43,840 bases of DNA, taken from NCBI GenBank assembly GCA_004213885.1, contig SGYL01000002.1, positions 85,603-129,442 of the forward strand, in the 5' to 3' direction. Positions 1 through 43,840 of this stretch are shown one piece after another. The position numbers and the translations under genes were made by a program. This stretch comes from Alphaproteobacteria bacterium. GTDB taxonomy: Bacteria; Pseudomonadota; Alphaproteobacteria; Puniceispirillales; Marisalimonadaceae. The notes under the pieces are model-generated. The model saw only the letters and a list, made by a program, of their open reading frames with translations, made no database searches and was not told the origin of the DNA. Every line of letters begins with the position of its first letter. Position 1 is the first letter of the stretch.

Positions 1-156
1 ATTAAACCTTAAACCTAATGTAGCTTTTGTTAAATGATTATTTTCATATTTTATTGGATTTGGAGATTTAATATCCCAAAAACCAGGGCCTATCAAACCT
101 AATATTGATAAAAGAAACGCTAAAAATGTTAATAAGGTATTATTTCTAAATCTCAC
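1..156 (-). CDS. N-terminus of unidentified membrane-anchored protein (partial)
   Basis: An open frame runs leftward off the window edge from a GTG at 156-154. That GTG overlaps the TGA stop of the upstream nfu gene, giving a GTGA junction typical of translational coupling here. The visible 52 residues begin MRFRNNT, followed by a hydrophobic stretch at about residues 8-24 (LLTFLAFLLSILGLIG), which looks like an uncleaved signal anchor or signal peptide. A more polar segment follows (PGFWDIKSPNPIKYE). I do not recognise the family. It is the last visible gene of the mutS-glnD-murJ-trpS-nfu run, so it is probably cotranscribed with nfu. The start codon is inferred from the overlap, and no ATG is available near it. 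Confidence 0.45.
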   Translation of the reverse strand, partial: MRFRNNTLLTFLAFLLSILGLIGPGFWDIKSPNPIKYENNHLTKATLGLRFN

Positions 157-707
157 AGATCTGCAGCTTTAACTTCTAAAACCTCTGGTATATAATGTCT
201 CAACATATTTTCAATACCCATCTTCAAAGTAGCTGTACTTGACGGACATCCAGCGCAAGCCCCTTTCATTTGAAGCGTAACTACACCATCCTCGAAAGAA
301 CAAAAAGAGATATCGCCTCCATCCATAGCAACTGCGGGCCTAACTCTTTGATCAATAAGTTCCTTAATTTGTTTAACAACTTCAGTATCTTCATCCGTAG
401 ATTCACTAGTATTATTTTGATTTATTTCAATAACTTGTTTTCCACTGGCATAATGATCCATGATTGCTGTCAAGATTAATGGCTTTAAAATTTCCCAATT
501 ATCTTTATTAGTCTTTGTAACAGATACAAATTCAGTAGCTAGAAAAACTCTCTCTACGCCATTAATACTAAATATTAAACTTGCTAAATTTGAAGACCTA
601 GCTGAGACATTATCTTTAAATTCAACTGTGCCTTCTTTTAAAACCTGAACACCGGGGATAAACTTTAAAGTATTAGGATTAGGTGTCTCTTCAGTCTGTA
701 TAAACAT
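153..707 (-). CDS. nfu: NifU/Nfu-type iron-sulfur cluster carrier protein
   Basis: This 184-residue protein has the two-domain Nfu architecture. The N-terminal Nfu_N domain (about residues 1-88) opens with the characteristic MFIQTEETPNPNTLKFIPG. The C-terminal NifU-like domain (about 108-180) carries the cluster-binding CAGC (CxxC) at residues 151-154. Proteins of this form bind a labile 4Fe-4S cluster between two subunits and deliver it to apo-enzymes in the cytosol; they resemble mitochondrial NFU1. An acidic Ser/Thr/Asn-rich linker (about 97-110) separates the domains. The gene lies 32 bp downstream of trpS on the same strand, and its stop overlaps the GTG of the next gene. The ATG at 707 places the canonical N-terminus at residue 1, which fixes the start. 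Confidence 0.95.
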   Translation of the reverse strand: MFIQTEETPNPNTLKFIPGVQVLKEGTVEFKDNVSARSSNLASLIFSINGVERVFLATEFVSVTKTNKDNWEILKPLILTAIMDHYASGKQVIEINQNNTSESTDEDTEVVKQIKELIDQRVRPAVAMDGGDISFCSFEDGVVTLQMKGACAGCPSSTATLKMGIENMLRHYIPEVLEVKAADL

Positions 708-739
708 ATGTATAGATATATATGTTCAAAGTTGATTTA

Positions 740-1774
740 TCAATATTTAAAGTTAATACCAATAATTTTTTTTATGTCAATTAATACTTCATTTGCTATT
801 TCTTGAGCTTTACATGATCCATCAATAAGTATTTTTATAATTTCATCTTTATTGTTCATTAAATGCTTCATTTCTTTAGTAATTGGACTTATGTCATTTA
901 TTATCAAATCTGACAAGGATTCCTTGAATTGAGCAAAACCTTTTCCTGAAAATTGTTGAAGTATTTCTTTAACGCTTTTATTTGAGAATGAAGCATATAT
1001 ATTAATTAAGTTAAGTGCTTCTGGTCTATTATCTAAATCTTCAATATTGTCAGGAATAGGATATTGATCTGTTTTAGCTTTTCTAATTTTTAAATGAACT
1101 TCATCTTTATCATCCATCAAATTAATTCTTGAACCATCAGAAATATCCGATTTGCTCATTTTATTTTTACCATCTCTCAAACTCATAATTCGTTTTGCAG
1201 GCCCTAGAATGATGGGTTCTGGCAAACGAAAAAAATCTTTATCAAGAGACTTATTAAATGTTGTGTTAAAAGAACTTGCTATATCGCGTGTTAACTCCAA
1301 ATGTTGTTTTTGATCTTCACCAACCGGAACATGTGTAGCTTTATACAATAATATATCCGCTGCCATAAGTACTGGGTAACTAAATAAACCAACAGTAGCA
1401 TTATCTTTTTTTTTGCCCGCTTTTTCTTTAAATTGTGTCATTCTATTAAGCCATCCTATTCTGGCAATACAATTAAAAATCCATGCTAACTCAGTATGTT
1501 GAGGAACGTTAGATTGATTAAAAAGAATAGATTTTTTTGGGTCAATTCCAGAAGCAATTACTGCAGCTGCTACTTCTAAAGTTGAATTTTTTATATCCAA
1601 TAAATTGTTTGGAACTGTCATTGCATGCAGATCAACAATTGAATAAATACAATCATCTTCTTCCTGTAGATTAATCCAATTTTTAATTGCTCCTAAATAA
1701 TTCCCAATATGAAGGTTACCAGTAGGCTGAATTCCTGAGAAAATTCTTTTTGAAGGTTGTTTAGATTTTAACAT
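740..1774 (-). CDS. trpS: Tryptophanyl-tRNA synthetase
   Basis: This 344-residue class I aminoacyl-tRNA synthetase charges tRNA-Trp with tryptophan in the cytosol. The HIGH-type motif is HIGN at residues 22-25, inside SGIQPTGNLHIGNYLGA, which is diagnostic for TrpRS. KMSKS is intact at residues 205-209. The length is normal for the bacterial enzyme (about 330-350). The gene starts 6 bp after the murJ stop, consistent with one transcript mutS-glnD-murJ-trpS-nfu. A poly-T run near 1405 lies in the coding region and encodes the lysines around residues 121-123. Confidence 0.97.
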   Translation of the reverse strand: MLKSKQPSKRIFSGIQPTGNLHIGNYLGAIKNWINLQEEDDCIYSIVDLHAMTVPNNLLDIKNSTLEVAAAVIASGIDPKKSILFNQSNVPQHTELAWIFNCIARIGWLNRMTQFKEKAGKKKDNATVGLFSYPVLMAADILLYKATHVPVGEDQKQHLELTRDIASSFNTTFNKSLDKDFFRLPEPIILGPAKRIMSLRDGKNKMSKSDISDGSRINLMDDKDEVHLKIRKAKTDQYPIPDNIEDLDNRPEALNLINIYASFSNKSVKEILQQFSGKGFAQFKESLSDLIINDISPITKEMKHLMNNKDEIIKILIDGSCKAQEIANEVLIDIKKIIGINFKY

Positions 1775-1780
1775 AAGTAT

Positions 1781-3367
1781 TTATAATTTTAATTTTGAAA
1801 ATAACTCATTTGGAATTTGTTTAGTTATATAAGTTATAAATATATAAAATAAAATGCCTATGCTTGTAAAGATTGAAAGATAAATTATGCCAGAATTATA
1901 ATCTGTCATAATTTGAAACAAGTATAAAACAAAAATCATTACAAATGATAAAATTGATATTTTTACAAAATAAAATAATACATTCTTTGAACTTGTGTAA
2001 TTTTTTGAATTAACTGACAAAAAAATTAGTTTTTTATTTTTTAAAACATAAAATAAATAAATCGTAAACGATAATACTGTTGAAATTGAGGTTGCTAAGG
2101 CAATACCTCCGTGTAATAAATATTTCATTAAAATAATTGATAATATGAAATTAGTAATTAATTGCAAAATTGAAATATACAAAATTTTCTTCATTTCTCC
2201 AGTTGCTATAAAAACTGATTGAAAACATTTTATAATCATAACAAATGGTAATCCTAGAGAATACATTGTTAGTGCTAGTGCAACTGATTTGCTTGATGCT
2301 TGATCAAAGCTACCTCTTTCAAACAAACTGGTAATTATAAACTCCGAAAAGAAAAGTAGAGTTACCATTGATGGAACTCCAAAATATAATGAAATTTTAA
2401 TTGCTATAATTAATTGATCAGAAATTTTTTTATTATCGTTAACTACTTTGGGATGAGAAATTGATGATAATAAAACAGTTCCTAGAGATACACCAATAAT
2501 TCCTAAAGGTAATTGAATGATCCTATCTGAATAATATAAAAAAGAAACAGCACCAAAACCAACAATAGTAGCCAATATTGTATCAACTAAAATATTAATT
2601 TGAAACACACCACCTGAAAGTACTGCTGGGAAAAATCTTTTAAGAGTATCAGAAGTATTATTTTTAAATTTATTAAAATTATTTTGTTTTAAATTAGATA
2701 TTTTATAAAAAACTTTTGTGATTAAATTAAATTTTTTAACAAAATAATAAATAAAACATAATTGAATGAAACCAGATATTGGCATTGCTACAGCAAGTGG
2801 TAGAGATTTTATTTTCAACGCATCATGTATATAAAAGCAGGAAACAATAATACATAAATTAAAAATAATCGGTGTAAAAGCGAAATAAAAAAACCTGCCA
2901 GATGCATTGAGCATTGCTCCAAAAAAGGCAGTCATAGAAATAAATGGTAAAAAAATAATTGTGAATCTTGATAACATTACAATATCATCAAAAATATTTT
3001 TATAATTTATAATACCAGGCGCAATTATTTTAATAAAAAAAGGCATGAAAATTTCAAAAAGGATTATAAGAATTGATAAAAAGATAATTAAAAAGAAACA
3101 AATTATTGCAGAAAACTTTTGTGCATTGTCTGATTTATCCTGATGTAAGAGTTTAGAATATATGGGTAAAAATGAAGATGTCATTGCACCTTCTGCTGTA
3201 ATTCTTCTAAACAAGTTTGGTAATTTAGATGAAATAAAAAAGATATCAGATGCTATTCCAGCTCCCAAAAAAAATGCTAAAACAATATCTCTTATAAATC
3301 CTGTTATTCTACTTAAAATTGTTAATAAAGCATTAACTCTAAAACCTTTTATAAAAAATTTTATCAT
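1781..3367 (-). CDS. murJ: Lipid II flippase MurJ (MviN)
   Basis: This 528-residue polytopic inner-membrane protein of the MOP/MATE-like superfamily moves lipid-linked peptidoglycan precursor (lipid II) to the periplasmic face. The N-terminus (residues about 9-60) carries the MurJ signature: LTILSRITGFIRDIVLAFFLG, then LPNLFRRITAEGAMTSSFLP. Many hydrophobic segments follow along the whole length, consistent with the family's 14 helices. It sits between glnD (22 bp upstream) and trpS (6 bp downstream), a common alphaproteobacterial order. The stop at 1781 leaves a full-length protein with nothing obviously missing. Confidence 0.95.
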   Translation of the reverse strand: MIKFFIKGFRVNALLTILSRITGFIRDIVLAFFLGAGIASDIFFISSKLPNLFRRITAEGAMTSSFLPIYSKLLHQDKSDNAQKFSAIICFFLIIFLSILIILFEIFMPFFIKIIAPGIINYKNIFDDIVMLSRFTIIFLPFISMTAFFGAMLNASGRFFYFAFTPIIFNLCIIVSCFYIHDALKIKSLPLAVAMPISGFIQLCFIYYFVKKFNLITKVFYKISNLKQNNFNKFKNNTSDTLKRFFPAVLSGGVFQINILVDTILATIVGFGAVSFLYYSDRIIQLPLGIIGVSLGTVLLSSISHPKVVNDNKKISDQLIIAIKISLYFGVPSMVTLLFFSEFIITSLFERGSFDQASSKSVALALTMYSLGLPFVMIIKCFQSVFIATGEMKKILYISILQLITNFILSIILMKYLLHGGIALATSISTVLSFTIYLFYVLKNKKLIFLSVNSKNYTSSKNVLFYFVKISILSFVMIFVLYLFQIMTDYNSGIIYLSIFTSIGILFYIFITYITKQIPNELFSKLKL

Positions 3368-3389
3368 CTTTTATTATTTTTTTTACTCA

Positions 3390-6167
3390 TTAATTTTTGT
3401 TTAGCACTTCTAATAGATTGTTTTTAATTTGTTTCATTTTTATTTCATCAATAATTTTTTGACCAAACAAATCTTTGACATAAAAAATATCTGTAACTCT
3501 TGTTCCATAAGTTGAAATAGAAGCATTGTATATCTGTAAATTTAACTTCGATATGCTTTGAGTAATTTTAAATAAAACTCCTGGTGCATTCTTACAATTT
3601 ACTTCTAAAATAGTAAAATCATCACTTGTATCGTTGTCTATATAAACTCTAATGGGAGCCTTTATTTTTTTTATTTTTGAAGGAGATTCATTAAACCTTT
3701 TTTCTAACTCAATTTCAAAATCATAAACTCCCTCAAGACCATCTTTGAGTTTTTTAAAAATTTTTTGCTGAATATTCTTTTCTAAAATTGCCTTGTCCAT
3801 TTTGTTATTTATTACAAAATAATCAATTGCAAAACCATCAGATCTTGTAATTATTTTAGCAGATATTATGTTAACATTACTCGATGATAATATCCCTGAT
3901 ATCTGAGAAAATAGTCCAAAATTATCAGGGGCAATTACAATCAATTCTGATACGTTTGAATTTAAATGATTGTAAATATTAAAAATAAATTTAGCTTTTG
4001 AAGCTAGCATTTTTTTAAATAACCTTACTTGATCTAACATTTGTTTTAAATCATACATTTGCCAATAATTATCTGGAAAATTAATTATATAATTTTGAGC
4101 TTCATCATTTTTTAAAATATTTAAATTTCGTATCTCATTAAATAAACAATCTGATTTTTTTTCTTTTTTTAAAGGTATTTTTTTTACTTCTTTAGAAACT
4201 AAATTAACCTTAATTTTATTGTATAATTCGATAAGAAGACTACCTTTCCAATCAGTCCAAACTCCAGGTCCAACAGCTTTTATATCGCACACAGTCAGAA
4301 CAAAAAGTAAATTTAATTTTTCAATTGTATTAATTTTTTTTGTACTTTTTTCAATTATTTTTTTATCATTTAAATCATATCTAAATGCTGTTTCACTAAG
4401 ATAAAGATGATTGAGCACGCACCATGAGACAATTTCAGTTTCATCATTATTCAGACCCAATCTAGGGCATAAACTTTTTGCAATTTTAGAACCATTTATA
4501 GAATGATCTCCTTTTAAGCCTTTTGCTATGTCATGAAGAAATAGAGAAACAGTTAGTAATTCAAATCTATCTATTTCAAATATTAATTTGCTTGCTAATT
4601 CTGTTCCAGAGTTTAAACACTCATTTTTTAATTCATAAACATTACTAATTGCAAAAAAAGTATGTTCATCAACTGTGTAATGATGATACATATCATGTTG
4701 TATTAAACCAATTATTTTCTTAAATTCAGGTATAAAATTTCCTAAAACATTTGTGTCATTCATTAATCGTAAAATTTTTCTAGGATTTTTCTCACTAGAA
4801 ATTATTTCTAAAAATAATTTATTACTTCTTTTTGATATAACTTGTTTTTTTCTTATTAATTTGCTGCAATCTGACAGTAACCTAAGAGTTTCTGGATGTA
4901 TTTCTAAATTTTTAAAATGTGATATGTAAAAAATTTCAATTAAAATTTCAGGCTTATTCAAAATAAAAGATTTTTCCTCTATTGCTATTTTTTTTCTTTT
5001 AAAAATAAATGGCTTTTCTAGATTAACGCTTTTACGGAAAAAAAAATTGAATCTAATTGATTTTTTAAAATTATCTTCGATTACTGAAAAAAAGATTCTT
5101 GTTAAACTACCAATATTTTTGGCTGCTATATAATATCTTTTCATAAATCTTTCTACTGGTCTTTGAAATTCTTTTTGTCTAAATCGAATAAGCTTAGATA
5201 TTTCAATTTGTGATTCGATATCCAAATTGTCATTTTCTCTTTTAGATAAAAGATGTAAATAACACCTAGTTGAAATTAAAAACTTATAAGAATTAGACAA
5301 TATATAGAGTTCTTTTTTTAGAAAAAATCCACTTTCAAGCAAGTGAAAAATATTTTTTGAATTATAAGCAAATTTTGATATCCAAATTAAAGTTTGAATA
5401 TCCCTAATTCCACCTTTCCCCTCTTTAACGTTTGGTTCAATTACAAATCTAGATGAACCAAATTTTTTATGTCTTTGATCTGCCTCAATTAATTTATTTT
5501 TGATAAATTCAAAAGTGTTATAATTTTTTGTAAAAATTTGATAAGTTTTTTGAAAACTTTCAAACAATTCCTCGTTTCCAATCAAAAATCTATGATCTAT
5601 TAAACTGGTCAAAAAAGTAATATCTTCCTTTGCATAATCAAATATTTGATTAACTGTTCTAGTTGAGTGACCAACTGAAAAACCTAGATCCCATAAAAAA
5701 TAAAGAATTTCCTGAATTAATTTTTCTGAATGATTTGATTTAATTTTACTTAACTTTTTATCCTTTACTATAAAAAGTAAGTCAATATCAGATTTTGGGG
5801 CTAATTCGCCTCTGCCATAACCTCCTAATGTCAAGATTAATACATCGTTAAAATTTTTATTATCATTAGTATTTTTTAAATAGTTAAACAGACTTATTAT
5901 CAAATTATCTGTGAGCTTTGTATTTAAGCCAACATAATTTATACCGTTTGAATCTTTTTCAAAAATTTCTTTTAAAAACTCTCTTTTATTGAATAATTGA
6001 GAAGATAAATTTTTTATAATTTTGTCTCGAGTTATATTTAATTTAATTTTATCAAATCCTATTTCTTCAAAAACTTTTTGATCAAAATTTTGATTTACTT
6101 GCCTTAAAGGATCTAACCAATTAACCCATGATAAATTTTTTAAATCAGAATAGCTTAAGTTTAACAT
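3390..6167 (-). CDS. glnD: Bifunctional [protein-PII] uridylyltransferase/uridylyl-removing enzyme
   Basis: This 925-residue GlnD senses glutamine and modifies PII proteins. The nucleotidyltransferase core GGYGRGELAPKSDIDL lies at residues 115-130 and keeps the G-S...DxD pattern. A central GlnD-type helical region follows, then an HD hydrolase domain (about 490-600) with HTFFAI and LFLHDIAKGLKGDHS supplying the HD metal ligands. Two ACT domains are visible at the C-terminus (about 735-810 and 850-925: LIVIAPDNFGLFSQISGIL and LEVNCKNAPGVLFKITQSI). All four functional parts appear intact. The start ATG overlaps the mutS stop by 7 bp (ATGTTAA). This indicates an operating PII nitrogen-signalling system, although no glnB or glnK is in the window. 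Confidence 0.96.
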   Translation of the reverse strand: MLNLSYSDLKNLSWVNWLDPLRQVNQNFDQKVFEEIGFDKIKLNITRDKIIKNLSSQLFNKREFLKEIFEKDSNGINYVGLNTKLTDNLIISLFNYLKNTNDNKNFNDVLILTLGGYGRGELAPKSDIDLLFIVKDKKLSKIKSNHSEKLIQEILYFLWDLGFSVGHSTRTVNQIFDYAKEDITFLTSLIDHRFLIGNEELFESFQKTYQIFTKNYNTFEFIKNKLIEADQRHKKFGSSRFVIEPNVKEGKGGIRDIQTLIWISKFAYNSKNIFHLLESGFFLKKELYILSNSYKFLISTRCYLHLLSKRENDNLDIESQIEISKLIRFRQKEFQRPVERFMKRYYIAAKNIGSLTRIFFSVIEDNFKKSIRFNFFFRKSVNLEKPFIFKRKKIAIEEKSFILNKPEILIEIFYISHFKNLEIHPETLRLLSDCSKLIRKKQVISKRSNKLFLEIISSEKNPRKILRLMNDTNVLGNFIPEFKKIIGLIQHDMYHHYTVDEHTFFAISNVYELKNECLNSGTELASKLIFEIDRFELLTVSLFLHDIAKGLKGDHSINGSKIAKSLCPRLGLNNDETEIVSWCVLNHLYLSETAFRYDLNDKKIIEKSTKKINTIEKLNLLFVLTVCDIKAVGPGVWTDWKGSLLIELYNKIKVNLVSKEVKKIPLKKEKKSDCLFNEIRNLNILKNDEAQNYIINFPDNYWQMYDLKQMLDQVRLFKKMLASKAKFIFNIYNHLNSNVSELIVIAPDNFGLFSQISGILSSSNVNIISAKIITRSDGFAIDYFVINNKMDKAILEKNIQQKIFKKLKDGLEGVYDFEIELEKRFNESPSKIKKIKAPIRVYIDNDTSDDFTILEVNCKNAPGVLFKITQSISKLNLQIYNASISTYGTRVTDIFYVKDLFGQKIIDEIKMKQIKNNLLEVLNKN

Positions 6168-8782
6168 TTATTATTAATTTTTGATTTTGATAATTTTTGG
6201 ATATCAAATAACGTTTCTAAAGCATTTAAGGGTGTCATTTTATTCAAATCTAAATTGTTTATATAACTTTCAAGTAAAACCTCATTTTTTTCTTTGTTTG
6301 CACTATTTGAATCTTTTAGATCTTTTGAGTATTTTTTTTCTTCAAAACTATTTAAGATTTCATTTGCTTTTAATATTAAATCATCTGGTAATCCTGCTAA
6401 TTTTGCCACTTCTAAACCATAAGACTTGTTAGCTTCGCCTTGTAAAATTTTATATAAAAAAATTATTTCATTATTCCATTCTTTGATTTCCATTTTATAA
6501 TTTTTGATTTGTCTTGATTTTTTGTTAAACGATGTCAATTCATGGTAATGAGTTGCAAATAGAACCTTAGCTTTTAACTTCTCAAGCAAATACTCAAGAA
6601 TAGCCCAAGCAATAGCTAATCCATCGTAGGTTGATGTTCCTCTACCTACTTCATCAAAAATAATAAAAGATTTCTCAGTAGCTCTATTCAATATTGAAGC
6701 TGTTTCCATCATCTCTACCATAAATGTTGATTGTCCTTGGCTAAGATTATCGGACGCACCAACTCTTGAAAAAATTTTATCTACTAATCCTATTTCAGCT
6801 TTTTCAGCTGGTACAAATAAACCAGTTTGTGCCAAAATTATAATTATTGCATTCTGTCTTAAAAATGTTGATTTTCCTGCCATATTTGGACCCGTGATTA
6901 ACCAAATATTACCATCATCTAATTGACAATCATTTGGCGTATAATCTGATACCAATGGTAATGTTTCTTCTACAACTGGATGTCTTCCTTTTTTTATAAA
7001 TAATTTCCTTCCATCTATAATTTTTGGAATATTATAATTATTAAACAATTTCTGATCCGCTGTCATATTAGCAATATCTAATTGGGCTATAAAATCTGAC
7101 ATTTGAAATATATTTTGCTTTTCTTCTAAAATCCGCTTTTTAAGAATTAGATAAAAATCTATTTCTAACTCGTTAATTAATTTATTAGCTTGATTAATCT
7201 TTATTTCTAGATCTAACAATTCCTTAGTTGTATACCTAACTGTTTGAGCAGTTGTTTGCCTATGAATAAATTGATCAAATAAATTAATTTTATCTAAATG
7301 ATTTGTTCTTATCTCTATATGGTATCCCAATACTTTATTATACTTTATTTTTAACGAATTAATTTTAGTTAGTGTTATATATTTCAATTGAAATTCAATT
7401 ATTTTATCCCCAGACGAGTTTTGAATATCTTTAACTTTATCTAACTCATTACTATAACCTCTATTAATAAAATCATTGTCTTTGTTTTCGTGTAAGACAG
7501 ATTTTTTAATAGCTTTTAAAATTTCAAAAATAAGATCTTCATTTATTTTAATTTTTTCTGAGAGGAATTTAATAAACCTATCACAATTTTTAAAATTATA
7601 AATCTCAGATTTAATATCTAATGTTGTTTTTAAATTTTCAGCTAATACTAATAATTCTTTAGCATTAATAGTATTAAGAGAAATTCTTGATAAAGATCGC
7701 TCAAAGTCATTAATTTTGTTTAAATAATTTTTTATTTTCTCTTTAAAAGTTTTGTTTATATATAAAAACTCAGCAATTTTTTGCCTTCTAATAATTTCAT
7801 CTTTATTGTTAGAAGGTGCTAACAACCTCTCTTTAATGAGTCTTGATCCTGATGCTGTCAATGTTTTATTAATTACGTTTAATAAGCTATTATTTTTTTC
7901 ACCATTAATTGTGCATATGATCTCTAAAGAAGACATGGTTGATTTATCAATTTCTAAAAAAGGTATGTCTTGTTCAGTTTTAATATCTTTTAACTGAGGC
8001 AAATCTTGTTTGAAAGTATGTCTTAAATAATATAATAAAACTCCACATGCGATTATTTGTATTTTTTCAATTTTTTTATTGAAGTTCTTATCTCCAAAAT
8101 GATCCTTCAATCTTTTAACATTCTCATTGAAAGTAAAATAAATATCACTTATCTTTTTAATTTTTACCTTTAAATATTCTAGACTTCGGATTTCTTTATC
8201 AGATACTAATAACTCAGAAATTGAAATCTTATTTAAAACATTTTCTATTTTATAGCTTAACTCTTGCTCTGTTTTGTATTTAAAAGTATTAGATGTAAAA
8301 GATCCAGTTGATACATCAAGCCATGATATGGAAAAATTTAATTTATCTATAAAAATACAACCCAAAAAATTATATTGTTCACTTTCTAAATGATTTTCTT
8401 CAATTAATGTTCCTGGTGTAATAATTCTTGTCACTTCTCTAGTTAAAGGTCCTTTAATACCTTTTAAAGACATTTCTTCTGGAGAGCTTGTTTGCTCACA
8501 AATTGCTATCTCAAAACCTTTTTTTACTAATTTTGGAACATAATTATTTGCAGCATGAAATGGTATTCCACACATTGGAATACTTTCATTCAAAATCTTT
8601 CCTCTTTTTGTGAGGGTTATATTTAATTCTTTAGCTGTAATAATTGCATCGTCAAAAAATAACTCATAAAAATCTCCCATTCTAAAAAAAAGCAGAGAGC
8701 TCTCATTATTTTTTTTTAAATTTGCATATTGTTGCATTGCAGGTGTTAACTTACTAACATCCTCAACGTCTCTTAATCTCAC
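6161..8782 (-). CDS. mutS: DNA mismatch repair ATPase MutS
   Basis: This 873-residue MutS recognises base mismatches. The mismatch-binding F-Y-E is at residues 38-40 (MGDFYELF). The ATPase has Walker A GPNMAGKS at about 631-638 and Walker B IIFDE at about 707-711, followed by GRGTSTYDG and the ATHYHEL motif. The C-terminal tail retains the short helical MTPLNALETLFDIQKL motif of the dimer/tetramer region. Length is typical for full-length MutS1 (about 850-900). It is the first gene of a leftward operon and overlaps glnD by 7 bp. It is divergent from maeB across 107 bp. Confidence 0.97.
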   Translation of the reverse strand: MRLRDVEDVSKLTPAMQQYANLKKNNESSLLFFRMGDFYELFFDDAIITAKELNITLTKRGKILNESIPMCGIPFHAANNYVPKLVKKGFEIAICEQTSSPEEMSLKGIKGPLTREVTRIITPGTLIEENHLESEQYNFLGCIFIDKLNFSISWLDVSTGSFTSNTFKYKTEQELSYKIENVLNKISISELLVSDKEIRSLEYLKVKIKKISDIYFTFNENVKRLKDHFGDKNFNKKIEKIQIIACGVLLYYLRHTFKQDLPQLKDIKTEQDIPFLEIDKSTMSSLEIICTINGEKNNSLLNVINKTLTASGSRLIKERLLAPSNNKDEIIRRQKIAEFLYINKTFKEKIKNYLNKINDFERSLSRISLNTINAKELLVLAENLKTTLDIKSEIYNFKNCDRFIKFLSEKIKINEDLIFEILKAIKKSVLHENKDNDFINRGYSNELDKVKDIQNSSGDKIIEFQLKYITLTKINSLKIKYNKVLGYHIEIRTNHLDKINLFDQFIHRQTTAQTVRYTTKELLDLEIKINQANKLINELEIDFYLILKKRILEEKQNIFQMSDFIAQLDIANMTADQKLFNNYNIPKIIDGRKLFIKKGRHPVVEETLPLVSDYTPNDCQLDDGNIWLITGPNMAGKSTFLRQNAIIIILAQTGLFVPAEKAEIGLVDKIFSRVGASDNLSQGQSTFMVEMMETASILNRATEKSFIIFDEVGRGTSTYDGLAIAWAILEYLLEKLKAKVLFATHYHELTSFNKKSRQIKNYKMEIKEWNNEIIFLYKILQGEANKSYGLEVAKLAGLPDDLILKANEILNSFEEKKYSKDLKDSNSANKEKNEVLLESYINNLDLNKMTPLNALETLFDIQKLSKSKINNKC

Positions 8783-8822
8783 AACTATCCCTATTCAAAA
8801 AGTACTAAAAACAATTTATTTG

Positions 8823-8844
8823 TATGATTTTTAACTAAATCATA
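8823..8844. repeat. Inverted repeat in the mutS/maeB divergent intergenic region
   Basis: A perfect inverted repeat has 8-bp arms TATGATTT and AAATCATA separated by 6 bp. It lies in the 107-bp space between the divergent mutS and maeB starts, 46 bp before the maeB ATG. No U-run follows either arm, so it does not look like an intrinsic terminator. Its position and symmetry fit an operator for a dimeric regulator, but the sequence is A+T-rich and chance formation is possible. Confidence 0.4.
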
Positions 8845-8875
8845 TTAAGATTTTATTTTATTTTTTACATTAATT

Positions 8876-8883
8876 AAAGGAGA
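8876..8883 (+). promoter_or_regulatory. Strong Shine-Dalgarno of maeB
   Basis: AAAGGAGA ends 6 bases before the maeB ATG. It is one of the few strong ribosome binding sites in the window and supports both the chosen start and high expression of malic enzyme. Confidence 0.8.
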
Positions 8884-8889
8884 TCTTTT

Positions 8890-11151
8890 ATGTCAGGCGA
8901 AAATATAAATCAAAAAAAGGATGCCTTAGATTATCATAAAAATGGAAAGCCAGGTAAATTAGAGATTATTCCTTCAACACAATTAAATAGTGCTCAAGAT
9001 CTATCATTAGCATACTCTCCAGGTGTTGCTATACCTTGTTTAGAAATAGAGAAGAATCCTGAAACGGCATATGATTATACCACAAAAGGAAATTTGGTTG
9101 CTGTAATATCTAACGGAACTGCAGTTTTAGGACTTGGTAATATCGGAGCCTTGGCTTCCAAACCAGTAATGGAAGGTAAATCTGTTTTATTCAAAAAATT
9201 CGCTGATGTAGACTCAATTGATCTAGAGGTGAATACAGATGATATAGATAAATTTGTAGAAACTGTGGCAAATCTAGAACCTAGTTTTGGAGGAATAAAT
9301 CTAGAAGATATAAAAGCCCCAGATTGTTTTATTATAGAAGAAAAACTAAAAGAAAAATTAAATATCCCAGTTTTCCATGATGATCAACATGGAACTGCAA
9401 TAATAACAGCTGCAGGGATAATTAATGCATTAGATCTCACCCAAAGAAAAATACAAGACACCAAATTTGTTGTAAATGGTGCTGGCGCAGCTTCAATAGC
9501 ATGCGTTGAATTGATTAAAGCAATGGGCGCAAGAAATGACAATGTAATTTTGGTTGACAGACAAGGTGTAATATATCAAGGACGTGATTCAAACATGAAT
9601 CAATGGAAATCTGGGCACGCAGTTAAAACAAAAGCTCGTTCCCTTGCAGATGCATTAATAGATGCAGATGCATTTTTAGGTTTATCTGTAGAGGGAGCCG
9701 TTAACAAAAAAATGGTTAAATCAATGGCTAAAAATCCTATAATATTTGCAATGGCAAATCCAACTCCAGAAATTATGCCCGAAGAAATCAAAGAAGTGAG
9801 AGATGATGCTATAATTGCAACAGGAAGATCTGACTATCCTAATCAAGTAAATAACGTTCTTGGTTTTCCCTATATATTTAGAGGTGCTTTGGACGTCCGA
9901 GCAGTAAAAATAAATGAAGAAATGAAAATTGCTGCAGCAGATGCCATAGCAAAATTAGCTAGAGAGGATGTTCCAGATGAAGTAAACAAAGCTTATAGTG
10001 GTCAGAATCTTCATTATGGAAAAGATTATATAATTCCTGCACCTTTTGACCCTAGGCTTATATCAAGAGTCTCTTTTGCAGTTGCAAAAGCTGCATTAGA
10101 TAGTGGTGTTGCTCAAAAAAAAATAGATTCTTTTGATAAATACAAAAGCGAATTAACTGAAAGAATTAATCCTATAGCATCAATTTTAGAGCCAATTAAA
10201 AGAACTATTACTAATAAAAAGAAGAAAATTGTATTTGCTGAGGGAGAATCTGAAAATGTAATTCGTGCAGCCCTTACATTTTACAATTCAGGTTTTGGGC
10301 TTCCAATATTAATTGGCAGAGAAACAATTATTAAAGAGAATATGAAAAAATTAAATTTAGATGGTGTTGAAAATCTTGAAATTTTTAATGCAAGAATAAG
10401 TAATAAAAATGAACAATACATCGATACCTTATATTCACTTCTTCATAGAAAAGGTCATCTTAGAAGGGATTGTCAAAAATTAGTTAATCAAGACAGAAAT
10501 GTTTTTGCAGCATCCATGGTTGCTTCAAAAGATGCAGACGCGATGGTAACGGGTTTCACGAGACCTTTTAACAGATGTTTTGATGATATTACAAAAGTAA
10601 TAGAATCTTTGGAAAAAAGTGAGTATTTGTCAATGTCAATTGTTGTATCTAAACAAAAAACAATTTTTATTGGTGATGTAAATATCCATCAAAAACCGTC
10701 TAGTATTGAATTAGCTAACATTGCAATTGGTGTCGCGCAAAATGCAGAAAAATTAGGATATATTCCCAAAGTCGCTATTTTATCATACTCTAATTTTGGA
10801 AATCCTCCTGGATCAAATACTCAGACAATTAATGAATGTCTTAAAATATTAGAAGACAAGAAAGTTTCATTTGAATTTGATGGTGAAATGACAGCTGAAG
10901 TTGCGCTTGATTACAATTTGATCAAAGAAAATTACCCCTTTTGTAAATTGTCTGGTCCAGCAAATGTATTAATTATGCCTGATCTTTACTCGGCAAATAT
11001 TTCATTTAAACTTTTACAAAAAATGGAAAATTTATCTGTAATTGGACCAATAATGATTGGAGGGAATAATCCTTTTCAAATTGTACAAATGGGCGCTTCT
11101 GTTTCAGATATCGTTAATTCAGCATGTATTTCAACATATAATTCACTTTAA
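8890..11151 (+). CDS. maeB: NADP-dependent malic enzyme with C-terminal phosphotransacetylase-like domain
   Basis: This 753-residue MaeB-type enzyme decarboxylates malate to pyruvate, yielding NADPH. The malic domain (about residues 1-430) shows the substrate loop LSLAYSPGVA near 40-49, VFHDDQHGTA near 160 (metal and catalytic region) and the NAD(P)-binding VVNGAGAASIAC near 195. Residues about 435-753 form a phosphate acetyltransferase-like domain, in alphaproteobacterial MaeB usually regulatory (acetyl-CoA sensing) rather than catalytic. The length matches the MaeB fusion class. It follows a strong Shine-Dalgarno. Its stop overlaps the convergent kinase gene by 4 bp. It is monocistronic on this strand. 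Confidence 0.96.
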   Translation: MSGENINQKKDALDYHKNGKPGKLEIIPSTQLNSAQDLSLAYSPGVAIPCLEIEKNPETAYDYTTKGNLVAVISNGTAVLGLGNIGALASKPVMEGKSVLFKKFADVDSIDLEVNTDDIDKFVETVANLEPSFGGINLEDIKAPDCFIIEEKLKEKLNIPVFHDDQHGTAIITAAGIINALDLTQRKIQDTKFVVNGAGAASIACVELIKAMGARNDNVILVDRQGVIYQGRDSNMNQWKSGHAVKTKARSLADALIDADAFLGLSVEGAVNKKMVKSMAKNPIIFAMANPTPEIMPEEIKEVRDDAIIATGRSDYPNQVNNVLGFPYIFRGALDVRAVKINEEMKIAAADAIAKLAREDVPDEVNKAYSGQNLHYGKDYIIPAPFDPRLISRVSFAVAKAALDSGVAQKKIDSFDKYKSELTERINPIASILEPIKRTITNKKKKIVFAEGESENVIRAALTFYNSGFGLPILIGRETIIKENMKKLNLDGVENLEIFNARISNKNEQYIDTLYSLLHRKGHLRRDCQKLVNQDRNVFAASMVASKDADAMVTGFTRPFNRCFDDITKVIESLEKSEYLSMSIVVSKQKTIFIGDVNIHQKPSSIELANIAIGVAQNAEKLGYIPKVAILSYSNFGNPPGSNTQTINECLKILEDKKVSFEFDGEMTAEVALDYNLIKENYPFCKLSGPANVLIMPDLYSANISFKLLQKMENLSVIGPIMIGGNNPFQIVQMGASVSDIVNSACISTYNSL

Positions 11152-12116
11152 GTTATTAACAAATTTGATAAACTTTCTACTGGCCTTGCGCCATATTGCT
11201 TTATTATGTGTGAAGCACTTTTAGTTGCAAGTTTTCCACAGTTATCTAATGTTAATTTTTTTGAAAATCCAAACAAAAATCCTGCGGCAAATAAGTCACC
11301 TGCTCCAGTTGTGTCAAGGACATCTAATTCATCTATAGGAGGAATAAAAATTGAATTATTTGATTTGATTATATTTGCTCCATTTGGACCATTAGTAACT
11401 ACAGCAATTTCCACTATAGAACTTATTTTTTCTTGTGCTTGTCCATTTAAAAGAGCTTCAATTTCTTGATGATTACCAAATAAGATATTCACATAATTTT
11501 TTATTAATGAAATAAATTCATCTTTATGTCTTTCTACACAAAAGCTATCTGATAAAGAAAGACATATAAGAGCGTTTTTTTTCTGCGCAATTTTACAAAG
11601 ATCTATCATTGCTTGTTTAGTTTGAATTTTGTCAAATAAATAACCTTCGAGATATAAAATATTATTATTTTTAAATATAGATTGGTTAAAATTTTTTAAC
11701 GACAAAGAAGTACTTGCATCTAAGAATGTACACATTGTTCTTTCACCATCTGGTGAAATTAATACTAAACTTTTTGATGTTTTTGCATCTAATAAGTTAT
11801 CTTCACTCGATAAAAACTGTATTCCTATATCATTAAGATCCTTTTGAAAACTTAATCCGAAATTATCTTTACCTATAGAACCAAAAAAGATTGCATTTCC
11901 ACCAAAAGACGAGTATCCAACAGCTGTATTTGCAGCGCTTCCTCCAGATTCTATTTTATACTCACTTATTTTTGAAAATATATTATCGAATTCTTCATTG
12001 TTAACTAAAGACATTGAGCCTTTAATTAAATCATTTGATTTTAAGAAAGAATCTTCTACTTTTACAAGAATGTCTACAATAGCATTACCGACGCATATTA
12101 AAAAAGGGGCTGTCAT
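11148..12116 (-). CDS. PfkB-family sugar kinase, adenosine kinase-like
   Basis: This 322-residue ribokinase/PfkB-family kinase has a glycine-rich N-terminal signature around residue 57 (ESGGSAANTAVGYSSFGG). The C-terminal signature DTTGAGDLFAAGFLFG carries the catalytic Asp and anion-hole GAGD. The opening ICVGNAIVDILVKVEDSFL is typical of alphaproteobacterial proteins annotated as adenosine kinase, but substrate cannot be settled from sequence alone. A TTG directly before the ATG would add one residue; I use the ATG at 12116. The gene overlaps maeB tail to tail by 4 bp and is divergent from the lipoprotein gene at 12163. Confidence 0.85.
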   Translation of the reverse strand: MTAPFLICVGNAIVDILVKVEDSFLKSNDLIKGSMSLVNNEEFDNIFSKISEYKIESGGSAANTAVGYSSFGGNAIFFGSIGKDNFGLSFQKDLNDIGIQFLSSEDNLLDAKTSKSLVLISPDGERTMCTFLDASTSLSLKNFNQSIFKNNNILYLEGYLFDKIQTKQAMIDLCKIAQKKNALICLSLSDSFCVERHKDEFISLIKNYVNILFGNHQEIEALLNGQAQEKISSIVEIAVVTNGPNGANIIKSNNSIFIPPIDELDVLDTTGAGDLFAAGFLFGFSKKLTLDNCGKLATKSASHIIKQYGARPVESLSNLLIT

Positions 12117-12162
12117 CAAATTAAAGTAGTGGACTATTTCTTATACTGCAACTATTAATCTA

Positions 12163-12678
12163 ATGATGAAAAAGTATTTTCTATTAACTTTATTATTTTC
12201 AATAATCATGAATGGGTGCACTAGGCAAAATCAAATAGATTTTTCATCAAGCGAAGCTTTTTTTTCTTCGTTAAACGAAACAAAAATAATACAAAAGAAA
12301 AATAAAAAAAACACTCCTATGTTAAATAGTTTAAAAAAAAGTAAGATTAATAATAAAGATAAGGGTATAATTAAAAAATCTTTGTTGTTGAATCTCTCAT
12401 CATATAAAAAACTACTAGAAAAAAAAATTGGCATTGAAGAATATAACATTTTAAAAATTTTTAATAATGCAAGCTTAATAATAAAACATGGTAAAATTAA
12501 AAACTTTCAATTCCACTTAAAATCTTGCCATTTAGATTTGTTTTTTTTAGATAAAGATAAAACTTATATATTTAAATACTTTGATATTCGACCTTCAACT
12601 ATCCTATCCAAGTTAGATAAAAAAAAGTGTGTTGAAGAATTAAATAATAAATTTACCTTAATACGTGATCCAAAGTAA
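12163..12678 (+). CDS. Small predicted lipoprotein, conserved alphaproteobacterial type
   Basis: This 171-residue protein has a lipoprotein signal peptide: two lysines at 3-4, a hydrophobic core at 5-16 and a candidate lipidated Cys19 in MNGC. The middle (about 30-80) is lysine/asparagine-rich and of low complexity. The C-terminal part has a more ordered pattern, FNNASLIIKHGKIKNFQFHL followed by SCHLDLFFL. It resembles a family in which a fold ending in 'C-LDLFLY' occurs (recalled from family patterns, not searched). Function is unknown. The gene is divergent from the PfkB kinase across 46 bp, and its last 26 bp overlap the end of dapB on the other strand. Confidence 0.75.
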   Translation: MMKKYFLLTLLFSIIMNGCTRQNQIDFSSSEAFFSSLNETKIIQKKNKKNTPMLNSLKKSKINNKDKGIIKKSLLLNLSSYKKLLEKKIGIEEYNILKIFNNASLIIKHGKIKNFQFHLKSCHLDLFFLDKDKTYIFKYFDIRPSTILSKLDKKKCVEELNNKFTLIRDPK

Positions 12679-13453
12679 AAAACCCTGGTTTCTGATTTAA
12701 TATCCATATTGCAGCTCTAATTGCACCTTTGGCAAAAATTGATCTATCGTTTGCTATATGATTAATTTCTAATCTTTCATCCCCATTAAAATATTTTATT
12801 GAATGTTCTCCAACAACGTTGCCTCCACGAACTACAGAAAAACCAATTTCATCTTTTTTTCTTTTTTCAATTATACCTTCACGAGACAATTGTTTTATAT
12901 CATCTAAATTTTTGCCTCTAGCTTTAGCAGCTGCAGAACCTAAAAGAAGCGCAGTACCTGATGGTGAGTCTACTTTTTTATTATGGTGGGCTTCAAAGAT
13001 CTCAATTTCCCAATCAGACCCTAAATTTTTAGTTGCATCATTTATCAGCTTTTTCATTATTGTTATTCCAACTGAAAAATTTGCCGAATATACAATTGGT
13101 ATTTTATTAGAAAATGATTTAATTTTATCAAATTGCTCGTTACTGAACCCTGTTGTTCCAATAACAATCGGAATTTCATAAGTAGCTGCTTTTTCAACAT
13201 GCAAAATAGAGGCTTCTGGGACAGTAAAATCAATTATTACATCAGTGTCTTCAAATATACTCGAAAGATTATCAGTCAATATTTTGTCTATAGGGTTATG
13301 TCCTACTAATGTACCTAAATCTAATCCTTTTTCTTTTTCATCTGGAAGACAATAAGAATTTGCCAATTCTAAATTTTCATTTTCAATAATTTCTTTTATT
13401 AGAGTTTTGCCCATTCTGCCATTTCCACCTGGTATTGAGATTTTTGCAGACAT
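12653..13453 (-). CDS. dapB: 4-hydroxy-tetrahydrodipicolinate reductase
   Basis: This 266-residue DapB reduces the cyclic product of DapA with NAD(P)H in the lysine/meso-diaminopimelate pathway. The nucleotide-binding loop is GGNGRMG at residues 9-15. The catalytic and substrate-binding segment EIFEAHHNKKVDSPSGTA is intact at about 152-169. Length is normal. It starts 10 bp after dnaJ, so it is the tail gene of the grpE-dnaK-dnaJ operon, as in several alphaproteobacteria. Its 3' end overlaps the convergent lipoprotein gene by 26 bp. Confidence 0.96.
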   Translation of the reverse strand: MSAKISIPGGNGRMGKTLIKEIIENENLELANSYCLPDEKEKGLDLGTLVGHNPIDKILTDNLSSIFEDTDVIIDFTVPEASILHVEKAATYEIPIVIGTTGFSNEQFDKIKSFSNKIPIVYSANFSVGITIMKKLINDATKNLGSDWEIEIFEAHHNKKVDSPSGTALLLGSAAAKARGKNLDDIKQLSREGIIEKRKKDEIGFSVVRGGNVVGEHSIKYFNGDERLEINHIANDRSIFAKGAIRAAIWILNQKPGFFTLDHVLR

Positions 13454-13463
13454 AAATTTCCTT

Positions 13464-14564
13464 TTAAAATGTATTTCTATTAAATTTAGTAGTTTTTGGT
13501 ATATTTTTCTCAGATCCTAAATTTATGAATTCTTTTATTAAATCTTGTTGTTTTTTTGATATATTTACGGGAGTTTCCAATACAATTTCTACATATTGAT
13601 CACCATTAGACCCACCTCTTAACGCAGGCATTCCTTTACCTTTCATTCTTAATCTAGTTCCAGTTTGAGTACCAGATGCAATTGATAATTTAGCTTTTTT
13701 TCCATCTATGCATGGCACAAAAATTTCACACCCTAAAATTGCATCTAATGTTGAAACTGGAACTTGTATAAAAATATCTCTACCATCTCTTTCAAAAAAT
13801 TTATGTGTTTTAACATCTATAAATATATACAAATCACCTGGATCTGCTCCTCTTTGTCCAGCCTCACCCTCACCTGCTAATCTTATTCTTGTTCCATTGT
13901 CAACTCCTGATGGAACATTCACTGATAATTTTTTGCTTTTATTTACTCTTCCTTGACCTCTACATCTCGAACAAGGATTGCTAATAATTTCTCCAACACC
14001 TGAACATTTTGGGCAAGTTCTTTCTATAGTAAAAAAACCCTGTTGAGCCCTAACTTTCCCATATCCACCGCATTGATTACATGTTTCAGGCCTAGAACCT
14101 TTGCTAGCACCAGAACCATCACAAGTGTCACATTGAGCTGGTAGATTTAATGAAATCTCAATTTGGTCACCCTTAAAAGCTTGTTCAAGTGATACAGAGA
14201 GATCATATCTAAGATCAGATCCAGAGGAAGGTCCTTGTTTATTTTGTTCCCTTCCCATTCCAAACATGTCTTCAAAAATGTCAGAAAAACCACTTGAGAA
14301 ACCACCAAAACCTTGGCTTTGACCTTGGCCGCCATTTGAACTGGTAAACGCAGAATGTCCAAATTGGTCGTAAGCAGACCTTTTTTGGCTATCTTTTAAA
14401 ACATCATAAGCTTCATTAACTTCTTTAAATTTATCTTCGGCTGCTTTATCATCTGGATTTCTATCAGGATGATATTTCATCGCAAGTTTTCTATAAGCTG
14501 ATTTTATTTCTGAATCAGAAGCATTTTTAGAAATATTTAGAGTATCATAATAATCTTTTGACAT
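13464..14564 (-). CDS. dnaJ: Chaperone DnaJ (Hsp40)
   Basis: This 366-residue type I DnaJ is the co-chaperone that loads substrates on DnaK and stimulates its ATPase. The J domain occupies residues 1-70 with the HPD triad in YHPDRNPDD. A Gly/Phe/Ser-rich region follows at about 72-110. The zinc domain has four CxxCxGxG repeats (CDTCDGSG, CNQCGGYG, CPKCSGVG, CSRCRGQG), then the C-terminal substrate-binding domain. It lies 14 bp downstream of dnaK and 10 bp upstream of dapB. Confidence 0.98.
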   Translation of the reverse strand: MSKDYYDTLNISKNASDSEIKSAYRKLAMKYHPDRNPDDKAAEDKFKEVNEAYDVLKDSQKRSAYDQFGHSAFTSSNGGQGQSQGFGGFSSGFSDIFEDMFGMGREQNKQGPSSGSDLRYDLSVSLEQAFKGDQIEISLNLPAQCDTCDGSGASKGSRPETCNQCGGYGKVRAQQGFFTIERTCPKCSGVGEIISNPCSRCRGQGRVNKSKKLSVNVPSGVDNGTRIRLAGEGEAGQRGADPGDLYIFIDVKTHKFFERDGRDIFIQVPVSTLDAILGCEIFVPCIDGKKAKLSIASGTQTGTRLRMKGKGMPALRGGSNGDQYVEIVLETPVNISKKQQDLIKEFINLGSEKNIPKTTKFNRNTF

Positions 14565-14578
14565 TATTGAATATAGGA

Positions 14579-16510
14579 CTAAGAAGCGTTTTTCTTATCG
14601 TCTTCAGGTTTTATTTCTTCAAAATCTGCGTCAACAACGTCTTCATTTTTTTTGTCTTCTTTATTAATTTCTTCATTTGAATTTGAAGTATTACTCTCAG
14701 CAGTATTTTCACTATTTTTATAAGCAACTTCACCCAATTTCATAAGTGCGTTAGATAAATCGGATGTCTTTGTTTTTATATCTTCAACATTTTCACTCTC
14801 TAATGCTGATTTTAATTCTACTAAAGAGTTTTCAACATCTTTTTTCATTTTTTCGTCAGCTTTTTCACCTAGATCAGTTAGTGTTTTTTCTGCACTATGT
14901 ATTAAAGATTCAGCTTGATTTTTAGTTTCAACAGCTTCTTTTTTTAATTTGTCTTGTTCAGAATTATCTTCACCTTCTTTAACCATTCTTTCAATTTCAG
15001 ACTCATCCAGTCCACCTGAAGCTTGAATAGTAATATTATGAACTTTCCCCGTAGCTTTATCTTGTGCACTTACATTAACTATACCATTTGCATCAATATC
15101 AAAAGTTACTTCTATTTGAGGGACCCCTCTAGGCGCTGGAGCTATACCTTCTAAATTAAATTCTCCTAAAAGTTTATTATCAACAGCCATCTGTCTTTCA
15201 CCTTGAGATACTTTGATAGTAACAGCAGACTGATTATCATCAGCAGTAGAGAAAGTTTGAGATTTTTTTGTAGGAATAGTTGTGTTTCTTTCAATTAATT
15301 TTGTAAAGACACCCCCTAAAGTTTCTATCCCAAGGGAAAGTGGGGTTACATCTAAAAGTAAAACATCTTTAACGTCACCTGTTAATACACCACCTTGAAT
15401 TGCCGCTCCAGAAGCAACAACTTCATCTGGATTAACTCCCCTATGTGGTTCAGCCTTAAAAAAATCAGTAACTGTTTTAATGATTTTTGGCATTCTAGTC
15501 ATTCCACCTACTAAAATCACTTCGTCTATGTCACCCGCATTCACACCTGCATCTTTAAGAGCTTCTTTACAAGGATTTATACTTTTTGTGATTAAATCAT
15601 CAACTAAATTTTCTAATTGAGATCTTGTTATTTTTAAATTTAAATGTTTAGGACCTGATGCATCTGCAGTAATAAATGGTAAATTTACTTCAGTTTGAGC
15701 AGAACTAGACAATTCAATTTTTGCCTTTTCTGCAGCCTCTTTCATTCTTTGAAGAGCTAATTTATCATTACGAAGATCTATACCTGCATCTTTTTTAAAT
15801 TCATCGGCTAAAAAATCAATTATTCTCTGATCAAAATCTTCACCACCTAGAAAAGTATCACCATTTGTTGACTTTACTTCAAAAACACCGTCACCAACTT
15901 CTAAGATAGAAACATCGAAAGTTCCACCACCTAAATCATAAACTGCAATGGTACCACTTTCTTTCTTATCTAAACCATAAGCTAATGCAGCAGCTGTTGG
16001 TTCATTTATTATTCTTAAAACTTCTAATCCAGCTATTTTACCCGCATCTTTAGTAGCTTGCCTTTGAGCGTCGTTAAAGTAAGCTGGCACAGTAATTACA
16101 GCCTTATCGACAGTTTCTCCTAAATATGCTTCAGCATCTTCTTTTAATTTACGAAGTATAAAACTAGAAATTTCTGATGGAGCATATTCTTGACCTTTTA
16201 CATCAACCCAAGCATCTCCGTTTTTTGCTGACACAATTTTATAAGGAACTAATTTTGAAAATTTTTTTGATGCTTCACCATCAAATCTTCTACCAATAAG
16301 TCTTTTAATCGCAAAGAGTGTGTTTTCAGGGTTTGTTACAGCTTGCCTTTTTGCAGGTTGCCCAACTAATTTTTCATCTTCGGTAAATGATACCATCGAT
16401 GGTGTAGTTCTAGCACCTTCACTATTTTCAATAATTTTTGGATTTTTACCATCCATGACTGAAACACATGAATTAGTGGTTCCTAAATCAATACCAATGA
16501 CCTTAGACAT
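14579..16510 (-). CDS. dnaK: Chaperone DnaK (Hsp70)
   Basis: This 643-residue Hsp70 has an N-terminal ATPase beginning [17 protein letters not shown] and containing the phosphate motif [17 protein letters not shown] near 195. The linker [19 protein letters not shown] is followed by the substrate-binding domain and helical lid. The acidic tail [17 protein letters not shown] is lysine-extended compared with the usual EEVKDD-type end. A strong Shine-Dalgarno GGGGGAG (16518-16524) precedes the ATG by 7 bases. A sigma-32-type promoter lies at 16560-16589, so dnaK can be heat-induced independently of grpE. Confidence 0.98.
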
Positions 16511-16517
16511 AAATCAT

Positions 16518-16524
16518 CTCCCCC
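16518..16524 (-). promoter_or_regulatory. Strong Shine-Dalgarno of dnaK
   Basis: On the minus strand GGGGGAG lies 7 bases before the dnaK ATG. It is unusually G-rich for this genome and supports the start and high translation. Confidence 0.8.
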
Positions 16525-16559
16525 TGAATTGTATAAATGTAAATTCAATAACTAATGTG

Positions 16560-16589
16560 ATATATGGGTTAAGTAACTGAATATACAAG
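16560..16589 (-). promoter_or_regulatory. Predicted sigma-32 heat-shock promoter of dnaK
   Basis: On the minus strand the elements are CTTG (16589-16586), then a 17-bp spacer, then CCCATATAT (16568-16560). This fits the RpoH consensus (CTTGAA-type -35; CCCATnT or CYTATNT -10), including the cytosine-rich -10 that separates it from sigma-70 promoters. It lies in the 92-bp grpE-dnaK gap, 50 bp before the dnaK ATG. It would drive dnaK-dnaJ-dapB. Confidence 0.75.
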
Positions 16590-16602
16590 ATTAAAATATA
16601 AT

Positions 16603-17247
16603 TTATTCATCTTTTTTTTCTTTTTCAGCCATTTCACCTTTTGATACACCTACCATTGCAGGCCTAATCAAACGATCATGCAAGACATAACCAGGTTGAA
16701 TCACCTCTATGATTAAGCCTTCTTCATAATCGGAAGATGGTGCTTCAAACATTGCTTGATGAAAATTGTAATCAAATTTTTCATGAATTGGCTCTATTTT
16801 TTTAATTTGATTTTTGTCTAATAAAGATTTCATTTCTTTTAATACTATTTCAATCCCATCAATCAAATTTTTTAGACCTGTCTCAGACTGATTATCAGAT
16901 GTGACTGATTTGACAGCACGTTCCATATTATCAACAACATTAAGAAAATCCCTTAATAAACTGATATGGCCATATTTTTTTACCTGTTCAATCTCTTTAG
17001 CAGTTCTCTTTCGAAGATTTTCATTCTCTGCAAGTGTTCGTAATAATTGGTCTTTTAAATCTTTAATCTCATCTTGAAAATCTATTTCATTATTATCTAA
17101 ATCTTCTTCATTTTTTGAACTATCTTTCTCATCGATAGAAGTACTTTCATTACTTTGAGTATCGTCATTATTAACTGAAGTGGTGTTTTCATCTTCCACT
17201 TGATTATTAGCATTCTCATTTTTATCTGTATGTTTGTTTTGGTCCAT
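16603..17247 (-). CDS. grpE: Nucleotide exchange factor GrpE
   Basis: This 214-residue GrpE promotes ADP release from DnaK. The first 60 residues are an extended acidic, low-complexity N/D/E/S/T tail. The long dimerisation helix follows at about 58-105 (EIDFQDEIKDLKDQLLRTLA). The C-terminal beta domain ends with the family motif VLHDRLIRPAMVGVSKG. A Shine-Dalgarno AGAGGTGA at 17264-17257 supports the ATG. The usual alphaproteobacterial neighbour hrcA is absent; rph lies directly across the 88-bp divergent gap. Confidence 0.96.
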   Translation of the reverse strand: MDQNKHTDKNENANNQVEDENTTSVNNDDTQSNESTSIDEKDSSKNEEDLDNNEIDFQDEIKDLKDQLLRTLAENENLRKRTAKEIEQVKKYGHISLLRDFLNVVDNMERAVKSVTSDNQSETGLKNLIDGIEIVLKEMKSLLDKNQIKKIEPIHEKFDYNFHQAMFEAPSSDYEEGLIIEVIQPGYVLHDRLIRPAMVGVSKGEMAEKEKKDE

Positions 17248-17288
17248 ATTTATATATCACCTCTTGCTTAATGATATTTATTTAGTAA

Positions 17289-17308
17289 AGTTGAATAAAT
17301 ATTCAACT
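17289..17308. repeat. Inverted repeat between grpE and rph
   Basis: A perfect inverted repeat, AGTTGAAT-AAAT-ATTCAACT, has 8-bp arms and a 4-bp spacer. It sits midway in the 88-bp divergent grpE/rph intergenic region. Each arm contains TTGAAT, which could serve as a -35 hexamer in either direction. It is not a CIRCE element. A shared operator or two overlapping divergent promoters would both explain it. Confidence 0.5.
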
Positions 17309-17335
17309 AAAAAGTTTTAAATAAAAAATTATTTT

Positions 17336-18058
17336 ATGGATTTTAAAAGAGTATCTAGAAAAAGAACTGACTTAAGGGAAATTTATTTTGAAAATAAATT
17401 TTCTCCTTATGCTGAAGGGTCTTGTTTAGTTAAATTTGGAAATACTCATGTTATTTGTACAGCTTCTATTGAGGAAAGAGTTCCATCGTGGCTTAGAGGA
17501 AAACAAAAAGGATGGATCACTGCAGAATATGGAATGATACCTAGAGCAACACATTCTAGAGTTGATCGTGAAATTTCCAAAGGAAAAATTTCAGGGAGAA
17601 GTCAAGAAATTCAAAGATTAATTGGAAGGTCTCTAAGATCTACAGTAAATTTAAACGAATTAGGGGAAAGACAAATAAAGATTGATTGTGATGTAATTCA
17701 AGCTGATGGGGGCACAAGAACTGCTTCAATTTCAGGCGCTTGGATAGCTTTACATGATGCAATTAAACACCTAATGTCTCAAGGAAAAATAACGCAAAAC
17801 CCTCTTAAGAATCAAATTGCTGCTATTTCATGTGGAATTATTAATGAAGAGATATTTATAGACCTAGATTATAATGAAGACTCAAATGCTACTGTTGATG
17901 GAAATTTTGTACTTACAGACAATAAAGAAATTATTGAAATTCAATCGAGTTCTGAACAAAAACCCATATCAAAATCTAATTTTTTAAAAATGTATGAATT
18001 GGTTGAAAATAATATTGAGATAATTTTTAAAAAACAAAGAGACATTCTATCTTTATGA
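17336..18058 (+). CDS. rph: Ribonuclease PH
   Basis: This 240-residue phosphorolytic exoribonuclease trims tRNA 3' ends. It opens with RKRTDLREIYFE, and family motifs include CTASIEERVPSWLRGKQKGW, AEYGMIPRATHSR and GRSQEIQRLIGRSLRS, with QADGGTRTASISGAW for phosphate binding. Length and domain are typical (about 238). The ATG follows the grpE-divergent region. The stop overlaps the rdgB start as ATGA. The set rph-rdgB-hemW is a classic alphaproteobacterial operon. Confidence 0.97.
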   Translation: MDFKRVSRKRTDLREIYFENKFSPYAEGSCLVKFGNTHVICTASIEERVPSWLRGKQKGWITAEYGMIPRATHSRVDREISKGKISGRSQEIQRLIGRSLRSTVNLNELGERQIKIDCDVIQADGGTRTASISGAWIALHDAIKHLMSQGKITQNPLKNQIAAISCGIINEEIFIDLDYNEDSNATVDGNFVLTDNKEIIEIQSSSEQKPISKSNFLKMYELVENNIEIIFKKQRDILSL

Positions 18059-18660
18059 GAGCATTTATCGATAATAAATTAGTTATAGCTTCAAATAATG
18101 ATGGAAAAATTTTAGAACTTCGAGAAATATTAAAAGTATTCGATATTCACATTTTATCTAATAGAGATTTTAATATTGCTGAACCAATTGAAGATGGTAA
18201 AACATTTAAAGAAAATGCTTACATAAAATCCTTTAACACAGCTTCAAAAACTAAGTTAGTCTCTTTGTCAGATGATAGTGGCATAAGTTTTAGAGCATTA
18301 AATAATAGGCCGGGTATACACTCAGCTAGATACGCAGGTAAAAAAAAAGACTTTGCTTTAGCAATGAAAAAAATAAATAAAGAACTCGAATTTAAAGATG
18401 ATAAATCTTGTAAATTTACTTGTGCACTTAGTTTATGTTGGCCAGATGGTTATAATATTACAGTTCAAGGAGAAATATGTGGTGAATTTTCATGGCCCCC
18501 AAGTGGTAGAAATGGATTTGGATATGACCCAATATTTTATTACCCCAAGTTAAAAAAAACTTTTGGTGAGTTAGATCCAGCTGTAAAGCATGAAATAAGT
18601 CATCGAAATTTAGCTTTTAAAAAACTTAAAACTCAAATTAAAAAAATTGTCCATGAATAA
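18055..18660 (+). CDS. rdgB: dITP/XTP pyrophosphatase (RdgB/HAM1 family)
   Basis: This 201-residue enzyme hydrolyses non-canonical purine nucleoside triphosphates (dITP, XTP) to monophosphates, keeping them out of DNA and RNA. The N-terminal substrate motif is LVIASNNDGKILELREIL (usually ASHNxGK, here SNNDGK). The metal-binding LSDDSGI occurs near 70 and SGRNGFGYDPIFY near 150. It begins within the rph stop codon (ATGA) and ends 8 bp inside hemW. Confidence 0.96.
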   Translation: MRAFIDNKLVIASNNDGKILELREILKVFDIHILSNRDFNIAEPIEDGKTFKENAYIKSFNTASKTKLVSLSDDSGISFRALNNRPGIHSARYAGKKKDFALAMKKINKELEFKDDKSCKFTCALSLCWPDGYNITVQGEICGEFSWPPSGRNGFGYDPIFYYPKLKKTFGELDPAVKHEISHRNLAFKKLKTQIKKIVHE

Positions 18661-19819
18661 ATTGGGTATTTATATTCATTGGCCTTATTGTATTTCAAAA
18701 TGTCCATACTGTGATTTCAATTCTCATAAAATACAAAATTATGATCCTAATGAGTGGCTATCAGCTTATGAAAATCAAATTAAATATTTTAAAGAGTATT
18801 TAGTTTCTCAGAACCTTAAAAATATTAAATTAAGTTCCATTTTTTTTGGTGGAGGAACACCCTCTTTAATGCCCCCCAAACTGGTAGAAAAAGTTTTATT
18901 ATTTATAAATAAACTTTTTAATTTTGATAAAAATATTGAAATAACATTAGAATCAAATCCAACAAACTTGGAATTAAACAAAATTAGTGATTTTAAATCA
19001 GCCGGAGTTAATAGAGTCTCTTTAGGAGTACAAGGTTTAAATGATACAGATTTAAAATATTTAGGTCGTCTACATAATGCTTCAGAAACATTTATTGTTC
19101 TCGATCTTATGCAAAAAATAATAAACAATATTTCCGTAGATTTAATTTATGCTCTGTCTTGTCAAAATTTAGAAATATGGAACCATGAATTACAAACTTT
19201 TTTAAAAAACTTTTCTATTAAACATTTATCTGCATATCAACTTGTTATAGAAAAAGGTACCAAATTTTATCATTTATTTAATAGAGGAGAACTTAAAACA
19301 GTTTCGGATAATCTTTATAAAGAATTTTATTTTAGTACAAAAAATATCTTAAAAGATAATAAATTTGATCAATATGAAATTTCAAATTTTTCAAAACCTA
19401 ATTTTTTTTCTAAACACAATACAATATACTGGAAATCAGATAATTGGATTGGGATTGGTCCTGGTGCCATTAGTAGAATTTGGAATAATAAAAAAGAAAG
19501 AATAGAATTTGAAAATTTTAAAAAACCTGAAACGTGGTTAAAAAATTGCTTGCAAAACAAAATAAATCTAAAAAAAATTTTAACAATTAATTTAGACGCT
19601 TCCGAACAAGAAATTCTTATGATGGGATTAAGACTAAATGAGGGTGTTGATTTAAATAAACTTCAACACAGAACATTTTTAAATAATGATGCGATGTTAC
19701 ACATCCAAAAACAAGGTATTATAAATATTAGAAAAAATAAATTAATGATAAATGAAAACTATTTTAATGTTCATGATTATATCGTTAGAAAAATCATAGA
19801 CAACTATTTGTCTTCTTAA
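18653..19819 (+). CDS. hemW: HemW-type radical SAM protein (heme chaperone, formerly HemN-like)
   Basis: This 388-residue radical SAM protein has the CxxxCxxC cluster ligands at Cys13, Cys17 and Cys20 (YCISKCPYCDF). A GGGTPS SAM-binding motif is near 68 and SLGVQ near 126. HemW proteins bind and deliver heme and are often misannotated as coproporphyrinogen III oxidase; the short N-terminus before the first Cys favours HemW. I choose the ATG at 18653, which overlaps rdgB by 8 bp, over an upstream TTG at 18647. The 3' end overlaps the convergent lipoprotein gene by 26 bp. Confidence 0.9.
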   Translation: MNKLGIYIHWPYCISKCPYCDFNSHKIQNYDPNEWLSAYENQIKYFKEYLVSQNLKNIKLSSIFFGGGTPSLMPPKLVEKVLLFINKLFNFDKNIEITLESNPTNLELNKISDFKSAGVNRVSLGVQGLNDTDLKYLGRLHNASETFIVLDLMQKIINNISVDLIYALSCQNLEIWNHELQTFLKNFSIKHLSAYQLVIEKGTKFYHLFNRGELKTVSDNLYKEFYFSTKNILKDNKFDQYEISNFSKPNFFSKHNTIYWKSDNWIGIGPGAISRIWNNKKERIEFENFKKPETWLKNCLQNKINLKKILTINLDASEQEILMMGLRLNEGVDLNKLQHRTFLNNDAMLHIQKQGIINIRKNKLMINENYFNVHDYIVRKIIDNYLSS

Positions 19820-21251
19820 TCATACCACTTTTATTAATTTTATAAATATTTACAGGTCTTAAAACATTTCCGTTAGCTTTAAAAATAAACTTATTACCTA
19901 GAATAGAAAATTTATTTCTTCCATTCTCTAATTGATTTTCAAATTTTGTATTTTGAGATGCAACCCAAATACTTATTTTTGAAATATAATATCCTAATCT
20001 CATTAAGTGGTCAGTTTCAGATTTTGACCATGCTAATTTCCATAATTTATTAAATTCATTGATATTTGTTTCTGATATAAAAGGAAATTTTGCATTAATA
20101 AGAGAATGTTCTTTTAATAATGTTTTGTCATTCAATACTGACGTAGTAAATAATTCAGTTTTTAATAAATCAACATCATAATATGTTAAAATAGGAGCTA
20201 ACCCTAAAATAAAATTTCTATTTCCAATCAAAATAATAAAATCATATTCGTCATTAGACAATAAATCTTTATTATTGCTTTGATTGTAATTTAAAAAAAT
20301 ACTAATTTTATTTCTAAGATCTTCTTTATTTTTAAAAATTTGACTACTAATAAAGATTTTATTTTTTATTAAATTTTTTATTTCTGAATTTTCAACTTTT
20401 TTATAAATTTTACGTCCATAATCATTATCTACACTAATAAAACCAATTTTTTCTTTTTTACATTTAATTGCATAATCTATTATTTTATTTATTTGATCAA
20501 AAGGTGAAAAACCTAATGCCCAAATACCCTTTTCAGATAGAGAACTGTCATTCGTAAAACTAAATACTGGCATTTTAAACTTATTTATAACTGGTTTTAT
20601 TTTAATTAAATTTTCTCTTAGCAAAGGTCCAACAATTAATCTTGGATTTAATTTTTCTATTACTAATTCAAGATCGTTAGAATTAAAGTCTTTCCCGGTA
20701 TTAAAATATATAAATTTTATGCTATTATTTTTACTTTGAAGTACTGCAAGATCTACAGCTTTTCTAATTTTTTCTCCAATGGATCTAAATTTGTTTGAAA
20801 AGGGCAATAAAACTAAAATATTAATTTCTTCATTAATTTTATCAGTTTCACTTGTTGAGTTATAAAAGTTTTCAAAATTGTATTTTATTTTGTGAGATGT
20901 ATTTTTAATCTTTAAATGTTCCATTCCTGTTATTGGAGCCTTGGATAACATTTTAAATGTTGCTTGAAGAGCTTTTTGCGCATAGTCAATCTTATTTTCA
21001 ACTTCTTTACTTTGAATTCCCTCAAGATATCTTTCTTTTCTAAATTCAAAAACAACACTCTTAGCAGGATTACTTACCACATCCAACTTTTCTAGTTTTT
21101 TTTTATTAATTTTATTTTTGTTTAATTTTAATTCGTTGCTTTTAATTTGTGTAGAAGTACTATTATCAGAAAATTTATTTGAAATATGAGATGAACAGGA
21201 AGATAAGAATACAATAGTATAAATTAAGATTTTAAAATTGATAAATTTCAC
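19794..21251 (-). CDS. LpoA/LppC-like periplasmic lipoprotein (penicillin-binding protein activator family)
   Basis: This 485-residue lipoprotein has a signal peptide ending LSSC, with Cys19 as the lipidation site. Residues about 140-470 show a type I periplasmic-binding-protein fold (INILVLLPFSNKFRSIGEKI, then RLIVGPLLRENLIKIKP and KIGFISVDNDYGRKIYK). This is the leucine-binding-like fold found in LpoA/LppC proteins, which activate peptidoglycan synthases from the outer membrane. Position also fits: alphaproteobacterial LppC homologues commonly lie divergent to rsmI, as here. A lysine/asparagine-rich linker (about 36-60) precedes the fold. The start is GTG at 21251. Function in PBP activation is inferred by family and synteny. 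Confidence 0.8.
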   Translation of the reverse strand: MKFINFKILIYTIVFLSSCSSHISNKFSDNSTSTQIKSNELKLNKNKINKKKLEKLDVVSNPAKSVVFEFRKERYLEGIQSKEVENKIDYAQKALQATFKMLSKAPITGMEHLKIKNTSHKIKYNFENFYNSTSETDKINEEINILVLLPFSNKFRSIGEKIRKAVDLAVLQSKNNSIKFIYFNTGKDFNSNDLELVIEKLNPRLIVGPLLRENLIKIKPVINKFKMPVFSFTNDSSLSEKGIWALGFSPFDQINKIIDYAIKCKKEKIGFISVDNDYGRKIYKKVENSEIKNLIKNKIFISSQIFKNKEDLRNKISIFLNYNQSNNKDLLSNDEYDFIILIGNRNFILGLAPILTYYDVDLLKTELFTTSVLNDKTLLKEHSLINAKFPFISETNINEFNKLWKLAWSKSETDHLMRLGYYISKISIWVASQNTKFENQLENGRNKFSILGNKFIFKANGNVLRPVNIYKINKSGMIKKTNSCL

Positions 21252-21292
21252 AATAATTAGATAATTAGTTTAATTTAAAAAGATAATGTAAA

Positions 21293-22162
21293 GTGGAACA
21301 AATTTCAAAAACATTTAATAAAATTACAGTAGAAAGTAATATTTTATATATAATTGCAACACCTATTGGTAATTTAGGTGACATTTCTTTAAGAGCTCTG
21401 AAAATATTGTCATCTTTGGATATCTTATTTTGTGAAGATACAAGAATAACCGGAAAACTTTTAAAAAATTTCGGCATAAAGCCTGTCAAATTAGAAGTCT
21501 ATAATGATCACAGCAATCAAAAACATAGGGAATTAATAATTAATAAAATTAAAAATTCAAATTTTAAATTTGGATTAGTAAGTGATGCTGGAACACCACT
21601 CTTATCGGATCCTGGTTACAAATTAGTAAAAGAATGTATAAAAAATTCAATAAAAATTACACACGTACCAGGGGCTTCTTCTATTACTACTTCATTAGTA
21701 TTATCAGGATTACCTTCTCATAACTTTTTTTTTGGAGGATTTTTAGAGAAAAGCAAAATACAAAGAAAAAAACAACTTGAAAACGCCTTAAATTTAAAAT
21801 CCACCTCATTATGGCTTGAAAGTCCAAATAGATTAATTGAAACTCTAAAATTAATGATCGAACTCAATAATGAAGCATTAATATCAGTTATGAGAGAATT
21901 AACTAAGTTAAATGAGGAAATTATAAATGGATCCCCATCGTTCGTATATGATCAAATAAGCAAAAAAACAAAATTAAAAGGTGAAACTGTATTAGTTATA
22001 TCTAATAACAATCAGTCACATTACACAAATGAAATGATTTTAGATTTAATTAAAAAAGATTATTCTAAATTTTCAACTAAAGAATTAGCAACATATATTT
22101 CAAATAAGACTGGATTACCAAAAAAATCTATTTACAATAGAATTATTGAGTTAAAATCATAA
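21293..22162 (+). CDS. rsmI: 16S rRNA (cytidine(1402)-2'-O)-methyltransferase
   Basis: This 289-residue RsmI methylates the ribose of C1402 in the 16S rRNA decoding centre. The family start is visible at residues 18-35 (LYIIATPIGNLGDISLRAL), followed by LFCEDTRITGKLLKNFGI, VSDAGTPLLSDPGY and GASSITTSLVLSGLP. The start is GTG at 21293, because the nearby ATG at about 21286 is followed immediately by TAA. The usual next gene yraN is missing. A BON lipoprotein follows after 10 bp. Confidence 0.95.
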   Translation: MEQISKTFNKITVESNILYIIATPIGNLGDISLRALKILSSLDILFCEDTRITGKLLKNFGIKPVKLEVYNDHSNQKHRELIINKIKNSNFKFGLVSDAGTPLLSDPGYKLVKECIKNSIKITHVPGASSITTSLVLSGLPSHNFFFGGFLEKSKIQRKKQLENALNLKSTSLWLESPNRLIETLKLMIELNNEALISVMRELTKLNEEIINGSPSFVYDQISKKTKLKGETVLVISNNNQSHYTNEMILDLIKKDYSKFSTKELATYISNKTGLPKKSIYNRIIELKS

Positions 22163-22172
22163 TAGTTACTTT

Positions 22173-22748
22173 ATGCGCCTATTTCTATTGTTATTAATTA
22201 TTTTAAATTTACAATCATGTGCTGCACCTATAATTGGTGGTGTAGGTGCAATTGCTTTTAGCTCTTCTGCTCAAGAAAAAGGTCTTGGAACCTCAATTAA
22301 TGATAAAGTAATTTATGTTAAATTGAGAAATGCTATCTATAACTGGAATCCCGCTGTTTCCGAAAATGTATCCTTAAGTGTAGATAATGGTTCAATTTTA
22401 GTGACAGGAAAATTAAAAAATATTGATACAAAAATTCAATTGACCAAAATTATCTGGGAAGTTAATGGCATTAAAGAAGTAAATAATAAAGTCCAAATTT
22501 CTGAAACAAATAATCTTAAAAATATAGCAAAAGATCTAGCATCGTTAGGTGAAATTAAAGCAAGATTAATGGCATCAAAGAAACTAAATAGTCTAAATTT
22601 TTCAATCGATGTAGTTAACAATATTGCATACATTAGTGGTGTTGCATCTAGCGAAGAAGAGATATCTATTGTGACACAAATTGCACAAGAAGCCAGATTT
22701 ATTAAAGAAGTCCAAAATTTTGTAAAAGTAAATAAAGACACAAGATGA
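22173..22748 (+). CDS. BON-domain lipoprotein (DolP/OsmY-like)
   Basis: This 191-residue lipoprotein has a signal peptide ending LQSC, with Cys16 lipidated. Two BON domains follow at about residues 43-115 (VSLSVDNGSILVTGKLKN...VNGIKEVNNKVQIS) and 122-188 (FSIDVVNNIAYISGVASS...IKEVQNFVKV). BON domains bind phospholipid, and DolP-type proteins maintain outer-membrane integrity. In alphaproteobacteria such a gene often sits between rsmI/yraN and gshB. The stop overlaps the gshB start as ATGA, so the two are translationally coupled. Confidence 0.88.
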   Translation: MRLFLLLLIILNLQSCAAPIIGGVGAIAFSSSAQEKGLGTSINDKVIYVKLRNAIYNWNPAVSENVSLSVDNGSILVTGKLKNIDTKIQLTKIIWEVNGIKEVNNKVQISETNNLKNIAKDLASLGEIKARLMASKKLNSLNFSIDVVNNIAYISGVASSEEEISIVTQIAQEARFIKEVQNFVKVNKDTR

Positions 22749-23692
22749 GACATAAGCTTAAGATTGCGCTTCAAATGGATCCTTTAGAAAAACTTGATCT
22801 AAAAGGAGATTCAACTTTTATACTTGGACTTGAGGCAATAAAGAGGGGATTTGAATTATATTTTTATTCACCATCTGATTTAATATACAAAAATAACAAC
22901 GTTTACGCAAAAGCTAAAATTTTGGACCTTGCATTCGAAAATGGAAGAGAAACATTTAATTATGGTAAGATAAAAGTTCTGAAATTATCTTCTTTAGATG
23001 TTATTTTAATGAGACAAGACCCTCCATTTAATATGTCTTATATAACAGCAACACACATATTAGAAAAAATTGCTTCACAAACTTTAATATTAAATAATCC
23101 ATTTCATGTTAGGAATGCCCCTGAAAAAGTTTTTGTTACTGAGTTTTCAAAGTTTATGCCTGAAACACTTATTACAAGAGAAACCAATGAAATAATAAAA
23201 TTTAAGAATAAAAATAAAAATATTATTATCAAACCTCTTTACGGAAATGGAGGAGAAGGTGTATTTTACATTAAAGATAATGACTCAAATTTTAACGTAA
23301 TAATAGAAAATTTTTTAAATTTGAATGAAGAACAATTTATTATACAAAGTTACATCCCAGAGGTTAAAAAAGGGGATAAAAGAATTATACTAATAGATGG
23401 AGAAGTTGTAGGTGCAATAAATAGAAAACCAGCAAAAAATGAAAATCGTTCAAATATGCATGTTGGAGGAAAACCAATTAAAACTTCATTGAACAAAAAT
23501 GATAAATTAATATGTGAAACAATTTCTCCCCATTTAAAGGCTAAGGGACTGTTTTTTGTTGGAATAGATGTAATTGGCAATTATTTGACTGAAATTAATG
23601 TTACTTCTCCAACTGGAATAAGGGAAATAAATCGATTAGATAAAACTAATATTGAAAAAATTTTTTGGGATAAAACTTTAAAAATGTTATAG
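22745..23692 (+). CDS. gshB: Glutathione synthetase
   Basis: This 315-residue ATP-grasp ligase joins gamma-glutamylcysteine and glycine to make glutathione. Family features include LKIALQMDPLEKLDLKGDST at the N-terminus, the MRQDPPFNMSYI substrate loop near 90, ATP-grasp IIKPLYGNGGEGVFYI near 160 and EINVTSPTGIREI near the end. Length matches bacterial GshB (about 315). It overlaps the BON gene by 4 bp and ends 14 bp from the convergent HIT gene. Presence of glutathione synthesis supports an aerobic free-living lifestyle. Confidence 0.96.
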   Translation: MRHKLKIALQMDPLEKLDLKGDSTFILGLEAIKRGFELYFYSPSDLIYKNNNVYAKAKILDLAFENGRETFNYGKIKVLKLSSLDVILMRQDPPFNMSYITATHILEKIASQTLILNNPFHVRNAPEKVFVTEFSKFMPETLITRETNEIIKFKNKNKNIIIKPLYGNGGEGVFYIKDNDSNFNVIIENFLNLNEEQFIIQSYIPEVKKGDKRIILIDGEVVGAINRKPAKNENRSNMHVGGKPIKTSLNKNDKLICETISPHLKAKGLFFVGIDVIGNYLTEINVTSPTGIREINRLDKTNIEKIFWDKTLKML

Positions 23693-23706
23693 ATTAATAT
23701 TTTTTA

Positions 23707-24057
23707 TTACATTTTTCCTAAGTTTTTACCTGCTAACAAATGAAAATGTAAATGCGGAACTTCTTGATTTGCGTTTCTTCCTGCATTAGTGATTAATCTA
23801 TAGCCTGTATTTTCAAGATCGTAATCTTGAACCAACTGATTAATTAATTTAAAAAAATGATAAATTTCATCTTTTGAAGCTTTGTTGAGAAAGTCATCAT
23901 ATTTTACGTATTTCCCTTTAGGAATAATTAAAATATGAATTGGAGCCTGTGGTACTATATCATGAAAAGCAATTGCATGTTCGTTCTCCATAATAATATC
24001 CGTTGACAACTTTTTATTAAGTATTTTAAAAAATATATTATCGTCATTATAATCCAT
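23707..24057 (-). CDS. hinT: HIT-family nucleotide hydrolase (HinT-like)
   Basis: This 116-residue histidine-triad protein has the catalytic HxHxHxx motif as HLHFHLL near residues 102-108. HinT-type enzymes hydrolyse AMP-lysine and related adenosine phosphoramidates. The N-terminal FFKILNKKLSTDIIMENEHA and the segment HILIIPKGKYV are typical. Its ATG shares one base with the hisE stop (TAATG), so it is the tail gene of the his operon; HIT genes commonly follow hisE in alphaproteobacteria. Confidence 0.92.
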   Translation of the reverse strand: MDYNDDNIFFKILNKKLSTDIIMENEHAIAFHDIVPQAPIHILIIPKGKYVKYDDFLNKASKDEIYHFFKLINQLVQDYDLENTGYRLITNAGRNANQEVPHLHFHLLAGKNLGKM

Positions 24058-24374
24058 TAATTTGACCTACGTTTTTTTTCATCAAATCCTGATATTCCTT
24101 TCCTTCTATGAAGTTCGTGCCACACATCACCAGGTTTAATATCTGCAGAAATCCAAATTACACATAAATGATATAACAAATCTGCAGATTCTTTTATGAT
24201 TTTGTTTTCATTATTATCAAGGTATTCTAATATAACTTCAATTGATTCTTCACCTATTTTTTTTGCTAACAAATTTTTATTAGTCAGAAGTGTTGATGTA
24301 TATGAATTTTCTTTATCAAATTTTTTTTTCTTTAATAAATCATCAAATAATTTTTCAAGGTTATAATCAGCCAA
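24057..24374 (-). CDS. hisE: Phosphoribosyl-ATP pyrophosphohydrolase
   Basis: This 105-residue MazG-like all-alpha enzyme performs the second step of histidine synthesis, hydrolysing phosphoribosyl-ATP. The core KKIGEESIEVILEYLDN...ESADLLYHLCV supplies the Glu/Asp metal ligands (EExxE...ExxD). The best start is a TTG at 24374, 4 bases after the hisF stop. No in-frame ATG lies upstream before hisF sequence, and the TTG gives the normal N-terminus. HisE is separate from HisI, as usual in alphaproteobacteria. Confidence 0.94.
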   Translation of the reverse strand: MADYNLEKLFDDLLKKKKFDKENSYTSTLLTNKNLLAKKIGEESIEVILEYLDNNENKIIKESADLLYHLCVIWISADIKPGDVWHELHRRKGISGFDEKKRRSN

Positions 24375-24378
24375 ATTC

Positions 24379-25152
24379 TTACCACGTATTTCTTACAGGA
24401 ATTCTGTATTTTAACATTTCTTTTTTTACATTTTCAATAGAATAAATACCAAAATGAAAAATCGACGCTGCTAAAACTGCGGATGCATTTCCTTTTTTTA
24501 AAACATTAACCATATCAATAGGTTTCCCTGCTCCGCCAGAGGCAATCACAGGTATACTCACCTCCGTAGAAATTTTACTAGTTAACTCAATATCGTATCC
24601 AAGCTTTGTTCCATCAGCATTCATAGAAGTCAACAAAATTTCACCCGCTCCGTTTTTTTCTCCTTCAATTGCCCATTCTAATGCATCTATGTCAGTTTTT
24701 TTTTTTCCTCCGTGAGTTGAGACATTATAACCAGATTTATAATTACTTTGATCTTTATAAGCATCAATTGCTAAAACTATACATTGGCAACCAAAACTGT
24801 CGGATGCTTCTTTAATTAAACTAGGTTTAAAAACTGCAGCCGAGTTAATAGAAACTTTATCAGCTCCAGATTTTAATAAATTATTGATATCTAAATTGTT
24901 TTTTATACCACCACCAACTGTAAGAGGAATAAAACAACTTTCAGCAACTTTACTAACAATATTAAAAAGGGTTTTTCTTCCTTCATTTGTTGCAGAAATA
25001 TCTAAAAAACAAATTTCATCTGCTCCAAGATCATTATATAACTTTGCTTGCTCTACCGGATCACCAGCATCAATAAGATCTACAAAGTTTATACCTTTAA
25101 CTGTTCGTCCATCATGAACATCTAAACATGGTATAACCCGCTTTGACAGCAT
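24379..25152 (-). CDS. hisF: Imidazole glycerol phosphate synthase, cyclase subunit
   Basis: This 257-residue (beta/alpha)8 barrel condenses PRFAR with HisH-derived ammonia to give imidazole glycerol phosphate and AICAR. Catalytic Asp11 lies in RVIPCLDV, and the phosphate-binding loops TVGGGI and IASGGAG are intact. The central segment shows an 11-base A tract encoding the KKK of HGGKKKTDIDALEWA. Hisa precedes by 2 bp, and HisH, its partner, is two genes upstream. Confidence 0.97.
   Translation of the reverse strand: MLSKRVIPCLDVHDGRTVKGINFVDLIDAGDPVEQAKLYNDLGADEICFLDISATNEGRKTLFNIVSKVAESCFIPLTVGGGIKNNLDINNLLKSGADKVSINSAAVFKPSLIKEASDSFGCQCIVLAIDAYKDQSNYKSGYNVSTHGGKKKTDIDALEWAIEGEKNGAGEILLTSMNADGTKLGYDIELTSKISTEVSIPVIASGGAGKPIDMVNVLKKGNASAVLAASIFHFGIYSIENVKKEMLKYRIPVRNTW
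24696..24706 (-). repeat. Homopolymeric A11 tract within hisF
   Basis: Eleven consecutive A residues on the coding (minus) strand encode Gly-Lys-Lys-Lys-Thr in hisF. Runs of this length are prone to replication and transcription slippage, so a one-base change would frameshift the gene. The frame is open as given. Confidence 0.9.
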
Positions 25153-25154
25153 TT

Positions 25155-25892
25155 TTAATTTCCTATTAATTTTACTAAATTATTTAAATCAAATTTTTTT
25201 TCGTATATTGCTTTTCCTATAATAACCCCAGAGACTCCAATATCTTTTAGATCATATAGAGCTTTTACGTTATTTATATTTGAAATTCCACCAGACGCAA
25301 TAATTGGAATTTCTATTGATTTTGCAAACTTTTTAGTTTGTGATATATTTACACCTTTTAAAGTACCGTCTTTAGAAATATCAGTATAGATAACTTTATC
25401 AAAATATTTTGTATCTATTTGATTAACATATTTAATTGGATCAATTTCAAGTAATTTTGTCCATCCGTTTACAGCTATCTTTTTATTTTTTATATCTAAT
25501 CCTAAAGCTAACTTTTTACTAAAAAAGTCACTAAGATTATTTATTAGATCTGGATTTTTAAAGGCAAAAGTTCCTAAAACTATTCTTGAAACACCAGCAT
25601 CAATCCAAAACTTAATATCTTCTACAGATCTAATTCCTCCACCTAATTGAATCTTAATATTATTCTTAATTTTCTTAAGAATTTGTAAAATAACTTGTTT
25701 GTTATCATATTTTCCAAACGCAGCATTTAAATCAACTATATGAACCCATTTAAAACCTTTATTTGAAAAAAATTTAACTTGCTTAATTGGATCAACTTCA
25801 TAGATAGTCATTTTGTATTCTTTACCATGGACTAATCTTACACAATTTCCATCTTTTAAATCCACAGCTGGATATATTTGAAAATTAGTCAT
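25155..25892 (-). CDS. hisA: ProFAR isomerase (HisA)
   Basis: This 245-residue (beta/alpha)8 barrel catalyses the Amadori isomerisation of ProFAR to PRFAR, the substrate of HisF. Catalytic Asp11 is in IYPAVDLKDGNCVRLVHG, the second Asp lies in VIYTDISKDGTLKG, and the phosphate loops LGGGIRS and IASGGISN are present. The ATG overlaps the preceding GNAT gene by 8 bp (ATGACTAA), so translation is coupled. Confidence 0.96.
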   Translation of the reverse strand: MTNFQIYPAVDLKDGNCVRLVHGKEYKMTIYEVDPIKQVKFFSNKGFKWVHIVDLNAAFGKYDNKQVILQILKKIKNNIKIQLGGGIRSVEDIKFWIDAGVSRIVLGTFAFKNPDLINNLSDFFSKKLALGLDIKNKKIAVNGWTKLLEIDPIKYVNQIDTKYFDKVIYTDISKDGTLKGVNISQTKKFAKSIEIPIIASGGISNINNVKALYDLKDIGVSGVIIGKAIYEKKFDLNNLVKLIGN

Positions 25893-26439
25893 TTTTTATT
25901 AAATCTTTATAAAAATAATAACCAGAATAATATTTATTACCAATCAAAACAGATTTAGGGTTTTCTCCACTTTTCTTAAAGCCAGCTTGATGATATATCT
26001 GTATAGCTCTTTTTTGAGTTTCTCTAACTTCTAAAGTAATTACAGTAAATTTATTTTTTTTTGCTTCTTTTTCTACTTCTTGAATTAGCATTCTTGCCAA
26101 ACCATAACCTCTTGCCCAAGATGCTATAAAAAATGTAGTTAAATTACATAAATGAGATTGGGCTTCATTACTTCGTGCAGGCTTAATAAGCTGGATGGAA
26201 CCACATATTACATTATCAATTTTTCCTACTATTAATAATCTTTCTGGTACTAACAATACACCTTTCCAATAATCAACCAATTTTTTTCTTTGAGGTGGGT
26301 TAATCCATCCAAAACCTCCATCAACTAATATAGCATCTTCTGTAGCATCACATAACTCCTCAATATCAGCATTATTAAGAGCAGAAATAAACTTTGCTTC
26401 TATCTTAGGTCTTGGAAATTTTAATTCAAAATCATTCAT
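25885..26439 (-). CDS. GNAT-family N-acetyltransferase inside the his operon
   Basis: This 184-residue protein is a Gcn5-related acetyltransferase: acetyl-CoA-binding motif A appears as ARGYGLARMLIQEVEKEA at about residues 109-126, preceded by the beta strand CNLTTFFIASW and followed by TLEVRETQKRAIQIYHQAGF. Substrate is unknown. I start at the ATG at 26439, which overlaps the hisH stop as ATGA, rather than the upstream TTG at 26457. It overlaps hisA by 8 bp at its end. It therefore sits translationally locked between hisH and hisA. A role in histidine metabolism is possible, but co-location alone does not prove it. Confidence 0.85.
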   Translation of the reverse strand: MNDFELKFPRPKIEAKFISALNNADIEELCDATEDAILVDGGFGWINPPQRKKLVDYWKGVLLVPERLLIVGKIDNVICGSIQLIKPARSNEAQSHLCNLTTFFIASWARGYGLARMLIQEVEKEAKKNKFTVITLEVRETQKRAIQIYHQAGFKKSGENPKSVLIGNKYYSGYYFYKDLIKND

Positions 26440-27086
26440 AAACTTAATTTTAACCAATTATATAAAATTTTTAATCCTGATCTTCCACTTTTTTCAGGAT
26501 GAAATTGAAACCCAAAAATATTATCTTGATTAACTATAGCAGGAATATTTATTCCGTATTGAGTATTACAAATTATATTTTTCTTGTGCTTTATATCAAA
26601 AAAATATGAATGTACAAAATAAAATTGATCGTTAGCAGTTATATCATTAAGTAAATTATTATTTTTATAAATACTTAAACTATTCCAACCCATATGAGGT
26701 ATTTTGAAGTTTTTTGAATTCTCTAAAAAGTTTTTTAATGGTTTTACGTCCCCATTTATCCAAGATAATCCTTTAGTTTTTTGATTTTCATAGCCATAAT
26801 CTGCTAATATTTGCATTCCTACACATATACCTAAAAATGGTTTTTTTTTTGTAATTACTTCATCCTTTAAAGTTTCTACAAGATCTTTTATTTTTCTTAT
26901 TCTACTCATGCATTGATCAAATGAACCTACGCCAGGCAAAATTATTTTATCAGCTTTTTTAATTTCTGATAAATTTCTACTTACTTTCACTTCCGAAAAT
27001 TCATTAAAATTATAAAGAGTTTTTTTTATAGAATTATATACAGATTTTATGTTCCCTGAACCATAGTCAATAATAAGAACAAACAT
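26436..27086 (-). CDS. hisH: Imidazole glycerol phosphate synthase, glutaminase subunit
   Basis: This 216-residue class I glutamine amidotransferase provides ammonia to HisF. The nucleophile is Cys88 in LGICVGMQIL, and the His/Glu dyad is in FGFQFHPEKSG near the C-terminus. The opening IIDYGSGNIKSVYNS is typical. A 10-base A tract encodes the lysines just before the nucleophile. The gene is 8 bp downstream of hisB and overlaps the GNAT gene by 4 bp. Confidence 0.96.
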   Translation of the reverse strand: MFVLIIDYGSGNIKSVYNSIKKTLYNFNEFSEVKVSRNLSEIKKADKIILPGVGSFDQCMSRIRKIKDLVETLKDEVITKKKPFLGICVGMQILADYGYENQKTKGLSWINGDVKPLKNFLENSKNFKIPHMGWNSLSIYKNNNLLNDITANDQFYFVHSYFFDIKHKKNIICNTQYGINIPAIVNQDNIFGFQFHPEKSGRSGLKILYNWLKLSL

Positions 27087-27094
27087 TAAATTTT

Positions 27095-27691
27095 TTAAAT
27101 AACTCCCTTGGTTGAAGGAATAATATCACTATTTCTTTGTATTACGGTTAGGCTCTTTTTCAAACAAACCGCCAAAACTTTAAAACACGACTCTATGATA
27201 TGATGAGCATTACTACCATAATTGTTTTCAATGTGAATGGTCATTTTAGCAGATTGAGCAAAAGCACGAAAAAATTCTTGAAAAATCTCGGAATCAACTC
27301 CACCAATTTTTTCATTTGGCAAAATAACTCTCCACTGTAACCACGGTCTACCTGAAACATCAAGGGAACAACTGGTTAATGTTTCATCCATTGGTAAAGA
27401 TGATGAAGCAAAGCGATTAATACCTGCTTTATTTAATATTGCATTATTTACAGTTTCTCCAATGCACCACCCTAGATCTTCAATAGTATGATGTGCATCA
27501 ATCTCCACATCACCAGAACACTTAACATCTAAATCAATATAACTATGTTTTGAGATTTGATCTAACATATGATCCATAAAAGGAATTGGTGTATTAATGT
27601 TACTTAAACCTTTTCCATCTATATTTACTTTACAAAAAATTTCAGTTTCAGAAGTTTTTCTATGATTTTCAGATTTTCTTTCTTTTTTCAT
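27095..27691 (-). CDS. hisB: Imidazoleglycerol-phosphate dehydratase
   Basis: This 198-residue monofunctional dehydratase converts imidazole glycerol phosphate to imidazole acetol phosphate. It is a Mn-dependent enzyme; histidine-rich motifs DHMLDQISKHSYIDL and DAHHTIEDLGWCIGE, and the later AHHIIESCFKVLA, supply the metal ligands. The fused phosphatase of enteric HisB is absent, as normal in alphaproteobacteria. Its ATG overlaps the smr stop (ATGA). Confidence 0.97.
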   Translation of the reverse strand: MKKERKSENHRKTSETEIFCKVNIDGKGLSNINTPIPFMDHMLDQISKHSYIDLDVKCSGDVEIDAHHTIEDLGWCIGETVNNAILNKAGINRFASSSLPMDETLTSCSLDVSGRPWLQWRVILPNEKIGGVDSEIFQEFFRAFAQSAKMTIHIENNYGSNAHHIIESCFKVLAVCLKKSLTVIQRNSDIIPSTKGVI

Positions 27692-28164
27692 AATTTATAT
27701 TTATGTTTATTTTTTAACTGAACAAACAAAGCGCCTTCTCCTCCTTTATTATGTGGCATAGTTTCAAAACCAACAACATATTTTGATAAAACTTCTCCTT
27801 CAAGCCATAATGGAGTTTTTAATTTTAATTTGCCTTTACTATTGGGTCCCTTTCCCGTCACGATTATAATGCTTTTAAAGTTATTAAAATAACAATCTAT
27901 AATAAAATTTTTAATTGATTCATATGCCTGAACTTCTGTTTTACCATGTAAATCAATAATAGCATCAAAATTAAATCTATTACTTTTTATTTGTTTTTTT
28001 ATTTTACTGTCTAATGTAAAAGTAACATTCGGTTTTAAAACTCTATTGACTACTGAAATAGTACTTGGATTAATTTTTTTGTTTTTATCAACCTTTTTAA
28101 TAGATTTTAAATTTGATATATAAAAGTTCCATATTTTTTTATCTTTATCTGATAATTTATGCAT
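27688..28164 (-). CDS. Smr-domain protein
   Basis: This 158-residue protein has a C-terminal Smr domain (about residues 88-155) with the DLHGKT motif and the GKG loop (IIIVTGKGPNSKGK). Smr domains are nuclease-like modules, related to the MutS2 C-terminus. The role of the stand-alone alphaproteobacterial protein is not settled. The N-terminus MHKLSDKDKKIW fits the family, so I use the ATG at 28164, overlapping the tim44-like stop by 8 bp, rather than an upstream TTG at 28176. It couples tim44 to the his operon. Confidence 0.88.
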   Translation of the reverse strand: MHKLSDKDKKIWNFYISNLKSIKKVDKNKKINPSTISVVNRVLKPNVTFTLDSKIKKQIKSNRFNFDAIIDLHGKTEVQAYESIKNFIIDCYFNNFKSIIIVTGKGPNSKGKLKLKTPLWLEGEVLSKYVVGFETMPHNKGGEGALFVQLKNKHKYKL

Positions 28165-28792
28165 TACTAGTTTCAACTAGTATCCAGTTCAAATCTTTTG
28201 ACTGGATTTTTCTTTCAAATGTCCACAAATCATTTACCAAAATACTCTTTTTTTGATCACCATCAATAATTTTACCTTTTTTATCTTTAAGAACTTTAAT
28301 TTGTTCAGATTCAAAAAGGACTGATATCCTCAAAAAGTTTTTTAGTTTTTTTACATCTTTAATTTGAATAGAAATCATTTTTATTATGTCTATTTTTAAG
28401 GATTCATCTTCCTGAAGACGTTCGTCTATAACTAACTGAAAATTTTTAATTAATTTATCATCAATATACATTTCTATATTTTTCAAATCACCTTTAACAA
28501 AGCAATCTATAACGATTTCAAAAAAGTTTTGAGCACCTTTTAAAAATTCTTTTTCGTTAAATGTTGGATCATCTTTGTATACTGAATCCTTTTTAGTTTT
28601 CGTTTCATTTATATTTGATTGTTTATTTCCTAATTTAACAACATTAGTAAAATCTTTTTTACCAATATCAATTTTATTATTTTGTTCATTACCATCAGAG
28701 TTTTGACCTAAAATACTCTTTAATCTATAAACTAAAAATATTGCAATTATTGCAAATATTATTATATCTATGAATGGTAAAGAAAGTTGCAT
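28157..28792 (-). CDS. Tim44/TimA-like membrane-anchored protein
   Basis: This 211-residue protein has an N-terminal transmembrane helix at about residues 5-23 (LPFIDIIIFAIIAIFLVYRL) and a polar linker (about 30-75). A Tim44-like domain follows at about 80-210, with EKEFLKGAQNFFEIVIDCFV, then repeated beta strands (ISIQIKDVKKLKNFLRISVL) and DLWTFERKIQSKDLNWILVE. Alphaproteobacterial homologues of the mitochondrial import component Tim44 have exactly this layout and lie divergent to secB, as here. The precise bacterial function is poorly known; an inner-membrane role is inferred. It heads the his operon transcript. Confidence 0.88.
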   Translation of the reverse strand: MQLSLPFIDIIIFAIIAIFLVYRLKSILGQNSDGNEQNNKIDIGKKDFTNVVKLGNKQSNINETKTKKDSVYKDDPTFNEKEFLKGAQNFFEIVIDCFVKGDLKNIEMYIDDKLIKNFQLVIDERLQEDESLKIDIIKMISIQIKDVKKLKNFLRISVLFESEQIKVLKDKKGKIIDGDQKKSILVNDLWTFERKIQSKDLNWILVETSNA

Positions 28793-28822
28793 AATGAGTA
28801 CCTTGGGTAATTTTAAATTAAT

Positions 28823-28840
28823 AATTGATATTTATCAATT
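28823..28840. repeat. Inverted repeat between tim44-like gene and secB
   Basis: A perfect inverted repeat, AATTGATA-TT-TATCAATT, has 8-bp arms with a 2-bp centre. It lies in the 96-bp divergent region. A further TTGATA half-site lies at 28853-28858. The near-continuous 18-bp symmetry resembles a binding site for a small dimeric repressor, and the location could control both the tim44-his operon and secB. Confidence 0.5.
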
Positions 28841-28888
28841 TATATATGTATATTGATAAAATGTTCAATCATTTTAATTAAATAAATA

Positions 28889-29290
28889 ATGAAAATTAGT
28901 GAAATAACGTTAATCGGACAATATATAAAAGATTTATCTTTTGAAAATCCTATGTCTCCAAATGTACCACCAAAGAATGAAAATCCTTCCGTTAATTTAG
29001 ACATAAATACTACTTATTTAGATTTAAAAAATAATAATCATGAAGTGAACTTAAAAATAAAGAGTACTGCTTCTATAGATAAAAATGTAATATTCGTAAT
29101 AGAGCTTCAATACGCTGGATTAATTAAAACTATTGTAAAAAATGAAAAAGATAAAAAGAAATTAATTATTTCTGGAAGTTATTTGCTTTTTCCATATGCA
29201 AGAAGCATTATTAGTAATATTACTATGGAAGGTGGTTTTAAACCTTTGGTTATTCAACCAATTGATTTTGAAAATATGTTTAAAAAATAA
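28889..29290 (+). CDS. secB: Export chaperone SecB
   Basis: This 133-residue chaperone keeps secretory precursors unfolded and hands them to SecA. Family segments are visible: YIKDLSFENPMSPN near the N-terminus, IELQYAGLI in the middle, and YLLFPYARSIISNITMEGGFKPLVIQPIDF at the C-terminal half. Length is slightly short, because the acidic C-terminal tail common in alphaproteobacteria is trimmed. Its stop abuts the dnaQ stop with no gap. Confidence 0.95.
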   Translation: MKISEITLIGQYIKDLSFENPMSPNVPPKNENPSVNLDINTTYLDLKNNNHEVNLKIKSTASIDKNVIFVIELQYAGLIKTIVKNEKDKKKLIISGSYLLFPYARSIISNITMEGGFKPLVIQPIDFENMFKK

Positions 29291-29986
29291 TTATTTAATC
29301 TTTTTCCATAATGGATCTGTCATTTCAGCTATAAAATTCTCATGCTGTTTTTTTTCATGATCAGATAAATTCATTAATTTTTCTCGAGGAACAGATAAAC
29401 TTACTTTTAAATTCTTTGTCTCTATATTGCTATTAAAATTAACCACCTTACTATCTGTTAGGTTAAACTTTTCCTGTTTTCCTGTTGTTAAATTTAAATA
29501 TACTTTAGATAGGAGAGTAGCATCTAACAAAGCTCCATGGAAATTTTGTCTTGTATTTTTTACATTTAGTTTTCTACATAAAGAATCTAAATTTACTGTT
29601 TGTCCAGGAAATTCTTTCTTAGCTATTTTAATTGTATCGATAACAGAATTTTTAATATTGCTAAAACCACAATTTTGTAATTCTTTATTAATAAAATTTG
29701 TATCGAACTCTGCATTGTGAATTATTATTATGTCATCTTTAATAAAATCTAGAAATTTTTTTGCAATTTCATTGAATGTGGGCTTTTCAATTAGAAACTC
29801 GTTAGATATCCCATGTACTTTTTGTGCAGATAAACTTATGTTCATTTCTGGATTAATGTATTCATGAAAATAATTTTGTGTTAGTACATTGTCTATTAAT
29901 TCAACAATGCCAATTTCTATTACTCTGTCATCAGAAAAATTTAAGCCTGTTGTTTCTGTATCAAGTATTAATTTTCGTTTTTCCAT
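29291..29986 (-). CDS. dnaQ: DNA polymerase III epsilon subunit (3'-5' exonuclease)
   Basis: This 231-residue DEDDh exonuclease proofreads for polymerase III. Asp9 and Glu11 are in LILDTETTGL, the third acidic residue in HNAEFDTNFI, and the His/Asp pair in FHGALLDATLLSKVY. The C-terminus (about 180-231) is the extension that contacts the alpha subunit. Its start overlaps coaE by 26 bp and its stop abuts secB. Proximity of dnaQ to the origin side is conserved in alphaproteobacteria. Confidence 0.95.
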   Translation of the reverse strand: MEKRKLILDTETTGLNFSDDRVIEIGIVELIDNVLTQNYFHEYINPEMNISLSAQKVHGISNEFLIEKPTFNEIAKKFLDFIKDDIIIIHNAEFDTNFINKELQNCGFSNIKNSVIDTIKIAKKEFPGQTVNLDSLCRKLNVKNTRQNFHGALLDATLLSKVYLNLTTGKQEKFNLTDSKVVNFNSNIETKNLKVSLSVPREKLMNLSDHEKKQHENFIAEMTDPLWKKIK

Positions 29987-30575
29987 TTTTTGATTTTAAC
30001 CTAATCAATATTTTTGTTAATAGTATGCATATCTTAATTAATATAAATAGCCTATTATTCGTATTAATTACTTGTGGTTTAAATTTTATTTTATCATCAT
30101 AACTTAATTGTGATGCCAATATTTTCTCAAAGAGTGTATCTGATATTTTGTCTCTAGTTAAAACTCTCTCCCTTTGAATTTTTGTGTTACAATGGGCTAG
30201 TAAAATTTTATCATATCTATTTTCTGTTTTAGTTTCGTATATTAAGGGTACATCATAAACTAATATATTTTTTTTATAGTTAACTGTTTCAAACATTTTT
30301 AATTCCATTTCTAAATAAGGGTATAATAATTTTTCTAGTTTTTTTTTTTCAATATTATTAGAAAAAATAATTTCTCTTAATTTAAGCTTATCAATATGAT
30401 CTTTTTTAATAATTAAAGGCCATATTTTCTTTAATTTTTGTTTGATCTCTTTTTTTCTTAATATTTTTTTTATTTCTCTATCAGCATCAAATACTGGTAT
30501 ATTAAATATAGCAAACATATTTGCTAGTGTTGTTTTTCCAGTACCTATTGATCCTGTTATTCCTATCTTATACAT
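29961..30575 (-). CDS. coaE: Dephospho-CoA kinase
   Basis: This 204-residue P-loop kinase carries out the last step of CoA synthesis. The Walker A loop GITGSIGTGKTT is at residues 4-15, and FDADREIKKIL (Asp for substrate) follows near 32. The middle shows LVYDVPLIYET, the usual family segment. The lysine-rich C-terminus overlaps the first 26 bp of dnaQ. An A11 tract encodes three consecutive lysines near residue 77. Immediately upstream is the origin-like region. The usual neighbours aroE, maf and ppsR between coaE and the origin are missing. Confidence 0.93.
   Translation of the reverse strand: MYKIGITGSIGTGKTTLANMFAIFNIPVFDADREIKKILRKKEIKQKLKKIWPLIIKKDHIDKLKLREIIFSNNIEKKKLEKLLYPYLEMELKMFETVNYKKNILVYDVPLIYETKTENRYDKILLAHCNTKIQRERVLTRDKISDTLFEKILASQLSYDDKIKFKPQVINTNNRLFILIKICILLTKILIRLKSKNGKTKINT
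30339..30349 (-). repeat. Homopolymeric A11 tract within coaE
   Basis: Eleven consecutive A residues on the coding strand encode Glu-Lys-Lys-Lys in coaE. The frame is open through it, but it is a slippage-prone site inside an essential gene. Confidence 0.9.
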
Positions 30576-30582
30576 AATAAAC

Positions 30583-30591
30583 TGTGAATAA
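30583..30591 (-). promoter_or_regulatory. DnaA box TTATTCACA
   Basis: Exact match to TTATNCACA on the minus strand, 7 bases upstream of the coaE start. DnaA bound here could also repress coaE. Confidence 0.75.
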
Positions 30592-30618
30592 ATATAGTAT
30601 TTTTACAATTTTCTTTTT

Positions 30619-30627
30619 TTATTCACA
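30619..30627 (+). promoter_or_regulatory. DnaA box TTATTCACA
   Basis: Exact match to TTATNCACA on the plus strand, inside the hemE-coaE gap. Confidence 0.75.
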
Positions 30628-30646
30628 ACCTATAAATCAATTTTTT

Positions 30647-30655
30647 TGTGTATAA
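30647..30655 (-). promoter_or_regulatory. DnaA box TTATACACA
   Basis: Exact match to TTATNCACA on the minus strand, facing the box at 30619-30627 across 19 bp. Confidence 0.75.
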
Positions 30656-30794
30656 AGTATATAACAAAATAAATTAATTAAATTTTTTCATTAAAAACAG
30701 TTACTTGTAAATTTTATGTTTGTTGATAAATAATAATAACTATTTATAAACAAATTTATGCAAACAACTACAACATAACTATTAATAAACATTT

Positions 30795-31808
30795 ATGATT
30801 AGTAAGTTAATAAGATTAAAAAATAATAGCGTAAAACCTAAGTGGTTTCTAAGACAATCTGGAAGACACATACCAGAGTATTTTTCAATTAGAAATAAAC
30901 ATAGAAGTTTTATTAATTTCTGTCTCAATGAAAGATCAATAATTGAAGCTACTATTTTACCGCTAAAATATTACAATATTGATGCCGCAATTTTATTCTC
31001 TGATATTTTATTATTACCTCATTTTTTAGGACAAAAAGTCTCATTTGAGAAAAAAATAGGTCCTGTATTAGAAGGAATTATTATAGATGATAAGTTCCTT
31101 AAAAAAGAGATTGATCTTAATGACTTTACACCTATTAAAAAGGCTATTTTTGAAATTAAAAAAACATTACCTCCATTAAAAGATCTTATAGGTTTTTGTG
31201 GTGCTCCTTGGACCCTAGCTTGTTATATGATAGAGGGTGGTAGTTCGAAAGACTTTGCCAAAACGAGAACTTTTTTATGGAACAATGAAAAAAGTTTTTT
31301 TAAACTGATTAACAAGTTAACTAAAAATTGTGCAGATTTTTTGGAGTATCAGTATTTAGCTGGTTGTACTGTCTTAATGATTTTTGACACATGGTCAAGT
31401 ATGATACCAGATAGATATTGGGTTAAGTTTGGAATTGAACCTACTAAATTGATAGTTGAAAGATTAAGAAAAAAAAATGTTAAATGTCCTATTATAGGGT
31501 TACCTTTTAAATCTGGGGAGATGTTAATTCAATATAGTTATGAAACTTTAGTTGATGTTGTATCAATTGACTGGAAAACAAATTTAAATTGGGCTTTAAA
31601 AAACATTAATGAAAATGTTATCACTCAAGGAAATTTAGACCCAGCAATACTCGCATCTGATAATTCATTATCTATAAAAAAAGAAGTATATAGAATATTA
31701 GATCTAACACAAAAAAAACGTCACATTTTTAACGTTGGTCATGGATTAACTCCTGAAGTTAAGATAAAAAATGTTAAATATGCAATTAAACTCATTGATG
31801 ATTATTAA
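30795..31808 (+). CDS. hemE: Uroporphyrinogen decarboxylase
   Basis: This 337-residue enzyme decarboxylates uroporphyrinogen III to coproporphyrinogen III in heme synthesis. The signature near residues 17-30 is KWFLRQSGRHIPEY (usually W-MRQAGRYLPEY), and IGFCGAPWTLACYMIEGGSS near 136 contains the family's second motif. DAAILFSDILLLPH keeps the catalytic Asp. The C-terminus FNVGHGLTPEV is conserved. The conservative changes at otherwise strict positions (QSGRHIP, ACYM) are typical of A+T-rich divergent lineages. It borders the origin and abuts hemJ directly. Confidence 0.96.
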   Translation: MISKLIRLKNNSVKPKWFLRQSGRHIPEYFSIRNKHRSFINFCLNERSIIEATILPLKYYNIDAAILFSDILLLPHFLGQKVSFEKKIGPVLEGIIIDDKFLKKEIDLNDFTPIKKAIFEIKKTLPPLKDLIGFCGAPWTLACYMIEGGSSKDFAKTRTFLWNNEKSFFKLINKLTKNCADFLEYQYLAGCTVLMIFDTWSSMIPDRYWVKFGIEPTKLIVERLRKKNVKCPIIGLPFKSGEMLIQYSYETLVDVVSIDWKTNLNWALKNINENVITQGNLDPAILASDNSLSIKKEVYRILDLTQKKRHIFNVGHGLTPEVKIKNVKYAIKLIDDY

Positions 31809-32243
31809 ATGTTTTATTTATATATTAAGTCGTTTCATTTAATTTTATTAATAGCTTGGATGGTTTCTCTTCTATATTTACCAAGATTGTTTGTATATCA
31901 CTGTGGTGTTTCTATAAATAGTTCTTCATATAACTTACTCTTATTAATGGAAAAAAGACTAATAAAAATTATAGCCATACCTGCTATGACTTTAACATTT
32001 TTATTTGGCATTATACTTTTAAGTATTCAAAATGAATTATTATATGAAAATTATTTTATAATAAAACTTTTGTCTGTAACAATTTTATTAATATATCAAA
32101 TATATTTAATAAGGGTATACCTGGCTTTTAAGAGAAAAAAAAACAAAAGATCGGCAAGATTTTACAAATTAATCAATGAAATACCAACAATTTTTATGAT
32201 TATTATTATTTTACTTGTTGTGCTTAAACCTAATTTAGGTTAA
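31809..32243 (+). CDS. hemJ: Protoporphyrinogen IX oxidase HemJ
   Basis: This 144-residue four-helix inner-membrane protein oxidises protoporphyrinogen IX to protoporphyrin IX. The N-terminal YIKSFHLILLIAWM includes the conserved His10, and WMVSLLYLPRLFVYH follows. Four hydrophobic segments are visible at about 7-27, 52-72, 79-100 and 120-140. It starts at the base after the hemE stop, so the two heme genes are tightly paired. A small inverted repeat overlaps its 3' end (32227-32241). Confidence 0.93.
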   Translation: MFYLYIKSFHLILLIAWMVSLLYLPRLFVYHCGVSINSSSYNLLLLMEKRLIKIIAIPAMTLTFLFGIILLSIQNELLYENYFIIKLLSVTILLIYQIYLIRVYLAFKRKKNKRSARFYKLINEIPTIFMIIIILLVVLKPNLG

Positions 32244-32277
32244 AAAGAATTCTCTCAAATTTTTATTATCGTAATTT

Positions 32278-33537
32278 ATGCATTTAAATGAACTGAAATC
32301 AAAGAACCCATCTGACTTGTTATTATATGCTGAAAGTTTAGAAGTAGAGAACGCTAGCAATCTTAGAAAACAAGATATGATGTTTGCTTGCTTAAAAAAG
32401 CTAGCTGACAATGATGTTTCAATATATGGAGAAGGTGTATTAGAGGTTTTGGCTGATGGATTCGGTTTTTTAAGATCTGTTGATTCAAATTATCTAGCAG
32501 GGCCAGCTGACATTTATGTATCACCTAGTCAAATTAAAAAATTTGGCTTAAGAACTGGAGACACGGTCGAAGGAGAGATTAGATCGCCAAAAGATGGTGA
32601 AAGATATTTTGCATTGTTAAAAATTGAATCCATAAATTTTGAAAAACCAGATAATATAAGACAAAGAATTAATTTTGATAACTTAACACCACTATACCCA
32701 GATGAAAAAATTAATTTTGAAACAGAATTTAATCCAGAAAACAAAGATTACACACCGAGAATCATTGATTTAATAGCACCTGTAGGCAAAGGTCAAAGAA
32801 GTCTTATTGTTGCACCACCGAGAACCGGTAAAACTATGATGCTACAGTCTATTGCAAAAGCTATTACAACAAATCACCCAGAAATCTACTTATTAGTCTT
32901 ATTAATTGACGAAAGGCCTGAAGAAGTAACTGACATGCAAAGATCAGTTAAAGGCGAAGTTATAAGTTCAACATTTGATGAACCAGCAACGAGGCATGTC
33001 CAAGTTACAGATATGGTCATAGAAAAAGCAAAAAGGCTGGTTGAACATAAGAGAGATGTTGTAATCTTGCTTGATTCTATAACAAGACTAGCCAGGGCAT
33101 ATAACACTGTTATACCATCAAGCGGGAAAGTTTTAACTGGTGGTGTTGATGCTAATGCTTTACAAAGGCCAAAAAGATTTTTCGGTGCGGCAAGAAACAT
33201 TGAAGAGGGCGGATCTTTATCAATTATAGCAACTGCATTGGTAGAAACTGGATCTAGAATGGATGAAGTCATTTTTGAAGAGTTTAAGGGGACAGGTAAT
33301 AGCGAAGTTATATTGGATAGAAAATTATCAGACAAAAGAGTTTTTCCTTCTATTGATGTAACCAAATCTGGAACAAGAAAAGAAGAACTGTTAGTTCAAA
33401 AGGACATACTTTCAAAAATGTGGGTGTTAAGAAGAATATTAATGCAGATGGGCCCTGTTGATGCCATGGAATTTTTAGTAGATAAGTTAAAACAAAGTAA
33501 ATCGAATGAAGATTTTTTCAGAGCTATGAACAAGTAG
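32278..33537 (+). CDS. rho: Transcription termination factor Rho
   Basis: This 419-residue hexameric RNA helicase terminates transcription. The N-terminal RNA-binding domain is intact ([20 protein letters not shown] near 50-70). The ATPase has Walker A APPRTGKT near 180, the [16 protein letters not shown] region, and [27 protein letters not shown] (Q and R loops). It follows hemJ by 34 bp. Because convergent gene ends in this window overlap without hairpins, Rho may carry unusual weight in this genome. Confidence 0.98.
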
Positions 33538-33540
33538 TGT

Positions 33541-33556
33541 AGTTTCACGTGAAACA
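33541..33556. promoter_or_regulatory. parS centromere site overlapping the mnmE start codon
   Basis: The 14-bp core GTTTCACGTGAAAC at 33542-33555 is a perfect palindrome. The 16-bp AGTTTCACGTGAAACA differs from the parS consensus (TGTTTCACGTGAAACA) only at its first base. It lies about 2.75 kb from oriC and 4.6 kb before parB. The GTG start of mnmE is inside it, at bases 33549-33551. Confidence 0.93.
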
Positions 33557-34877
33557 AAATGATCATGACACAATTTTTGCATCGTCTAGTCAATTTAAAT
33601 CAGCAATTAAAATAGTTAGAATTAGTGGGAAAAAAGCAAGAAATGTTTCAAACATATTCAATTTCAAAAGGCCTAAGCCGAGAACGTTTGCATTAAGAAA
33701 ATTAATCTACAAAGACAATATAATTGATAATGCTCCTGTTGTATGGCTGCCAGGAAAAAAGAGTTTCACAGGAGAAGATACCTTCGAAATTTATATTCAT
33801 GGAAGCGTTGTAATAGAAAAGTTGATTTTTAAAATTCTATCATCCCACAAAAATTTTAGGTTTGCAGAACCAGGAGAGTTTTCTAAAAGGGCGACTTTAA
33901 ATGGTAACATTGATTTAGTACAAGCTGAGAGTATAAATGAAATTATTAACTCACAAACAGAAAAACAACTTTCTGTAGCGCAAGCCCAGCTAGATGGCTC
34001 ATTAAGTAATGTGGTTAATATTTGGAGAAAAGAAATTATTTATATGTCTTCTTTGATTGAATCTCTTATTGATTTTTCTGATGAAGATATTCCTGAAGAA
34101 TTGTCTGATCTATTTTTTAAAAGATTAAAGAAAACACGAAAAAAGATTAAAGATTCGGTAAATTCTGCCAAGTTAGCTTCTTTTATTAAAGATGGATTTA
34201 TTGTAACAATAATAGGCAAGCCTAATGCAGGAAAAAGTAGTTTAATTAATGCGTTAACAAAATTAAACACATCAATTGTTACTGATTTACCTGGAACAAC
34301 AAGAGATTTAATACAACAAAAAATTGATTTAAAGGGCCTTCCTGTTATTTTGTATGATACTGCAGGTATTAGAAAAACAGATAATATTATTGAAAAAAAA
34401 GGCATTGAAATGGCAATCAATATTATGAAAAAGAGTAAAGTAATTTTAAATTTATGTGAAGACGGTAATTTTAATTCTAATATTTTAGAAAAAGATTTTT
34501 TAGATTATAGAAGAATTAAGATTATTAATGTTAAAACAAAGGTAGATATTAAAAAAAATAATCAGAAAAATGCAGATATAGAAATTTCTTCAAAGACAAA
34601 CTTTGGAATTAATATTTTATTAGAAAAAATGTACTCTTATTTATCTAGTTTAGAGCCAAAAGGCACATCTTTAATAACATCTGAAAGACAAGTTTTACAT
34701 TCTAAGAAAGCACTTAGTGCTCTAAACAGAATAAATAAATTGTCAATTATTGATGAAACTGAACTTATTGCAGAGGAATTAAGGCTTGCCTCTAAGCATA
34801 TTAGTAATATAACTTCTTTTATAGATAATGAAGACGTTTTAGATAAAATATTTAGTAGTTTTTGTATTGGAAAATGA
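33549..34877 (+). CDS. mnmE: tRNA modification GTPase MnmE
   Basis: This 442-residue GTPase works with MnmG to form the 5-carboxymethylaminomethyl group on U34 of certain tRNAs. The N-terminal tetrahydrofolate-binding domain begins DTIFASSSQ and includes PGEFSKRATLNGNIDLVQAE. The G domain has IGKPNAGKSSLINAL (G1) and YDTAGIRKTD (G3). The C-terminal motif CIGK ends the protein at 439-442, supplying the family Cys. The start is GTG at 33549, inside the parS palindrome; nearby ATGs are out of frame. It is followed directly by mnmG. Confidence 0.95.
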   Translation: MKQNDHDTIFASSSQFKSAIKIVRISGKKARNVSNIFNFKRPKPRTFALRKLIYKDNIIDNAPVVWLPGKKSFTGEDTFEIYIHGSVVIEKLIFKILSSHKNFRFAEPGEFSKRATLNGNIDLVQAESINEIINSQTEKQLSVAQAQLDGSLSNVVNIWRKEIIYMSSLIESLIDFSDEDIPEELSDLFFKRLKKTRKKIKDSVNSAKLASFIKDGFIVTIIGKPNAGKSSLINALTKLNTSIVTDLPGTTRDLIQQKIDLKGLPVILYDTAGIRKTDNIIEKKGIEMAINIMKKSKVILNLCEDGNFNSNILEKDFLDYRRIKIINVKTKVDIKKNNQKNADIEISSKTNFGINILLEKMYSYLSSLEPKGTSLITSERQVLHSKKALSALNRINKLSIIDETELIAEELRLASKHISNITSFIDNEDVLDKIFSSFCIGK

Positions 34878-36743
34878 ATGGAAAAAAATGTTGATGTAAT
34901 AGTAGTAGGTGGCGGTCATGCTGGAATTGAGGCCTCAAGTGCTATAGCTAGGCTCGGTTGTAAGGTATTATTAATTACGTTAAAAAAAAATCAAATTGGT
35001 GAGATGTCCTGTAATCCAGCTATAGGAGGTCTTGGCAAAGGTCACTTAGTAAGAGAAATTGATGCATTAGATGGTGTTATGGGCAGAGCTATAGATCAGT
35101 CTGGTATTCAGTTTAGAATGTTAAACAGATCTAAGGGGCCTGCAGTTCATGGACCGAGATCTCAGGCTGATAGAAGTTTATACAAAAAAAGTGTTCAAGA
35201 AATACTACTAAATCAGCAAAAAATTAGAGTTATTGAAGGATTTGTCGATGATTTAATAATTAACAATCAAAAAATTAAAGGCGTCGTTTTAGATAATGAT
35301 AAAAAATTTTTTTGTAGTTCATTAGTTATTACTACTGGCACATTTCTTGGTGGAAAAATATTTGTTGGTAAAGAAACATTTGAGGCTGGACGCTTAGGAG
35401 ACAAATCATCTTCTAAACTTTCTCAAAAGATAAGAAATCTAGGTTTTCCATTAGGTCGCCTTAAAACAGGAACACCCCCAAGACTAGTAAAAAATACAAT
35501 TGATTGGGATTTAATTGAACCACAATCGGCTGATGAAAACCCTGTTCCATTTTCATACTTAACTTCTAAAATAGAAGTCCCTCAAATTAAATGTGGAATA
35601 ACAAGAACAACTGAGAAAACACACAATATTATCGAAGAAAATTTAAAAAAATCACCTGTTTTTTCAGGTTCAATAAAAGGTCATGGGCCTCGATATTGTC
35701 CTAGTATAGAAGATAAAGTTAATAGATTTAAGGACAAAAAAACTCATCAGGTCTTTTTAGAGCCTGAGGGGTTGGATAGCGATTTAGTATATCCTAATGG
35801 AATTTCAACAAGTTTACCAAAAGAAATTCAAGAAAAATTTATTAGAACTATACCAGGTTTAAAGAATGTAAAGATAAAACAGTATGGTTATGCCGTTGAA
35901 TATGATTATATAGATCCCAGGTCTCTAAAATATACTTTAGAGTCAAAAAAGATAAAAAACTTATTTTTTGCTGGACAAATAAATGGAACGACAGGTTATG
36001 AAGAAGCAGCTGCACAAGGCTTAGTTGCTGGTGTAAATAGTGCGTTAAAAGCTAAAAAATCTAATTTAAAATTTTTATTAAATAGAACCGAAAGTTACAT
36101 TGGTGTCATGATAGACGATTTGGTCACTCGAGGCGCGCCTGAGCCCTATAGAATGTTTACTTCAAGAGCTGAATACAGATTATTATTAAGATCTGACAAT
36201 GCTGACCAAAGATTAACTGATAAAGCAATTAGTTTTGGGATAGTTAGTAATAAAAGAAAAAAAAAGTGGTTAACTAAAAAGAAATCTTTAAAGGACCTTA
36301 AACAATATGTAATGAATTTGAAATTAAATACTGAACAATTAAAAGAAATAGGAATAAAAGCTTTAAAAAATGGTAACATACCTTCAGTTCACAATTTAAT
36401 TACGGGAAACAAAGTCTCGCTAGAGAAAATAATTACAAACTTTGAACCAAAAAATCAATTCTCAATTGATTGTATAAATCAAATCGAAATAGACATTAAA
36501 TATGATATTTACATTAAACGTCAGCTTAATGATATTAAGCAATTTGAATCAGAACAACAAACATTGATACCTAAAGAGATAAGCTATAGGCAAATTAAAG
36601 GATTATCAAACGAATCTATTGATATTTTAAATCAACATAAGCCAGAAACTATCAGGCAAGCTTCACTATTGCCAGGTTTTACATCATCTGCCGTATTTTT
36701 ACTGTTATATCACATCAAAAATAAAAAAACTAAATTAGCTTAA
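34878..36743 (+). CDS. mnmG: tRNA uridine 5-carboxymethylaminomethyl modification enzyme MnmG (GidA)
   Basis: This 621-residue FAD protein partners MnmE. The Rossmann motif [18 protein letters not shown] is at the N-terminus, followed by [23 protein letters not shown] and [33 protein letters not shown] and [16 protein letters not shown] are also present. Length is normal. It starts at the base after the mnmE stop, and its TAA shares a base with the rsmG ATG. Confidence 0.98.
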
Positions 36744-37390
36744 TGAAGGAAAATTTTTCTAACTTAAAAAAACATATAAATGTTTCACATGAAACATTAG
36801 AAAAGCTAGCTATATATTTTGATCTTTTAAATATTTGGCAAAAAAAAATGAATTTAGTTAGTAAAAATTCTTTGGAAAATGCAGAAACACGACATTTTTT
36901 AGATTCTGGTCAATTATATATTTTCTGCAAAAATTTAAATGGTAACATAATTGATTTTGGAACTGGCGCTGGATTCCCGGGAGCGGTTCTATCAATTCTA
37001 GGTGCCTCACAAATTTTTTTAATAGAATCAAACCAGAAAAAATGTAATTTTTTAACAAAATTAAAAAAAGAGACCAATAGTAATTTCAACATTATTAATT
37101 CAAGAATTGAAAACTTAGATTTTTTAGAACCATCTTTAATTGTATCAAGGGCCTTAACATCCACAAAAAATTTACTACTTCTCTCTATTGATCATATGCT
37201 TAAATCAAAAAAAATAAAATCTAGGAAAGATGCTATAAAAAATCTTCCTAACCTATTGTTTTTAAAGGGAAAAACCTTTAAATATGAATTAAACGATATA
37301 CCTGAAAATCTAAAAATACAATTTCAAACTTTTCCCTCTATTACAAGTGCAGAAAGTAGAATTTTGTTGTATAGTAAAAATATTTTATGA
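36743..37390 (+). CDS. rsmG: 16S rRNA (guanine(527)-N7)-methyltransferase
   Basis: This 215-residue methyltransferase (GidB) methylates G527 in the 530 loop of 16S rRNA. The SAM-binding motif FGTGAGFPGAVLSIL is near 72 and IESNQKKCNFLTKL near 95. VSRALTS near 135 is the later family motif. It overlaps mnmG by one base and parA by four (ATGA). A near-consensus parS occupies codons 13-18 (N-V-S-H-E-T). Confidence 0.95.
   Translation: MKENFSNLKKHINVSHETLEKLAIYFDLLNIWQKKMNLVSKNSLENAETRHFLDSGQLYIFCKNLNGNIIDFGTGAGFPGAVLSILGASQIFLIESNQKKCNFLTKLKKETNSNFNIINSRIENLDFLEPSLIVSRALTSTKNLLLLSIDHMLKSKKIKSRKDAIKNLPNLLFLKGKTFKYELNDIPENLKIQFQTFPSITSAESRILLYSKNIL
36781..36796. promoter_or_regulatory. Second parS-like site, inside rsmG
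   Basis: TGTTTCACATGAAACA matches the 16-bp parS consensus at 15 of 16 positions, with a G to A change at position 9. It lies in codons for V-S-H-E-T. The core is no longer the CACGTG centre, so ParB affinity may be lower. Confidence 0.7.
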
Positions 37391-38175
37391 CTTTATTTAA
37401 CACTAATATTATTGCAATAGCTAATCAAAAAGGTGGTGTTGGAAAGACAACAACTGTCATTAACCTTGCTACTGCAATGGCTGCATGTAATAAAAAAGTC
37501 TTAATTATTGATTCAGATCCTCAAGGAAATGCAAGTACTGGTTTGGGTTTAGATAAAACAGTTCTTAAAAATAGTTTTTATGATTTAATTAGAGGTGATA
37601 TTTCGATTAATGAAGTAATTGTTAAAACTCAAATTCCTAATTTATTTATAATTCCTACTTCTATGGATTTAGCTGTAGTTGAACAAGAATTTGTTAATAT
37701 AGAAAAAAGAGAGGAAAGATTAAAAAAAGAAATTGAAAAACTTAATACACCTTTTGATTATATTTTGATTGATTGTCCACCATCCTTAGGTCTTTTAACT
37801 TTAAATGCATTAGTAGCATGTAAAAATTTGTTAGTACCTTTGCAGGTTGAATTTTATGCTTTAGAGGGTTTAACACAACTAATGGAAACAGTTAATCAAA
37901 TTAAAAATAATTATAACAATTTATTAACTTTACAAGGTATAGTTTTAACAATGTATGATAAAAGAAACAAGATATCTGAATTGGTAGCATGTGACGTCAA
38001 AAATTTTTTTAAAGAAAAGGTTTATAAAACTATTATTCCAAGAAATGTAAAAATATCTGAAGCTCCTAGCCATGGGATGCCAATTTTAATGTATGATATT
38101 TCATGTTCAGGTTCTCAAGCTTATGCATCGCTTGCAGCAGAAATAATTAATCAGGAGAACAAGTTAAATGGCTAA
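37387..38175 (+). CDS. parA: Chromosome partitioning ATPase ParA
   Basis: This 262-residue ParA has the deviant Walker A KGGVGKTTT in IIAIANQKGGVGKTTTVINL, then LIIDSDPQGNASTGLG and IDCPPSLGLLTLNAL. It drives segregation of ParB-parS complexes using a nucleoid-bound ATPase cycle. The ATG overlaps the rsmG stop as ATGA and its stop overlaps parB by 8 bp. Confidence 0.97.
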   Translation: MTLFNTNIIAIANQKGGVGKTTTVINLATAMAACNKKVLIIDSDPQGNASTGLGLDKTVLKNSFYDLIRGDISINEVIVKTQIPNLFIIPTSMDLAVVEQEFVNIEKREERLKKEIEKLNTPFDYILIDCPPSLGLLTLNALVACKNLLVPLQVEFYALEGLTQLMETVNQIKNNYNNLLTLQGIVLTMYDKRNKISELVACDVKNFFKEKVYKTIIPRNVKISEAPSHGMPILMYDISCSGSQAYASLAAEIINQENKLNG

Positions 38176-39031
38176 AATTAGTAAAAAAAAACCATTGGGA
38201 AGAGGATTATCAAGTTTATTGGGAGATAATATAAATGTTGATAATTTAACTAATCTAAATAAAAAAAACAATTTGAGTGTTGTACCAATTGATCACTTGT
38301 CAGCAGGATCGTGGCAGGTCCGAAAAATGTTTGATGAAACTGAACTACATAGCCTTTCACAATCTATAAAAAATAATGGAATATTTCAACCTATAGTTGT
38401 GGTTTCTGATAAAGAAGAGAAAGGTAAATACAAAATTGTAGCTGGAGAACGTCGTTGGAGAGCAGCACAATTAGCAAATATTCATGAAGTTCCAATTATT
38501 TTAAGAGATGATTTGTCATCAGATAAAATTGTAGAAATATCTTTACTAGAAAATTTAGAGAGATCCGACTTAAATCCTATAGAAGAGGCAAAAGGTTATG
38601 AAGATCTAGTGAATAAGTATAATTATACTCAAGAAAAAGTTGCTAAAATTTTCAGTAAGTCTAGACCTTACATAACTAATTTTTTAAGGTTACTTACATT
38701 ACCTGATGAAATTAAATCTTTTATTGTTGATGGAAAAATTTCCGTAGGCCATGCAAGAGCTATAATAAATAGTGATAATTCATTAGAATTAGCAAGAAAT
38801 ATAATTAAAAAAGGATTATCAGTTAGAGAAGTTGAAAAACTACTTAAAAAGCCTAAGAAATCTGAAAATACATCTGAGCTTCACAAATATTTAGATATTG
38901 AAAATGAATTATCTAGTAAAATTGGTCTTAAAACAAAGATTTTATTTAATAAAGAGAAAAAAAATGGATCTTTAATCATTAAATTTAAAAATTTAGATCA
39001 ATTAGAGTACATTATGAAAAAATTTAATTAG
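38168..39031 (+). CDS. parB: Chromosome partitioning protein ParB
   Basis: This 287-residue ParB starts with the GRGLSSLLGD motif (about 12-21) that binds ParA. The CTP-binding domain carries GERRWRAAQ near 98 and ENLERSDLNPIEEA near 129. A central helix-turn-helix (about 145-180, including FSKSRPYITNFLRLLTLP) binds parS. A short C-terminal dimerisation domain ends the protein. It is slightly short for the family. Its last 8 bp overlap the 3' end of convergent holA. Confidence 0.97.
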   Translation: MAKISKKKPLGRGLSSLLGDNINVDNLTNLNKKNNLSVVPIDHLSAGSWQVRKMFDETELHSLSQSIKNNGIFQPIVVVSDKEEKGKYKIVAGERRWRAAQLANIHEVPIILRDDLSSDKIVEISLLENLERSDLNPIEEAKGYEDLVNKYNYTQEKVAKIFSKSRPYITNFLRLLTLPDEIKSFIVDGKISVGHARAIINSDNSLELARNIIKKGLSVREVEKLLKKPKKSENTSELHKYLDIENELSSKIGLKTKILFNKEKKNGSLIIKFKNLDQLEYIMKKFN

Positions 39032-40061
39032 GTTTAATTTTTATTTTAAAACAAAAATATAAAAATAATTGATTTAAAAAAATATACTCATATTCTTTTT
39101 TTGATTTACAGTTTAATTCTGTTTTAAATAAAAAATACAAACATTCATCAATATTACTTAAAGTCCAAAAATCTAACATTTTAAAAAAAACAGCATGCTC
39201 TTTATAAAAAATATTTAAAGATTTATTATTTACTATTTCATTTTTTGTTAGACCATTTTCTCTCATATTTATGCATTTTTGTAACAATTTGAGTTTAGAC
39301 TTTATTAAATATAATATGGAGCTACTAGAAAAATTAATACGTTCAAAATTTTTTAATAAATTTATAGATTCATAGTATTTTCCTATCATTAATTTATTAA
39401 TCATTTCAAAAATGGTTTCATCATTATTGTCATCAATGAGATGTAATAGTTGATCAAAATTCATATTCCCATTTTTATTTTGAAGTCTAATTTTTTCAAA
39501 AGTATTTTGAATTATTTTAGAGTCTTTTGAAAATTTATTTGTTAATTCATTTATTTGTGATTCATCTAAGTTTAAATTAAAATTTACCAATTGTTTCTTT
39601 AATTTATTTTTTACATCATCTTCATTTTCTTCATAACAAGCAAAACAAAGTGCATTTTTGCTGTTTATTAATTTTTTGGATAAAACGTCAGATTGTTTAA
39701 ATAAGTAGCTTATAATTATTAGTTGAACTTCACTAATTTCTGAAAAATTAAGTTCAGTAAATATTTTAGTAATATCATTTTTTTTTTCACCTTGTCTTAT
39801 ATCGACTATTATTGTTTTTTTTGTATTAAATACAGAAATTGAATTTAATTCATCAAAAAAAGCTTCAGCATTAGTTAATAATTTGTTTTCATCAAAATAA
39901 TTTGTAATGAAAGGATTATCCAAATCAACTTCTAAATTTTTTTTTAACTTAGAATAACAAATGTCAATCAAACCAAGATTATTTCCAAAGATGTAAAAAA
40001 TATTGAAAGAGTCATCAATTTTATTTGAAAATATATTTTTATTTAATGGATTAATTTTCAC
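39024..40061 (-). CDS. holA: DNA polymerase III delta subunit
   Basis: This 345-residue clamp-loader subunit opens with MKINPLNKNIFSNKIDDSF and FNIFYIFGNNLGLIDICYSK. Sequence is divergent and rich in lysine and asparagine, but the pattern and length match HolA. The order leuS-lptE-holA facing parB supports the call. The start is GTG at 40061, overlapping lptE by 11 bp; an AAA-type fold without a functional P-loop is expected for delta. Confidence 0.87.
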   Translation of the reverse strand: MKINPLNKNIFSNKIDDSFNIFYIFGNNLGLIDICYSKLKKNLEVDLDNPFITNYFDENKLLTNAEAFFDELNSISVFNTKKTIIVDIRQGEKKNDITKIFTELNFSEISEVQLIIISYLFKQSDVLSKKLINSKNALCFACYEENEDDVKNKLKKQLVNFNLNLDESQINELTNKFSKDSKIIQNTFEKIRLQNKNGNMNFDQLLHLIDDNNDETIFEMINKLMIGKYYESINLLKNFERINFSSSSILYLIKSKLKLLQKCINMRENGLTKNEIVNNKSLNIFYKEHAVFFKMLDFWTLSNIDECLYFLFKTELNCKSKKEYEYIFLNQLFLYFCFKIKIKPN

Positions 40062-40515
40062 TAGTATAAGTATTCAATAAGATTTTTCTATATAATTTAG
40101 AAGCTAAATACTTTGCTATTCTTTCTTTTGCAAAATTATTATTTTCATCAACACTATATAATGATGAAACGCTGCCAGTATTTATGGAACTTGAAATACT
40201 ACCTGTCTTAATAATTTTAGAATTTATTTTATTAAATATTTTAAAATCAACAGTTCCTTTTATTATATTTAGTTTATTGTTACCTTTTTTTGAAAGAGCT
40301 TCACTCGTATCAAATGATAAATTTGTTTCTACAATAAACTTAGCTAAATTTTTATCATAAGTTTTTAAGTTATTATTAAATTGATGCTTTAATATTAATG
40401 AGTATTTATCCTGCTGGACAACAAGATTTACCAATGGCGGATTTTTGTTCACATTGTTTATGTTACTACATCCAAAGAATAACAATATAATAGAAATCAA
40501 TGAAATAATTTTCAT
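40051..40515 (-). CDS. lptE: LPS-assembly lipoprotein LptE
   Basis: This 154-residue lipoprotein has a signal peptide ending FFGC, with Cys16 lipidated. The body is beta-rich and ends with a helix (ERIAKYLASKLYRKILLNTY), as LptE proteins do. LptE plugs the LptD barrel that inserts LPS in the outer membrane. The main support is synteny, because lptE sits between leuS and holA in most proteobacteria. Its ATG overlaps the leuS stop (ATGA). Its stop overlaps the holA GTG by 11 bp. Confidence 0.85.
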   Translation of the reverse strand: MKIISLISIILLFFGCSNINNVNKNPPLVNLVVQQDKYSLILKHQFNNNLKTYDKNLAKFIVETNLSFDTSEALSKKGNNKLNIIKGTVDFKIFNKINSKIIKTGSISSSINTGSVSSLYSVDENNNFAKERIAKYLASKLYRKILLNTYTSEN

Positions 40516-43061
40516 AAAACAATATTAATAATTTTGTGTGGAATATAAATAACTTTTTTCGGAGTTTCTGTTAAAAATTTGATTATGTTTTGATGATTCA
40601 ATGCCAAATTCTTAACCTCCTTCGTACTTAAAGATTTTGATATTTTTATTTCAGCTCTTCTTTTGCCGTTAATTTGAATTGGAAGTGTAATATAATTGTC
40701 ATTCAAATATTTTAAATCAACTTTAGGCCAAGGTGCATCTGAAATAGATTTTTTATTTCCTAACATTTCCCAAGCTTCTTCACATATATGAGGACATATT
40801 GGATTTAATATAATCAGGAAATTAGAAATACAAAATTTTAAAATAATTTTATTATTATTTGTTAGAGATTTATAAAAATTAAGTTCATTGAACAAAGTTC
40901 TAATATTTGCGATAGCTATATTAAAATGAAAATTGTCAATTGCTTGAGTGACATTTTTAATTGTTTTATAAGTACACAAAAAAATATTAAAATCGTGATC
41001 AGTATTGTAGTTTATTTTTTTGTATGGAATATCCTTATAATCATCATTAATTAATAATTGCCAGACTTTATTTAAAAATCTTGAAGCTCCTTCAACACCT
41101 TCATCTGTCCACTCCATATCTCTTTGCGGTGGAGAATCAGATAAAATAAAAAATCTAGCAGTGTCTGATCCAAATGTATCAACGATGGTATTAGGATCAA
41201 TAACGTTCTTTTTTGATTTACTCATTTTTTCAATTCTTCCAGATGACACTTCATCTTTTTTATCAATTGTAAAAAATTTATCATTTATTTTTATGACATC
41301 TTTTGGAAACATCCATTCATTACGACTATTTTTATATGTTTGGTGACAAACCATTCCCTGAGTTTGTAAAGACTTAAAAGGTTCATTAAGATTGATTAAA
41401 TTTAACTTATTCATCGCTTTTATAAAAAATCTTGAATATAAAAGATGTAATACAGCATGCTCAATTCCACCAATATATTGATCAACAGGCAACCAATAAT
41501 CACTATTATTTTTATTAATTGCATCGTTAAAATTAGGATCTGTAAATCTTGCAAAATACCAACTGGACTCAAAAAAAGTGTCAAAAGTATCACTTTCTCT
41601 TTTTGCACTCTGTAAACATTTAGGACATTTAACATTAATCCAATCAGATTGATTTAAAAGAGGGTTTCCAGATTTTTTTAAATCAATTTTATCTGGGAGT
41701 TTTACTGGTAGATCTTTTTCAGGTACAGTTTGTGGCCCACATTTGTCACAGTAAATAATTGGAATTGGACAACCCCAATATCTTTGTCTAGACACTCCCC
41801 AGTCTTTTAATCTGTAATTAATAGTTCTTGAACCTAAGTTTAATTTCTCTAGCTCTTTAATAGAAACTTCTTTTGCTTTTTCAATAGTAAGACCATTTAA
41901 AAAATCTGAATTTACTAAGTAACCATTTTCAGTATAGGCGCTTTCTAATTTATTTTTTCTTACATGATTTTTTTCATTGCTCACGACCTCAATAATTTCA
42001 AGATTATATTTTTTAGCAAAATCAAAATCTCTTTGATCATGTGCAGGGCATCCAAAAACTGCTCCAGTTCCGTAATCAGCTAGAACAAAATTAGCAATAA
42101 AGATTGGAATAAGTTTATTTTTTAAAAACGGATGAGATGCTTTAAGAGGTATTTTAATACCAATTTTTTCAATTTTATCTATATTTTGTTCATTAGTGTT
42201 TTTTAAGTTTAATTTGTTAATTTCTTTGTTTATTTCAGGATAATCTTTTTTTAGTTTATCAACTAATTTATGTTCAGGTGATAAAGCAATAAAGGAAGCA
42301 CCAAATAAAGTGTCTGGTCTAGTTGAGAAAACAGTAACTTTTTCATTTATTTTGTTTATATTAAAATCTACATACGCACCAAAACTTTTCCCTATCCAGT
42401 TTTTTTGCATTAATTTTACTTTTTCTGGCCAATTTTTAAGAGAGTTTAGGTCTTCTAGAAGTTCTTCAGCAAAATCAGTAATTTTTAAAAACCAACCTTT
42501 CATTTTCTTTTTTTCAATTATGGCATCAGATCTCCAACCCCTACCGTCAATTACCTGCTCGTTTGCAAGAACAGTTTGTTCTACAGGATCCCAATTTACA
42601 ATTGTTTCTTTTTGATAAGCTAAACCTTTTTTGTAAAATTCTATAAAAATTTTTTGTTCATGTTTGTAGTACTCAGAATCGCAGGTTGAGAGTTCTTTAC
42701 TCCAATCATATGATAACCCCATTTTTTTTAATTGAGTTTTCATATTTTTGATATTTTTTTCTGTCCAAGTTTTAGGATGGACATTATTTGAAATTGCAGC
42801 ATTTTCGGCGGGTAATCCAAAAGAATCCCAACCCATTGGATGTAAAACGTTATATCCCCTTGCTCTTTTATATCTTGCTACAAGATCTCCAAGTGTATAA
42901 TTCCTAACATGACCCATGTGGATATCGCCTGAAGGATACGGGAACATTTCTAAAACATAATATTTTTTAAAATTTTTATTTATCTTAGATGAAAACGTTT
43001 TATTAGTTTCCCAGAAATTTTGCCATTTTTTTTCGATTTTAGATGGATTATATTTTGACAC
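40512..43061 (-). CDS. leuS: Leucyl-tRNA synthetase
   Basis: This 849-residue class I synthetase charges tRNA-Leu. The HIGH motif is HMGH in SGDIHMGHVRNYTLGD near 44-50. The CP1 editing domain shows FSTRPDTLFGASFIAL and FGCPAHDQRDFDFA, retaining the threonine-rich and Asp features. KMSKSKKN lies near 618. The C-terminal domain has VIYIPHKIINIVL. A zinc-type pair CDKC ... KCPKC lies near 440-480. The start is GTG at 43061, 15 bp after the DUF3576 stop. Confidence 0.97.
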   Translation of the reverse strand: MSKYNPSKIEKKWQNFWETNKTFSSKINKNFKKYYVLEMFPYPSGDIHMGHVRNYTLGDLVARYKRARGYNVLHPMGWDSFGLPAENAAISNNVHPKTWTEKNIKNMKTQLKKMGLSYDWSKELSTCDSEYYKHEQKIFIEFYKKGLAYQKETIVNWDPVEQTVLANEQVIDGRGWRSDAIIEKKKMKGWFLKITDFAEELLEDLNSLKNWPEKVKLMQKNWIGKSFGAYVDFNINKINEKVTVFSTRPDTLFGASFIALSPEHKLVDKLKKDYPEINKEINKLNLKNTNEQNIDKIEKIGIKIPLKASHPFLKNKLIPIFIANFVLADYGTGAVFGCPAHDQRDFDFAKKYNLEIIEVVSNEKNHVRKNKLESAYTENGYLVNSDFLNGLTIEKAKEVSIKELEKLNLGSRTINYRLKDWGVSRQRYWGCPIPIIYCDKCGPQTVPEKDLPVKLPDKIDLKKSGNPLLNQSDWINVKCPKCLQSAKRESDTFDTFFESSWYFARFTDPNFNDAINKNNSDYWLPVDQYIGGIEHAVLHLLYSRFFIKAMNKLNLINLNEPFKSLQTQGMVCHQTYKNSRNEWMFPKDVIKINDKFFTIDKKDEVSSGRIEKMSKSKKNVIDPNTIVDTFGSDTARFFILSDSPPQRDMEWTDEGVEGASRFLNKVWQLLINDDYKDIPYKKINYNTDHDFNIFLCTYKTIKNVTQAIDNFHFNIAIANIRTLFNELNFYKSLTNNNKIILKFCISNFLIILNPICPHICEEAWEMLGNKKSISDAPWPKVDLKYLNDNYITLPIQINGKRRAEIKISKSLSTKEVKNLALNHQNIIKFLTETPKKVIYIPHKIINIVL

Positions 43062-43076
43062 AAAAAAACTCAGAAA

Positions 43077-43538
43077 TTACTTTAATTTATTTTGTATTCT
43101 AAGTACCCTAGCTTTTGTTAAGATTAAGTCTTCAATTTTTCGAGAAAGTACTATATCCTCTGAAATTTCATTTTTTTTATTTTTGATATAGGCTTTTATA
43201 TTAATACCTTCTGACCTTAAATCTCTAGACTTTATCAAAGCTGTTAATTTTATTTGTTGATTATTTTTTTTAAACCATTCCGTTACTATAATTCCACCAA
43301 AAGCATCAGTGGATTGAAATGGAGCAAATGATAATACGTCTAAACTAGCTCTCCATAAAAAAGAATTTACATAGAATTTTTCTGATTGACCGTCCCTATT
43401 TAAAAAATCATCGATGGTAATACCTTTAGATGCATCTTTACTAAATAAACCGGGTTCAGGTTTTTTTGTTACAACCTCGTTATTCGAAGAACATGAAGAA
43501 AGTATTAATAATAGGAATATAATTTTAAAGAGCTTCAT
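43077..43538 (-). CDS. DUF3576 family lipoprotein
   Basis: This 153-residue lipoprotein has a signal peptide ending LSSC, with Cys16 lipidated. Residues about 50-110 carry the DUF3576 pattern VNSFLWRASLDVLSFAPFQSTDAFGGIIVTEWF. Such proteins are common immediately upstream of leuS in alphaproteobacteria, consistent with the family call. Function is unknown. It starts at ATG 43538 and shares a transcript with leuS, lptE and holA. The preceding 43 bp hold its probable promoter, after the porin terminator. Confidence 0.9.
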   Translation of the reverse strand: MKLFKIIFLLLILSSCSSNNEVVTKKPEPGLFSKDASKGITIDDFLNRDGQSEKFYVNSFLWRASLDVLSFAPFQSTDAFGGIIVTEWFKKNNQQIKLTALIKSRDLRSEGINIKAYIKNKKNEISEDIVLSRKIEDLILTKARVLRIQNKLK

Positions 43539-43581
43539 AATTAGAATTAATATAATCCTAATTCATGAAATGTAAAACAAA

Positions 43582-43609
43582 AAAAGGGATAACTTAAGTT
43601 ATCCCTTTT
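43582..43609 (-). terminator. Intrinsic terminator of the porin gene
   Basis: A perfect 28-bp palindrome forms a 12-bp stem around a TTAA loop, with GGG/CCC in the stem. On the minus strand it is followed by seven T residues, then G and TTTT. It lies 22 bp after the porin stop. This is the only convincing intrinsic terminator I see, which fits a highly expressed gene. Confidence 0.93.
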
Positions 43610-43631
43610 AAATTTAAATAACTGTATCTTA

Positions 43632-43840
43632 CTAGAAAGCAGCAGATATAGTTAACTGAGTAATTTGACCTGAGTCATCATTTCCTGCAGCTCCACCACC
43701 ATCTTTATACTCATAGTCAGTGTATGTAACTTTAGCTTTTAGACCTGGTGCTACAGTGTAAACTACTTCACCAATATTTGAGGTGTACTTTTCATTTTCA
43801 CCACCAGATGTTGTACCAGTATCTTCAACTTCAGATGAAG
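43632..43840 (-). CDS. C-terminus of an outer-membrane porin (partial)
   Basis: The reading frame enters at the right edge and ends TAG at 43632-43634. The 68 or so visible residues contain beta-strand alternation (KYTSNIGEVVYTVAPGLKAK, then VTYTDYEYKDGGG) and end QLTISAAF, with the C-terminal Phe expected for an outer-membrane barrel. Gly/Asp/Asn-rich loops separate the strands. The pattern APGLKAKVTYTDYEY is typical of alphaproteobacterial general porins. Codons are less A/T-biased (GGT, GCT, ACT), as expected for a strongly expressed gene. The gene starts outside the window. Confidence 0.88.
   Translation of the reverse strand, partial: SSEVEDTGTTSGGENEKYTSNIGEVVYTVAPGLKAKVTYTDYEYKDGGGAAGNDDSGQITQLTISAAF

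Follow-up and report, generated by a model that had tools for sequence, protein, structure and literature searches.

A predicted hemE-type replication origin between coaE and hemE in a SAR116 alphaproteobacterium, with a probable deviant DnaA-trio tract

The gap between coaE and hemE described here is almost certainly a chromosomal replication origin (oriC) of the hemE type, since a switch in GC skew, a cluster of DnaA boxes, conservation within the gap and nearby parS-like sites and parAB genes agree. A sequence-only reading had proposed an oriC at this place, and the proposal is supported by the skew of related genomes, box conservation, parS/parAB and synteny, as a prediction of the in vivo start. 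In location and content this is probably an ordinary origin of its type, in which the boundary gene has changed and the unwinding tract is probably deviant. The finding locates the origin for a largely uncultivated ocean lineage, and provides an example of an origin that stays put while its boundary genes vanish.

The window, by which we mean the whole stretch of 43,840 bases that was analysed, lies on contig C9 of a draft genome (G000; 1,405,927 bases in 16 contigs, 84% complete). The host genome is that of a low-GC SAR116 alphaproteobacterium; all 13 named relatives from a hemE search belong to the SAR116 cluster of alphaproteobacteria, and a hemE query had no match among viral contigs. The genus, as used here, comprises G000-G012, and the hemE locus was obtained from 10 of these genomes. 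Family f1 comprises G000-G024, while f2, f3 and f4 are other families of the same order. Closed genomes of the order (G025, G030, G031 and G036) were used for the analysis of skew. A draw at the level of the class covered 57 genomes, 50 of them with a match; 30 loci were fetched and 29 analysed, the remaining one being dropped for want of an anchor motif. The class-level loci are hemE loci and count as candidate origin regions.

The gap, its flanking genes and the perfect DnaA boxes, placed in the genus alignment, are as follows:

30576-30794, no strand: oriC gap between coaE and hemE, 219 bp, 15% GC, aligned in 10 genus loci
29961-30575, minus strand: coaE, dephospho-CoA kinase (PF01121)
30795-31808, plus strand: hemE, uroporphyrinogen decarboxylase (PF01208)
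30583-30591, minus strand: perfect DnaA box TTATTCACA, separated from the coaE ATG by 7 bp
30619-30627, plus strand: perfect DnaA box TTATTCACA
30647-30655, minus strand: perfect DnaA box TTATACACA

The sequence-only reading had described the largest gene-free gap, flanked by diverging genes and nearly pure A/T, with three exact boxes within 73 bp, one of them 7 bases before coaE, and this description stands in all its parts. Between open reading frames of at least 75 aa (greedy choice), the next largest gaps measure 152 bp, at the window edge, and 107 bp; coaE and hemE point away from each other, and 85% A/T makes the wording on composition a fair one. The three boxes are the only perfect matches to TTATNCACA in the window. 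Their clustering in noncoding DNA is above chance: among 20,000 dinucleotide shuffles of the gap, none had three perfect boxes and 17 had two or more. When one mismatch is allowed, the window as a whole shows no enrichment of boxes (56 observed vs 76.6 expected). The draft genome holds 56 perfect boxes, compared with 71 matches to a reversed control pattern, and reading through the box list revealed no second trio of perfect boxes within 1 kb. ARAGORN found no tRNA in the window, and a comparison with Rfam gave no match at gathering scores. By duplex stability, the gap falls within the least stable 1% of C9, yet it is not the least stable stretch of that contig.

The position of the origin was addressed by GC skew, the check that the sequence-only reading had named and which came out in its favour. 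From each closed relative, 20 stretches of 20 kb were sampled and gene direction was corrected for via third codon positions. The corrected skew goes from minus to plus between the stretches flanking hemE in all four genomes (left/right: G036, -0.096/+0.056; G025, -0.076/+0.060; G031, -0.370/+0.328; G030, -0.085/+0.131), the raw, uncorrected value left of hemE in G036 being slightly positive (+0.009). Noisy samples occur far from hemE (G030 at 2.05 Mb, raw; G031 at 1.65-2.2 Mb; G025 at 2.25 and 2.6 Mb, corrected). In joined stretches of 50-60 kb, the cumulative minimum lies 506 (G036), 4,855 (G025), 6,667 (G031) and -366 bp (G030) from the start of hemE. The genome of the window is a draft, so its skew curve is limited to contig C9 rather than the whole genome. 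The cumulative minimum of this contig falls at 116,622, i.e. 225 bp inside hemE (start at 116,397), despite local rivals: a comparison of 13-kb flanks gives the top jump (0.175) at 114.3 kb and competing jumps of 0.142-0.145 at 13 and 33 kb. Skew in the window's own genome is supportive of an origin at hemE, not decisive, and single-contig skew was rejected as sole proof of an origin because it is too noisy.

In many other bacteria the origin is at dnaA, which in this genome would place it at ~55.3-55.7 kb of C9. The gene lies ~61 kb from the coaE/hemE gap, on the coaE side, with neighbours read by eye as rpsT and dnaN:

L046:13937-15313 (G000:C9): dnaA
L046:15314-15706: gap upstream of dnaA, 393 bp, 14% GC; its one perfect box is 17 bp from the dnaA-distal edge

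An origin at this site is scarcely credible. The gap upstream of dnaA contains the point of lowest duplex stability on C9 (at window sizes of 60, 100 and 200 bp), and the raw flank skew rises there from -0.097 on the left to 0.001 on the right; against this, it has one perfect box only, the raw skew at dnaA does not become clearly positive, and all 10-kb bins from 40 kb through the bin of the coaE/hemE gap are negative. Moreover, dnaA is ~77-127 kb from hemE in the closed relatives, and the stretches sampled on both of its sides have the same sign.

Partition elements are found past the hemE side of the gap:

33541-33556, no strand: parS-like AGTTTCACGTGAAACA, at the rho/mnmE junction (G000:C9:119143)
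36781-36796, no strand: parS-like TGTTTCACATGAAACA, inside the start of rsmG (G000:C9:122383)
37387-38175, plus strand: parA (AAA_31/CbiA matches)
38168-39031, plus strand: parB (ParB_N, HTH_ParB)

The two sites, 2.7 and 6.0 kb past the gap, are each one mismatch from TGTTTCACGTGAAACA, which we take to be the parS consensus. Both precede parA and parB, and the sites and genes together lie 2.7-8.2 kb from the gap. A looser parS pattern with one mismatch has two more sites in the genome, on contig C1, and these are further from TGTTTCACGTGAAACA; at up to 2 mismatches, the genome has 14 sites vs 5 for a reversed control. The skew switch at hemE in all four closed relatives, and the closeness of the parS-like sites and parAB, speak against a reading in which the clustered boxes titrate DnaA or control coaE or hemE and the origin is elsewhere. 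The box 7 bp before the coaE ATG would fit that reading, which we regard as very improbable. On the position of this box, DnaA may repress coaE, as a putative function in addition to that of the origin. The box at the coaE margin (30583-30591) is largely retained in the genus. One-mismatch boxes occur at the same margin in all four f3 loci, where ppsR is the neighbour; this would count against a coaE-specific role, as weak evidence only, because weak matches are common in A/T-rich DNA.

The gene order points to loss of boundary genes around an origin that has not moved. In G030, the order, assigned by similarity to genes of the window and, for maf and ppsR, by their family matches, is secB-dnaQ-coaE-maf-ppsR-[gap]-hemE-UPF0093-rho; that of the window is secB-dnaQ-coaE-[gap]-hemE-UPF0093-rho. 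The gene ppsR (PF03618), which we take to be equivalent to COG1806, is present in none of the 25 f1 genomes, six of which are at least 90% complete. It is present in 14 of 16 genomes of other families (missing in G035, 65% complete, and in G040, 96%), and the other families of the order retain it beside hemE. Two copies of maf are found in all 11 f2 and f4 genomes, and one copy in 23 of 25 f1 and in 3 of 5 f3 genomes; the single maf of the window's genome sits on a different contig from the gap. aroE (PF08501) is located away from the origin in this genome, and likewise in G030. Thus, coaE borders the origin because family f1 lost ppsR and the origin-linked maf. The observation of the sequence-only reading that ppsR, maf and aroE are missing beside coaE is borne out, dnaQ-like and secB genes coming next on that side, and so is its statement that the hemE neighbour fits the Caulobacter context, the origin lying directly upstream of hemE in both organisms.

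In the cited comparison, the Caulobacter crescentus Cori and the Rickettsia prowazekii ori are placed at the hemE/COG1806 boundary, with boxes in an A/T-rich gap (PMC1914354). The origin described here is similar in lying directly upstream of hemE (PF01208) and in having its DnaA boxes in an A/T-rich gap. It differs in that coaE, not COG1806/ppsR, forms the opposite boundary, ppsR and the origin-linked maf being gone, and in that the gap of the window has no CtrA consensus (TTAA-N7-TTAA), GANTC or IHF site by strict patterns; across the genus gaps, the CtrA pattern is seen in 1 of 10 and the strict IHF pattern in 0 of 10. For origins of Anaplasmataceae, the same source gives hemE with COG1253 replacing COG1806, by an inferred rearrangement (PMC1914354). 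Here, too, the gene opposite hemE has been replaced while hemE stays; unlike in Anaplasmataceae, loss of ppsR and maf left at the gap the gene that follows them in the G030 cluster, coaE. Among the matches listed in a literature search on SAR116 together with replication origin or DnaA box, none was on SAR116.

Conservation within the gap was scored for 187 9-mers in the alignment of the 10 genus loci. By this measure, the best-conserved part of the gap is a weak inverted pair of boxes together with a three-base tract beside hemE, which the sequence-only reading had missed, and not the three perfect boxes:

30721-30729, minus strand: left arm of the core inverted pair, weak box TTATCAACA, first among the 9-mers of the gap for conservation in the genus (rank 1/187; written TGTTGATAA at 30721)
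30744-30752, plus strand: right arm of the core inverted pair, weak box TTATAAACA (rank 5/187)
30753-30764, plus strand: spacer of 12 nt between core box and tract
30765-30776, plus strand: period-3 tract CAA CTA CAA CAT, DnaA-trio-like (bottom strand 3'-GTT GAT GTT GTA-5')

The perfect boxes rank 25, 25 and 34 of 187 and vary among the 10 loci, with all three found only in the window and none in L005 and L008. Eight of the 10 genus loci show the inverted pair, 23 bp apart and with at most one mismatch per box; in L007 and L010 the left arm is retained and the right arm is more altered. At position 6, the core pair of the window does not match the box consensus. Among other f1 loci, 10 of 13 have an inverted pair, 23-25 bp apart (e.g. 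TTATCCACA/TTATTCACA), and 10 of 13 have C at position 6 in the place of the right box. TAA repeats inside the pair (30730-30739) were considered as DnaA-trios and rejected, being not conserved in the genus.

One alternative is that this right half of the gap (30721-30752) serves mainly as a promoter or operator of hemE and not as an unwinding core. A sigma-70-like arrangement can be read there, with TTGATA (30723-30728), a 16-nt spacer and TATAAA (30745-30750), the hexamers being chosen by eye, and the element is free of indels in all 10 genus loci. However, a promoter scan gave 4 promoter-like sites vs 6.2 expected by chance and omits this pair of hexamers, as the scan requires a T ending the second one. 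The recurrence of the inverted pair in the other f1 loci, in the same spacing class, mostly with C at position 6 of the boxes and 11-13 nt before the tract, likewise argues against it. We therefore consider the promoter alternative unlikely. In Caulobacter, a hemE promoter lies inside the origin, such that promoter and core roles could coexist.

The tract itself was examined with spacers of 6-18 nt and boxes of up to 4 mismatches allowed. It is present in 8 of 10 genus loci, at a spacer of 12 nt in all 8, and in all 13 other f1 loci at 11-13 nt, i.e. in 21 of 23 f1 loci overall. For f2/f4 the spacer is 6-13 nt and for f3 it is 7 nt (2 of 4 loci), and the assignment of a box to the tract is weak in these families; judged from these loci, the box-to-tract geometry is firm within f1 only. 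L005 and L007 were scored as lacking the tract and by eye show the same register with one C changed to T (CAT TTA CAA CAA and CTA TTA CTA CAA). Within the final 130 bp upstream of hemE, loci with four or more C spaced three bases apart were counted and compared with the number expected from shuffles: genus, 7 of 10 vs 0.06; other f1 loci, 13 of 13 vs 0.09; f3, 2 of 4 vs 0.00; f2/f4, 7 of 10 vs 1.49. These expectations overstate the evidence since the loci are related and hence non-independent. CTA units (bottom strand 3'-GAT-5') stand at the place of the tract in L012, L014, L015 and L016, three to five in each, and in L010 of the genus, where three follow a box with 3 mismatches. The units of the genus have T in the middle in 10 of 32 cases and A in 21 of 32, so most are without a middle adenine on the bottom strand.

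The BUS search, in the cited description, uses a box with up to 2 mismatches, a spacer of up to 16 nt (peak at 10-13) and a minimum of three 3'-NAN-5' units (PMC8287927). A perfect trio is given as 5'-CTA-3' on the complementary strand, with which the orientation of the window's tract agrees (PMC8235120). Compared with a BUS, the likeness lies in the box (TTATAAACA, 2 mismatches to TTATCCACA), the 12-nt spacer to the conserved tract, inside the range of 0-16 nt and at the published peak, and a trinucleotide tract on the expected strand. The difference lies in the units, only 10 of 32 in the genus having the expected middle base; after the core box, CAA CTA CAA CAT has one 3'-NAN-5' trio instead of at least three in succession. 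The strict rule has 3 formal hits elsewhere in the gap. One adjoins the tract (TTATGCAAA, then CTA TTA ATA), and 2 of 10 genus loci show a hit at that place. These formal hits do not discriminate, because a hit on either strand also arises in 502 of 1,000 shuffled gaps; with about half of the shuffles passing, the published rule was rejected as a detector in this A/T-rich gap. By the strict rule, then, the conserved tract is no BUS; by its anatomy it may have a BUS-like function, and it is probably a deviant DnaA-trio. Deviant trios without the middle adenine are suspected by the BUS authors (PMC8287927), and the natural series from canonical to deviant trios in these loci makes that suspicion testable.

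Alternatively, the tract could be unrelated to DnaA, as leader, translation or promoter sequence of hemE, and its likeness to trios a matter of chance. This is less likely than not. In its favour, only one of the four units in the window is canonical 3'-GAT-5', and the three consecutive units of the published rule are missing after the core box. Such chance likeness would leave unaccounted for the spacer of 11-13 nt in every tract-bearing f1 locus out of a search range of 6-18 nt, the canonical units at the same place in L012, L014, L015 and L016, and an excess in the direction of hemE across the class. In the class draw, 14 of 29 loci had, in the direction of hemE, a box with up to 2 mismatches followed after 8-16 nt by at least 4 CNN units, compared with 4 loci on the opposite strand and 0.55 expected; when the box was limited to one mismatch, these figures were 7, 0 and 0.04. 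Some class tracts are plain G/C-rich runs (e.g. L157, L163, L181 and L182), and the null is insufficient for a class-wide claim.

Based on these features, the reading of an oriC with the stated core and unwinding geometry is, as a whole and weighted to the oriC, highly probable; the core and geometry taken by themselves we favour mildly. In this scheme, the three perfect boxes towards coaE would be bound by DnaA and act as distal anchors, and ATP-DnaA would accumulate on the weak inverted pair at 30721-30752. From there, ATP-DnaA would extend onto the bottom strand of the C-phased tract at 30765-30776, and the A/T-rich duplex beside hemE would open and allow helicase loading.

The weak boxes of the genus have a partial counterpart in DnaA. 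The recognition helix encoded in the window's genome reads DHATVIHG, and all 8 DnaA proteins of the genus have DHAT with G five residues after that A. Other DnaA proteins have DHTT in 12 of 13 cases (the exception, G018, has DHAT) and A at the later position in 13 of 13. We take the changes in the genus to be T435A and A440G in E. coli numbering. From these alignments, the helix change appears associated with the weak core boxes, in part only, because f3 has weak boxes together with DHTT. A clean coupled change of DnaA and core boxes was rejected, since TTATNAACA boxes occur near hemE in f3 loci with DHTT, and box position 6 is A in L014 and L018, whose DnaA likewise has DHTT. For E. coli DnaA, T435M is described as defective in box binding in the cited text (PMC5742627).

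As a tentative generalization, which we rate somewhat below even, hemE-adjacent alphaproteobacterial origins may carry a deviant trio tract whose phase is kept by a G in first position (3'-GNN-5') and not by a middle adenine. Family f1 would then record a change from canonical to mixed GAT/GTT/GTA units 11-13 nt from the core box, accompanied in the genus by weak TTATNAACA boxes and by the change of the DnaA helix from DHTT...A to DHAT...G. The sole match in a literature search joining 'DnaA-trio' and 'Alphaproteobacteria' was PMC5043019, by its title on Epsilonproteobacteria.

Finally, some observations concern GANTC. The motif is rarer in the window than shuffles predict (69 vs 115), and none of the 10 genus loci has a copy in the final 235 bp ahead of hemE. 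GcrA and a RAMA-domain (CcrM-like) protein are encoded in the genome (G000:C1:102424-102801 and G000:C12:64893-65159).
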